Positions 1 to 47,065 of a stretch of 47,065 nt of DNA are shown here, in pieces (positions within the stretch are counted from its first letter, which is position 1; each line of letters opens with the position of its first letter). The DNA comes from Phormidesmis priestleyi BC1401 (GTDB taxonomy: Bacteria > Cyanobacteriota > Cyanobacteriia > Leptolyngbyales > Leptolyngbyaceae). The stretch covers positions 1 to 47,065 of the forward strand of contig NZ_LXYR01000041.1 in assembly GCF_001650195.1 (NCBI RefSeq). Direction: 5' to 3'. A program made the translations under genes and the position numbers. The notes below the pieces were generated by a model. The model had not been told where the DNA came from. It saw only the letters and a program-made list of their open reading frames with translations, and made no database searches.

Positions 1-39
1 TGGCTATCCATCCGGTGCGCTTTGTTTCTAATCTGCACC

Positions 40-465
40 CTAGCTGATGGATAGCTTTTCTGTCCACGTCTGACCGCAAAAACTGTCCGAACTATTGTTA
101 ACTACCCAAATCAAGTTTTTATAAAATCTCTCGCGAGATGCTAGCTCCTCTTCACTCATGGGGGAGTTTTGAAATTCAACGAAGAGATTTTTATCAGTTC
201 GCACATCTGAAATGTGCCTTTCTTGGGTTACTTCGTCAAAGTGAACGACTTCTTGCCATTCCTCCGGATACAACGATTTCCAAGCTCTATGCCATTCTGT
301 CTCGTTTTCCCACCACCTATCGCAATGCTGTAGAGATTCGTGTGCCCAGTGCCATATCTTTCGTTTTCCACATTTAACTTGAGTAGGGCTAGCGCATACA
401 GGACAAATTCCCTTTCCTTTAGGAAACGGAGCAACTCTTTCTCCATCAAAAATTGAATATTTCAC
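40..465 (-). CDS. Mini CoiA-like nuclease-domain protein
   Basis: A 141-residue protein resembling the core of the competence protein CoiA family, whose members carry a PD-(D/E)XK nuclease fold. Visible features are a possible zinc site formed by the CPVC motif (Cys21, Cys24) with a following WHWAH segment, a helix beginning EWHRAWK near residue 57, and the likely catalytic strand with Asp87 in HISDVRT and Glu97/Gln99 in FVEFQNS. Classical CoiA proteins are about twice this length, so this is a compact stand-alone version that may lack the C-terminal region. It is transcribed towards the window edge and its downstream neighbour is not visible. Family membership is inferred from motifs; a role in DNA uptake is not shown by the sequence. 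Confidence 0.7.
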   Translation of the reverse strand: MKYSIFDGERVAPFPKGKGICPVCASPTQVKCGKRKIWHWAHESLQHCDRWWENETEWHRAWKSLYPEEWQEVVHFDEVTQERHISDVRTDKNLFVEFQNSPMSEEELASRERFYKNLIWVVNNSSDSFCGQTWTEKLSIS

Positions 466-512
466 AAACGTTAATTGCGGTACCTACTTAATACTTTTCT
501 GGCGCAAGTCCA

Positions 513-1013
513 TTAACTTCTTTGAGATCGCGGCACTACTTGTCTTTCTTGCTCCAGTTTGACTTTAAGATTCACCAGATCGTTGTCTTTGACGTTGAGT
601 TTGACGTTGATCTCGCGAATCCGCCGGGAGAGAATGCGAATGATATTGAGCGCGATTTCTGGAGTTTCGTCGATCGCTTCGTAGAGTTGTTGTTGAGTCA
701 ACACCAAACAATCACAGGCTTCTAAAGCCGTCACGGTTGCAGATCGTGGCTCTGCGTCAAAAAGTGACATCTCCCCAAAAAATTCACCTTTCTTTAACAG
801 AACCAAGTCTTGGTCGCCAATATGCACCCGCACCTGTCCTGCTGCCACCACATAGAGCGATCGTCCTTCTTGCCCCTGAGTGAAGATGACCTCTTTAGAG
901 TTAAACGAGTGTTCGTCCATAATCGATGCTAATCTCACCAAAAAGTCATCCCGAAGTTCCTGAAAAATGGGGACTCCTCGCACCAGTAATAATCGTTCAA
1001 AGCTGTTTAGCAT
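513..1013 (-). CDS. Cyclic nucleotide-binding domain protein
   Basis: A 166-residue single-domain protein of the CRP/cAMP-binding fold. The phosphate-binding cassette is clear at about residues 77-93 (GEFFGEMSLFDAEPRSATV) and keeps the Glu and Arg that bind the cyclic nucleotide ribose and phosphate in this family. No helix-turn-helix follows; the C-terminus (about 125-166) is a basic helical stretch rich in Lys, Val and Leu. It is therefore more likely a regulatory module than a transcription factor. It lies about 100 bp downstream of the transporter-HEAT gene on the same strand. An operon, and direct regulation of that membrane protein, are plausible but inferred. Confidence 0.85.
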   Translation of the reverse strand: MLNSFERLLLVRGVPIFQELRDDFLVRLASIMDEHSFNSKEVIFTQGQEGRSLYVVAAGQVRVHIGDQDLVLLKKGEFFGEMSLFDAEPRSATVTALEACDCLVLTQQQLYEAIDETPEIALNIIRILSRRIREINVKLNVKDNDLVNLKVKLEQERQVVPRSQRS

Positions 1014-1113
1014 AGCGGGTTATGGACGGACATCGCAGGCAAGAACCTGATTGAAGACTGATTTTGGTGAGTCAAAGATCTCTCCCAAATTTTACGGGCT
1101 GTTGCTGCGATCG

Positions 1114-4100
1114 CTACATGGGTCTCAATTCTCCCGTGCTGGGGATGTCATCATCCTCTAAATCGAGACGCGAAAACGAAACTTGCTCAAGCCTCAACGT
1201 TTCGAGCATTTGCTTAACTTGCACCAAAACAAGCCGATCGGGATCATTTTGCAGCATCGGTAAAATTCTGGCTAGAGCACTGGGCGATGCAAGTTGTAGA
1301 TAAGAGAGCACCGCCTCGCGGACAAAGCCTCGCGGATGATTGAGGCTAGACAAAATCTGATCGCTGGTGAGCCGACAGCGAGAATGCCGCGCCAGGTGAA
1401 AACAACACGCCAGCGACCAATCTGATAAGAAGTGACGCAAATCTAGCAGATGACGCACTCGATCGTCTGGGTTCATCGGCTCATAGGGGACTAAGCCCGA
1501 TAAACTTTGCAGCTTTTCACGATCGAGGGTGCGATCGAGCAGAGCCAGCAGCGCTTGTTTCGACGGAATATCGAGAGTGTTGTCTAAAATCTCTAAGCCT
1601 TGCGCCTGATTAGAGAGCGATCCTGACTGCAAGTTAAACGAGGCAACCTGAATCGTCCCCAAATCGTAGAGAAACTTCATCAGGAGAAATAACCGCTCAA
1701 TGGCATCCGTTGGCATATCGCGCAGCGCTCGTCGCAGAAAATCCGCTTCCTGTCCTTGAGCTCGCCCTGGCGCGAGATCCACCAAGGCGGCGTAGACTTG
1801 ACCAATCAACATAATCTCTTGGTCAATTAGTTGCTCAACGCCCCGCCGACCCAGCCGATCGAGCACAGCCTCAATGCCTCGCTCTTGAGGAATCTTGAGC
1901 AAAATTCGCAGAATGTTACGACGCGTCTCTCCCCACGAGGTCTTTAAGCGAGAAATCAGCAAGTCAATGGCTTCGGGTGTGCTAATTTGCCCGATCGCGC
2001 TCCAGGCATAGCTGCGAACTAAATCTGACTGGTGCATATCTTCCGCCAATCTTACTAACATCGGCAGGGCTTCATTTTCGAGCTTCACCAAGGCTTTTTG
2101 CGCCGCGTCTCGTGTAGATTTATAGCCCAAACCCCGCAGCAGCGACGGATAATATTCTTCGAGTCGAGTGGCTCCGATCGCCTCCAACACCGCGCATCTG
2201 ACTTGCAGCGATCGGTCTTGCAACAGATTGGGGATATAGAGCCGTAATGCCTGTAGATATAGCGCTTCACCCAGCGCACGACAGCCCATCACTCGCTCTT
2301 GTCGCTGTTGGTGGGTCAGCATCAATCTGAGAGAATTGGTCGCTTCTGCCTTCTGTGTAGGCGTACCGCGACGCAGCATTAACGAAGCCGCCGTGCCGCG
2401 AATAACCGGGTCTATGTTTGGAGGCAGATAGGATTGCAGTTGCCGCATATCAGGGTCTGCATCCGTCAGCCAAACATAGCGCAGCGCAACTGCCATCACT
2501 TCAGGAGTCGGCTTTTGAGCAATCAACGTCCGCACATCCCCCAAATAAGCCGAGTTGGGATAGTTGAGCATCACTTCTAAGCTTTTTTGCTGCAAACTAG
2601 GTGGAAGTTTGTCAAGCAATGGAGACAGCACCTCGCCCACGTTTTTGAGATCGATTTGACTGAGAAGCTCAATGCACGATCGCTTATCGGCTTCCGCTCC
2701 GGGCTTCTCTAACGACTCAATGACGGCTCTCCTCAGTTCTCGCAGATCGATGTCAGAGCCACTGAGCTTGCCGCGCCCTGCATCAAATACGAGCAAGCCC
2801 AGATAATCTTTCTTCAAGCGGTGAATCGTCCACAGCCAAAACAGCCCCAGCACAATCACCACCGCAAAAATGGTGAAGTTTAGCACCCCAACCCCGTTGC
2901 CCTTTTGAAAATAGACCATCAGCAGCAGCGCAACTCCTGCCCCTCCGGTCGCAAGAGGCTCTGCAACGCCCCGCACTTTAGCTTGTAGACCGCCCCTAAG
3001 CATTTCTGGAATGGGCTGAAATAAAACAGGACTGATGCTCGCAAATAGCGTGTAGTGCAGCAATTCGTAGAGAAACTTGCGGATGACTAAACCCCAAAAG
3101 AGCAAAATCCATCCTTTAGTAACAACACTGCAAACGACGAGTCCGATCGTCAGCACAATAATCACGATCGGCAGCGCCATCACCGTATTAAACACGCCGA
3201 CCCGCTCAATCACTCGACTCGAAAACATCCACTGCCCAGCTAGCTCACAGATGCCTAACACGCCGTTGAGAACCGAGAGAAAACTGGCAATCTTGTCGCC
3301 TTGGGCTGCATATCCAGGCTGTTGTTCTAGCAGGCTGAGAAACTGGAAATCGACTAACAGCAATATCACCTGCGCCATCACAAAAAAGAGGATCAGCAGC
3401 CTCACATAGTCCTTCATTTCGCCTCTCACTCGGCTGAGGATGGCATCTGATTGCCGCTCTTGACGACGACGATCGGGAAACGATTGCCGATAGGTTTGAC
3501 TTAAATAAGATAAAACCACAGCTCCCAAGATCATCATGCAAAACGAGAACAGGATGACCGTGGGCAAGCCCTGAGATCGAGGCAGCAGGGTAAGGACGAT
3601 CGGCAGCGAAAAGCCACTGATGATATCTGCTAGCAGCACCCCGCTACTGATCAGGGGATAGGTTCGCTTGATCTCTCGGATGTTAAATAATTGGTTTGCC
3701 ACGATCGAGGTGTTGAGATCATTCAGCACATAGATCGCTTCTAGCCACAGCCGCAGCAGCAGCACGGTCGTTTTGAAAACAGCAACTCCACTGATCAGCG
3801 TCACCTCTGGGAAACTCAGCCCGCAATAAAATAGGATCAGGGGCAGTGTCATCAGCAGCGCGATCAAAACGATGACGCGTCGCAGAGGCAAAAATCGCTG
3901 CATCCAGGAATAGAGGAACCCCAAGCCGACGCTGATCACAGAACTGGCGATGTAGATTTTGGGTAGAGCATCTGCCCCAAACTGTTCTAAAAATAGCCCA
4001 ACTGCGCTGGCTTCTAGCCACATCAGCCCGATCGAGGTAATCGTGTAAAACGTAAACATCACGAACGTTCGTTTACTCTCTTCGGGGCGAAGGTTAATCC

Positions 4101-4158
4101 ATCGCAAGAGCTTCCGTCCGATTCCATTTCTGGCAGCATGTTGATCGATCAATTCCAT
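1114..4158 (-). CDS. MFS/NTT-like transporter fused to HEAT repeats
   Basis: A 1014-residue membrane protein. Roughly residues 25-440 form about twelve hydrophobic segments like those of major facilitator or ATP/ADP-translocase-like (NTT) carriers. The rest is soluble and helical, with repeated short helix pairs (for example GATRLEEYYPSLLRGLGYKS and AWSAIGQISTPEAIDLLI) typical of HEAT repeats. The long helical tail suggests a cytoplasmic protein-docking platform. The substrate is not evident from sequence. The downstream gene encodes a lone cyclic-nucleotide-binding domain; in some bacteria such domains are fused to Npt/HEAT proteins, so the two genes may form a split version of one system. 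The ATG start is followed by a plausible cytoplasmic N-terminus. Confidence 0.8.
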   Translation of the reverse strand: MELIDQHAARNGIGRKLLRWINLRPEESKRTFVMFTFYTITSIGLMWLEASAVGLFLEQFGADALPKIYIASSVISVGLGFLYSWMQRFLPLRRVIVLIALLMTLPLILFYCGLSFPEVTLISGVAVFKTTVLLLRLWLEAIYVLNDLNTSIVANQLFNIREIKRTYPLISSGVLLADIISGFSLPIVLTLLPRSQGLPTVILFSFCMMILGAVVLSYLSQTYRQSFPDRRRQERQSDAILSRVRGEMKDYVRLLILFFVMAQVILLLVDFQFLSLLEQQPGYAAQGDKIASFLSVLNGVLGICELAGQWMFSSRVIERVGVFNTVMALPIVIIVLTIGLVVCSVVTKGWILLFWGLVIRKFLYELLHYTLFASISPVLFQPIPEMLRGGLQAKVRGVAEPLATGGAGVALLLMVYFQKGNGVGVLNFTIFAVVIVLGLFWLWTIHRLKKDYLGLLVFDAGRGKLSGSDIDLRELRRAVIESLEKPGAEADKRSCIELLSQIDLKNVGEVLSPLLDKLPPSLQQKSLEVMLNYPNSAYLGDVRTLIAQKPTPEVMAVALRYVWLTDADPDMRQLQSYLPPNIDPVIRGTAASLMLRRGTPTQKAEATNSLRLMLTHQQRQERVMGCRALGEALYLQALRLYIPNLLQDRSLQVRCAVLEAIGATRLEEYYPSLLRGLGYKSTRDAAQKALVKLENEALPMLVRLAEDMHQSDLVRSYAWSAIGQISTPEAIDLLISRLKTSWGETRRNILRILLKIPQERGIEAVLDRLGRRGVEQLIDQEIMLIGQVYAALVDLAPGRAQGQEADFLRRALRDMPTDAIERLFLLMKFLYDLGTIQVASFNLQSGSLSNQAQGLEILDNTLDIPSKQALLALLDRTLDREKLQSLSGLVPYEPMNPDDRVRHLLDLRHFLSDWSLACCFHLARHSRCRLTSDQILSSLNHPRGFVREAVLSYLQLASPSALARILPMLQNDPDRLVLVQVKQMLETLRLEQVSFSRLDLEDDDIPSTGELRPM

Positions 4159-4494
4159 GAAGCGTTGTGTCCCGTACCGTGTTTTCGACGCGTCCCTGTT
4201 AAGACTTTACAGACAACCTCAGTATGCGGCGAACCCGGTGTGAGAATCTTAGGAGAATTCTGGAGGTCTTTTAGAGATGGCACCGCAGTTTTACGGGGCG
4301 ATCGCCACATATTCCTTGATAAGATTCCCAAACCGAGCGAAATTCTTGCGCCAAACTCGGAGGCAACCTTATAAAGGTTCACGAATCCTACACGATCGCT
4401 CCCCGTTGGTTAACGCTCTAGTTTGCCTAGCCCAAGCGAATAAGGAACTCCTATTCATTGCGTTCGTCCGCGGTAAGGAAATGCTCCTGAGAAA
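4159..4494. other. Intergenic region between divergent genes
   Basis: These 336 bases separate the divergent transporter-HEAT gene and the small secreted protein gene. They must hold both promoters, but no confident -35/-10 pair or operator was recognised. Open frames crossing the region have no recognisable protein features. Confidence 0.4.
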
Positions 4495-4923
4495 ATGTTA
4501 TCTAAAAGCGTTCTGTTCGCCTTGGTTACGATTCTTGTGCCGGGGTCTGCCATTGCTGACTGTGTGAATCTTGCAGATGGCACGATCACGCCAATCAAAG
4601 TTAAAAGCTGTCAGGCAATCAACGGCGCAACACATCCGAAAGTTCTCAAAAGTGGAGATATCAGCAAGTTCATAAGCAGCCGCAGTCGCCCTTACTGGGA
4701 CTACAAAGCAGCCTACACAGGCGCATTAGTGACCGACGCGGCAGATCTGGTTTGGATGTACACGTCTAGCGCTTCCAATCCCTGTAAAAGCTTCACCAAA
4801 AGCAAACCTGTTCGGATGCGAACCTACTCTACCTGCTGCGATACAGGCTCTTGGGGCAAGTGCGTCTTGGGTGGGAAGTGGCTAGGAGACGTGAAAGGAA
4901 AGCGGATTGATGCTTTTCAGTAG
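4495..4923 (+). CDS. Small secreted cysteine-containing protein, unknown
   Basis: I do not recognise the family. The 142-residue product begins with a good Sec signal peptide (Lys4, a hydrophobic stretch to about residue 17, then GSAIA before a likely cleavage at residue 21). The mature part of about 120 residues has several cysteines (DC, SC, NPC, TCCDTG, KC), suggesting a disulfide-stabilised periplasmic or extracellular protein. It has many Lys, Ser and Thr residues and no membrane segment after the signal. It stands alone, with a bidirectional hairpin terminator immediately downstream. An upstream in-frame start was not preferred because the signal peptide begins cleanly at this ATG. Confidence 0.6.
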   Translation: MLSKSVLFALVTILVPGSAIADCVNLADGTITPIKVKSCQAINGATHPKVLKSGDISKFISSRSRPYWDYKAAYTGALVTDAADLVWMYTSSASNPCKSFTKSKPVRMRTYSTCCDTGSWGKCVLGGKWLGDVKGKRIDAFQ

Positions 4924-4950
4924 TTTTCCCGAACGATCGCTCTGAACAAA

Positions 4951-4987
4951 AAAGGTATCGGAGTTTTCACCTCTCCAATACCCTTTT
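4951..4987. terminator. Bidirectional hairpin terminator
   Basis: GGTATCGGAG (4954-4963) pairs with CTCCAATACC (4973-4982) apart from one mismatch. It has an A-run on its left and a T-run on its right, between the convergent secreted-protein gene and infC. It could end transcription from both sides. Confidence 0.7.
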
Positions 4988-5014
4988 CATTTTCTAAAAA
5001 ATAGCGAAATCGGC

Positions 5015-5551
5015 TTACTTCTTGGGAGCCATCAGCATCATCATGTTGCGCCCTTCTTTTTTAGGAGCTTGCTGCACTTCGGCAATTTCTTGCAAATCGG
5101 TTGCCATGCGTTTGAGCAACTCTTCTGCCAAATCGCTGTGCTGGATCTCGCGACCCCGAAACATAATCGTGGCTTTTACCTTATCGCCAGCTTTTAAGAA
5201 ACGCTCTGCTTGATTGATTCGCACATTGTAGTCGTGCTCCTCAATTTTGTAGCGCATCTTCACTTCTTTCACGTCTACAGTGTGCTGCTTTTTCTTAGCT
5301 TCTTTTGCTTTTTTCTCTTGCTCAAACTTGTGTTTCCCGTAGTCTACGATTTTGCACACGGGGGGATCGGCTTTGTCACTGACCAAAACCAGGTCGAGTT
5401 CCTTCTCGTCGGCAAGTTGCATCGCTTCACGAGAAGACATGATTCCTAGCTGTGAGCCGTCTGAGCCAATCACTCTGACGGTAGGGAAACGAATGCGTTC
5501 ATTGATAACGGGAATGTCTCGGTTAGGTCTTTTCTCAATCAGAGGCGCCAT
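5015..5551 (-). CDS. infC: Translation initiation factor IF-3
   Basis: A full-length IF-3 of 178 residues, which binds the 30S subunit, prevents premature 50S joining and checks initiator tRNA and codon choice. The N-terminal domain begins [13 protein letters not shown] and includes the conserved [18 protein letters not shown] segment. A basic helical linker ([11 protein letters not shown]) follows, then the C-terminal domain with [12 protein letters not shown] and [10 protein letters not shown]. Two in-frame TAA codons lie directly upstream of the ATG, so translation cannot start earlier. infC often uses rare start codons, so a downstream ATT is a minor alternative. It is convergent with the secreted-protein gene. 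Confidence 0.97.
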
Positions 5552-5862
5552 TAATTATTATTGTGGAGGGTAAGGTTAACAACGAAGAGAAGCAGTCAGC
5601 CGATAAAATCAGACCAATAGCAAATCAAAACAGACCGGGGTTAGCCGTTGATGCAGAGGTCAATATCGGTTTACGGTGAGAACTGTATCCGACATTCTAC
5701 TCACTCTGGTCTAATTTCTCTCTAGTTCTTAACTTAAATTCTAACCGATGGGAGACCAGAGTGGGGACGGGCAACCAATCGATACAAAACGGTCTGCTCT
5801 AAACGCCTGTCAAACCTCCTAGAATGAGGGCAAAGATGGGAAACTGAAGCGCTGAGGAAATC
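5552..5862. other. infC / hydrolase intergenic region with 11-bp inverted repeat
   Basis: These 311 bases lie between divergent infC and the hydrolase gene. The only clear structure is a perfect inverted repeat, CACTCTGGTCT (5702-5712) against AGACCAGAGTG (5753-5763), with a 40-base loop. It could be an operator pair, a leader structure or the ends of a small element remnant. Confidence 0.5.
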
Positions 5863-6804
5863 GTGACAACCTCTTTACATTGGCGGCAGCGGGTCGGGAG
5901 TCAGCGAGATTGGGTGTGGCGCGGGTGGCAGACTCGATATACCTACATTCGATCGGGTCGGGCTGGAGAGAATCCTCCGCTGATGTTGCTGCACGGGTTT
6001 GGGGCATCGATCGGGCATTGGCGACAAAATCTATCTGTTTTGGGTGAGCATCACACGGTTTATGCGATCGATATGTTGGGCTTTGGGGCATCAGAAAAAG
6101 CGATCGCGCCCTACAATGTCGCGCTCTGGGTTGAGCAGGTTTATGATTTTTGGAAGACATTTGTAAACAAGCCGATCGTGCTGATTGGCAACTCAATCGG
6201 GTCTCTGGTCTGCATGGCGGCGGCGGCATCTCACCCGGATATGGTGTGCGGGTTGGTGATGCTTAATTTGCCTGATCCCTCGATCGAAGAAGAGATGATT
6301 CCTGAGCCGCTGCGTCCGGTGGTGGCGACGATTAAAAGTTGGGTGGCATCGCCTCTGGTGCTGAATCTGCTGTTTCAGCTAGTGCGGAAGCCAGGAGGGG
6401 TGAAGCGCTGGGCATCGCTGGCTTATGCAAACTCTGATGCGGTGACGGATGAGTTGGTTGAGATTTTGCTGGGAGCGACTGAAGATCGGGGATCGGCACG
6501 GGCATTTTGTGCAATTTTTCGAGCGATCATGGCTCCTAAATTTGGTCCCAGTGTGAAGAAGACGCTACCCGAATTGCAGATTCCGATGCTGTTGCTGTGG
6601 GGTAAGAACGATCGGATGATTCCGCCAAGTTTGGCGACTCAGTTTGGTGGTTACAGTCCCAATCTAAAAGTCGTCGAGATTGAGAATGCGGGTCACTGTC
6701 TGCACGATGAAGCGCCTGAGCAAGTCAACCCAGAGATTTTAAACTGGATTGCATCGCTACCTAATGGAAGGGGGTTTGTTGATAGGGCGATTGCATCTAA
6801 TTGA
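5863..6804 (+). CDS. Alpha/beta hydrolase
   Basis: A 313-residue alpha/beta-hydrolase-fold enzyme starting at GTG. The oxyanion-side motif LLHGFGASIGHW lies near residue 43, and the nucleophile elbow GNSIGS (serine near residue 110) fits G-x-S-x-G. The acid lies in the LLLWGKNDRMIPP segment, and the histidine in ENAGHCLHDEAPEQVNP near the C-terminus. This is the family that includes cyanobacterial and plastid esterase or dehalogenase-like hydrolases; the substrate cannot be read from sequence. It is a single gene with no same-strand partner. The GTG start is chosen because it opens directly onto the conserved W-rich N-terminus. Confidence 0.9.
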   Translation: MTTSLHWRQRVGSQRDWVWRGWQTRYTYIRSGRAGENPPLMLLHGFGASIGHWRQNLSVLGEHHTVYAIDMLGFGASEKAIAPYNVALWVEQVYDFWKTFVNKPIVLIGNSIGSLVCMAAAASHPDMVCGLVMLNLPDPSIEEEMIPEPLRPVVATIKSWVASPLVLNLLFQLVRKPGGVKRWASLAYANSDAVTDELVEILLGATEDRGSARAFCAIFRAIMAPKFGPSVKKTLPELQIPMLLLWGKNDRMIPPSLATQFGGYSPNLKVVEIENAGHCLHDEAPEQVNPEILNWIASLPNGRGFVDRAIASN

Positions 6805-6919
6805 AGATAGAGTGTGCTCTTTAATGAGCGAAACAATCTATCTTGCCCGCGTTCGGAGTCATACATAAGCAAGATGCCCATACCACCTCAGGCATATAAG
6901 AGGCTTTACTTTTCTTGAC

Positions 6920-7276
6920 CTACTTGTACTGAGCAATCGTTTTGCCCGTCTCAGCATCAAACACCCAATAGTAGAATGATATCTTTTTGGAAGTTGGATA
7001 AAGGAGTCCATTTTCCTCTCGAAAATCACTGTCCCATACTGCTCGCATCTTCATGATGTAGACAATGTGTTCTGGCTTGAGGTTAAGCTTCAGACTGGAG
7101 AGTTGACGTTTTGCGTCTGTCCGCATCAGTTCTCCCCACGTGGTCGCTCTTCGTTCGACTTCGCTTTCTTCTGCTGAAGGAGGTCCTGGTCTCGATATTT
7201 GATCAAGGGGGATTAATTTAGCTTGAGGGATAGGAGTACAAGCTATTAGTATCGCGTTCAATGCTAGGTCAATCAT
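6920..7276 (-). CDS. Small putative exported protein, unknown
   Basis: A 118-residue protein of unknown family. The first 13 residues are hydrophobic and end in LIAC, which resembles a lipobox, but no basic residue precedes them, so lipoprotein export is uncertain. The C-terminal half ends with a strand-rich segment containing the words VFDAETG and TIAQYK. The upstream gene also carries DAETG near its C-terminus, suggesting the two share a small domain. Its start lies 2 bases beyond the stop of that gene, so the pair is very probably co-transcribed. Confidence 0.55.
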   Translation of the reverse strand: MIDLALNAILIACTPIPQAKLIPLDQISRPGPPSAEESEVERRATTWGELMRTDAKRQLSSLKLNLKPEHIVYIMKMRAVWDSDFREENGLLYPTSKKISFYYWVFDAETGKTIAQYK

Positions 7277-7278
7277 CG

Positions 7279-7764
7279 TTATTTGGCGGGTGAGTTGGGC
7301 GTGACACCAGGAATCGGAGCCGTGACAATCACATAGAGAAGATCTCCAGTTTCTGCATCGATTGCCTGATTAACAGTTGCATTCTTGTAAATGATTCCAG
7401 ACTTAACTTCGACTTGATCTTGAGTGGATTCGACTTGAAAGATTTGTCGGTCTGGATCAATGCCATAAAGCTTTTCACCAGGGTTAAATTTCTCTTGAGT
7501 GAAAGTTTTCCAATCGCTCAATTTGCGGCTTTTGATTTTCCCACGACCGACCGCACGATCTGTTTCCTCTTCTAGCCGCTTTAGCTGATTTGGTTTAAGA
7601 TACTTATTCGCTTTACGAACGGTTGAAGCGGTCTGGACGGGCGTAGTCGGGCTTGTTGGTTCCATAGTACTCCCGCTCCCTTGGGCATTAGTACTATGAA
7701 GCGATGCAATACCTAGAGTGATTGCGAAAGCAGTGGCGGCAATGAGTAAGTTGATAGGTTTCAT
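7279..7764 (-). CDS. Exported hypothetical protein
   Basis: A 161-residue protein with a clear Sec signal peptide (MKPINLLIAATAFAITLGIA, then a likely cut after SHSTNA at about residue 27). A Ser/Thr/Pro-rich low-complexity linker follows, then a basic helical patch, then a C-terminal beta-rich domain with QAIDAETGDLLYVIVTAP. No catalytic motif was recognised. It precedes the 118-residue gene by 2 bases and follows the frameshifted secreted gene by 8 bases, so the three form one compact unit on the minus strand. It is probably periplasmic. Confidence 0.6.
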   Translation of the reverse strand: MKPINLLIAATAFAITLGIASLHSTNAQGSGSTMEPTSPTTPVQTASTVRKANKYLKPNQLKRLEEETDRAVGRGKIKSRKLSDWKTFTQEKFNPGEKLYGIDPDRQIFQVESTQDQVEVKSGIIYKNATVNQAIDAETGDLLYVIVTAPIPGVTPNSPAK

Positions 7765-7772
7765 GACTGAAT

Positions 7773-8598
7773 TTAGCGAGTAAAGGTAACACGAGCATCA
7801 GGCGTTGAAGAGAAGGTTGATCTCCCATTTGCCACAGAAGCATTGCCAGTAATCGGGTTAGAGTCGATGCTAATGACATTGGTTTGATTGATAGGTCGCC
7901 AGGTATTGCTTGTGTCGAGATATTTCAAGTTGCGGATCATCGTACCGCTCCTAAAAGAGACACTACTGTCTTTGATCTCCAACCCAGCATCAATCCTGCT
8001 TGATGAGGTTGGGTAGTAAATCTTGACGTTTCTATCTATGCAGCGAAAAGCGGCTGTTGTGTAAACTGATTGCCCATCGATTCTGACTTCCCAATTGCTG
8101 CTTCCCGTTGCTACGGGCTGAATTTGATAGCTATGTTCACCAGTTGGATTTTGAGTGCCAATGGGAATAGCTCGAAATTCGTTGTAGAGATAAGTATTGA
8201 CGTATGCCACACCCACAAAGTGCCCTGAATGCGACTTATATTGTGGATTGTAAGTGACAGGACTATTTGGATCGTTAGCCACGGGGCTGTCGTTGAGGAT
8301 GGATGCTCTTGTTTGACCTGCCTCTACCCAGCATTGAGCCTCCGGATCTTTACCATCATCTAATGTCAACCAGATTTCTTTGTTCAACCCTCGGTTCGTT
8401 AGGTCGATGTTATGTTAGATCCTCTTGACCGTTAGAGAGAATGGCAAATGCTCCTCTATAGGTAGCGACATTCGGAGTTACAGCCTTTACTCCAAAGAAG
8501 ATCCTGTTTATCTGAGCGCTAAGTATTCGCTGTGACATAGACAACGAGAGAGCCAGCCCAATCCCAACCGATGCACTGATTAGATAACTTAACTTCAC
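7773..8598 (-). pseudogene. Secreted hypothetical protein gene, frameshifted
   Basis: Two abutting open frames read as one protein. The first (8598-8410, GTG start) encodes a signal peptide and about 30 mature residues ending NGQEDLT-stop. The second (8387-7773) opens only at a TTG and continues LNKEIWLTLDDGKDPEAQCW with no start signal of its own. Removing one T from ACATAAC at about 8412 joins them as EDLTNIDLTNRGLNKEIW and gives one frame of about 274 residues. The family is unknown; the mature part is beta-rich with two cysteines. It could be a true frameshift mutation, a sequencing error or a phase-variable site. It heads the three-gene unit of exported proteins. Confidence 0.6.
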
Positions 8599-8683
8599 AG
8601 AGAAATTCCAAATTTTTCCCTGAGTTTAGCATCTATACTAACTTTGTTACAAAAATAACATTCAGCAGTAGGGCATTCACATC

Positions 8684-9277
8684 TTATTGAGCAAGGAGTT
8701 TGAGGAGGTAGGCATTGTCCCAACCTGCTTTAAGCCGTTTGGCTTTCACGCCACCCTTCGCTGTCTTGTCCTGATTCAGCAGATTGAGTGCAATGTGGCG
8801 CATCAATGCCATATTTTCAGGTGCGTGGTCTTTGCGAATACGGCATTCATCCTCTCTAAAGGCAACATCCAACACCCAATGCAAACAGTTCTCAACCTGC
8901 CAATGAGAGCGTACGGCATCGGCAAGTTGAGCGGCAGAACTTTCCCAACTTAGGATGTAGTAGCGTTGCTCAATCGTGGTTTTGCCTTGGAGCCGTCGTT
9001 CGGATTCGACGAGTCCAATCCGAGCAAATCCCGCCCATTGCTGTGCATCGACTAAATGTTCCACTTGTCCCAGCACCCAATGCCATCGGATTTCCATGCG
9101 TCCGTGGTTACTGGACAGATTCTGGCAAAAGTCATGCTCAAGCCCTGCAAAGTTGATGCGACGAGCGTGCTCAAACACTTGCACTACATCTTCGTGCAAG
9201 TTGCCTTGATTACCTTTAAGTGCCAATACGTAATCTGCTTGTTGCTCTACAATTTGTTGAGCAATTTTTTTTGGCAA
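8684..9277 (-). CDS. ISAs1 transposase, C-terminal frame
   Basis: The C-terminal part of the same transposase, readable from KKIAQQIVEQQADYVLALKG onwards. It carries the third catalytic residue, the glutamate in WQVENCLHWVLDVAFREDE. The only start available is a TTG inside the A-run, so independent translation is doubtful. A -1 slip on the A8 run joins it in frame to the N-terminal part as GCQKKIAQQ and gives about 380 residues, the usual length for this family. The split is either a one-base deletion or a slippage signal. Confidence 0.85.
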   Translation of the reverse strand: MPKKIAQQIVEQQADYVLALKGNQGNLHEDVVQVFEHARRINFAGLEHDFCQNLSSNHGRMEIRWHWVLGQVEHLVDAQQWAGFARIGLVESERRLQGKTTIEQRYYILSWESSAAQLADAVRSHWQVENCLHWVLDVAFREDECRIRKDHAPENMALMRHIALNLLNQDKTAKGGVKAKRLKAGWDNAYLLKLLAQ

Positions 9278-9825
9278 CCCATAGCATCAATTGTGACAAT
9301 GCATCCCTCGATTGTCAGCACGTTTAACAACGCTGGAATCACCGTAATCTCATTCGATTTATCATCAACTTTGCGCTGTCCCAATACCAGTCGATTCGCA
9401 GTTGCCCAAGCACTCACCATATGAATTGCAGCTTTGCTCTCACTGGAGTTGTAGGAATGGCGTAGGGTTTTACCATCAATTGCGATGATTTGTCCTTGGG
9501 TCACCTGACTCACGGCTTCGATCCAATTGAGGAAACTCGCTTGCAATTGTTCGGGTTTGATGCGGGCAAAGACTCGCCCAAACGTATCATGTGACGGTAT
9601 TCCATTCGGCAAAGCTAAAAACTGCTCTAGCCACTCTCGCTTGGCATTGCCATAGTTTTCTATCTCTACCCAGCTATCAGCTCCACAAATCACCGCACAA
9701 ATTGTAATGGCGATCATATTCAGCAATAAGTGTTCCTTTGTGCGCTCGATGCGTGGGTCTTCAACGGTCGCAAAATGAGTGAGTAGTTGAGCGCATGGAT
9801 GAGTTTCAGGCAACATGACAATCAA
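9247..9825 (-). CDS. ISAs1 transposase, N-terminal frame
   Basis: The 192-residue N-terminal part of an ISAs1-family DDE transposase. The helical N-terminus (LLTHFATVEDPR) is followed by the H repeat-associated region ICAVICGADSWVEIENYG. Two catalytic aspartates then follow: one in IIAIDGKTLR (about residue 117) and one in IVTIDAMGCQ (about residue 180). The frame runs out just after GCQKK at a run of eight A (T8 on the plus strand at 9265-9272). The remaining catalytic glutamate is in the next frame, so this product alone should not be active. Confidence 0.85.
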   Translation of the reverse strand: MIVMLPETHPCAQLLTHFATVEDPRIERTKEHLLLNMIAITICAVICGADSWVEIENYGNAKREWLEQFLALPNGIPSHDTFGRVFARIKPEQLQASFLNWIEAVSQVTQGQIIAIDGKTLRHSYNSSESKAAIHMVSAWATANRLVLGQRKVDDKSNEITVIPALLNVLTIEGCIVTIDAMGCQKKLLNKL

Positions 9826-9858
9826 TCGCGTGGGATGGACTGCTTCAGTATCTCATCT

Positions 9859-10944
9859 TTACTTTATTTCCAATTTAGATGCGATTACCCTGGGTTTGTT
9901 GATCGGGGAGAGAATGCTATCTAGCAGCAGATCAGCCCCAAACCGAACCGGATCGGTGCAGGGAAGTCCGGTTTCTTGATGGGCATGAGCGATCGCAGTT
10001 CTGGCAGCGTCTTCATCCAAATGAGCGGTATTCAGGGCAACGCCAACTACAGGTGTCGGCGCGAATGACCCTCCGGCAGCAGCCACCGTTTCGTAGACGT
10101 GAATCACCTTTTGCAGCGACGGAATCGGCACATCGGGAAAGGTGCGAATGTGCGTCTGTCCCGCTCGATGCACGAGGATTAAATGAGTGGGCTGGCTGCC
10201 CCGAATGAGAGGCAACGTTGCGGTTGAAGCCGGATTCATCAGCGAACCCTGTCCTTCAATCAACAAAACCTCATGATCCTGTCCGTAGCGCATGACGAGT
10301 TGCTCGACTGCACCTGCGGCAAAATCAATCCGAATTGCGTCTAGCGGAATGCCATCTCCGGCAATCATGATGCCTGCCTGACCTGTGCCCAGAAATTTCG
10401 ATCGCATCCCTCGTTTTTGAGCCACTCGATCGAGTTCTAACGTCGTCGCCATTTTTCCTACGCCCATATCGGTGCCCACCGTAAGAACTCGCAGACAGGA
10501 GAGCGATCGAGCGGCACCACTTCCCACTTTTAGCCCTGCGGGTTCTTGACGAATATCCCAAATCCACTGTCCTGCTCGCAGACGCTCTCTGAGTTGGGGA
10601 ATGGCTGACATCTGCGTGTGAAGCCCATTCATAATAGACAGCCCAGCGGCAGTGGCTTGCTCGAGTTCGGTTAACCAGGCATCGGGTAACGCTCCTCCAG
10701 AAGGGGCAATGCCAATCGCGAGTACATTGGGCTGATAGGCGAGCGCTTCGGAGACAGACGCGACGATCGGGGCATTACAAGACGTTCCGGTAAGAGTCGA
10801 GAGAAATTCTCCGGCGCATTGATGATCGATGACGACCGCGATCGTGTCAGGTCGATAGCGCAGTAGGGCAAGTCCGGTTTTGCCTTGCGTGCCGCGAATT
10901 CCTTCGTGTAGGAGAACTGCGATTCGAGAGTCTAACGTGAGCAT
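9859..10944 (-). CDS. DUF1611 family protein, DgcN-like
   Basis: A 361-residue protein of the DUF1611 family (COG3367). The N-terminal Rossmann-like half is followed by a P-loop half with the Walker A-like VGTDMGVGKMATTLEL near residue 155. Further motifs are LLIEGQGSLMNPA and VVGVALNT. Characterised marine members (DgcN) N-acetylate D-glutamate and work with an enolase-superfamily racemase (DgcA). A dipeptide-epimerase-like enolase gene lies about 2.5 kb away here on the opposite strand, separated by hisA and a BAX-inhibitor gene, so a functional link is possible but the operon is broken. Role in D-amino-acid or peptidoglycan fragment metabolism is inference. Confidence 0.8.
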   Translation of the reverse strand: MLTLDSRIAVLLHEGIRGTQGKTGLALLRYRPDTIAVVIDHQCAGEFLSTLTGTSCNAPIVASVSEALAYQPNVLAIGIAPSGGALPDAWLTELEQATAAGLSIMNGLHTQMSAIPQLRERLRAGQWIWDIRQEPAGLKVGSGAARSLSCLRVLTVGTDMGVGKMATTLELDRVAQKRGMRSKFLGTGQAGIMIAGDGIPLDAIRIDFAAGAVEQLVMRYGQDHEVLLIEGQGSLMNPASTATLPLIRGSQPTHLILVHRAGQTHIRTFPDVPIPSLQKVIHVYETVAAAGGSFAPTPVVGVALNTAHLDEDAARTAIAHAHQETGLPCTDPVRFGADLLLDSILSPINKPRVIASKLEIK

Positions 10945-11081
10945 GGTTTCAATCTGCTGGTCAATGGCTTCTGCTTCTGTCTGCGCTCGAAGGGGTTAGA
11001 GGAGCGATCGTGTGCATCTTTGAGACGCTTGGTTTCATTTTTGGCTCTACAATAAATTCCCATCCCATTCGTTTTCTGCAA

Positions 11082-11342
11082 GTGAGTTTCTACATTTCTA
11101 AACATGCAGAAGCACAACCAGAGCGGCGTAGGATTCCCATTGAGCGATTCAATTCTGTGTTATGAAGTCCTCAACAAGTAATTGAGCAAGACGATGGCAC
11201 ACGCATCTATCAGTCTCAACTCCTATTCGAGAATGGGAAAACCTATCTGCTAAGAGTCGTTGTCTCCGAACGGACACAACCTGCAATCGTCATGACTGTC
11301 TATAAAACAAACCAGATTTCTCGATATTGGAGGTTGGAATGA
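11082..11342 (+). pseudogene. DUF4258 (toxin-like) gene with premature stop
   Basis: An 87-codon frame beginning GTG at 11082 (translating SFYISKHAEAQPERRRIPIE) and ending at TGA 11340-11342 matches the small DUF4258 family often paired with DUF2283. Codon 28 is TGA (11163-11165), inside what should be the VLxNPQQVIE segment. After the stop the frame stays open and conserved (GTRIYQSQLLFENGKTYLLR, then YKTNQISRYWR). No usable start follows the stop, so the gene looks inactivated unless the stop is an error or is read through. Its final TGA overlaps the ATG of the next gene (ATGA), a classic sign of translational coupling. Confidence 0.75.
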
Positions 11343-11545
11343 AAGTCATTTATGACCCAGAAGTAGATACTCTAATGATTATGCTCTCTGAAGCAGAGAT
11401 TGAGGAGAGCCACGAAGACCGTTCCGGTGCAATTCTAGATTATGATGCGGCAGGAAATCTGGTAGGACTGGAAATTTTCAACGCATCGAAGCAGGTGAAT
11501 AATCCACTTCAGTTAGAGCATGTGATTGCGGGACAAGCGGCTTGA
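11339..11545 (+). CDS. DUF2283 family protein (putative antitoxin)
   Basis: A 68-residue DUF2283 protein: [16 protein letters not shown] opens it, then the acidic [19 protein letters not shown] and the family hallmark [15 protein letters not shown]. Proteins of this family are commonly encoded next to DUF4258 proteins and the pair is suspected to be a toxin-antitoxin system, though that activity is not established. The ATG at 11339 overlaps the stop of the damaged DUF4258 gene by four bases. The usual partner appears lost, so this may be an orphan antitoxin. Confidence 0.85.
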
Positions 11546-11696
11546 GAATGCGCGGGGCGAGAAAAAACCTGCAATGGTGTCATCTCAACTGGCAAACCTA
11601 TCACTTCATACGACAGCGCTTTCTGTTGATCAATCTGCGATCGCATCACCGACAATAAGATTTGCTCTCTCTACTCCACGAAGGAACAGAAATCTT

Positions 11697-12470
11697 ATGG
11701 AAGTAATTCCCGCGATCGACCTGCTGAATGGCAAGTGTGTCCGCCTCTATCAAGGCGACTATGACCGAGCCGAGGTCTTCAACGAAGATCCCGTCGCGAT
11801 GGCGCAGCAGTGGGCTAGCGAAGGCGCAACCCGACTGCATTTAGTCGATTTAGACGGAGCCAAAGCCGGACATCCGGTGAATTTAGAGGCAATTGCAGCG
11901 ATCGTGCGTGCGCTTAAGATTCCGGTGCAGGTGGGAGGAGGCTTGCGCGATCGTCAAAGTGTCGCCGATCTGTTGTCAACGGGAGTCGATCGCGCCATTT
12001 TAGGCACGGTTGCCGTCAAGAACCCCGAATTGGTTGCCCAACTGTGCAGCGAGTTTCCCCAGCAAATCATCGTCGGCATTGACGCTCGAAACGGACGAGT
12101 CGCGACCCAAGGCTGGCTAGAAACGTCAGAAGTTCTCGCGACTGAACTAGCAGAACGGATGGCACAACTAGGCGCGGCTGCGATTATTTACACTGACATT
12201 CATCGTGACGGCACATTGCAAGGTCCCAACTTAGAGGCACTGCGCGAATTAGCCTCCGTGGTTTCAATTCCCATCATTGCGTCTGGGGGCGTGAGTTCGG
12301 TCACTGATCTATTAAGCCTATTGTCACTCGAATCGCAGGGAGTCACCGGAGCGATCGTCGGTCGTGCCCTTTATACCGGAGATGTGTCGCTCAAAGAAGC
12401 GATTCGGGCGGTGGGTCAGGGTCGCTGGCAAGATGTACCGCCTGATTTAGGTTCGTCAGCGTTTGCTTGA
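11697..12470 (+). CDS. hisA: Phosphoribosyl imidazole carboxamide isomerase HisA
   Basis: A 257-residue (beta-alpha)8 barrel that isomerises ProFAR to PRFAR in histidine synthesis. The catalytic Asp in [20 protein letters not shown] (residue 8) and the second catalytic Asp in [12 protein letters not shown] mark HisA rather than HisF. Phosphate-binding loops VGGGLR and IASGGVSS are present. The frame is open further upstream (to 11526), but the ATG at 11697 starts exactly where the family does; the upstream extension has no similarity to the fold. It stands alone, not in a his operon, as is common in cyanobacteria. Confidence 0.97.
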
Positions 12471-12588
12471 TGGTCCGATCGTCTCCAAACCCACAGCCCA
12501 TATTTTTTCACCAGTTTCTAGCCGATTTCTAAAAACCGAAGGAAAATGAAGGGACAGCATACATTTCGTCACAGGCAAAAGAAACCGC

Positions 12589-13317
12589 ATGAGTAATACC
12601 AGTAACTTCCGGCAGGCAATCCGGGATGCAAAAAGTCAGTCGATCATCGGCTCAAACGTCATTGCCAACGCTTTACCCTTGCTAGGTGGTGGGCTTGTAT
12701 TGACCGCAGTTGGCACTTTTGGCGGCTTGCAGGTGATTACCAACAACCCTCAGATCTTTATGCCTACGTTTATTGGGGCAGTGATTTTAGAGTTGATTTT
12801 GTTTTTCGTTGCCTCTAATGTGGCTCAAAAAGGCAACAACGGCGTTGCGCTGCCTCTGCTGGCGACCTATAGCTTGCTGTCAGGCTACACCTTGAGCGGG
12901 ATTGTGTTTTTAGCACTGCAAACCCAAGGCGTTGGCATCAACGGAGTTGGATTTGCCGCACTCGGCTGTGGCGTGACGTTTATTGCAGCCAGGTCGATCG
13001 GATCTAATCTGTCTGAGAAAAACGGCATGGCGTTAACCAAAACCGTACAGCTTGGGTTAATTGCACTGTTTGTGGTTTTGATCGGTCAGCTATTGCTGCG
13101 AGTGTTTGGGATTTATACACCCAGTTTCCTAGAAGTCGCTATCTCTGGCATTGGCGTATTGCTGTTTGTCGGGGCGGCAGTTGTTGATTTCTTTGTTCTT
13201 CCTCGCACTTACCGCGATGATCAATACATTCCTGCTGCTCTGTCGATGTATTTGACCTACATCAATTTGTTTGTGTTTATTCTGAGATTCTTGATTGCAA
13301 TCAACAGTCGTGATTAG
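12589..13317 (+). CDS. BAX inhibitor-1-like membrane protein
   Basis: A 242-residue integral membrane protein with about seven hydrophobic segments after a short polar N-terminus (MSNTSNFRQAIRDAKSQ). The pattern of glycine-rich helices with LLATYSLLSGYTLSGIVFLA in the middle and YINLFVFILRFL at the end fits the BAX-inhibitor-1/YccA family of putative calcium-leak or protease-regulating proteins. No soluble domain is present. It is followed by a strong intrinsic terminator, so it is probably monocistronic. Confidence 0.8.
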   Translation: MSNTSNFRQAIRDAKSQSIIGSNVIANALPLLGGGLVLTAVGTFGGLQVITNNPQIFMPTFIGAVILELILFFVASNVAQKGNNGVALPLLATYSLLSGYTLSGIVFLALQTQGVGINGVGFAALGCGVTFIAARSIGSNLSEKNGMALTKTVQLGLIALFVVLIGQLLLRVFGIYTPSFLEVAISGIGVLLFVGAAVVDFFVLPRTYRDDQYIPAALSMYLTYINLFVFILRFLIAINSRD

Positions 13318-13352
13318 TTCTGATTCTTAACTTGTTGAATAATCTGTTTAAG

Positions 13353-13379
13353 GAGACGTAAGGTTTACGTCTCTTTTTT
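13353..13379 (+). terminator. Intrinsic terminator after the BAX-inhibitor gene
   Basis: A perfect 9-bp stem, GAGACGTAA / TTACGTCTC, with a three-base loop followed by six T. It sits about 35 bases after the stop of the preceding gene. Confidence 0.9.
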
Positions 13380-13469
13380 ATTATAGTTTTCTCGACAGAA
13401 AACCAATAGTCCTGAAATTATCACAAGCTGTCCTTTAGAATAAGCATCTAGTCTAGTGTTCACAAGGGT

Positions 13470-14537
13470 ATGCAGATTCAGATTCAGACCTTTACAGTGC
13501 ATAAACGGTTCGCCCTTACGATCAGCCGTGGCACTACCGCTCAAACCACTAACATCTGGGTCAGAATCGAGCACGACGGCATTGAAGGCTGGGGAGAAGC
13601 CTCGCCGTTTTCAGTAGGAGGACAGCCCCAAACAACCGACGAGATCGCTCGTTCTCTACAGGCGATCGCGCCCCTCCTCCGAGCTTTAAACCCGCTAGAG
13701 CGGCAGCGCATCGATCGCCTAATGGCAGAAACCCGACTTCCTTCGGCTGCCTGTGCCGCTTTGGATCTGGCGCTTCATGATTGGGTGGGCAAACGGGCAA
13801 ATCTTCCTCTATGGCAACTGTGGGGGTTAGAGCGCGAACGAATTGTGCCGACCTCGGTGACGATCGGCATTAGTTCGCCGCAAGATGCCAAGCAGCGCGT
13901 GTTGAATTGGTTAGGCAAAGGCACGATCGCTGCCCCCCTTCAAGAGATTCAAGCGCTGAAAGTCAAGCTGGGCAACCCTGATGGCATTGCAGCCGATAAA
14001 GCCATGCTGCTAGCAGTTAAAGAAGCTGCCCCTCACATTTCGCAGATTAGCGTTGATGCCAATGGAGGTTGGAGTGTGGACACGGCACTGAAGATGGCGT
14101 TTTGGCTGGCAGATCAGGGAGTGACTTATATCGAGCAACCCTTGCCTAAAGGTCAAGAAGCCGACCTCGCAAAGCTTTACTATCAGTCTCCCTTGCCGAT
14201 TTTTGTCGATGAAAGTTGTTTTACGAGTCGAGATATTCCGCTGCTCATCGATCGGGTTCACGGCATCAATATCAAACTTCTCAAATCGGGCGGCTTGACG
14301 GAAGCGTTGCGGATGATTCATACCGCAAGGGCGTTTGGGCTGAAGATAATGTTTGGTTGCTATTCGGACAGTTCTCTGTTAAATACAGCGTTGGCGCATC
14401 TGTCACCCTTAGCCGACCACTTAGATTTGGACAGCCATTTGAATCTGCTGGATGATCCGTTTGTGGGGGCGGGGTTTGAAAATGGGCGAGTGGTACCCAA
14501 CAACCAACCGGGGTTAGGAGTCAGATTTAGAAACTAA
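13470..14537 (+). CDS. Dipeptide epimerase-like enolase superfamily enzyme
   Basis: A 355-residue enolase-superfamily protein of the muconate-lactonizing subgroup. The second catalytic lysine motif is ALKVKLG. Metal ligands lie in VDANGGW, IEQPLP and VDESCF, and the other catalytic lysine is in INIKLLKSGG. The C-terminal DLDSHL carries the D-x-D pattern used by L-Ala-D/L-Glu epimerases to bind the dipeptide amino group. The likely role is epimerising peptidoglycan-derived Ala-Glu dipeptides; an N-acyl glutamate racemase role (DgcA-like) is the alternative because of the nearby DUF1611 gene. The ATG at 13470 opens directly on the conserved capping domain. Confidence 0.85.
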   Translation: MQIQIQTFTVHKRFALTISRGTTAQTTNIWVRIEHDGIEGWGEASPFSVGGQPQTTDEIARSLQAIAPLLRALNPLERQRIDRLMAETRLPSAACAALDLALHDWVGKRANLPLWQLWGLERERIVPTSVTIGISSPQDAKQRVLNWLGKGTIAAPLQEIQALKVKLGNPDGIAADKAMLLAVKEAAPHISQISVDANGGWSVDTALKMAFWLADQGVTYIEQPLPKGQEADLAKLYYQSPLPIFVDESCFTSRDIPLLIDRVHGINIKLLKSGGLTEALRMIHTARAFGLKIMFGCYSDSSLLNTALAHLSPLADHLDLDSHLNLLDDPFVGAGFENGRVVPNNQPGLGVRFRN

Positions 14538-14561
14538 GGATTCTGGATTCAATAAAACCGA

Positions 14562-14656
14562 ATTCGCCCTCACCCCAACCCTCTCCCTAAGGAGAGGGAG
14601 CAAACGTCTAGTTCCCTTTCTCCCTGGGGAGAAGGGGTTAGGGGATGAGGGTGAAT
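14562..14656. repeat. Multi-hairpin GC-rich repeat, copy 1
   Basis: CCCTCACCCCAACCCTCTCCC, paired with GGAGAGGG and then a second hairpin CCCTTTCTCCC/GGGAGAAGGGG, closed by GGGGATGAGGGTGAAT. The outer arms (ATTCGCCCTCACCCC and GGGGATGAGGGTGAAT) pair, so the whole unit can fold as a closing stem with two inner hairpins. No convincing terminal repeat lies outside it. Confidence 0.85.
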
Positions 14657-14770
14657 CCGGCTTGTATAATTCCCGAAGTTAGCTAATCCACAATCCTAAG
14701 CTGATATCCTTTAAAAGGGTTTGCCTGGTCGCCCATCTAAATCTCAACATCCAAACTTCTTCTCCCTAAT

Positions 14771-15499
14771 ATGCCCCTCTCAACTCCTTCTTTACGTGAG
14801 CAGCAGCACCCACTCATTCGCAGTTTAGCCGACAAGATAGAAGCGATCTGGCACCGTTATTTAGACCTTTCACCCTACTATCTGCCGGATGATCTGGGCT
14901 ATGTTGAGGGGCGCATGGAAGGTGAAAAACTAATCATTGAAAATCGCTGTTATCAGACTCCCCAGTTTCGCAAACTTCATATGGAGCTTGCCAAAGTCGG
15001 GACAACGTTAGATATTCTCCACTGCGTGATGTTTCCGCGATCGGACTATGCCTTGCCGATGTTTGGCGCTGATCTCGTGAGCGGACGGGGACAAATCGGG
15101 ATGGCGATCGCCGATCTCTCTCCGATGAGTGACGATCGCACGCTTCCTGCTGATTATCAAACGGGTTTATCGGCGCTGCCCGAAGTCAATTTCACTCAGC
15201 GTCGTGAGCTTCCAGAATGGGGCGATATTTTTTCTAGCTTTTGTCTATTTGTGCGTCCGAGCAACGGGGCAGAAGAGGCAATGTTTTTGTCCCAAGTTGA
15301 GAGCTATTTAGAACTGCACTGCCAGAGAGCAATCGCGACGCAACCCACCCCAGAGCGCGAGGCAGAAATCTTAGCTAGACAGCGCTATTATTGCGATCGT
15401 CAGCAGCAAAACGACAAAACTCGTCGAGTCTTAGAAAAAGCCTTTGGTGACGCGTGGGCTGAACGCTACATGACGACCGTCTTATTTGACACGATTTAA
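14771..15499 (+). CDS. pcyA: Phycocyanobilin:ferredoxin oxidoreductase
   Basis: A 242-residue ferredoxin-dependent bilin reductase that converts biliverdin IXalpha to phycocyanobilin, the chromophore of phycocyanin, allophycocyanin and phytochromes. The length is typical for PcyA. The catalytic histidine lies in DILHCVMFPRSDYALPMFG and the catalytic aspartate in FGADLVSG. The region QRYYCDRQQQNDKTRRVLEKAFG and the end AERYMTTVLFD are characteristic. Its presence shows a phycobilisome-bearing host. It lies between two hairpin repeats and is convergent with the metallophosphoesterase gene. Confidence 0.97.
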   Translation: MPLSTPSLREQQHPLIRSLADKIEAIWHRYLDLSPYYLPDDLGYVEGRMEGEKLIIENRCYQTPQFRKLHMELAKVGTTLDILHCVMFPRSDYALPMFGADLVSGRGQIGMAIADLSPMSDDRTLPADYQTGLSALPEVNFTQRRELPEWGDIFSSFCLFVRPSNGAEEAMFLSQVESYLELHCQRAIATQPTPEREAEILARQRYYCDRQQQNDKTRRVLEKAFGDAWAERYMTTVLFDTI

Positions 15500-15506
15500 G
15501 AATTGG

Positions 15507-15654
15507 GGCGTTGCTGAATCGATCTACGAAGCACAGATTTTGCCCTCACCCTAGCCCTCTCCTTTTGGGAGAGGGGACAAGAGTTCCGGCTCCCTTCTCC
15601 CTGGGGAGAGGGGTTGGGGGTGAGGGTCATTCGTATCCTGCATTCAGCAACGCC
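15507..15654. mobile_element. MITE-like element with GGCGTTGCTGAAT ends, copy 2 of hairpin repeat
   Basis: A 148-bp element bounded by perfect inverted repeats GGCGTTGCTGAAT (15507) and ATTCAGCAACGCC (ending 15654). Inside is the CCCTCACCCTAGCCCTCTCC hairpin core. The flanks GAATTGG and GAAATTGG are near-identical and look like a target duplication. The ends resemble those of IS903-group IS5 elements (GGCTTTGTTGAAT). It lies between the convergent genes pcyA and the metallophosphoesterase. Confidence 0.8.
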
Positions 15655-15665
15655 GAAATTGGGTC

Positions 15666-16580
15666 TCATGCGATCGATTCCGCAACCGATTGAGCGCGAT
15701 AAAGCACTGTCTCAGACACAATTTTGAACGCTTCATTCACCCACACGATCGATGCGTCTGACACTTTGCCGGATTGCAGCGTCACGAGCGAGAAGTTTCT
15801 GATGCGATCGCCCTCATTTTGAATAATCCGAGGCACACGAGCCGCATTTAAATAAGCCGTCCCTTCAGGGCTAGTGTGAATGGCTCGGCGAAGCTGCTGT
15901 TTAGTGTGTCGCAGCGTGTGGTGCATATGTCCAAAGGTGACGAGCGGGATGGTTTTGCCTAACAGCCGAGTCCTAGCGATCGCGTCTTCAAAATCAGGAT
16001 CGCCGTGATCACCGCCGATCGGCTGCCAGTCTTTTCCACAGGGGTCTTCGGGCAAATCGCCTAACCCTGTTGGACCGTTGTGTCCTACAAAAATTACGGT
16101 TTCGTAAGCCGCCGTGTTTGCAGCCGCGACGATGCGATCAACCGATTCGTCAAAGTTATTCACCCCGCAGCGATCGCGATAGAATTTGCCGTTCTTCCAG
16201 ACAGAGCCACCCCAGCTAAACGGACGACTGCCCACCACACTTAGCCGCAACTCTGGAAAGTCAAGCTTGCCATACCCGACATTTGCGTCGCCTAACAAAT
16301 CGATTTGCTGCTGTACGCGGTCTTCTTTGGCGCGATCGTAAGGGCATTGCTTGATACCCCAATCAGTGGCGTTATACCAGGCATCGTGATTGCCGAGAAT
16401 CGCAGCTTTCGGGAGATCCATTTGAGCAATCGATCGCACGACTTCTACCGATTCGTTGCCAAAGTCTCCGACCAGCAAGACTAAGTTGACTCCCAGCGCT
16501 TTCAACGCGGCTTCATCCTCGTGATCCCACAGATCATGGATGTCTCCGACCACCGCGATTTTGATTCCCTGACTAGCCAC
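15666..16580 (-). CDS. Metallophosphoesterase (TIGR04168-like)
   Basis: A 304-residue calcineurin-like phosphoesterase. The family metal motifs appear in order: VVGDIHDLW (residue 11 on), VLLVGDFGN, AILGNHDAW, then VGHNGPTG and FGHMHHTLRH. The arrangement matches the cyanobacterial/plant TIGR04168 group, whose substrate is not established. The enzyme has no signal peptide and should be cytoplasmic. The next gene upstream (acidic hypothetical) is about 84 bases away on the same strand, so co-transcription is possible. Confidence 0.88.
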   Translation of the reverse strand: MASQGIKIAVVGDIHDLWDHEDEAALKALGVNLVLLVGDFGNESVEVVRSIAQMDLPKAAILGNHDAWYNATDWGIKQCPYDRAKEDRVQQQIDLLGDANVGYGKLDFPELRLSVVGSRPFSWGGSVWKNGKFYRDRCGVNNFDESVDRIVAAANTAAYETVIFVGHNGPTGLGDLPEDPCGKDWQPIGGDHGDPDFEDAIARTRLLGKTIPLVTFGHMHHTLRHTKQQLRRAIHTSPEGTAYLNAARVPRIIQNEGDRIRNFSLVTLQSGKVSDASIVWVNEAFKIVSETVLYRAQSVAESIA

Positions 16581-16663
16581 TATGCAGATTTCCTTTCTTT
16601 ATTCTTCTTTAGGATAGGCAAGGAGCGACGGTTTTGGTCAGTCCCTTAAGAAAGAGACGCGGG

Positions 16664-17584
16664 TTAATCATGGCTCCACGTCGATCGCCACGCATCTTGT
16701 GCCTCAGCGATCGCTCGTTCTCGCTGTTTTTTCTGATAATCCCGTCCCAATGTCTGAAATCGTTTTTTAAGATCTCGGAGCTTGTTACGCTCTGCCATCG
16801 TGGTTGTGTCGTTGAACTCGATCTCAGACAGGCGCAGATGAATCGCCACTAAATGCAGCAGCGATTCACCCGATTCTTGAGACTTGCCCTGCTTAGACGA
16901 CCTTTCACCGCTGGCTTCGACGAGCAGTTTCAAAAGATTTGCATTTCCGGCGATCGGGTCACTGCCTTCCACACTTACAGATGCTTTTAGGACTGGCTCT
17001 GGTAGACGTTTGGGCAAAATTTCTGATTGCTGTAGCAGCAGGTTAGCCGCGTGAGAAGTCGTCTGAAGTTTTTTGGCGATCGCTTTCTCCAAACTTTCTT
17101 GCCATCGAGCCAACTGATCTAGCGGGGTCAGAGATTGGGCAGGTTTGTTAAATGAAGGAGCCGACAATAGAAATTCGAGTTCGTTTTGCTGACTCTCTGA
17201 AGCAGGATCTCGCTCAAACTCTTCATCCTCGGAGTCTTCGTCAAAGTTCTCCTCATCTGCATCGTCTGTATCAGAGTCTTCCTCGATCAGATCTTGATCG
17301 TCGATCGGCTGGAGTTGAGCGAGTAGTTCTTTTTGAGCCTGGTTTGCCAAATCTCGCACCGACTGCTGAAACTGCTGGCGCTGACCCATCGACAACTGCA
17401 AAAACTGCTGCGGATAGCTCTCAGTGCAGACGTGATAGCACGACAAAATTAACTGCTGTCGAATCGCTTGCCCCAACGCAGTCAAATAATGAGCGTAGGT
17501 TTTATAAAACTCTTCGCCCATATCAGCAACCTGCTGGTTTAAGACAACAAGCTGTTGTGAAATTTGCTTGACCGATCCGACCAT
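16664..17584 (-). CDS. Hypothetical acidic coiled protein
   Basis: The 306-residue product is not recognised. Predicted mostly helical and Gln-rich in the first 100 residues (SVKQISQQLVVLNQQVADMG; MGQRQQFQQSVRDLANQAQK). A strongly acidic linker follows (about 105-145, runs of Asp and Glu), then a helical C-terminal half ending in a basic segment (NKLRDLKKRFQTLGRDYQKK). The frame extends upstream to 17719, but that extension runs through a 25-base palindromic repeat, so the ATG at 17584 is preferred. No enzyme motif or membrane segment is visible. Confidence 0.65.
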   Translation of the reverse strand: MVGSVKQISQQLVVLNQQVADMGEEFYKTYAHYLTALGQAIRQQLILSCYHVCTESYPQQFLQLSMGQRQQFQQSVRDLANQAQKELLAQLQPIDDQDLIEEDSDTDDADEENFDEDSEDEEFERDPASESQQNELEFLLSAPSFNKPAQSLTPLDQLARWQESLEKAIAKKLQTTSHAANLLLQQSEILPKRLPEPVLKASVSVEGSDPIAGNANLLKLLVEASGERSSKQGKSQESGESLLHLVAIHLRLSEIEFNDTTTMAERNKLRDLKKRFQTLGRDYQKKQRERAIAEAQDAWRSTWSHD

Positions 17585-17681
17585 AGGCTCATTAACCGCG
17601 CGTGATAAAGATTCTTTTCCAGGATAGCGGGTGTTTGCCAAATTCACGACTGCGATCGACGGTTCGATCCCACAAACCCGT

Positions 17682-17706
17682 GGAGACGTTCCGGTGGAAC
17701 GTCTCC
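17682..17706. repeat. Palindromic repeat GGAGACGTTCC/GGAACGTCTCC
   Basis: Perfect 11-bp arms around the loop GGT, between opcA and the acidic hypothetical gene. A closely related copy is at 38483-38507. No T-run follows, so it is not a standard terminator. Confidence 0.85.
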
Positions 17707-17757
17707 AACAATTTTGCAATCACGACTATTGATCAAAACCGCCCATCCCCAAAAAGT

Positions 17758-19137
17758 CTAAACGGCGATCGCCAAAATTTTCGCAGTTATTGCCAAGCTT
17801 TCTTCAAACAACACATCTTGACCTAAACGCTGTAGCTGCTCACCTAAAAGCGTTTCAGCTTTCTGATCATCAAGAGGAGTCACCTGATTAATGCGGCACG
17901 TCTGGGCACCTCCTCCTGCCTCCATTCGCATACAGCCTGTCGTTTCAGAGCAGAGAACCGTGCAGCAATCGGCATCAAGATTTGTCGAAGTCAGCTTCAA
18001 GCTCACCAAATCTCCCGTGACTTCACCCGTGTCGCCTGTTGGAATCGCCGCCAGTTCGGCTTCGATTTCTCGCCCGTCAGCCGCCGTTAAATGAATGCGC
18101 TGAAGCTCATAAATGTCATCTTCTTTCGATCGAGACACAGGCTCCCAGCCTAATCGACTCGCTAACCAGCCTAAAAACATTAGCGCTTGCGTCGAGTTGC
18201 CTTTTTCATAGTCGATTACAACTCGATCGACTTCACGAATGGCGGCTCTGCGCTCTGGTGCGTCAAATGCCTCTGCGGTTAATTCTTGCCAAGCGGCGAG
18301 TCGTCGCCAGTTGAGATCAGACACCTGCACTTGAGATTGAATCAGGTGCGCCACCTTCAGCAAATCGCCTTCGGGGTCGGTCATGAAATAACTGGAGTCA
18401 ACTGCTACAGCCGTGCAGGTTTTAGACAGCCGATCGAACAAGTCTTGATCGGTGCTGGGCGTTGCTTTCCACCAGAGAATGCTGGGCAACTCACCCATTA
18501 CGAGTGAAGACACCATCGTAGCGACTCGTTCTAATGCGCGCTCTGTGCCCTTGAGCATGATGTATTCACCACACACCAGAGAATTGCGGCTGCGCTTATT
18601 AATTGGGCAATAGGCAGACACTTGAGCCGTCACCCCTTCATCGTCTCCAGCAACCGGAAAGAGAGAAATGATGCGGCAGGGGTTTTGAGTAGCGATCGCG
18701 TCGGCAATCCCGGCACCTGCTGCGTCCAACGCATAGCTCGACGAGCCGTTTCCTGTATCGGTCGCGATCGCGCCTTTTTGTTTCGCGACCGCCTCTCGCA
18801 GTTTCTCTAATAAAGCCGGACTCGCTTTACCGTCAAGTCTCATCCCTAAATTGGCTTGAGCGGCACGAATGGCAGCTTCGGTGCGAGGTCCACCAATGCC
18901 GTCGATCGGTCCAGTGTAAAATCTCAACGCAGCCAGCAGTTGCTGAGTTTCTTCTGGCTCATAGACGACCAGCGTAAAGGTTGCGGCTCTCGTTGCAGAG
19001 AGGGTTGTGCCATCGTCGCTCGCAGCACTATAGCTTTGCCAAATTTTAGCAAGCTCCGCTTCAATCTCGCTCAGGGAGACATCTTTAGGTGCTTGCAACG
19101 ATTGTAACGGAACTAGGGAAGGGGATTGAATAGCCAT
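17758..19137 (-). CDS. opcA: Glucose-6-phosphate dehydrogenase assembly protein OpcA
   Basis: A 459-residue OpcA, the cyanobacterial protein that activates and redox-tunes glucose-6-phosphate dehydrogenase. Near residues 50-110 there is a peptidoglycan-binding-like segment (LLAALRFYTGPIDGIGGPRTEAAIRAAQ). The large OpcA domain follows, with LPSILWWKATP and LNWRRLAAWQELTAEAF. Several cysteines lie in the middle and in DADCCTVLCSETTGCM near the C-terminus, which is of interest because this system is redox-controlled. The ATG at 19137 is chosen because the extension to 19188 reads through a repetitive spacer overlapping zwf. It is the last gene of tal-zwf-opcA. Confidence 0.93.
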   Translation of the reverse strand: MAIQSPSLVPLQSLQAPKDVSLSEIEAELAKIWQSYSAASDDGTTLSATRAATFTLVVYEPEETQQLLAALRFYTGPIDGIGGPRTEAAIRAAQANLGMRLDGKASPALLEKLREAVAKQKGAIATDTGNGSSSYALDAAGAGIADAIATQNPCRIISLFPVAGDDEGVTAQVSAYCPINKRSRNSLVCGEYIMLKGTERALERVATMVSSLVMGELPSILWWKATPSTDQDLFDRLSKTCTAVAVDSSYFMTDPEGDLLKVAHLIQSQVQVSDLNWRRLAAWQELTAEAFDAPERRAAIREVDRVVIDYEKGNSTQALMFLGWLASRLGWEPVSRSKEDDIYELQRIHLTAADGREIEAELAAIPTGDTGEVTGDLVSLKLTSTNLDADCCTVLCSETTGCMRMEAGGGAQTCRINQVTPLDDQKAETLLGEQLQRLGQDVLFEESLAITAKILAIAV

Positions 19138-19140
19138 ATA

Positions 19141-19162
19141 AATGAAGGATGAGGGATGAAGG
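19141..19162. repeat. GATGA-rich spacer repeat between zwf and opcA
   Basis: AATGAAGGATGAGGGATGAAGG fills the whole spacer between zwf and opcA. The same 22-mer with one change occurs at 20704-20725 between tal and zwf. On the transcribed strand it reads as pyrimidine-rich CCTTCATCC repeats, so opcA lacks an obvious Shine-Dalgarno sequence. Confidence 0.8.
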
Positions 19163-20692
19163 TTATAGTCTTCGCCAACGACGACCATCTCGATTGATCA
19201 GCAGTTCAGCTTCTGAGGGTTCCCAGGTGCCTGCTTCATATTGGGGAATCGTGGCAGGGTCGGTAGGCGACTCCCAGACGTTGAGAGCCGGGGTGACGAC
19301 TCGCCACGCCGCTTCGACTTCATCGGAGCGAGTGAACAAGGTTTGGTCGCCCATCATGCAGTCGAGCAAGAGACGATCGTATGCCTCGCCCCCGGTCACG
19401 CCGAATGAACTGCCATAGCTGAAGTCCATTTCGACGGAGCGCGATCGCAGATCTGCCCCAGGCATTTTGACCTCAAACCGCATTGCGATTCCTTCGTTGG
19501 GCTGAATTCGCATCGTCAACACGTTGGTGTTGGCTTGCTGGGCAGCCGATTGAAAAATTAGATACGGCACTTCGCGGAATTGGATCGAGATCTCTGACAC
19601 TTTTTTAGGCAGTCGTTTGCCCGTTCGCAGATAAAAAGGAACGCCTTGCCAACGCCAGTTATCAACCACAAACTTCATGGCGACGTAGGTCGGGGTCGTC
19701 GAGTTGGGGTTTACTCCTGGCTCAACGCGGTAGCCGGGAACTTGTTTGCCCTTCATCCACCCGGCTGAATATTGCCCCCGAATTGCCGAATTTTCTAAAT
19801 GATTCACATCGGCTAGCCGCGTCGCCTGAATCACTTTCACCTTTTCGGTGCGAATGCTGTCTGCGTCTAGAGCATTGGGTGGCTCCATTGCGGTCAAGCA
19901 AAATAGCTGCATCAGGTGGTTTTGCACCATGTCGCGCAGTGCCCCAGCCGATTCATAGTAGCCAGCGCGGTCTTCAACGCCAACGGTTTCTGCCACTGTG
20001 ATTTGGACGTGATCGACAAATTGACGATTCCACAATGGCTCAAAAATGGCATTGGCAAAGCGAAACACCAGTAAGTTTTGAACGGTTTCTTTGCCCAGGT
20101 AGTGATCAATTCGATAGACCTGTTCTTCTTTGCAGACTTGGGTAACCACCCGATTAAGCTGTTGAGCCGAGCTTAAATCGCGTCCAAATGGCTTCTCAAT
20201 CACCAATCGAGTCTTCTGAGGATCTTTAAGCATCTCAGAGGCTCCCAGTTGACGAATCGCTTCGGGGAAGAAGTTAGGGGCAACTGCAAGATAAAAAACT
20301 CGATTCCCTCTCGTGCCGCGTTTCTCATCTAGCTCGGCAAGCAGCGTCTTTAGCGTTTGATAGCTTTCAGGGTTGTCAATGTCACCCGGACAGTAAAACA
20401 AGCCCTTCGCGAAGTCTTCCCAGGCGGCTTCTGATCCGACACCATCTGAAAACTGGTCAACGCCCTCGCGCATCTGTTCGCGGAAGTAGTCGTCACTCCA
20501 GGGGCGACGGGCAACACCGACGATCGTCAACTCAGGGGGCAGTCGTCGCTCTCGCTTGAGGTGATAAAGCGCCGGAACCAGTTTGCGTTTGGTCAAGTCT
20601 CCAGACGCACCAAAAAACACGATGATGTTGGGTTCGGGCATTCGCTGCTGCTGTAGCCCAACGCGGAGAGGATTTTCGAGCAAAGTAACCAT
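19163..20692 (-). CDS. zwf: Glucose-6-phosphate 1-dehydrogenase
   Basis: A full-length 509-residue enzyme oxidising glucose 6-phosphate to 6-phosphogluconolactone with NADP, the first step of the oxidative pentose phosphate pathway. The coenzyme motif [18 protein letters not shown] lies at residues 26-43. The catalytic RIDHYLGKE is near residue 195, and substrate-binding [12 protein letters not shown]-type sequence (here [13 protein letters not shown]) follows. The C-terminus ends [10 protein letters not shown]. It is flanked by tal and opcA on the same strand, the standard cyanobacterial arrangement for dark NADPH production. Confidence 0.98.
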
Positions 20693-20703
20693 AGGCGGGG
20701 CGG

Positions 20704-20725
20704 AATGAAGGATGAGGGATCAAGG
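20704..20725. repeat. GATGA-rich spacer repeat between tal and zwf
   Basis: AATGAAGGATGAGGGATCAAGG, one base different from the copy at 19141-19162, lying immediately upstream of zwf. Two copies in adjacent spacers of one operon suggest a small dispersed tandem repeat. Confidence 0.8.
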
Positions 20726-20763
20726 AGGGATGAGAGCGGTTTGTTCACCCCTCCGTAATATTT

Positions 20764-21915
20764 TTATTTGACGGTTGCGAGACGATCGATCTTTTCTTGT
20801 AGTGAACTCATCAGAGACTCAAACGGCTTGATAAATTTGTCGATGCCGTCCGTAAGAAGCTCTTGCATGACTTCGGCGAGGTTGATATTCACATCGGGAT
20901 CTTTAAGACTGTTGATCAGGTTGTATGCCTCTTCAACATCCGTCTCGATGCGGCTATCGACGTTGCAGTGGTCTTCGCAAGCCTTGATCGTAGCAGGTGG
21001 CAGCGTGTTGACTGTATCAGCACCGACCAATTCATCAACATACATGACATCGCTGTAGTCGGGGTTTTTGGTGCCTGTGCTCGCCCATAAAAGCCGCTGC
21101 ACGTTCGCCCCTTTTTCTTTGAGCGCTAACCAGCGATCGTGCCCAATCACTTTTTTATATTCTTGGTAAGCAACTTTGGCACTGGCGATCGCGACTTTGC
21201 CTTTAATCGCTCTCAGCTTTGCCTCTTGAGCGAGTTGGTCTGTCCCTTTGGCAAGGATTGCGTCGATGCGATCGTCGATGTTGCTATCAATCCGGCTTAA
21301 GAAGAAGCTTGCGACGGAGGCAATTTTGCTAATGTCTTCACCCTTGGCGACTCGCGCTTCTAAACCCCGAACATACGCCCAAGCCGTGTTGATATAGCTT
21401 TGCACTGAGAATAGCAGCGTCACGTTAACGTTAATTCCGTCTGCAATCACTTGCTCAACAGCGGGCAATCCTTCTGGCGTTCCCGGAATCTTGATCATCA
21501 CGTTGGGGCGACCAATCTCTTTGTAATAGCGACGCGCTTCTGCGATCGTAGATTCAGTATTCTCAGAGATTGTCGGCGGCACTTCGATGCTGATGTAGCC
21601 ATCGAGTCCACCAGACTCTTCGTAGACGGGCAAAAAGATGTCGCACGCATCGCGAATGTCTTTAAATACCAGAGATTCGTAAATATCCATCAGTGGTTTT
21701 CCAGCTCTGATCCCCGCTTCAATGTCTTCGTCGTAAATTTTGTTGCCGACGATCGCTTTTTCAAAGATTGCTGGATTTGACGTAATGCCTCGCAAACCAT
21801 CGGTGTCGATCATCCGCTTGAGTTCGCCTGACTGAATCAAATCACGGTTCAAATTGTCCATCCAGATGCTTTGACCGTAGTCTTTGATTTCTAACAGATG
21901 GTTGGTTGCTGTCAT
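20764..21915 (-). CDS. tal: Transaldolase
   Basis: A 383-residue transaldolase transferring a dihydroxyacetone unit between sugar phosphates in the pentose phosphate pathway. The family opening SIWMDNLNRDLIQSG, then GITSNPAIFEKAI, is clear. The Schiff-base lysine is in NVMIKIPGTPEG, and LLWASTGTKNP precedes YVDELVGADTVNTLPP. The length fits the long (TAL type 2) form usual in cyanobacteria. It is the first gene of the tal-zwf-opcA group, 71 bases ahead of zwf. An operon is likely. Confidence 0.96.
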   Translation of the reverse strand: MTATNHLLEIKDYGQSIWMDNLNRDLIQSGELKRMIDTDGLRGITSNPAIFEKAIVGNKIYDEDIEAGIRAGKPLMDIYESLVFKDIRDACDIFLPVYEESGGLDGYISIEVPPTISENTESTIAEARRYYKEIGRPNVMIKIPGTPEGLPAVEQVIADGINVNVTLLFSVQSYINTAWAYVRGLEARVAKGEDISKIASVASFFLSRIDSNIDDRIDAILAKGTDQLAQEAKLRAIKGKVAIASAKVAYQEYKKVIGHDRWLALKEKGANVQRLLWASTGTKNPDYSDVMYVDELVGADTVNTLPPATIKACEDHCNVDSRIETDVEEAYNLINSLKDPDVNINLAEVMQELLTDGIDKFIKPFESLMSSLQEKIDRLATVK

Positions 21916-22224
21916 TGTGAATTTGCTCCTATGAGGTAATTTAGGTTGATTTGAAACTCAGTTCAAACGCCAAACGTTTTGACCACTTGGGCATCAGAAG
22001 AAAAGCGGTGTAGCTGCTCTAAACGGTGACAGGAGGGAGTTTTGCAGTCGCGATTGTGCCCTCGATCGCGCTCAAGCAGTTGACAATCTTTGACCGTTCT
22101 TCATCCTCCCTGGTTTTGGTCACTCAGCATTGTCTGTAGAGTACGAATGCCTAAGTGTCCTTACTTCTATCTTAGGAAGGCATTTTAAGAACGGGGTCTC
22201 CTTTAATGGGAACTATAGAAACGC
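21916..22224. other. Upstream region of tal
   Basis: These 309 bases run from the tal start to the end of the HAD gene and should hold the promoter of the tal-zwf-opcA group. No confident NtcA site (GTA-N8-TAC) or other operator was found by eye. Confidence 0.4.
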
Positions 22225-22890
22225 TCAAGAATTATGTATCACAGGAAACACTTTGGGTTCTGTATCTCGATGAACGATCGCTGCAAATTCTTTGGGATGC
22301 TGAATCAAAAAGTCTGGCTCGTGGGTCGCCAAAACCTGCCTTGAGTTAAAGCCCCAACTCACGGCGATCGAGCGCGCTCGGCTTTTTTTTGCGGCTTCGA
22401 TATCTCTCGTTTCGTCGCCGACATAAAAAACGGTTTGGGGATCAAGGCGATTTTGTCGGATCAGGCGCTTAATAACTCGACTTTTGCCAAAAATCTTGGG
22501 ACTCGACGCAACCCAGTCAAAAATAGACTCTAAGCCCTGAGCGTTGAGAAAAACTCGCACATTCTCCTCGGAGTTAGATGAGACGATGCCCAACCGATCG
22601 CCCTGTTGCTTTAGCGTGAGCAGCGCCTCTCTCATGCCAGGAATGAGTTGCAAACTCTCAATTTCGCGGTTTAACTCTGCCCGAAAGCGACGCACTAAAA
22701 ACGGCAGCGCGAAGATCGAGACTTCTGATTGCTTGACGATTTCTCTAGAGCTAAGGTTTTGCAACCGCCTGATCTCGTCTAAATCTAGCCGTTTGTAGCC
22801 AAAATCTTCTGCCAACCGATTAATGATTGTGACGGCTACATCGATGCTGTCAGCGATCGTGCCATCAAAGTCAAACAAAATTACGCTCAC
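22225..22890 (-). CDS. HAD-family phosphatase (Gph-like)
   Basis: A 221-residue haloacid-dehalogenase-superfamily hydrolase. Motif I FDFDGTIADS (residues 6-15) holds the nucleophile Asp, motif II is GIVSSNSEENV, motif III a lysine near SSPKIFGKSR, and motif IV VFYVGDETRDIEAAKK. A helical cap of subtype IA lies between motifs I and II. It is similar to phosphoglycolate or pyrophosphate phosphatases, but the substrate cannot be fixed from sequence. It is transcribed alone; a hairpin repeat lies upstream. Confidence 0.9.
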   Translation of the reverse strand: MSVILFDFDGTIADSIDVAVTIINRLAEDFGYKRLDLDEIRRLQNLSSREIVKQSEVSIFALPFLVRRFRAELNREIESLQLIPGMREALLTLKQQGDRLGIVSSNSEENVRVFLNAQGLESIFDWVASSPKIFGKSRVIKRLIRQNRLDPQTVFYVGDETRDIEAAKKSRARSIAVSWGFNSRQVLATHEPDFLIQHPKEFAAIVHRDTEPKVFPVIHNS

Positions 22891-23040
22891 AGACTCCTGC
22901 CAAAATCAAACAACTCAAACTCCCTGTTTAGAGTACAACAACTGCCCAAAAGTAACTCCCTTGGGCAGCGTGTTTAAGACAAAAATAAACGGTCTCTATT
23001 TAACGCACTGTGCGGCTTTCCTGAGATTCCTGCAAAGACT

Positions 23041-23148
23041 GCCCTCACCCTAGCTCTCTCCTGCAGGAGAGGGAACCAGAAATGTCCGAAAACCCTTCTC
23101 CGCAAGGAGAAGGGTTACGAGGGCTTGCCCCACTTCGTGAGGAGGGCA
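23041..23148. repeat. Multi-hairpin GC-rich repeat, copy 3
   Basis: CCCTCACCCTAGCTCTCTCC pairs with GGAGAGGG; a second hairpin is CCCTTCTCCGC/GGAGAAGGG. It ends in GGGCTTGCCCCACTTCGTGA then GGAGGGCA, an ending shared with copy 6. It lies between the HAD and CAAD genes. No clear terminal inverted repeat was found. Confidence 0.85.
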
Positions 23149-23166
23149 AATTAGTTGCACATCGCG

Positions 23167-23616
23167 TTACCTACCAACAACCTGAGACTTGAGCTTGTCA
23201 AACTCTTGACCCAACTCTTGACGGTTAGACGCTTTGAGCAAATAGCGATAGACAAACCAAACCGTGTAGACCAGCCCAACTAGCTCAAACGTTGGCTCTA
23301 GCAGAGGAACATCGTTGATTGCGCCTAACAGAGCCAACGTGAGTTTAACCGACACGATCGAGCCAAAAATTAAGCCCAAGGTCACGAGCGGCTTGCGATA
23401 TTCAGCAAAGAATCGCCCCAAATATTCGGGAAGTAATGCCAGAAAACTATAGGCTTTTTCACCCACTTCTCGCCACTGCTCGTTGCCTTCGCCAGCCGAG
23501 AGGGGAGCCAACGTGCGCGCTTGATCGAGTTTGAGGCTGGAGCTACTTGGCTCGATCACTACGTTAGGAGCGTCACTGGTGGAATATTCCACTTGTCTCA
23601 ATTCAGGTTCTACCAT
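23167..23616 (-). CDS. CAAD-domain membrane protein
   Basis: A 149-residue protein with a polar N-terminus of about 60 residues, followed by a CAAD (cyanobacterial aminoacyl-tRNA synthetase appended domain) region. The domain starts around LPEYLGRFFAEYRKPL and has two membrane helices (LVTLGLIFGSIVSVKLTLALL and EPTFELVGLVYTVWFVYRYLL). The same domain anchors some cyanobacterial aminoacyl-tRNA synthetases to thylakoid membranes and forms the plant CURT1 curvature proteins. As a stand-alone protein it is probably a thylakoid membrane-shaping or anchoring protein; that role is inferred. Confidence 0.9.
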   Translation of the reverse strand: MVEPELRQVEYSTSDAPNVVIEPSSSSLKLDQARTLAPLSAGEGNEQWREVGEKAYSFLALLPEYLGRFFAEYRKPLVTLGLIFGSIVSVKLTLALLGAINDVPLLEPTFELVGLVYTVWFVYRYLLKASNRQELGQEFDKLKSQVVGR

Positions 23617-24002
23617 AATAAATTCCTTGAGAACGACAATTGGGTCAGAAGGGCTGGAAGGGAAACCAGCGATCGGACAATAACAGAATCTAGGAGCGAA
23701 CTTCGCTATCTTCCAAACATACTAGACTCAAACCCTAAACTTATCTCTTGCAAGATAGAGAATTACTACAACTGATCGCTCTCAATAAATCACGCTTTTT
23801 GGAGAGGGCTGTCTAGCACGATCGTTAAATATCAGCGAGTATTTCTTTAGACGCAAGTTTCGTTAGAGTGATCAGCGCTCCTGATTCTTGATTTAAGTTT
23901 AAGAGCGAGCTGAAGTAACACCCTTAAACTACAAAGATTTGTATTCATACTACCGATCTGAACCCATTAGGAATCGTTTGGCTCCGATCGTTCCCAACGC
24001 TT
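23617..24002. other. Intergenic region without recognised genes
   Basis: These 386 bases, AT-rich, separate the CAAD gene and the esterase gene on the same strand. They contain a short near-palindrome around CTTGCAAG (about 23746-23756). No ORF or RNA gene was recognised. Confidence 0.4.
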
Positions 24003-24635
24003 TTATAACTTCAAAAATTGAGTTATCGACTCCCAAATTAAGTCGTTCACATCTACTAAAGAATGATCACTACTAAGCTCGACCAACTCTATCCAGGGAC
24101 GTAGTGTTGTATAGTCTCGGCTGGCTTGAATGGGGATCACATCGTCATCAATGCCATGCAAGATTAAAGTGGGAACGGGTCTTTGCAATCGTGTTTGATC
24201 ATAGTGAACACAGTCCGCTACGAATTGATAACTTAAGGGCAATAATCGTTCTGCCGCATAGTGATAAACCAGGAGAGGCTGCCCAGACTGCCATCGCTGT
24301 AACTGTTTTTCTCCCAGTTTGGGCAGCCAGTGAACGAGAAGCCCAAACGCAGGAGCAAGCAAGACTAACCGCTCAACTTGAGGACGTTGCTCTGCGATCC
24401 AAGCGGCGGTCAATCCTCCTAGACTGGAGCCGATAATCGTAACAGGCTGATCGGCTGGCATTTCAGCACACACCTGCTGGATCTGACGAGTCAGGGTCAG
24501 ATGAGTAAAGTCATTTTGGTTAAGATCAGGAATGTGGAGCGTGAGATCTAGGGCGGTGAAGCGATCGTGCAAGTCTTGTGCTTTACGCGATCGTGGACCC
24601 GATGCAAACCCATGCAGATAGATGTAAACGGTCAT
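24003..24635 (-). CDS. YqiA/YcfP-like alpha/beta-fold esterase
   Basis: A 210-residue small esterase. It starts VYIYLHGFASGPRSRKAQDL, has the nucleophile motif GSSLGGLTAAW (serine near residue 72), an acidic residue in ILHGIDDDVIP and the histidine in SSDHSLVD. This compact architecture matches the YqiA (UPF0227) group of predicted esterases. The substrate is unknown. No signal peptide is seen, so it should be cytoplasmic. It starts about 60 bases from the divergent small membrane protein gene. Confidence 0.88.
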   Translation of the reverse strand: MTVYIYLHGFASGPRSRKAQDLHDRFTALDLTLHIPDLNQNDFTHLTLTRQIQQVCAEMPADQPVTIIGSSLGGLTAAWIAEQRPQVERLVLLAPAFGLLVHWLPKLGEKQLQRWQSGQPLLVYHYAAERLLPLSYQFVADCVHYDQTRLQRPVPTLILHGIDDDVIPIQASRDYTTLRPWIELVELSSDHSLVDVNDLIWESITQFLKL

Positions 24636-24696
24636 TCACATCTGTATAACTCAGGCTTTGTATGATGACACAAACGTATTTTTAGAGGAAATTTAC

Positions 24697-24888
24697 ATGG
24701 GCAACGCAGCCTATACGGTCTTTTTTATTTTTGGTGGCATCTGGGTTGTGATGGGCACTGCGGCTCTGATCTTTCTACTTAAGTCAGAGGGTCAGTCTCT
24801 TCGTCTTGACGGACGGGCGCTTTTGGTGGCGCTTCCGATCGTGATCCCCATGATTGCGGCACTGACGATCGCGGCTCTCTACCATTAG
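24697..24888 (+). CDS. Small two-helix membrane protein, unknown
   Basis: A 63-residue protein with two hydrophobic helices (YTVFFIFGGIWVVMGTAALI and VALPIVIPMIAALTIAALY) linked by a short polar loop (LKSEGQSLRLDGR). The ATG at 24697 is preferred over upstream starts because AGAGGA (24684-24689) sits at a good ribosome-binding distance. The family is not recognised. The last 110 bases overlap the end of the convergent Spy-like gene in the antisense direction, which is unusual; at least one of the two C-termini may be mis-assigned. Confidence 0.6.
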   Translation: MGNAAYTVFFIFGGIWVVMGTAALIFLLKSEGQSLRLDGRALLVALPIVIPMIAALTIAALYH

Positions 24889-25387
24889 GGGTTCTGCGGC
24901 GCTGCATTCGATCGACAAGCTTGCGCCGCTGGTCAGCGTTCAACACCTGTCGCGTCTCTAAAAGACTATCAAACTGCGTATCTGCCAACTGTTCACGCAA
25001 TGTTTTGACTTGACGATATTTCTCACGAATTTGGGCGACGGGGGCATCACTGATCATCAGCGACTGTAGTTCCTGCTGTGCCTGCTGAATCGCTTGATGC
25101 TGACGGTCAATCTGCCCTTTAGACTGACGACGAATTGCCTGAATTTTCTGCATCTGATCAGCGGTGAGGTTGAGATCTCTCAGCCATCCCATACCTCGCC
25201 GTAGAGGTGTAGGCGATTGAGCTGCGGGATCGATCGCACCTAAAGACGGTTCGATTTTGGCATCTGCCTGATAATTACTTTTGAGCGCGATCGCCCCCCC
25301 TCCCAGAGCCACTAGCAGAGCCGCGATCGCCGCTACCCGACGAATCATCGGAGACTTGAAAAGAGAGCGAGAAGGGTGATCATTCAT
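24779..25387 (-). CDS. Spy/CpxP-like LTxxQ periplasmic protein
   Basis: A 202-residue protein with an N-terminal membrane segment (IRRVAAIAALLVALGGGAIAL) and a helical domain carrying two LTxxQ-type motifs (LTADQMQKIQ and LNADQRRKLV). These motifs mark the Spy/CpxP fold, periplasmic chaperones or stress sensors. A basic, Pro/Ser-rich tail of about 35 residues follows the domain and overlaps the convergent small membrane gene. The start overlaps the end of the anti-sigma gene by 8 bases. The trio sigma / anti-sigma / Spy-like suggests envelope-stress or metal sensing, by analogy to CpxP and CnrX; the signal is unknown. Confidence 0.82.
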   Translation of the reverse strand: MNDHPSRSLFKSPMIRRVAAIAALLVALGGGAIALKSNYQADAKIEPSLGAIDPAAQSPTPLRRGMGWLRDLNLTADQMQKIQAIRRQSKGQIDRQHQAIQQAQQELQSLMISDAPVAQIREKYRQVKTLREQLADTQFDSLLETRQVLNADQRRKLVDRMQRRRTPNGREPRSSVPQSWGSRSEAPPKAPVRQDEETDPLT

Positions 25388-25715
25388 CGTTTATTGAGAT
25401 CAACTCGGTGTCTGAACGGTTAGAAACGGTGTTATTCCAGTTAGTCTCGATGAATGCCTCTAGCGTTGCAACGTCTCCCGCGCTCGGTTGAGGCGGCACC
25501 AAAGCACGATAGCTAAGAACGGCGGTGATTAAGCTGGCAGCGATCGCAGGCGCAGCAATCCAACGATTCCATCGACGCGGGCTAGACTGCACCTTGGGAG
25601 TCGCGATCGCCCTCATAACTGCGTTCTCTAATCCCACAGCAGGAGGAGGTGACGGCGATCGATGCTCGCGCAAAAACTCAACTAAATCCTGATCATCGTC
25701 AGAAAACGGACTCAT
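25380..25715 (-). CDS. Anti-sigma factor-like membrane protein
   Basis: A 111-residue protein encoded between an ECF sigma factor and a Spy-like protein. The first 45 residues are cytoplasmic and acidic-to-mixed (FSDDDQDLVEFLREHRSPS), one membrane helix follows (IAAPAIAASLITAVLSY), and a short periplasmic tail ends the protein. This topology and position fit an anti-sigma factor that holds the sigma factor at the membrane. It has no zinc-binding HxxxCxxC motif, so it is not a ZAS-type protein. The start overlaps the sigma gene stop in ATGA fashion, implying translational coupling. Confidence 0.78.
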   Translation of the reverse strand: MSPFSDDDQDLVEFLREHRSPSPPPAVGLENAVMRAIATPKVQSSPRRWNRWIAAPAIAASLITAVLSYRALVPPQPSAGDVATLEAFIETNWNNTVSNRSDTELISINDE

Positions 25716-26308
25716 AATTGGACTCCCTCTTGATAGAGAAATTGTCTCATTGCGGCACGGGCATGAAACAAACGAGATTTCACCGTGCCCACCGGAATCT
25801 CTAAAATTTCGGCAATTTCCTTCTGCGGGACGCTTTCTAGATCGTGTAAAACCAGAATGCTGCGGTGGTCAAAGCTGAGGTTCTTTAGCCCTCGCTGCAC
25901 TAAATCTTGATAGTGTAAGTGCATGAGATCGGGCGCGTCTTGGTGAGTCGGAGATTGATGAGTCAACGCTTCGAGACGCGATCGCCCCTTAGCCGCGATT
26001 TGTCGCTGATCAGAGGCGACGTTCCAGGCAATGCGGTAGAGCCAAGTCGAAAATTGGGCAGATTGCCGAAATTTGGGTAACCCTTTCCACGCTCGCAGAA
26101 AAACTTCCTGCACCAAATCATCCAACGTTGTTGGATCGCAAAGCTGGTAGAGAATCGCTCTAACTCGGCTCTGATGCCGTTGATAAAGGCAGCGAAAGCT
26201 TTGAGAATCACCCTTCACACAGCGACGCACCAGGTCTTGATCCGACTCCTCAAACTGGCTGCTAGTAGACGAGTCTTTCGCTATCACATCGATCGTTGCT
26301 GCTAACAC
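25712..26308 (-). CDS. ECF RNA polymerase sigma factor
   Basis: A 198-residue group-4 (ECF) sigma factor. Region 2 runs from DQDLVRRCVKGDSQSF to DDLVQEVFLRAWKGLPKF and STWLYRIAWNVASD, which contacts the -10 element. Region 4 is at LVQRGLKNLSFDHRSILVLHDLESVPQKEIAEIL with the helix-turn-helix IPVGTVKSRLFHARAAM. It lacks region 3, as expected for the class. It is the first gene of an overlapping trio with the anti-sigma and Spy-like genes. Cyanobacterial ECF factors often respond to envelope or oxidative stress; the signal here is not visible in the sequence. Confidence 0.95.
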   Translation of the reverse strand: MLAATIDVIAKDSSTSSQFEESDQDLVRRCVKGDSQSFRCLYQRHQSRVRAILYQLCDPTTLDDLVQEVFLRAWKGLPKFRQSAQFSTWLYRIAWNVASDQRQIAAKGRSRLEALTHQSPTHQDAPDLMHLHYQDLVQRGLKNLSFDHRSILVLHDLESVPQKEIAEILEIPVGTVKSRLFHARAAMRQFLYQEGVQL

Positions 26309-26617
26309 CTGTGGATCGTTCCTCCACTGGATTGGTAAGTTATATACTAGACCTCCTGCATGAATCAGCCCTCACCCTAAATCCCTCTCCCAAACTTGAG
26401 AGAGGGACTTTGAAACTGGCTCCCCTTCTCCCAAACTTGGGAGAAGGGCTGGGGGATGAGGGCGTTCTAGCATTCGCGCCAGAGATCTACTCTTTAGACT
26501 GAGTGACGATCGAAAGGGTTCACTCTCAAGAGTCAATAACAAATGACGAAAGAGTAGGGATACGCCTCCCTAATATTGATGATAATTATTTGATTGATCT
26601 CGATCGACCTTGGAGCT
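26309..26617. other. Divergent promoter region with hairpin repeat
   Basis: These 309 bases lie between the sigma operon and the SDR gene. Most is hairpin repeat copy 4; the remaining flanks must hold the two promoters. No -35/-10 pair was convincing. Confidence 0.4.
26368..26463. repeat. Multi-hairpin GC-rich repeat, copy 4
   Basis: GCCCTCACCCTAAATCCCTC leads into a stem with GAGAGAGGG; a second hairpin is CCCTTCTCCCAAACTTGGGA paired back to AGAAGGG. It closes with GGGGGATGAGGGC. It is nearly the reverse complement of copy 7 and lies in a divergent promoter region. Confidence 0.85.
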
Positions 26618-27529
26618 ATGTCGCAAACCTATCCCTTATCTAAGCAAGTTATTTTAATTACAGGTGCCTCTGCTGGAATCGGGGCGGGTCTGGCAAAATT
26701 CTTAGCCGATCGCTACCTTGGCATTCGCCTAATTTTGGCGGCTCGAAATGTCGAGAAACTTGCTCACGTTGCCGATCTGTGCAGCAAAGCCGGGGCAGAA
26801 GTGCTAACCGTGCCGACCGATATGGCGCAAGTCGAACAGGTGCAGTCGCTTGCCAAGAAAGCCCTCGATCGCTTCGGTCGCGTTGATATTTTGGTCAACA
26901 ACGCAGGCTATGGGCAAATGGGTCCGATCGAGCTAATTCCCCCAGATGCCGTTCAGCGACAGTTGCAGGTGAATGTATTAGGCGCGATCGCCTTAATTCA
27001 GGCACTGATCCCTATCATGCGAGATCAAGGGGGCGGCAGAATTATTAACGTCAGTTCCCTTGCTGGCAAAATTGCCTTCCCGCTTGGGGGGTTATATAGT
27101 GCCTCTAAGTTTGCATTGGAGGCAGTGAGCGATTCTCTAAGACAAGAGCTAATGCCGTTTAACATTCGGGTGAGCGTAATTGAGCCAGGTCCGGTCAGCA
27201 CCGAGTTTTTTGACGTGGTAGACAAAGAAGTCGATCGCACCATTCACGATCCTGAACACTCTCCTTATCGGGTTGCCTTTAAAAAGTTAGAAGGTCTAGA
27301 AAAGCAAACCAGCAGCCGAGCCTGGACTTCTGAACAGGTGGCAGTCGTGATTCTCAAAGCCATGACCGCCCGAAACCCTCGCCCTCGCTATGTTGCGGCA
27401 ACCAGTGGTGATTTTCTACTGTTCATGATGACCAAAGTTTTGCCCACCCGTCTGGTAGATCAGTTTTGGCAGCGATTTTATGGCATCGATCTTGTCGCAA
27501 AAGACTGGCAGACAAGGAAGGATAAGTAG
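26618..27529 (+). CDS. SDR-family oxidoreductase
   Basis: A 303-residue short-chain dehydrogenase/reductase. The cofactor motif is ITGASAGIGAGL (G-x3-G-x-G) near residue 14. NNAG is in ILVNNAGYG, the catalytic Ser in IINVSSLAG and the catalytic YSASK in LYSASKFALEAVS. The C-terminal extension (about residues 190-303) is longer than in classical 250-residue SDRs. The substrate is unknown. The ATG at 26618 is chosen over a TTG at 26594 because GGAG sits close before it and the N-terminus matches the fold. It lies 54 bases upstream of the succinyl-CoA-ligase-like gene. Confidence 0.9.
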   Translation: MSQTYPLSKQVILITGASAGIGAGLAKFLADRYLGIRLILAARNVEKLAHVADLCSKAGAEVLTVPTDMAQVEQVQSLAKKALDRFGRVDILVNNAGYGQMGPIELIPPDAVQRQLQVNVLGAIALIQALIPIMRDQGGGRIINVSSLAGKIAFPLGGLYSASKFALEAVSDSLRQELMPFNIRVSVIEPGPVSTEFFDVVDKEVDRTIHDPEHSPYRVAFKKLEGLEKQTSSRAWTSEQVAVVILKAMTARNPRPRYVAATSGDFLLFMMTKVLPTRLVDQFWQRFYGIDLVAKDWQTRKDK

Positions 27530-27583
27530 AGCCATCAATTTCAATCTTGTTTTTCATTCATTCTTCAACTAAGACTCACCACA

Positions 27584-28813
27584 ATGGACTTACTCGAATA
27601 TCAGGCAAAAGAGCTTTTCCGTGAAATGGGCATTCCTGTTTTGCCATCGCAGCGCATCGATCGTCCCAGAGATCTCAAGGGCTTAGAGTTACCTTATCCG
27701 ATCGTGCTCAAGTCTCAGGTCTACATGGGCGGACGAGGACGCGTGGGCGGAGTTCGGTTTGCTGAAAATACGATCGATGCGGTGGCGGCGGCTCAAACCA
27801 TCTTCAATTTGCCGATTATGGGCGAATATCCAAAAGTGCTGCTGGCAGAAGCAAAATATGACGTGCAGCAAGAACTCTATTTGGCAGTTGCGCTCAATCG
27901 ATCGATTCGCAGACCTGTGCTGTTGGGTTCTTTAAAAGGTGGCATCGATGTGCGAGCGGCGATCGACGAAATGAAATACGTGGTTGTCGATCAAGAGTTC
28001 TCGCCATTCTTTGCCCGTCGCTTGATGCTGAAAATGGGATTGCAGGGAGCACTGATCAACTCAGTCAGCGCGATCGTCGAAAAAATGTATCGGCTGTTTC
28101 TCGACAATGATCTTGATCTGGTGGAGATCAACCCTCTCGGAGTCAGCCCGACGGGGGAAGTGATGGCACTTGATGGCAAAGTAACTGTCAACGACGATGC
28201 CCTGGCTCGTCATCCTGCCCTCGCCGCACTCAACCCAAAAGCACCCGCCGATCCACTTCATGCTCTAGATAAGTTGACTCCACAAACTGCCCGTTCACCA
28301 GAAGTAGTTTCTACTTTAAACTCCGATGGGCAAATTGGGATTCTGTGCAACGGTGCAGGGCTGACGATGGCAACGATGGATCTCGTCTGCCAATCAGGAG
28401 GCAAGCCCGCCAACTTCTTGGACATTGGCAGCGAAACTCACTATAGTTGTATGCCTGACATTCTGGGTGAACGGCTAGAAAATGGGCTAGAAGCGATCGC
28501 GCAAAACAAGCAGGTGAGGGTGGTATTGATCAATTTGGTGAGTGGAACGGTGTCATGTGAGCAGATTGCGGATGCGATCGTGCGCTTTCTGCAACACCAA
28601 AGTCGTAAGGTGCGAAGCATTAGCGAAGCTAGAGAGGACGGTCTGGTCAGTCGAGTGGCTCGCAATCCTCAACTGGTCGTTAGACTGGTTGGCTCTCATC
28701 TAGCAGAGGCAAAAGAACGATTATCGACGACTCAAGCCTTGATAATTGATGACTTAGAGATCGCGGTTTCTCAAGCGGTGAGCTTCACAAAGCAGACCAA
28801 AAAACCGACTTAA
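27584..28813 (+). CDS. sucC: Succinyl-CoA ligase beta subunit-like ATP-grasp protein
   Basis: A 409-residue protein aligning end to end with SucC. The N-terminus MDLLEYQAKELFREMGIPVL, the ATP-grasp glycine loop MGGRGRVGG, LVEINPL and the metal/nucleotide segment ALDGKV are conserved. The C-terminal ligase domain contains NGAGLTMATMDLV and NFLDIGS. Two glycine-rich loops that E. coli SucC has as FLDVGGGA and NIFGGIVRCD are here FLDIGSET and NLVSGTVSCE, so the CoA/phosphate site is altered. It probably joins succinate and CoA with ATP in the branched cyanobacterial TCA cycle; another acid substrate is possible. The partner subunit follows 373 bases later. Confidence 0.8.
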   Translation: MDLLEYQAKELFREMGIPVLPSQRIDRPRDLKGLELPYPIVLKSQVYMGGRGRVGGVRFAENTIDAVAAAQTIFNLPIMGEYPKVLLAEAKYDVQQELYLAVALNRSIRRPVLLGSLKGGIDVRAAIDEMKYVVVDQEFSPFFARRLMLKMGLQGALINSVSAIVEKMYRLFLDNDLDLVEINPLGVSPTGEVMALDGKVTVNDDALARHPALAALNPKAPADPLHALDKLTPQTARSPEVVSTLNSDGQIGILCNGAGLTMATMDLVCQSGGKPANFLDIGSETHYSCMPDILGERLENGLEAIAQNKQVRVVLINLVSGTVSCEQIADAIVRFLQHQSRKVRSISEAREDGLVSRVARNPQLVVRLVGSHLAEAKERLSTTQALIIDDLEIAVSQAVSFTKQTKKPT

Positions 28814-29186
28814 CCAACTATTAACTGTTTCTTAATTTATAGACTGTCCCGTATTTTTACGGACCTTCTCATCTAGTTTTGAGTGGTGGTTAAGAGATTG
28901 GGCGGAATCTCCCATTTTGTAGTTGACTCAGCAGAACTATAATTTTGTATCCTCCATGCTACCAATCACTACCTCCTTTTCTGCCGCTTTAGCAAACAAG
29001 ACCGTTTTGCTCCTCCAATCCTTAGAAACTCCGGCACTTCAACCCTACGCCCTGAAATTCTCCTGTCTTGCACCTCTATGGCTGAACGTTTATAGTCAGT
29101 CCTTGCAGGTTGCTTTTTTTGTCCCCAAACATTTTGACTTATTGGTCGATCGTCGATCTCTTTGAGCAGCTACCTCTTAAACCTCT
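28814..29186. other. Long spacer between sucC-like and sucD-like genes
   Basis: These 373 bases interrupt what is an overlapping gene pair in many bacteria. An 80-codon open frame (28923-29165) runs through it, but it has no recognisable domain or clear ribosome-binding site and is not called. A separate promoter for the second subunit is likely here. Confidence 0.4.
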
Positions 29187-30098
29187 ATGATTTTTACTCC
29201 CACTAGCAAAGTGATCGTGCAAGGTATTATGGAGCCGCTGGGGGTGACGTGTGCGCCGCTCATGAAGGAGTATGGAACGCAGGTGGTCGCTGGCATCAGT
29301 CCTGGTTTTGGGGGGCAAACACTGAAGGGAATTCCCGTTTTTGATATGTTAGAGCAGGCGCTTCCGCTCATCGGATCTGTGGATGCAGCGGTCATTTGCA
29401 CCCCGCCTTATGCTGCCCTAGATGCGGCATTAGAAGCGATCGCCGCAGGCATTCGGCAGGTGATTTTGATCAGTCAGGGCATTCCGCCTTTAGATATGGT
29501 GCACCTGATCCGCAAAGCCGAAGCGACCGAGACACTGCTAGTCGGACCTAACAGTCCTGGAATTATTGTGCCAGGGCAAATTTTGTTGGGCATTCATCCT
29601 CCCAACCTCTATACTCCTGGGTCAGTGGGGTTGATTAGTCGCAGCGGCACGTTGACTTATGAAGTCGCTTGGACACTTACTCAGGCAGGATTAGGACAAT
29701 CGATCGGGGTGAGCGTGGGTGGCGACATGATCGTTGGCTCCTCATTTCCTCAGTGGTTACAGATTCTTGACGAAGACGACCGAACTGAGGTAATCGTCTT
29801 GGTCGGTGAGATTGGCGGAGACAGCGAGGAAGCAGCAGCCCACTATATTGAGGAGGCGATCGACAAGCCTGTGGTTGCCTATATTGCAGGGCGAAGTGCT
29901 CCGAGAGGCAGGCGAATGGGACACGCAGGAGCCATTATTGATTCACAAATCGCCGATTTCGGTCCTGATGTTGGCAGTGCCGACAGCAAAGTCAATGCGT
30001 TTAAGCGCGCCAAAATTCCGGTTGCCGATCGTCCGTCTGAGATCCCTACACTGGTAAATGAGCTAATCAAAACATCCGCCCAGCGATCAGCCGGGTGA
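29187..30098 (+). CDS. sucD: Succinyl-CoA ligase alpha subunit-like protein
   Basis: A 303-residue protein of the SucD family. The N-terminal CoA-binding Rossmann domain starts SKVIVQGIMEPLGVTCAPLM, where the classical GFTGxQGT loop is replaced. The middle matches well: GIPVFDMLEQA, GPNSPGIIVPG, VGLISRSGTLTYE and VLVGEIGGDSEE. The phosphorylated histidine lies in RRMGHAGAI near residue 250. A short insertion (DSQIADFGPDVGS) follows that histidine. Substitutions in the CoA loop parallel those in the beta subunit, so the pair has diverged together. It likely acts with the upstream SucC-like protein. Confidence 0.82.
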   Translation: MIFTPTSKVIVQGIMEPLGVTCAPLMKEYGTQVVAGISPGFGGQTLKGIPVFDMLEQALPLIGSVDAAVICTPPYAALDAALEAIAAGIRQVILISQGIPPLDMVHLIRKAEATETLLVGPNSPGIIVPGQILLGIHPPNLYTPGSVGLISRSGTLTYEVAWTLTQAGLGQSIGVSVGGDMIVGSSFPQWLQILDEDDRTEVIVLVGEIGGDSEEAAAHYIEEAIDKPVVAYIAGRSAPRGRRMGHAGAIIDSQIADFGPDVGSADSKVNAFKRAKIPVADRPSEIPTLVNELIKTSAQRSAG

Positions 30099-30107
30099 AG
30101 ACAGAGA

Positions 30108-30273
30108 GGCGTTGCTGAATTGATGCATGAATTTCCAGATTGACCCTCACCCTAGCCCTCTCCCTGAAGGAAAGGGGACAAGATCTTTAGCTCCCTTCTT
30201 CTTGAGGAGAAGTGGACAAAACTCTTACCTCAATTCGTGAGGAGGGCAGTTCATACTTGCATTCAGCAACGCC
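30108..30273. mobile_element. MITE-like element with GGCGTTGCTGAAT ends, copy 5 of hairpin repeat
   Basis: A 166-bp element with inverted ends GGCGTTGCTGAAT (30108) and ATTCAGCAACGCC (ending 30273). It is flanked by GACAGAG on each side (30100-30106 and 30274-30280), a 7-base target duplication. The hairpin core CCCTCACCCTAGCCCTCTCC is inside, with an ATTCGTGAGGAGGGC ending as in copies 3 and 6. It lies just after sucD. Confidence 0.85.
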
Positions 30274-30323
30274 GACAGAGGTTACTATTCGCAAAATTCG
30301 CAGTTGCAAATCTACGGTGATCT

Positions 30324-30584
30324 ATGGGAATGCCTTGTCAAGTGAATAGCATTGTGAAGCTGAATGGTGTTGAGTTTCCATCACCGTTGAAACTCAATGC
30401 AGTTCACAAAGCGCAAAAGTCAGGGTACCGCATTTTTCCGATCGACGTTCCGCTTCAGCTTGTGGATGATGCTTGGCGCGCCCATGCAAATGTGGTGATC
30501 ATCCAGTTAACTTGGGCAAATCAACAGACGGTTCTAGAGTTTCGCATCGAACGCATCTACGAGCATTTCTTTGCACTGAAATAA
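30324..30584 (+). CDS. DUF2584 family protein
   Basis: An 86-residue protein matching the small cyanobacterial DUF2584 family: MGMPCQVNSIVKL at the start, then GYRIFPIDVPLQLVDDAW and IERIYEHFFAL near the end. The function is unknown. No signal or membrane segment is present. It lies after sucD and a MITE-like element, and a remnant protease gene lies convergently 9 bases away. Confidence 0.8.
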   Translation: MGMPCQVNSIVKLNGVEFPSPLKLNAVHKAQKSGYRIFPIDVPLQLVDDAWRAHANVVIIQLTWANQQTVLEFRIERIYEHFFALK

Positions 30585-30593
30585 CCGAGCTGC

Positions 30594-30770
30594 TTACAGC
30601 ACCGTGTGATCTGCCGTAACGATGATTCCCGATCGCCAGTGGACTCCGGTTAAAGACCTCTTGCGACGGGCATTCACCGCAACGACCGATCGCGCCGATC
30701 GCTCTACGGTGTCTGCTAATTGATTAGAAAAGTCCAGCAACACACTGGGACTATAAGAAGGAGTTATCAT
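30594..30770 (-). pseudogene. Truncated serine protease (S1C/trypsin-like) remnant
   Basis: The 58 codons from ATG 30770 (MITPSYSPSVLLDFSNQL) to TAA 30594 match only the N-terminus of a trypsin-like/HtrA-type protease. SVVAVNARRKR is followed by GVHWRSGIIVTADHTV, where the histidine in TADHTV is the catalytic-triad His. The frame stops immediately afterwards and the Asp and Ser regions are absent downstream, replaced by the convergent DUF2584 gene. An additional in-frame start exists at 30788. It is probably a deletion remnant and not functional. Confidence 0.7.
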
Positions 30771-31012
30771 GCTTACCCCAAGACTCATCCGCTTTAGAAT
30801 GCCGCAGTCTCAAAGTAATCAGCATCAGAAGAATGGGCAGATCACCCCCTGGAAAAATGGCTAGGAGAGCCTACGATCGCTTGAGAAAATGCCGTTTAAT
30901 TGAGTCTTAACCGATCGAGCTTCGACTTCGCTTAGCCCTCGTCACAGATTTAGTAGGTTAAGCGAAACCTGCGGATGACGGTAGCAGAGGATTCTATTGT
31001 TACGCAAATCGC

Positions 31013-31660
31013 TTAGGGAATATCTGAAACTCTTTGAGCAACGACCTTCGGCGCATCAACTCTTAGCTCTAACGAGTCTGCACCAAATGCAGAAATCGGC
31101 ACCGTATCTATCAATCTTTCAAACGGAGAGGTATTGGGAACCTCTAATTCGGCTCCAATTAAACCAAAGTTAGCCGAAGCCGTCGCATCAAATCGCAGAA
31201 AGTCAGAATTTAACAAACTGTAGGCTGGAAAAGTAATCGTCTGCCTCAAAAGGCTCACCCGCCAGCTAGAACTCAACGAACACAGCACCCGATCGTCCTG
31301 CTGAACCACGACTCGCTGCGCTCCTACCTGCCAGTCAAACGTAGCGAGTTCCTTGGGCATTCCCCAAATCTCTCGACCGCCCGCCACCGAATCGGGATTG
31401 TCTACATAAATATGAGACACCCAAGCCCCGATCGTTTGCTCTCGTCTCACAACGCCAGCCACCACAATTAACTCGTTATATTCCAGACTAGAGCCAGCCC
31501 CATATTGCGCGAGATAAACCCCTCCCAGGGTTTTGCCAGGGGCAGCCGATACGATCGCCAACTCTGGCGGAATAAACGGCGATGCGGTCGCGATGTCAAT
31601 TAAATGCAGCGTTTGAAACGCAAACCCCTTCAGTGTCCAGGGTGCTTGAGGATAGCTCAT
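31013..31660 (-). CDS. Acetoacetate decarboxylase-family protein
   Basis: A 215-residue protein of the acetoacetate-decarboxylase-like fold. The N-terminus PWTLKGFAFQTLHLIDIATA is followed by PGKTLGGVYLAQYG, EYNELIVVAGVV and the conserved GGREIWGMPKELATFDW (about 92-108). In true acetoacetate decarboxylases a Lys-Glu pair forms the Schiff base; MPKELA keeps a Lys-Glu pair at a similar place, but this cyanobacterial group is not characterised. It is cytoplasmic, monocistronic and divergent from the RelA/SpoT gene. Confidence 0.85.
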   Translation of the reverse strand: MSYPQAPWTLKGFAFQTLHLIDIATASPFIPPELAIVSAAPGKTLGGVYLAQYGAGSSLEYNELIVVAGVVRREQTIGAWVSHIYVDNPDSVAGGREIWGMPKELATFDWQVGAQRVVVQQDDRVLCSLSSSWRVSLLRQTITFPAYSLLNSDFLRFDATASANFGLIGAELEVPNTSPFERLIDTVPISAFGADSLELRVDAPKVVAQRVSDIP

Positions 31661-32108
31661 CTCATCAGTTCCCTAAAAGTTGATGAACTTAAGCTAGACG
31701 AGAAGCCCGATCGTGCCCTCATCAGAGGGGCAGAAATTCCAACTTAATCTCCGAGCAATTCAAAAACCAGTCCGTGATTCTCACGTGTCGATATTCGGCT
31801 TACCCTCCAGAATTCGTGTTAAGAACCCTGCTCCCATTGATAGAATAAGCATAAATGTATTTCTAACCACCCTAAGGTTGATTAAAAATCTCAGTCTTTA
31901 GTATGATATCGGTCAGGTTTCTCTAGGCTGTGATTAGTCTTAGAGACTCGCGATATCACAAATTTTATCAATCCTGTTGTCTAGCAGCCTGTGTCTCTGC
32001 TAGACCTGTCGCTTATTCATTTAGCGATTGGTATACGAAAACACATGATTGGATTAAAATCATTCGTTATCTCAGTGCCTGCCCCGCCCACCCTCCGAGC
32101 TAGACAGC
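31661..32108. other. Divergent promoter region upstream of the RelA/SpoT gene
   Basis: These 448 bases lie between divergent genes. A short inverted repeat TCTCTA (31920-31925) / TAGAGA (31941-31946) and AT-rich stretches are present. A 62-codon frame at 31713-31901 lacks any protein-like feature. No specific promoter was assigned. Confidence 0.4.
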
Positions 32109-34379
32109 ATGAACGCAGCAGTTTCCATTTCTACTAAGGATATTACGCTTCCTGATTGGCTACGTGAATGCTTGGTCGAGCGATCGCATTCAGAAAATCT
32201 CGATGCGGTTAAAGATAATGATCTAGTTTGTCGAGCATTTGAGTTTGCCTATCGACTTCACGAAGGGCAATATCGTGCGTCAGGAGAACCCTATATCGCC
32301 CATCCGATAGCGGTTTCGGGGTTGTTGCGCGATTTGGGGGGCAGCAGCACCATGATAGCAGCAGGCTTTTTGCATGACGTAGTTGAAGACACTGATGTCA
32401 CCGCCGAGGAGATCGGGGCGCGGTTTGGACTTGAGGTGCGCTGTCTGGTTGAAGGAGTCACCAAACTCTCTAAGTTTAACTTTTCGAGCAAAACCGAGCG
32501 CCAGGCAGAAAACTTTCGCCGCATGTTTTTGGCAATGGCGCAAGACATTCGCGTGATTGTGGTCAAGCTTGCCGATCGTCTCCATAATATGCGAACGCTA
32601 GAGCATCTGCCTGACGAAAAGCGTCGTCGCATCGCCCTTGAAACCAGAGAAATCTTCGCCCCTCTCGCCAACCGTTTAGGCATTGGCAACCTCAAATGGG
32701 AGCTAGAAGACCTCGCCTTTAAGTATCTTGAAACCGATGCTTATCAAGAAATTAAGCAACTGGTGGCAGAAAAGCGGGGCGATCGTGAAAGCCAACTTGT
32801 CCAAATCGCTCAAACGTTTAGAGAGCGAATGACTCAATTAGGGGTGCATTGCGTTGAGGTGAGCGGTCGCCCCAAGCACTTATATGGCATTTATCAAAAA
32901 ATGCAGCGACAGCAGAAAGACTATGAGCAAATCTATGATGTCGCGGCGATTCGGATCATTGTCAACACAAATGATGAATGCTATCGCGCCTTAGCCGTCG
33001 TTCACGATATGTTTCGTCCTATTCCTGGGCGCTTTAAAGACTACATTGGGCTTCCTAAATCAAATCGCTATCAGTCACTGCACACGATCGTCATTCGCAA
33101 CACGGGTCGCCCTCTAGAAGTCCAGATTCGGACTCTAGAGATGCACCACGTCGCTGAATATGGAATTGCCGCTCACTGGAAATATAAAGAAGCAGGCAGT
33201 TCTAGCACTCAGCAAATGACGACCACCGATGAAAAATTTACCTGGCTGCGGCAGTTACTCGACTGGCAAACCGATCTCAAAGATGCTCAAGAATATTTGG
33301 AGAGCATCAAAGACAATCTGTTTGACGGCGATGTCTTTGTCTTTACGCCACGCGGAGAAGTCGTCTCTCTTAGCTCACGATCGACTCCTGTTGATTTTGC
33401 TTACCGCATTCACACCGAAGTCGGCAATCACTGTGCAGGTGCCAAAGTCAACGGGCGCATGGTCACGCTCGACACGACGCTGCACCACGGCGACATCGTA
33501 GAGATTATTATTCAAAAGAATTCTCACCCCAGCTTAGATTGGCTCAATTTTGTCGTCACCTCTAGCGCCCGCAATCGAATTCGGCAATGGTATAAGCGAT
33601 CGCACCGAGACGAAAACATCTCGCGCGGACGAGAAATGTTAGAGAAAGAATTGGGCAAAAATGGCTTTGAAGCGCTGCTCAAATCCGCGCCCATGCTAGC
33701 TGCTGCCGAACGCTGTAACTATCACAGCGTTGAAGATCTGCTGGCTGCTGTTGGCTATGGAGAAATGACTCTCAACCTGGCTCTCAACCGCATTCGAGAA
33801 GCAGTTACCCAGCCGACGCTCGTCAAAATCTCTAACGCTGACAGCATTTCGGCTGATCCCCAACTTTTATTGTCCTCCGCTCCGACGCTGCGATCGTTAC
33901 CGCCTGCGACTTCTAGTAAGTCACCGATCGCGGGGGTCGAAGGCTTGCTTTATCACCTCGCGGGTTGCTGTACTCCCGTCCCAGGTGAAGCCATTATTGG
34001 AGTCGTGACTCGAAGCAATCGCGGCATTTCAATTCACCGTCAAGGCTGTAGCAATTTAGAACCCGTGGATGGTGATCGCTTAGTTCCTGTAAGCTGGAAC
34101 CCCACCAATCGAAGTGGCGGACGACCCCAAACCTATCCGGTTTGCATTCAGATTGATGTCATCGATCGAGTGGGAGTGCTCAAAGATATTCTGTCTCGCC
34201 TCACCGATAACACCATCAACGTCCGCAATGCTCAGGTCAAAACCTTCCCCGATCAAACCGCTGTCATTGATTTAGGAATCGATATCTGTGACCACGCCCA
34301 ATTAGAGCACACCTTTGCCCAAGTTAGAAAGATGACGGATGTATTAAATCTACGCCGGATCAATCAGGTCGAAGAGTAG
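32109..34379 (+). CDS. Bifunctional (p)ppGpp synthetase/hydrolase
   Basis: A 756-residue RelA/SpoT homologue (Rsh) controlling the stringent response. In order: the HD hydrolase domain with YIAHPIAVSGLLRDLG and the metal motif LHDVVEDTD (near residue 90); the synthetase domain with GRPKHLYGIYQKM, YDVAAIRIIVNT and NRYQSLHT; the TGS domain from VFVFTPRGEVVSL (near 410); and a C-terminal ACT domain from VCIQIDVIDRVGVLKDIL. The synthetase carries GRFKDYI, the RxKD form typical of bifunctional enzymes, and the hydrolase motif is intact, so both activities are expected. It stands alone, with no rpoZ neighbour. Confidence 0.96.
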   Translation: MNAAVSISTKDITLPDWLRECLVERSHSENLDAVKDNDLVCRAFEFAYRLHEGQYRASGEPYIAHPIAVSGLLRDLGGSSTMIAAGFLHDVVEDTDVTAEEIGARFGLEVRCLVEGVTKLSKFNFSSKTERQAENFRRMFLAMAQDIRVIVVKLADRLHNMRTLEHLPDEKRRRIALETREIFAPLANRLGIGNLKWELEDLAFKYLETDAYQEIKQLVAEKRGDRESQLVQIAQTFRERMTQLGVHCVEVSGRPKHLYGIYQKMQRQQKDYEQIYDVAAIRIIVNTNDECYRALAVVHDMFRPIPGRFKDYIGLPKSNRYQSLHTIVIRNTGRPLEVQIRTLEMHHVAEYGIAAHWKYKEAGSSSTQQMTTTDEKFTWLRQLLDWQTDLKDAQEYLESIKDNLFDGDVFVFTPRGEVVSLSSRSTPVDFAYRIHTEVGNHCAGAKVNGRMVTLDTTLHHGDIVEIIIQKNSHPSLDWLNFVVTSSARNRIRQWYKRSHRDENISRGREMLEKELGKNGFEALLKSAPMLAAAERCNYHSVEDLLAAVGYGEMTLNLALNRIREAVTQPTLVKISNADSISADPQLLLSSAPTLRSLPPATSSKSPIAGVEGLLYHLAGCCTPVPGEAIIGVVTRSNRGISIHRQGCSNLEPVDGDRLVPVSWNPTNRSGGRPQTYPVCIQIDVIDRVGVLKDILSRLTDNTINVRNAQVKTFPDQTAVIDLGIDICDHAQLEHTFAQVRKMTDVLNLRRINQVEE

Positions 34380-34887
34380 CCTTTCCTACGGTTCGGTAGC
34401 TACCTTTCAGCACGATCGCTATCCCAGTTTCCACAAATCTCCCGGATTCGGGTGGTGATTGTGGAATATCAGTTGTACATTTTGTATTAAAAACTACGTG
34501 TCATCTAATTCAGACTACAATGTGCTGAAAGTAACTTGAGCGACCGTCGTCCTAGTTAAAATCACGATGTGGTGGAAAGACTGAGGGAGATAACTCTGTC
34601 GATCACGAAATTTACGGATTCGCTAGAGAAAACGTGAAGCTACGATTAAGCTGAGCGAGGCGACTATATTTAGTTTTGATTAAGTGACTCCAGTTACACC
34701 TAGAAGCTCATTTGCTCAGTTAGGATTAACAGCATCCATAGCCTCTATTGACCTGAGACCGTGTATCCACCCAGAATTTATGTGTATGTGCAACTCATCA
34801 TTTAAACCTTTATCTTTCAATGAACTCCTGAAATCGGTGAGAGCAGCGTCGGCAAATTCCAATATTTACGTATAGGATCTCCACCCG
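34380..34887. other. Intergenic region without recognised genes
   Basis: These 508 bases follow the RelA/SpoT gene. A possible hairpin CCACAAATC/GATTGTGG occurs at about 34431-34463, with no T-run. A 63-codon open frame (34684-34875) has no features or ribosome-binding site and was left out. Confidence 0.4.
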
Positions 34888-36195
34888 ATGAGCACATGGA
34901 CCACTTATCGCAACCGCGAAATCGTTCAGGAAGAGCAAAGGCTCTATGATCATTTTCTCGATCGAGTGCAATGCGAGTCACCCCAGCAGTTGATTGAGCG
35001 CTTTCGATCGCTTTTCATTGAGGGAACTAGCTACGATCCTCAAGTTCTCTCAGATCTCGATAAAATCGTTGCCTCAAAAATTGCAGCTCACGAATTTAAG
35101 TTCGTTCTAAATCGCTGCTGCCACATTTTGATTAACCGTTGGCAAGCTCGACCTCACTCACAGACGGCGATCGTTGAGCTAGTTGCGCTGCTGTCATCGT
35201 CGCCCACCCGTCCAGTGATAGAATATGCCCGCACTCGCGTCGTCAAGCAACTGCGAGAACTCGTCAAACAATTTCTTGAGACTGAGCAATATCTGACACT
35301 GCGCCGATTGTCTCAACTGATGGTTCAAGGAGCCGAAACTCACAGCGCAGAAACGTCTCCGTTAGGAACGCTAATCCGCCGCTATCCCTATCTCTATGAG
35401 CACTGTCTGGTGAGTGAAGGCAGCCCCGATGAGCACCAGGAGTCGATTCGACAAATTCAAACTCAGGTGCAGAGACAATATGAAATTGACCTGTCCCAAT
35501 ATGTGACTTATCAAGTCCGGCGATTGTTTGGGGTTCGTGAAGCCGCTACACCTTCAATTATCATTCCCGCTCACGTCCCTGCCCGGCTGATCACACCCGT
35601 CAAAAACCCGACGTTGCTTGACGATCGTGATCTGCGACTGGCGTTGCAGCAGTTTGCAGGCAAAATTGAGGGAGCTTATACTCATCGAGATATCGCCCAA
35701 CGCTTTCTAAACCACACGAGCGACACGAAATCATTTAAGGCATTTAAAGACGATCTTTATCAATATATTACTGCGTCGATCGAGTCTGAATATGGCAAGC
35801 GGCAGTTCAACAACCAGCTTTATGCTCAACTAGAAAACACGTTACCTGAAAGCAACTTTCAGCCGCTAAATGATTTTCTGATTGTCAGAACGTGTAGTCA
35901 GTTGCTGAACTTCTTAGTAGTCGAAAGCCCACAGCAGCCTCAACATTTTGTCTTTGTAGATCTGCTCTCAAATCTAGGTCCGACGTTGACAACGAGCCTG
36001 TTGCTCAAGATTGTGTTGCTGTGCCGCAAAGTCAAGCCCTATTTAGAAAAACGGTTTTCGATCTTATTCAGCCACTATGAGTCTCACGCCCGCAATTGCG
36101 TGCACTGGCTGATTGCCGCAATGGAAAACTTGCACATTGCCCTCAGCGCAAACTTTAGCACGCTCAATCTTTGTTTCGTCAATCAGCTCGCTTAG
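34888..36195 (+). CDS. Hypothetical cyanobacterial helical protein
   Basis: A 435-residue protein I cannot assign to a family. It is predominantly helical and soluble, with no signal peptide or membrane segment. Parts read like a helical repeat scaffold (RPHSQTAIVELVALLSSSP; RELVKQFLETEQYLTLRRLS; KDDLYQYITASIESEYGKRQ). No catalytic motif is visible. The ATG at 34888 is preceded by AGGATCTCC at a reasonable distance. It stands between the RelA/SpoT gene and the damaged rpsU gene on the same strand. Similar uncharacterised proteins are likely conserved in cyanobacteria, but that is a recollection, not shown here. Confidence 0.65.
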   Translation: MSTWTTYRNREIVQEEQRLYDHFLDRVQCESPQQLIERFRSLFIEGTSYDPQVLSDLDKIVASKIAAHEFKFVLNRCCHILINRWQARPHSQTAIVELVALLSSSPTRPVIEYARTRVVKQLRELVKQFLETEQYLTLRRLSQLMVQGAETHSAETSPLGTLIRRYPYLYEHCLVSEGSPDEHQESIRQIQTQVQRQYEIDLSQYVTYQVRRLFGVREAATPSIIIPAHVPARLITPVKNPTLLDDRDLRLALQQFAGKIEGAYTHRDIAQRFLNHTSDTKSFKAFKDDLYQYITASIESEYGKRQFNNQLYAQLENTLPESNFQPLNDFLIVRTCSQLLNFLVVESPQQPQHFVFVDLLSNLGPTLTTSLLLKIVLLCRKVKPYLEKRFSILFSHYESHARNCVHWLIAAMENLHIALSANFSTLNLCFVNQLA

Positions 36196-36454
36196 GGCTT
36201 GTCGAAGGATAACGGCATAATTTCGGAGGAGTCGCTTCCTTCCACTTCGTTTAGCCAGCATCACAAGGTTTTTGAGCGATCGCAAGTCAAAGATAAGTTC
36301 TTTAAATCTGGCTTTGCTTTGCTGGTTTACATCTTAAAAGCTCCGTTTAAGATAGTGCTGTAGACCGTTCAAAAGGTGGCACTCATCGATCGTGCCGTCT
36401 AACTTGTCTACAATTTATACTGTTTAACGATGAGTTTGAGAAACACTTTGAACA

Positions 36455-36633
36455 ATGACTCAAGTGCTCTTAAGTGAAAACGAAAGTATTGAATCAGCGC
36501 CACGTCGTTTTAAGCGGCAAGTCTCAAAAGCAGGGACTTTAACAGATGCGAGTCTCGCCGCCACTTTGAAACTCCGATCGAGAAACGTAAGCGCAAGCAA
36601 ATCACTGCTCGGCGGACTCGGCACGATCGCTAA
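36455..36633 (+). pseudogene. rpsU: Ribosomal protein bS21 gene with frameshift
   Basis: The frame starting ATG 36455 gives [20 protein letters not shown] then [11 protein letters not shown], clearly the N-terminus of bS21, then goes out of frame. In another frame the expected C-terminus is intact: [20 protein letters not shown] then RTRHDR, ending at TAA 36631-36633. The span of 179 bases is one short of 60 codons, so a single base is missing, near GATGCGAG at about 36550. The N-terminal part also has changes such as Pro at the usual Leu of IESALRRFK. Likely a decaying second rpsU copy; a sequencing error is the alternative. Confidence 0.82.
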
Positions 36634-36732
36634 AACGGCTGTTAGGATCAAACGAGGATAGGCTGGCAGTCTAGGTCGCTTAGCTCGTCTGCTGATATCG
36701 CTCTTGTCTTAGCTGAACAATCCTCAAAACCG

Positions 36733-38232
36733 ATGTCTAACTCAACCGCAGATTCCGGCGATTTGTCTTCTGCAACACCGCTCCAAACGGCATTTAGTCA
36801 AGGTTTAGACGAAGCCATTCTCGGCTTTGATGAGATTCAGGCAGAACTGAACTATAAGCAAGCTCAGACAGCCCTGCGCGATCTCGTCGAAAACCTAGAC
36901 CTGACTCCTCAAGAGCGATCGGGGCTAGAGCCAGAAATTAACGGGCTAGAAACCATGCTTGATAAGCTGGATCGGCTAGTGGTGCACATCGCAGCGTTTG
37001 GCATGGTGGGGCGAGGCAAGTCGTCAATATTAAACTCTCTTTTAGGAGAAAAGGTTTTTGAAACGGGTCCGATTCATGGGGTGACTCAGATTCAGCAGTC
37101 AGCAAATTGGAGTTTGACCCGCGAAGCAATCGAGGGCAGCGATCGTTCCATTCTGCGGGTCTCGCTCCCTAGCATCAATGAGTCTCACATCGAACTGATC
37201 GACACTCCCGGCATTGATGAAGTCGATGGAGAAGCGCGGGAAGCGCTGGCGCGGCAGGTGGCAAAACACGTAGACCTGCTGCTGTTCATCATTTCTGGCG
37301 ATATGACAAAGGTTGAGTTTCAGGCGCTTTCAGAACTGCGAGAAGTTGGAAAGCCGATTATTTTGGTGCTGAACAAAATCGATCAATATCCAGATGCCGA
37401 TCGAGTGAGCATTTACCAAAAAATTCGAGATGAGCGGGTTAAAGAATTGCTCTCGCCTGACGAAATTGTGATGGCAGCAGCGTCTCCCTTGATTGCCAGG
37501 GCAGTGAAGCGTCCCGATGGTCGCACGTCAGTGCAGTTAAGCACCGGAGAGCCGCAGGTAGAAGACCTGAAGCTAAAAATCCTAGAGGTCTTGCACCGAG
37601 AAGGAAAATCGCTAGTGGCGCTGAACACGATGCTTTACGCCGACGATGTGAATGAGCAATTGGTGCAGCGCAAAATGGCGATTCGAGAACAGACCGCCAA
37701 TCGGATTATTTGGAACGGGGTGATGACTAAAGCGGTGGCGATCGCGATCAATCCGATCACGGTATTAGATATTCTTAGCAGTGCCGCGATCGATGTGGCG
37801 ATGATTCTCACTCTGTCAAAACTGTATGGAATTAGCATGACGCAGCAGGGTGCGATCGGGCTGTTGAAAAAGATCGCGATCGCGATGGGCGGCATCACAG
37901 CGAGCGAACTGCTGGCAAATCTAGGACTCGGCTCTCTCAAAAGTTTGCTCGGTTTAGCGGCTCCTGCAACAGGCGGAATGTCACTTGTCCCCTACCTTTC
38001 GGTTGCGTTGACTCAAGCTGGAGTCGCAGGCATTTCGTCTTACGGGATTGGACAAGTGACCAAAGCCTATCTCGCAAACGGCGCATCTTGGGGACCCGAC
38101 GGACCTAAAGCTGTCGTCACGCGCATTTTATCGTCTTTAGATGAGGCATCGATTCTTAACCGCATCAAAGACGAACTGCGTGCCAAACTCGATTTCAACA
38201 GTCGAAAAGCGGCTGTGAAAAACGAAAGCTAG
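36733..38232 (+). CDS. Membrane-associated GTPase with DUF697-like C-terminus
   Basis: A 499-residue Era/TrmE-type GTPase. The P-loop GMVGRGKSSILNSL is near residue 93, G3 is ELIDTPGIDE and G4 is LVLNKIDQY. The Walker A differs slightly from GxxxxGKS only in context and should bind GTP. The C-terminal half has hydrophobic helices (ILDILSSAAIDVAMILTLSK; GLLKKIAIAMGGITASELLA) typical of DUF697 proteins, which probably attach it to membranes. The role in cyanobacteria is unknown. It ends before a MITE-like element and a bidirectional terminator that separates it from the MscS-like gene. Confidence 0.85.
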   Translation: MSNSTADSGDLSSATPLQTAFSQGLDEAILGFDEIQAELNYKQAQTALRDLVENLDLTPQERSGLEPEINGLETMLDKLDRLVVHIAAFGMVGRGKSSILNSLLGEKVFETGPIHGVTQIQQSANWSLTREAIEGSDRSILRVSLPSINESHIELIDTPGIDEVDGEAREALARQVAKHVDLLLFIISGDMTKVEFQALSELREVGKPIILVLNKIDQYPDADRVSIYQKIRDERVKELLSPDEIVMAAASPLIARAVKRPDGRTSVQLSTGEPQVEDLKLKILEVLHREGKSLVALNTMLYADDVNEQLVQRKMAIREQTANRIIWNGVMTKAVAIAINPITVLDILSSAAIDVAMILTLSKLYGISMTQQGAIGLLKKIAIAMGGITASELLANLGLGSLKSLLGLAAPATGGMSLVPYLSVALTQAGVAGISSYGIGQVTKAYLANGASWGPDGPKAVVTRILSSLDEASILNRIKDELRAKLDFNSRKAAVKNES

Positions 38233-38253
38233 ATTGTGCTACCGCCAACTCAG

Positions 38254-38432
38254 ATAGCAATCCTAATTAACTTGTGAGATGCAGAGAGTCTGCCCTCACC
38301 CTAAATCCCTCTCCCCAAGGAGAGGGACTTTGACTCTCTGGCTCCCTTTTCCTTAGGGAGAAGGGCTGGTGAGGGCTTGCCCCACTTCGTGAGGAGGGCA
38401 GACCGAGTTTACAACTGATTCAGGATTGCTAT
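38254..38432. mobile_element. MITE-like element with ATAGCAATCCT ends, copy 6 of hairpin repeat
   Basis: A 179-bp element with perfect 11-bp inverted ends ATAGCAATCCT (38254) and AGGATTGCTAT (ending 38432). TA occurs at both ends in a way that fits a TA target site of IS630/Tc1-like elements, but it is part of the palindrome. The core has CCCTCACCCTAAATCCCTCT and ends GGGCTTGCCCCACTTCGTGA then GGAGGGCA, shared with copy 3. Confidence 0.8.
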
Positions 38433-38482
38433 GTCAAATTGATCTATTAACACGATCGACCACAGATTCACCCAACACCCGT

Positions 38483-38507
38483 AGAGGCGTTTCGGTGGAA
38501 CGTCTCT
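38483..38507. repeat. Palindromic repeat AGAGGCGTTTC/GGAACGTCTCT
   Basis: A near-copy of the palindrome at 17682-17706 with two G-U-compatible changes in one arm and the same GGT loop. It lies between the MITE-like element and the terminator. Confidence 0.8.
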
Positions 38508-38533
38508 TTTCCAACGAAGAGCATTCAAGCCAC

Positions 38534-38570
38534 AAAAAAGGTGCGTCACAGTCAGCAACGCACCTTTTTT
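38534..38570. terminator. Bidirectional terminator between GTPase and MscS-like genes
   Basis: A six-A run, then GGTGCGT (38540-38546) paired with ACGCACC (38558-38564), then six T. The A-run becomes a U-run for the minus strand, so it can end both convergent transcripts. Confidence 0.85.
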
Positions 38571-38589
38571 ATTTGAAATCTAGAGAATT

Positions 38590-40266
38590 CTAACGTTTGA
38601 ATTCTTGGAGCCATTCGCGCAGTTGTTCAGCCGCAACTTCACGACCGCCCAAACCAAACGACAGCGCGATCGCCACCGCGATCGCGCCCAACAGCAAACC
38701 AAACGCCAGGTTGACAATATTCGGAGCGATCCCCATTTGCTGAAGTGCCATCGCTGCCACTAGCGCAATGATCGAAACGCGTGCCGTTTGACCGAGCAGA
38801 TTTGCCTGACGGCTCCCAGAACTGTTGATCAGACTATAGGCAAGGTTTGCAAGATATAAGCCAACCGCAAAGACCACTAGCCCAACCAAAATCCGACCGA
38901 AGACGACGAGCAAGCCTGCTACGATTTGTCTCAGCGCCTCAAATTGCAGCACATCGATCGCGGCAACAGTTGCCACCAGCATGATGCCCACCAACACGAC
39001 CACGCCGACAATTTCTGACGGAGTGCGAATTGTTGGCTTCGAGATCGTCAGATCGGTCAACGTCGGATCACGTAGCGTCTCACCCGTCTGAAACTCTGAG
39101 CTATAGGGCACTTGGGGAGTCGGAGACGGAAGACCTAACCACTGAAAAACGTTGTTAAACCCGATGCCCGACAAGAGATTTGTCACTAAATCAGCAACAA
39201 ATTTTGCAATCACATACGCGATCGCCAAAATCAGCGCGGCTGTAAAGATTTTGGGTAAGGCACTGAGAATCTGATTGAGCATCGAAGTCGCCGGATTTGA
39301 AATGGCAGGAATTGCCAAGGCATCCAGCGCTGCCGTTGCTGTGGGGATCAAGATCAGGACATAGACGACCGTGCCAATCAACCACGAGAGCGACTGTCCG
39401 CCCGTCGATCGGCTTAACCCAAATTTGGCTCCAATCTGATCGGCTCCGGTTGCAGACAGCAGATTTGTGACAATGCCCCGCACAATCCGCGCCACAAACC
39501 AGCCTACTACGCCGATCAAAACCGCTTTCAAAATGTTGGGGAGAGCACCCAAAATCTGATCCAGCAAGTTTTGCACAGGCTGAAGCGGACCCTGCAAGTC
39601 GAGAACGCCCAAGACTAGGGGCAGGAAGAACAGAAAAACAAACCAGTACAGCGCGCTGCCGAGCGTTTCACTCAGTAAAAACGGAGCGGGAGACATCGGA
39701 TCAGTAGGAGACTGCTCTGCTAGGCGCTCATCAAGTGAAAACGATTGAGCCGTGCGAACCACGATCGCTTTCACCACCGTTGCAATGACCCAAGCGATCG
39801 CAATTAAGACTGCCGCAGAACCGAGGCGAGGCAAAAAACCAAAGATTTGGTTAAGGAACGCGTTGAGCGGAGTCGAGACGGTCTGTAGGTTGAGCGCATT
39901 TAAGGCTGCTACTACCGCCAGAATCATGATGATCCAAAAGATCACGGCGGCAATCAGGTTCTCGACTTTAAGATCTGATTGAGTGCGTCCACCCGAAATC
40001 ATCGCTGCTAGACGGTTGTCAACATCCGTACGCTTGAGCAGACTCCGAACCACTTTAGAAACGATCCCCGCGATCAACCAGCCAATCAGTAGAATAGCTA
40101 GTGTGCCCAGCAGCCGCGCCACAATATTGGTTAAGTTGTTGGGATCGATCCCTTGAAAAACATTGACCGGGGCTAAGTTAGGAGAATTTTGTGCCAACAC
40201 GATCGCTATTGGAGTGGATATCTGCGCCCCAATCGGTTCAATAAAGCTTTGCCAAACTTGATTCAT
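38590..40266 (-). CDS. MscS-like protein with repeated conserved TM helices
   Basis: A 558-residue membrane protein with many glycine-rich helices. The segment LPNILKAVLIGVVGWFVARI and its relatives (LPRLGSAAVLIAIAWVIATV, LPKIFTAALILAIAYVIAKF) recur about four or five times, the PF05552-type conserved TM helix repeat. The C-terminus FGLLLGAIAVAIALSFGLGG resembles the pore helix of MscS, but the beta domain that should follow is absent; the protein ends 14 residues later (EQLREWLQEFKR). It may be a regulatory or accessory channel protein rather than a complete mechanosensitive channel. Confidence 0.85.
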   Translation of the reverse strand: MNQVWQSFIEPIGAQISTPIAIVLAQNSPNLAPVNVFQGIDPNNLTNIVARLLGTLAILLIGWLIAGIVSKVVRSLLKRTDVDNRLAAMISGGRTQSDLKVENLIAAVIFWIIMILAVVAALNALNLQTVSTPLNAFLNQIFGFLPRLGSAAVLIAIAWVIATVVKAIVVRTAQSFSLDERLAEQSPTDPMSPAPFLLSETLGSALYWFVFLFFLPLVLGVLDLQGPLQPVQNLLDQILGALPNILKAVLIGVVGWFVARIVRGIVTNLLSATGADQIGAKFGLSRSTGGQSLSWLIGTVVYVLILIPTATAALDALAIPAISNPATSMLNQILSALPKIFTAALILAIAYVIAKFVADLVTNLLSGIGFNNVFQWLGLPSPTPQVPYSSEFQTGETLRDPTLTDLTISKPTIRTPSEIVGVVVLVGIMLVATVAAIDVLQFEALRQIVAGLLVVFGRILVGLVVFAVGLYLANLAYSLINSSGSRQANLLGQTARVSIIALVAAMALQQMGIAPNIVNLAFGLLLGAIAVAIALSFGLGGREVAAEQLREWLQEFKR

Positions 40267-40718
40267 GGTTGTCTAATTAACCTCTTTTTTACTCGATCGA
40301 AATCGCAAATGCATCTTAGATTGGATGGGGGTCTAGAGCTAGGTCGAAAGGCAGTCAGTTTTTATACAATTCAGCTTACGAGTTCCTATCTAGAGCGCGC
40401 GAAAGGGTGTGAGGAGCGCTAAAGTATCGTCGCCTCATCTAGAGTACAGGCATCTCTCTAAAGAGAAAAGACTTCCGAAATACTATTTTGAAGTTTTGAT
40501 GAGCTACTGTAGAGTTTTGATGAGCTACTGTAGAGGTTCGATGATCTTTAGCCGCGACTGCTGCTTGGAACAGGACTTCTAGCCACTTTTAGAAATCGCT
40601 AGAACCCGGATTCGGGTGCAGGGTGACTGATGTCTAGCGTCCAAATCTTCGCTCTATGGGCATATTTCTAACGTAGTTGAAGGGTTCGTCTCTTAAATTT
40701 TATTGATCCCCCATTAAG
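40267..40718. other. Divergent spacer with 21-bp tandem repeat
   Basis: These 452 bases lie between the MscS-like and SRPBCC genes and should hold both promoters. They contain a perfect tandem duplication at 40493-40534. No small ORF or RNA was recognised. Confidence 0.5.
40493..40534 (+). repeat. 21-bp perfect tandem repeat
   Basis: The 21-mer with GATGAGCTACTGTAGA at its end occurs twice head to tail (40493-40513 and 40514-40534), followed by a partial third start GGTTCGATGA. Its position in a promoter region makes it a candidate regulatory duplication. Confidence 0.9.
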
Positions 40719-41174
40719 ATGCCGCCTCAAATTTTTGAGCAGTCGATTCAAATTAATGCGAGTGCCACGATCGTAGAGCGTTGCTTTACAGATCAAGTGT
40801 TGATGCACCGTTGGCTTAATCCTGCCCTGAGATGTGAGCCGATCGGCAAATGGTCTACTGAGCTTGGTAGCCTGAGCCGTTTTGTGATTCAAGTCCCTCT
40901 TTTGCAGCCTGCTTTGCGGAGTGTCGTTGCAGAACGTGAACCGGGATTAGTGGTTTGGGAGTTTCAGGGGTTTTTTAAGGGGCGCGATCGCTGGGAGTGT
41001 CACCCCGAAGGGAAAGGGACTCGATTGGTGAATCGCTTTGAGTTTGAAATTCCGAATCCGATCGTGCAGTTTGGCTTCAACACGTTTGCCGCTCAGTGGA
41101 CGCGAACAGACATGATGGCTCAACTCCGACGGCTCAAACGAGTCGCAGAAGCGGTTTATCAGGGGGCGAAGTGA
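40719..41174 (+). CDS. SRPBCC-family protein
   Basis: A 151-residue START/Bet-v1-like (SRPBCC) protein with the typical opening EQSIQINASATIVERCFTDQ and the central VVAEREPGLVVWEFQGFFKG, ending in a long helix (TDMMAQLRRLKRVAEAVYQG). It probably binds a hydrophobic ligand in the cavity of the fold; the ligand is unknown. It ends 2 bases before the stop of the convergent SirB1-type gene, so there is no room for a separate terminator between them. Confidence 0.85.
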   Translation: MPPQIFEQSIQINASATIVERCFTDQVLMHRWLNPALRCEPIGKWSTELGSLSRFVIQVPLLQPALRSVVAEREPGLVVWEFQGFFKGRDRWECHPEGKGTRLVNRFEFEIPNPIVQFGFNTFAAQWTRTDMMAQLRRLKRVAEAVYQGAK

Positions 41175-41176
41175 GT

Positions 41177-42001
41177 TTAGTTAGCTTGCCCGATACGATT
41201 TAGTAATTTGCGAATCGTGTCTCGATCGTCTGCCATCGGCAAAGCATCTAAATAAGCTTCTAAATCTTGACGAGCTTCGATCCAGCGATTCATCCGAAAA
41301 TAGAGAATGCCACGATCGCGTAACTCAAATGCAGCATCGGGAAATAGGAGGAGAATGCGCTCGATCGCCGCTAAAACCTTTTCCATTTCGCCGCGATTGA
41401 GATAGGTTGCCTTCAAATTGGTCAACATTCTGGCTAGAAATTGTCGAGAGGTGACGGCGGCTAAAAACTGGGGTTGCATCTCAACAGACTGACCCGACAT
41501 CTGATTGAGCCGATCCTGACAGTCTTGAGGAAACAAAATCTCGCCTTGACTAAACGCATCCACGAAAATGTCCATGTCTTCCTGAATCGGACGAATCAAA
41601 AAATGTCCGGGCATTCCAATGCCGACCATCGGAAAATCTAATCGTTGAGCGATCGCCAAGTACACTAACGACAACGTGATCGGAATTCCAGTGCGGCGAT
41701 CGATGACATCATTGAGAAAACTATTGCGAGGATCGTAGTAATTTTCTGTGTTGCCAGCAAATCCTAAATTTCCATACAAATAGTGGTTAATTGTTTTGAG
41801 AATCTTGAGTGGATAAGACTCGATCGGAAGCTGTTCTCGAACATCATCTGCCATCATATCCAGAGCATTCAAATATTCATCAACGTCCAGATCTAGATAC
41901 TCTTCTTGAGCAATATAAAGGGCTGCTCTCTCCAGATTGATCTGTTCATCGGGCTGCTGAACTTCTTGATAGAAATGTTGTCTTGCTAATGAAAAATCCA
42001 T
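41177..42001 (-). CDS. SirB1-family transglutaminase-like/TPR protein
   Basis: A 274-residue protein. The N-terminal transglutaminase-like domain of SirB1 proteins spans roughly residues 30-190, with DRRTGIPITLSLVYLAIAQR and GIGMPGHFLIR. The C-terminal 80 residues are tetratricopeptide-like (LFPDAAFELRDRGILYFRMN). The usual transglutaminase cysteine is not evident in the RTGIP segment, so enzyme activity is doubtful. Family members are widespread in cyanobacteria and of unknown role. The CruP-like gene lies just upstream on the same strand (27 bases). Confidence 0.87.
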   Translation of the reverse strand: MDFSLARQHFYQEVQQPDEQINLERAALYIAQEEYLDLDVDEYLNALDMMADDVREQLPIESYPLKILKTINHYLYGNLGFAGNTENYYDPRNSFLNDVIDRRTGIPITLSLVYLAIAQRLDFPMVGIGMPGHFLIRPIQEDMDIFVDAFSQGEILFPQDCQDRLNQMSGQSVEMQPQFLAAVTSRQFLARMLTNLKATYLNRGEMEKVLAAIERILLLFPDAAFELRDRGILYFRMNRWIEARQDLEAYLDALPMADDRDTIRKLLNRIGQAN

Positions 42002-42028
42002 AAGCCATCACTAATCTACAATCAATGT

Positions 42029-43570
42029 TTACGACTCATAGTCTCCGCCCGATCCGTACTTCCAGGCATCAATCCAGCGATGCCAATAATATTGCTGAAT
42101 GGGCAATAAATTTTTCACCCAAGGCTCTAAGAGTCGCCCCAACTGATAAAAAACCGAATAGCCAGCTAAATTAACTGCGTGTCTCATCCAATCGAGTAAA
42201 GTCAAGATTCCAACTTGAGGAATAATCTTAAAAATGATACCTGGATGGCGAACTCCTGTGTTAATTAAAGTTTGAAACAGAGGCACAAATTGCACCACAT
42301 CCTGAAGGAAGGGTTTGAGAACTGGGTCGCCTAGCTGCTGCATTTCATCAAAGACGATCGCCAGCAGTTGATTAATTTGATTTGGCTCGATCGTTTGATT
42401 GATTCCTGCACTCATCGCCCGTTGAAACAACCAGGTCACGGCTAGATTTGGCTGGTAAGGCTGCAACAGTCCCAGTTCATTTTGATCTAAGCTATCGGTT
42501 TCTAATGCTTCGTCAATGCCTGCTGTCAGCCGTTCTAAATGACGCACCATCGCCCCAAAACCGCCAAAGCTCAAAGGAGATTGGCTGCCGCTACTGTCAC
42601 CAACTGGCAGGATACGATCCCACTTTAATTGCAGCGGACTGTCACGATAGCACGGGAAAAATCCAAATAAAGCTCGTTGAAACTGCAGGTGAGAAAGTTC
42701 GACGTTTTGATAGTCGGGAAGCAATCGCAAATACTCTTCAAATAGAGTTTCTAAGGTAAAGCGATCGGGGTGAGCATCCAAATAAGTAAACAGATAGGTT
42801 GTCCTGCCGTCTCGTGCCGGAAATGCTTCCCAAAAATATTGACACTGATGCTGCAACGGCGTAAATGAAACAATCAAATCACCAGAATTATTTGCCGGAA
42901 ACCCTGTTGCACAACTGCCCACAACTAGACAAACTGCATCTGGTTTTTGTCCGTGTCTCGCTTGTCGCACCACAGGCGAAAAGTGACCCATCGCATCCAA
43001 CATGATTCGCGCTGTAAATCTTCCTTGAAGACACACCCCATTGGGATGAATAGTCACTTCTTCAAATGGTGTTTCTTCAAATAGCTCGCCACCCGTTTTA
43101 AGAAACTTCTGCTTTAGTATTTCTAACAAAAAAACGGGGTCAACCCCAATGTTGAGAACATCTTTTGCGAATACATCAGAGCCGCCCAAAAAGCTGACGC
43201 GAACCGGATTGAATTCAGTAGAGATTGCCTTTTCTAACTCGTCTTCAGTCAGCAACTTTAACTCAACAAATACCTGCAACTCTTTGCGCGAGATATTCCA
43301 CTCTTGCTCCCGTCCTTTCAAAGTTTTGCTTTCTAGCAAGGCGATGCGCCATCCCTTCTGAACCAATGCGGTGCCGATCAAAATCCCCAATGTGCCGCCA
43401 CAAATCACGACATCCCACTCAACGGTTTCTAACCACCCATCACTTTCTCGGACGATCGTAGCAACAGGTAACGTGTCTTCTCGCAGCGATCGCCACAGGT
43501 CATCGGTTCGACGCAACCCACCCAGCGCATCGCCCGGAAGTTGAGAAAGGATTTGTTCGGTTAAAGTCAT
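42029..43570 (-). CDS. CruP-like lycopene cyclase family flavoprotein
   Basis: A 513-residue FAD-dependent protein similar to CruP, the paralogue of the lycopene cyclase CruA. The dinucleotide-binding motif VVICGGTLGILIGTALVQKG lies at about residues 54-73. The substrate-domain signature GDSSGSQSPLSFGGFGAMVRH is near residue 330. CruP proteins are conserved in oxygenic phototrophs and have been linked to limiting carotenoid epoxide or photo-oxidative damage rather than to clear cyclase activity. It is co-directional with the SirB1-type gene (27-base gap), and the ketoacyl synthase gene lies 39 bases upstream. Confidence 0.78.
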   Translation of the reverse strand: MTLTEQILSQLPGDALGGLRRTDDLWRSLREDTLPVATIVRESDGWLETVEWDVVICGGTLGILIGTALVQKGWRIALLESKTLKGREQEWNISRKELQVFVELKLLTEDELEKAISTEFNPVRVSFLGGSDVFAKDVLNIGVDPVFLLEILKQKFLKTGGELFEETPFEEVTIHPNGVCLQGRFTARIMLDAMGHFSPVVRQARHGQKPDAVCLVVGSCATGFPANNSGDLIVSFTPLQHQCQYFWEAFPARDGRTTYLFTYLDAHPDRFTLETLFEEYLRLLPDYQNVELSHLQFQRALFGFFPCYRDSPLQLKWDRILPVGDSSGSQSPLSFGGFGAMVRHLERLTAGIDEALETDSLDQNELGLLQPYQPNLAVTWLFQRAMSAGINQTIEPNQINQLLAIVFDEMQQLGDPVLKPFLQDVVQFVPLFQTLINTGVRHPGIIFKIIPQVGILTLLDWMRHAVNLAGYSVFYQLGRLLEPWVKNLLPIQQYYWHRWIDAWKYGSGGDYES

Positions 43571-43609
43571 GCCAGTTTTGTGATAATCCTCCTAGCCAGC
43601 TTAACCCTG

Positions 43610-44746
43610 TTAATGCTCTCGCAGACCGAAGCAAACTACGGCGTTCTGTCCTCCAAACCCAAAACTAAAATTGAGAACGTTTTGCACAGACGCAGATCGA
43701 GGGCTATCTACAAAATCTAAATCAAAGTCTGATTGGTTTAGCCCGACACAAGGCGGCAAGATTTGATGTCGCAAAGCCATCAAACAAAACGCGGCACCCA
43801 ACGTTCCTGACGCTCCGATCGTGTGACCTGTCGCCCCCTTCGTTGAACTCACAGGCACACCAGATGGAAATAACTGCTGAATTAAGTGAGCCTCATTGCG
43901 ATCGTTTAACTGCGTCGAGGTTCCGTGAGCATGAATGTAGTCAATGTCTTGAGGTGAAAGTCCGCTTTGTTTGAGACAGTGCCGGACAGCAGAGATCGCG
44001 GCTCGACTCTCTGGCTCCGGTGCGCTGACGTGATAACCATCTGCGGTCAATCCAAATCCTAAAATCTGACCATAGATCTTAGCGCCTCGATGAGTTGCCA
44101 GCCTTGCGGATTCCAAGACTAAAATGGCTCCTCCCTCACCGAGCACTAATCCTTCACGATCGCGATCGAATGGATAACAGCCCGTCTTGGCTAACGCGCC
44201 CATCCGATCGAATCCAATCAGCGTCAGGGGTGTGATCGCCGCTTCTATGGCTCCCACAATCACCCGTTCGCAGTGCCCCGTTTGAATCAATTCATAGCCT
44301 TGGGCGATCGCCCAAATTCCCGTCGCGCACGCTGCCATCGGAGACAAAACCGCAGCCTGTGTTTGAAGAAGGTGAGCTGCCGCGATCGCCGCTCGATTTG
44401 GCAGTGTCTCTAACCAGCTTTTTAACGAGGTTAACTCATTCTCACGATACCGTCGAGACAGCTTTTCCCACTCAGCCTGATTGCCTCGACTCGACCCAAC
44501 CACTACCCCGCAGTCAGGCAAAGGCAGCGAAAGCCCCGCATCTTGAATTGCCTCCAGCACGACTCGCTGAGTCAGTGACACCAGTTCCGCAGGTTGGTCA
44601 TTGATGAGCGCTAAAGGAGTTGTCTTTAAATCCAAAAAAGGTTGGTAGAGTCGAATGCCCGATCGCTGTTCTACCAACCTATTCCAGCTATCTTCTAAGT
44701 TGCCTAGCGCTGAAGCTAGTCCAACGCCCGTTACCACAACCGCCAT
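43610..44746 (-). CDS. Beta-ketoacyl-ACP synthase (KAS II-like)
   Basis: A 378-residue condensing enzyme. The active-site cysteine is in SPMAACATGIWAIAQGYE (about residue 137), and the two histidines are in YIHAHGTSTQLND and KGATGHTIGASG, so the Cys-His-His triad is complete. It is 30 or more residues shorter than typical FabF, mainly in loops. It starts VVVTGVGLASALGNLEDSWN. It may elongate fatty acids, or serve a specialised acyl chain. The context (CruP-like gene downstream, cyclophilin upstream) does not explain its role. A main FabF gene elsewhere in the genome would make this a paralogue. Confidence 0.9.
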   Translation of the reverse strand: MAVVVTGVGLASALGNLEDSWNRLVEQRSGIRLYQPFLDLKTTPLALINDQPAELVSLTQRVVLEAIQDAGLSLPLPDCGVVVGSSRGNQAEWEKLSRRYRENELTSLKSWLETLPNRAAIAAAHLLQTQAAVLSPMAACATGIWAIAQGYELIQTGHCERVIVGAIEAAITPLTLIGFDRMGALAKTGCYPFDRDREGLVLGEGGAILVLESARLATHRGAKIYGQILGFGLTADGYHVSAPEPESRAAISAVRHCLKQSGLSPQDIDYIHAHGTSTQLNDRNEAHLIQQLFPSGVPVSSTKGATGHTIGASGTLGAAFCLMALRHQILPPCVGLNQSDFDLDFVDSPRSASVQNVLNFSFGFGGQNAVVCFGLREH

Positions 44747-44804
44747 GTCTGAAACGTTTAATTTCGAGTCTTATTCCCGGTTGAAAACTCAACCTAAAAT
44801 CTTC

Positions 44805-45542
44805 CTACCCTTTTTTGAGATTTTCAATTCCTTGAGTGACTTTAGCAGACTCAATCCGATCGCCCTGCTGAATTTTATCGACAACTTCCATCCCTTGAGT
44901 CACATAGCCAAATACAGCATAGTCGCCGTCTAAAGATTGCTGGTCAGCCAAAACAATATAAAACTGCGAGGAAGCAGAATCAGGAGACCCCGATCGCGCC
45001 ATCGCCACTGCACCACGGGTGTGCTTGAGCTTTGGATTTTTCGCCTCTAAAGTTTTGCCATAGACGATCGAATCACTTGCTTTGTCAGGCTTAATTTCTA
45101 AAGGAATATTGCGAATCTGATTCGTTGCCGGATCGATGAAACCACCCGTTCCCAACTGCTCTAATGGAAAGTTAGGATTTTTCCCTTGGGGGTCGCCGCC
45201 CTGCACGACAAAGGGCTGCGGCTCTCGCACAACCCGATGAAACACCAAGCCGTCATAGACTTTACGATCAACCAGATCCACAAAATTGCCTGACGTAACG
45301 GGGGCATCGGTGCCGTTGGCCTCGATCGTAATCGGAGCACCCTTCACCGTCATCACAACCGTCGCTTTGCCCTCTAACCGAGGCAAATTCGCAGCTTGAG
45401 AACTCGGAGTCGCAGACGCAGAAGCCGTAGCAGATGGGGAAGCAGTAGGAGCCGACCCTGCCTGCTGAGGATTACACCCCACGATCGCGAACATGGCGAC
45501 AGCCAATGTCGATAGAAGCCAGTTTCGGATTTTTGTCTGCAT
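44805..45542 (-). CDS. Cyclophilin-type peptidyl-prolyl isomerase, lipoprotein
   Basis: A 245-residue protein with a lipobox (FAIVGC, cysteine near residue 23) after a basic N-terminus, so it should be lipid-anchored outside the cytoplasmic membrane. A Ser/Ala/Thr/Pro linker follows to about residue 50. The cyclophilin domain includes FVDLVDRKVYDGLVFHRVV, FVVQGGDPQGKN, RGAVAMARSGSPDSASSQFY and YAVFGYVTQGMEVVDKI. The catalytic arginine of cyclophilins is in FHRVV. It catalyses proline isomerisation during folding of exported or thylakoid-lumen proteins. A long spacer with a MITE-like element lies upstream of it. Confidence 0.93.
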   Translation of the reverse strand: MQTKIRNWLLSTLAVAMFAIVGCNPQQAGSAPTASPSATASASATPSSQAANLPRLEGKATVVMTVKGAPITIEANGTDAPVTSGNFVDLVDRKVYDGLVFHRVVREPQPFVVQGGDPQGKNPNFPLEQLGTGGFIDPATNQIRNIPLEIKPDKASDSIVYGKTLEAKNPKLKHTRGAVAMARSGSPDSASSQFYIVLADQQSLDGDYAVFGYVTQGMEVVDKIQQGDRIESAKVTQGIENLKKG

Positions 45543-45949
45543 TTTTAGTTACCCATTTCAACAAAGCCACCTAATATCTTACGCACCTTCGGCTCAAATG
45601 GACGGCTTCGAGATCCGACAAATCGCAGAACCAATTCCTGCACAACTCACTTTTTGGCAGTCCCATAAGTTTGAACGCCTATCTCACTTAAGGAAAGTGA
45701 CACAAAATGTATTAAATTTCTTGCAAAAGTCTGAAGATTCCCTCATCCCCCAACCCCTTCTCCAAAGCTTGGGAAAAGGGGAGCCAGATTTCAAAGTCCC
45801 TTTCCCAATTGTGGGAGAGGGATTTAGGGTGAGGGCAGGGACTTTTGCAAGAGGTCTAATGCTTTCTCAGTGAAAAAGACGCAATTCTAAGTTTCGTCAG
45901 TCGAACTTTAGAATCACGTCTTCACAGAACCGTTGAACGCTCAGACTGA
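45543..45949. other. Intergenic region containing a MITE-like element
   Basis: These 407 bases lie between the cyclophilin and ycf4 genes (both minus strand). About 150 bases are the MITE-like element at 45711-45860; the rest should hold the cyclophilin promoter and the ycf4 3' end. No gene was recognised. Confidence 0.5.
45711..45860. mobile_element. MITE-like element with TCTTGCAAAAGTC ends, copy 7 of hairpin repeat
   Basis: A 150-bp element. Its ends are perfect over 13 bases (TCTTGCAAAAGTC at 45719 against GACTTTTGCAAGA ending 45852), and 18 of 21 bases match when extended to ATTA (45711-45731 and 45840-45860). The interior is the hairpin core in reverse orientation (CCCTCATCCCCCAACCCCTT on the plus strand), nearly the complement of copy 4. 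Confidence 0.85.
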
Positions 45950-46516
45950 CTACAGCCCCTCTAGAGGTACACTCAAAAACCTGGCGAGTGATGCTGCCTC
46001 ATTCTCTAGCTCGGATAGCGATAAGGGCTGACCCACCCGCGTTAGAGGAATATCCCGCATTCCCTTGACTCGCAGATAGAGCGATCGCCGCGGGTTAACT
46101 CCTTCTCTCAAAATCGCTTTGACCGCCTGAACATCACTCAATTGACAGTCCAACTCGATCTTGCGATTCTTACCAGGAAATCCCCAGCGAAAAATCTTCA
46201 TCTGACCCGTCTGCTTATTAAACTCGTTGTATCCGCCGCCTAAATCCCACACAACGCTAAGCCAAAGATAAGTGGCTAACAGCAGCGCTGCAACGCCATA
46301 AAACCCCATCACCAACCCTTGAGGGACAAAAATCAGCTTTGTTGGATCGGCAAACGGGAGAAAATTGGTCTTGGTATAGCTAGAAATCGATGCCAGCAAA
46401 AACCCTGTCCCCCCGATCGAGACCACACTCGCCCACCAATAATTGCTAAACCGTCTCGATCCTAAAATCTGCTGGCGCAGAATAAGACTATCGATGGAGG
46501 CTGTCTGTGCAGTCAT
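45950..46516 (-). CDS. ycf4: Photosystem I assembly protein Ycf4
   Basis: A 188-residue Ycf4, a thylakoid membrane protein that helps assemble photosystem I. Two membrane helices (NYWWASVVSIGGTGFLLASIS and GLVMGFYGVAALLLATYLWL) are followed by the conserved FNKQTGQMKIFRWGFPGKNR and LRVKGMRDIPLTRVGQPLSL. The ATG at 46516 is preferred to the one at 46573 because the longer N-terminus (MLGLSIEFLHCNF) is not seen in the family. It is divergent from psbD, an arrangement that fits shared control of photosystem genes. Confidence 0.95.
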   Translation of the reverse strand: MTAQTASIDSLILRQQILGSRRFSNYWWASVVSIGGTGFLLASISSYTKTNFLPFADPTKLIFVPQGLVMGFYGVAALLLATYLWLSVVWDLGGGYNEFNKQTGQMKIFRWGFPGKNRKIELDCQLSDVQAVKAILREGVNPRRSLYLRVKGMRDIPLTRVGQPLSLSELENEAASLARFLSVPLEGL

Positions 46517-46962
46517 GAAATCACCAGACCCTAAGAAATTACAATGTAGGAACTCGATCGACAAACCTAGCAAACTTCAAGCAGCGCGTCTAGAAACCAG
46601 AACGTCAGAAATCTTAAATTGTGCCCAATCAACCCTAGACTAATATATTACGTTCCTCGGTTGTCTATTAGCAGGGGTGTTACTAAACGACACTTTGCCC
46701 GATCGTGACCTTAAGTGACGCTTTATGACGTTTGGTAAGCAAAACTACTCAGTAGAAAAAAGAAATCTCAGAAACGCATAATTTCCTCATAAACGACGAA
46801 ATCTATGCTGGGTCCAGAGAATTTGCCAAAAATCTATAAAAAGTTAGCTGAGACGGTACGTTTCGCTTTGTAAAAATTCTAATTTCTCATATTATAAATA
46901 GACATATAAACACGTTCACTCTAGAGAACCTGCACTTTTAGTAAATCTGAAGGGTTTAACTT
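46517..46962. other. Divergent ycf4/psbD regulatory region
   Basis: These 446 bases between ycf4 and psbD hold both promoters. The right third is AT-rich. Apart from the tentative psbD promoter, no specific operator was assigned. Confidence 0.5.
46868..46895 (+). promoter_or_regulatory. Possible psbD promoter
   Basis: TTGTAA (46868-46873) and TATTAT (46890-46895), 16 bases apart, resemble a group-1 sigma promoter and would give a psbD leader of about 60 bases. It was chosen by eye only. Confidence 0.35.
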
Positions 46963-47065
46963 ATGACCATTGCAGTTGGACGCGCTCAACCCACGAGAGG
47001 CGTATTTGACGCTCTCGATGACTGGTTGAAACGCGATCGCTTCGTCTTTATCGGCTGGTCTGGGC
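46963..47065 (+). CDS. psbD: Photosystem II D2 protein, N-terminus (cut by window edge)
   Basis: The 34 codons visible start [20 protein letters not shown] and continue [14 protein letters not shown], the conserved N-terminus of D2 up to the first membrane helix. D2 pairs with D1 to form the photosystem II reaction centre. The rest lies beyond the window. Cyanobacteria usually encode psbC just after psbD and keep a second psbD copy, but neither can be checked here. Confidence 0.97.

Follow-up and report, generated by a model that had tools for sequence, protein, structure and literature searches.

The rpsU copy at positions 36455 to 36633 of the forward strand raises the question of whether it is a working gene for ribosomal protein bS21 with a base missing from its sequence, or a gene that is being lost. 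The window (the whole stretch of 47,065 nucleotides that was analysed) is contig C41 of a cyanobacterial draft genome of 5.55 Mb, in 213 contigs and 99.99% complete. No tRNA genes, tmRNA genes, or Rfam matches at gathering score were found within it. An earlier note had described the two halves of bS21 in different frames, with 179 bases against 180, and both the open reading frames and an alignment with an intact orthologue of the same genus (L033) bore this out. Type A (the broken copy), type B (an intact copy elsewhere in the genome), and class C are labels coined in this analysis. The features of the locus are these:

34888..36195, forward strand: intact gene for a 435-amino-acid protein, the upstream neighbour, conserved beside type A rpsU (open reading frame, gene order of relatives)
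36430..36454, forward strand: leader in which the orthologues' Shine-Dalgarno pairing is lost, gagg in L033 being gaga here (duplex energy, alignment)
36455..36550, forward strand: 5' half of the decayed type A rpsU (bS21), in frame 1, encoding residues 1 to 32 (positions 1 to 30 of Pfam profile PF01165; comparison with 28 intact orthologues)
36552..36553, forward strand: approximate place of the base that is missing by comparison with the same-genus orthologue (L033 and L044 aligned by MAFFT)
36553..36633, forward strand: 3' half of the decayed rpsU in another frame, with a 13-residue core kept and a taa stop at 36631 to 36633 (sequence, alignment, orthologue comparison)
36733..38232, forward strand: intact gene for a 499-amino-acid DUF697/dynamin-like GTPase, the downstream neighbour, also found in part of the relatives (open reading frame, Pfam, gene order)

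From the ATG at 36455, frame 1 encodes the first half of bS21 and then an unrelated tail, and stays open to 36661 (68 amino acids). The Pfam profile Ribosomal_S21 (PF01165) matched over only positions 1 to 30 of its 55, scoring 30.4 bits (cut-off, 27; E 3.2e-7), and a profile search of the whole genome gave 29.4 bits (E 3.8e-6). No single open frame spans the full domain at 36455 to 36633, where the halves occupy two frames. One base is missing relative to the intact orthologue in L033. The aligner put the gap between gag and tc, at about 36552/36553, an exact placing that depends on the alignment. The deletion is absent from L033 and L044 and from 30 intact type A copies, in which the frames are open. 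It is the only indel, and there is no in-frame stop before the break.

Gene order identifies the copy. The intact same-genus orthologue sits between the same two neighbours, and at least one of the 435-amino-acid gene and the DUF697 GTPase gene was found beside 25 of the 30 intact type A copies in the flanking DNA examined; the broken copy adjoins both. Because this position is kept as in the orthologues, the match to rpsU is not due to chance. Neither neighbour was present in the flanking DNA examined around the type B copy of the same genome. The 435-amino-acid protein has no Pfam match, yet in many relatives, too, its gene precedes type A rpsU. For the GTPase, the best named matches were a Leptolyngbyaceae metagenome-assembled genome and Myxacorys californica, at 81% protein identity. 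No named genome was nearer among the best 80 of 206 named-genome matches, from which records of the window's own genome were possibly excluded.

We then asked how far the copy departs from its intact orthologues. The type A set of 30 intact copies was chosen by a sequence pattern that itself fixes many columns; as a check on the pattern, 27 copies had a syntenic neighbour, and all of these except the window copy and one other (G030, cut by a contig end and outside the invariant-column count) fell in the set. An identical protein found twice in one genome was collapsed to one copy, and two 60-amino-acid copies were left out of the column count, which thus used 28 of the 30. In these 28 proteins, 38 of 59 columns are invariant, and the broken copy departs at seven of them: V5L, G7S, G11S, L16P, I28T, and A30T before the break and R57H after it. 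The proline that the earlier note had remarked on in place of leucine is therefore confirmed as residue 16, which is leucine in all 28 intact orthologues. Departures are also seen in intact genes. When each of 24 intact family sequences was left out in turn, four departed at columns fixed in the others, with 1, 1, 2, and 5 departures; the five belong to the intact orthologue G008, and this counts against a reading of decay.

The leader has changed as well. Its pairing with the 16S tail reaches −2.7 kcal/mol, whereas the leaders of 31 type A copies average −7.74 and none of them is weaker than −3.5. A run of at least four pairing bases, counted leniently at any spacing, is present in 29 of the 31 type A leaders, against three bases in the broken copy. 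One intact type A gene, that of G028, pairs only slightly more strongly (−3.5 kcal/mol), and background ORFs average −3.3, close to the −2.7 of the broken copy, so that a weak leader does not by itself kill a gene. In general, intact rpsU genes pair more strongly than the background does, with means of −7.7 kcal/mol for type A and −8.8 for type B against −3.3 for background ORFs, the leader lengths differing slightly (21 bases for types A and B; 25 for the background and class C). The background was 563 ORFs of at least 250 amino acids, each taken from its longest ATG start, so that true starts were possibly missed; some loci overlap, and the labels "B" and "other" in this comparison came from a rough sequence pattern. 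On the side of the ribosome, the search for 16S rRNA (26 of 99 first-look candidates scored) gave a single match, which ends GGATCACCTCCTTA, with the anti-Shine-Dalgarno end intact. Relaxed initiation through an altered 16S end was rejected on this ground.

Substitution rates were compared with genome G001, the one other genome of the genus among those examined. Between the window genome and G001, type A showed a dN/dS of 0.228, against 0.068 and 0.055 for its two neighbours; for type B the ratio was 0. Fisher tests on rounded counts separated type A from type B (p 0.0007) and from the neighbours (p 0.026 and 0.002). When the state held by most of 23 other family copies was used to polarise the changes, 15 non-synonymous and 10 synonymous ones fell on the window branch, and 2 and 7 on the G001 branch. 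The 15:10 ratio is compatible with the neutral expectation (p 0.27, with kappa assumed to be 4). The two branches did not differ significantly (p 0.12), and this again counts against decay. Judged against relatives and neighbours, selection on the broken copy has probably been relaxed, the branch-against-branch test alone not being significant.

Three marks of decay agree: the missing base, the seven altered columns among the 38 invariant ones, and the lost Shine-Dalgarno pairing. They support the reading that, in a Leptolyngbyaceae-like cyanobacterium, the type A bS21 paralogue has become a pseudogene and the ribosomes are supplied by the intact type B copy, to which we give a probability of roughly 90%. 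The decay of a copy that the earlier note had suspected is borne out. With one indel, no in-frame stop before the break, and the 13-residue core kept, the copy has either decayed recently or possibly owes its indel to an error. The main rival is indeed that the base was lost in sequencing or assembly and that the gene is working and fast-evolving. The draft state of the assembly (213 contigs), the single indel, and the core motif kept in the second frame speak for it. However, the weak leader is not explained by a base-calling error, nor are the missense changes at invariant sites, six of them ahead of the break and R57H beyond it, and no other frame break was found in the four genes comparable with G001, about 6 kb of the same stretch (two further rows of that comparison are antisense frames). 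Since the missense changes and the leader are separate marks of decay, restoring the base alone would not rescue the gene. We consider an error improbable, and a true, fairly young pseudogene most likely.

It is very improbable that the 68-amino-acid product, with the first half of bS21 and a new tail, is made and active. Its frame does stay open, and a Flavobacterium johnsoniae strain with a C-terminally truncated bS21 grows, according to the available part of PMC9976891. However, such a product would carry L16P in the putative first helix and be translated from a weak leader, and the tail is not conserved, since the 30 intact type A copies read on in the other frame. Programmed frameshifting or slippage that restores bS21 is hardly credible and was rejected, because although both halves lie in overlapping open frames, the gene holds no X XXY YYZ site (Y being A or T), its homopolymers do not exceed four bases, and the break is absent from the 30 intact type A copies.

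The profile search found two rpsU matches in the genome, the broken copy and an intact one on another contig (G000:C21:57633-57797; E 7.4e-18). This is the second rpsU whose existence the earlier note had raised. It has a Shine-Dalgarno sequence, AGGAG, that pairs at −7.4 kcal/mol. G001 has intact genes of both types; its type B protein and that of the window genome are the same, the genes differing by 0 non-synonymous and 16 synonymous changes. This conservation suggests that the intact copy is functional. Of the two genes, type B is intact and type A seems too decayed to be of use. The host with relaxed initiation that the earlier note had offered as an alternative finds no support, as the genome keeps both an intact bS21 gene and an unaltered anti-Shine-Dalgarno end on its one 16S match. 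We propose that the lineage once had two bS21 genes, A and B; that selection on A was relaxed; and that A may then have taken on missense changes and lost its Shine-Dalgarno sequence and one base, while type B would have provided bS21 for the ribosomes. A functional type A protein would then no longer be made, and B alone would supply the ribosome.

Such a loss has parallels in the family. In 35 family genomes, the window genome included, no type A copy was found in nine (draft genomes, searched with a threshold of E 0.001; G034, among the nine, is 69% complete), and five have a single bS21. Therefore, one bS21 seems to be enough, and loss of type A seems to be ordinary. The case is one of ordinary paralogue loss, that of a spare gene for a ribosomal protein. 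A stronger claim, that the lineage switched from two kinds of ribosome, with bS21 A and B, to B alone, we regard as unlikely. If it were true, the mRNAs that start well might have shifted, and comparison with the same-genus relative that has both copies would be a natural experiment on cyanobacterial bS21 heterogeneity. More mildly, a loss caught in progress and a relative that keeps both copies make the role of cyanobacterial bS21 paralogues testable.

A wider lead than the loss of type A is an extended Shine-Dalgarno sequence on another cyanobacterial bS21 type. This third type, class C (RRFKKKIQKAGILSEVKRRERYEKPS), often starts with GTG and has a leader with aaggaggtga or most of that motif. 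The profile search did not find it in the window genome. The leaders compared were these:

L224 to L253, and also L165, L022, L190, L159, L167, L025, L143, and L140: class C rpsU leaders, 25 bases upstream of the start

In a first set, the class C start motif occurs in eight copies, all of which pair at −16.1 to −18.0 kcal/mol; in the background of 563 ORFs, 0.18% are at or below −13. Of 291 genomes drawn from the class, 44 had a bS21 match of at least 76 bits, and the best 30 of these loci were examined, 7 of the 30 genomes being shared with the first set. Pairing was −15.3 kcal/mol or below in 18 of the 30, a count uncorrected for kinship, and all 18 are in genomes with at least two bS21 matches. 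The other 12 pair at −11.4 to −12.1 kcal/mol; each has a single bS21 match in its genome, and all belong to one family, to which one of the strong 18 (G251) also belongs. G045 is an exception, with a single bS21 match and yet −16.6 kcal/mol. None of 42 neighbouring ORFs of class C loci reached −13 kcal/mol. We found no mention of an extended Shine-Dalgarno sequence on cyanobacterial bS21 in a literature search outside whose scope most subscription papers lay.

In Bacteroidota, by the available text of PMC9976891, an extended Shine-Dalgarno sequence (below −13) marks rpsU, which is autoregulated via ribosomes lacking bS21. Class C rpsU resembles it in having such a sequence. A parallel to types A and B is offered by Francisella tularensis, which has several bS21 homologues in one genome, none of them singly essential, as the accessible part of PMC9578407 reports. 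In contrast, no sign was seen here that types A and B differ in mRNA preference. The broken copy itself is like type A cyanobacterial bS21 (rpsU, PF01165) in sequence, gene order, and size, but it lacks one base, departs at 7 of the 38 invariant columns, and has lost its Shine-Dalgarno sequence. The Discussion of the Flavobacterium paper (McNutt et al. 2023, PMC9976891) counts certain Cyanobacteria with the organisms that carry additional bS21 genes and states that the number differs even between close species. Here, one such loss is caught part-way, as a pseudogene.
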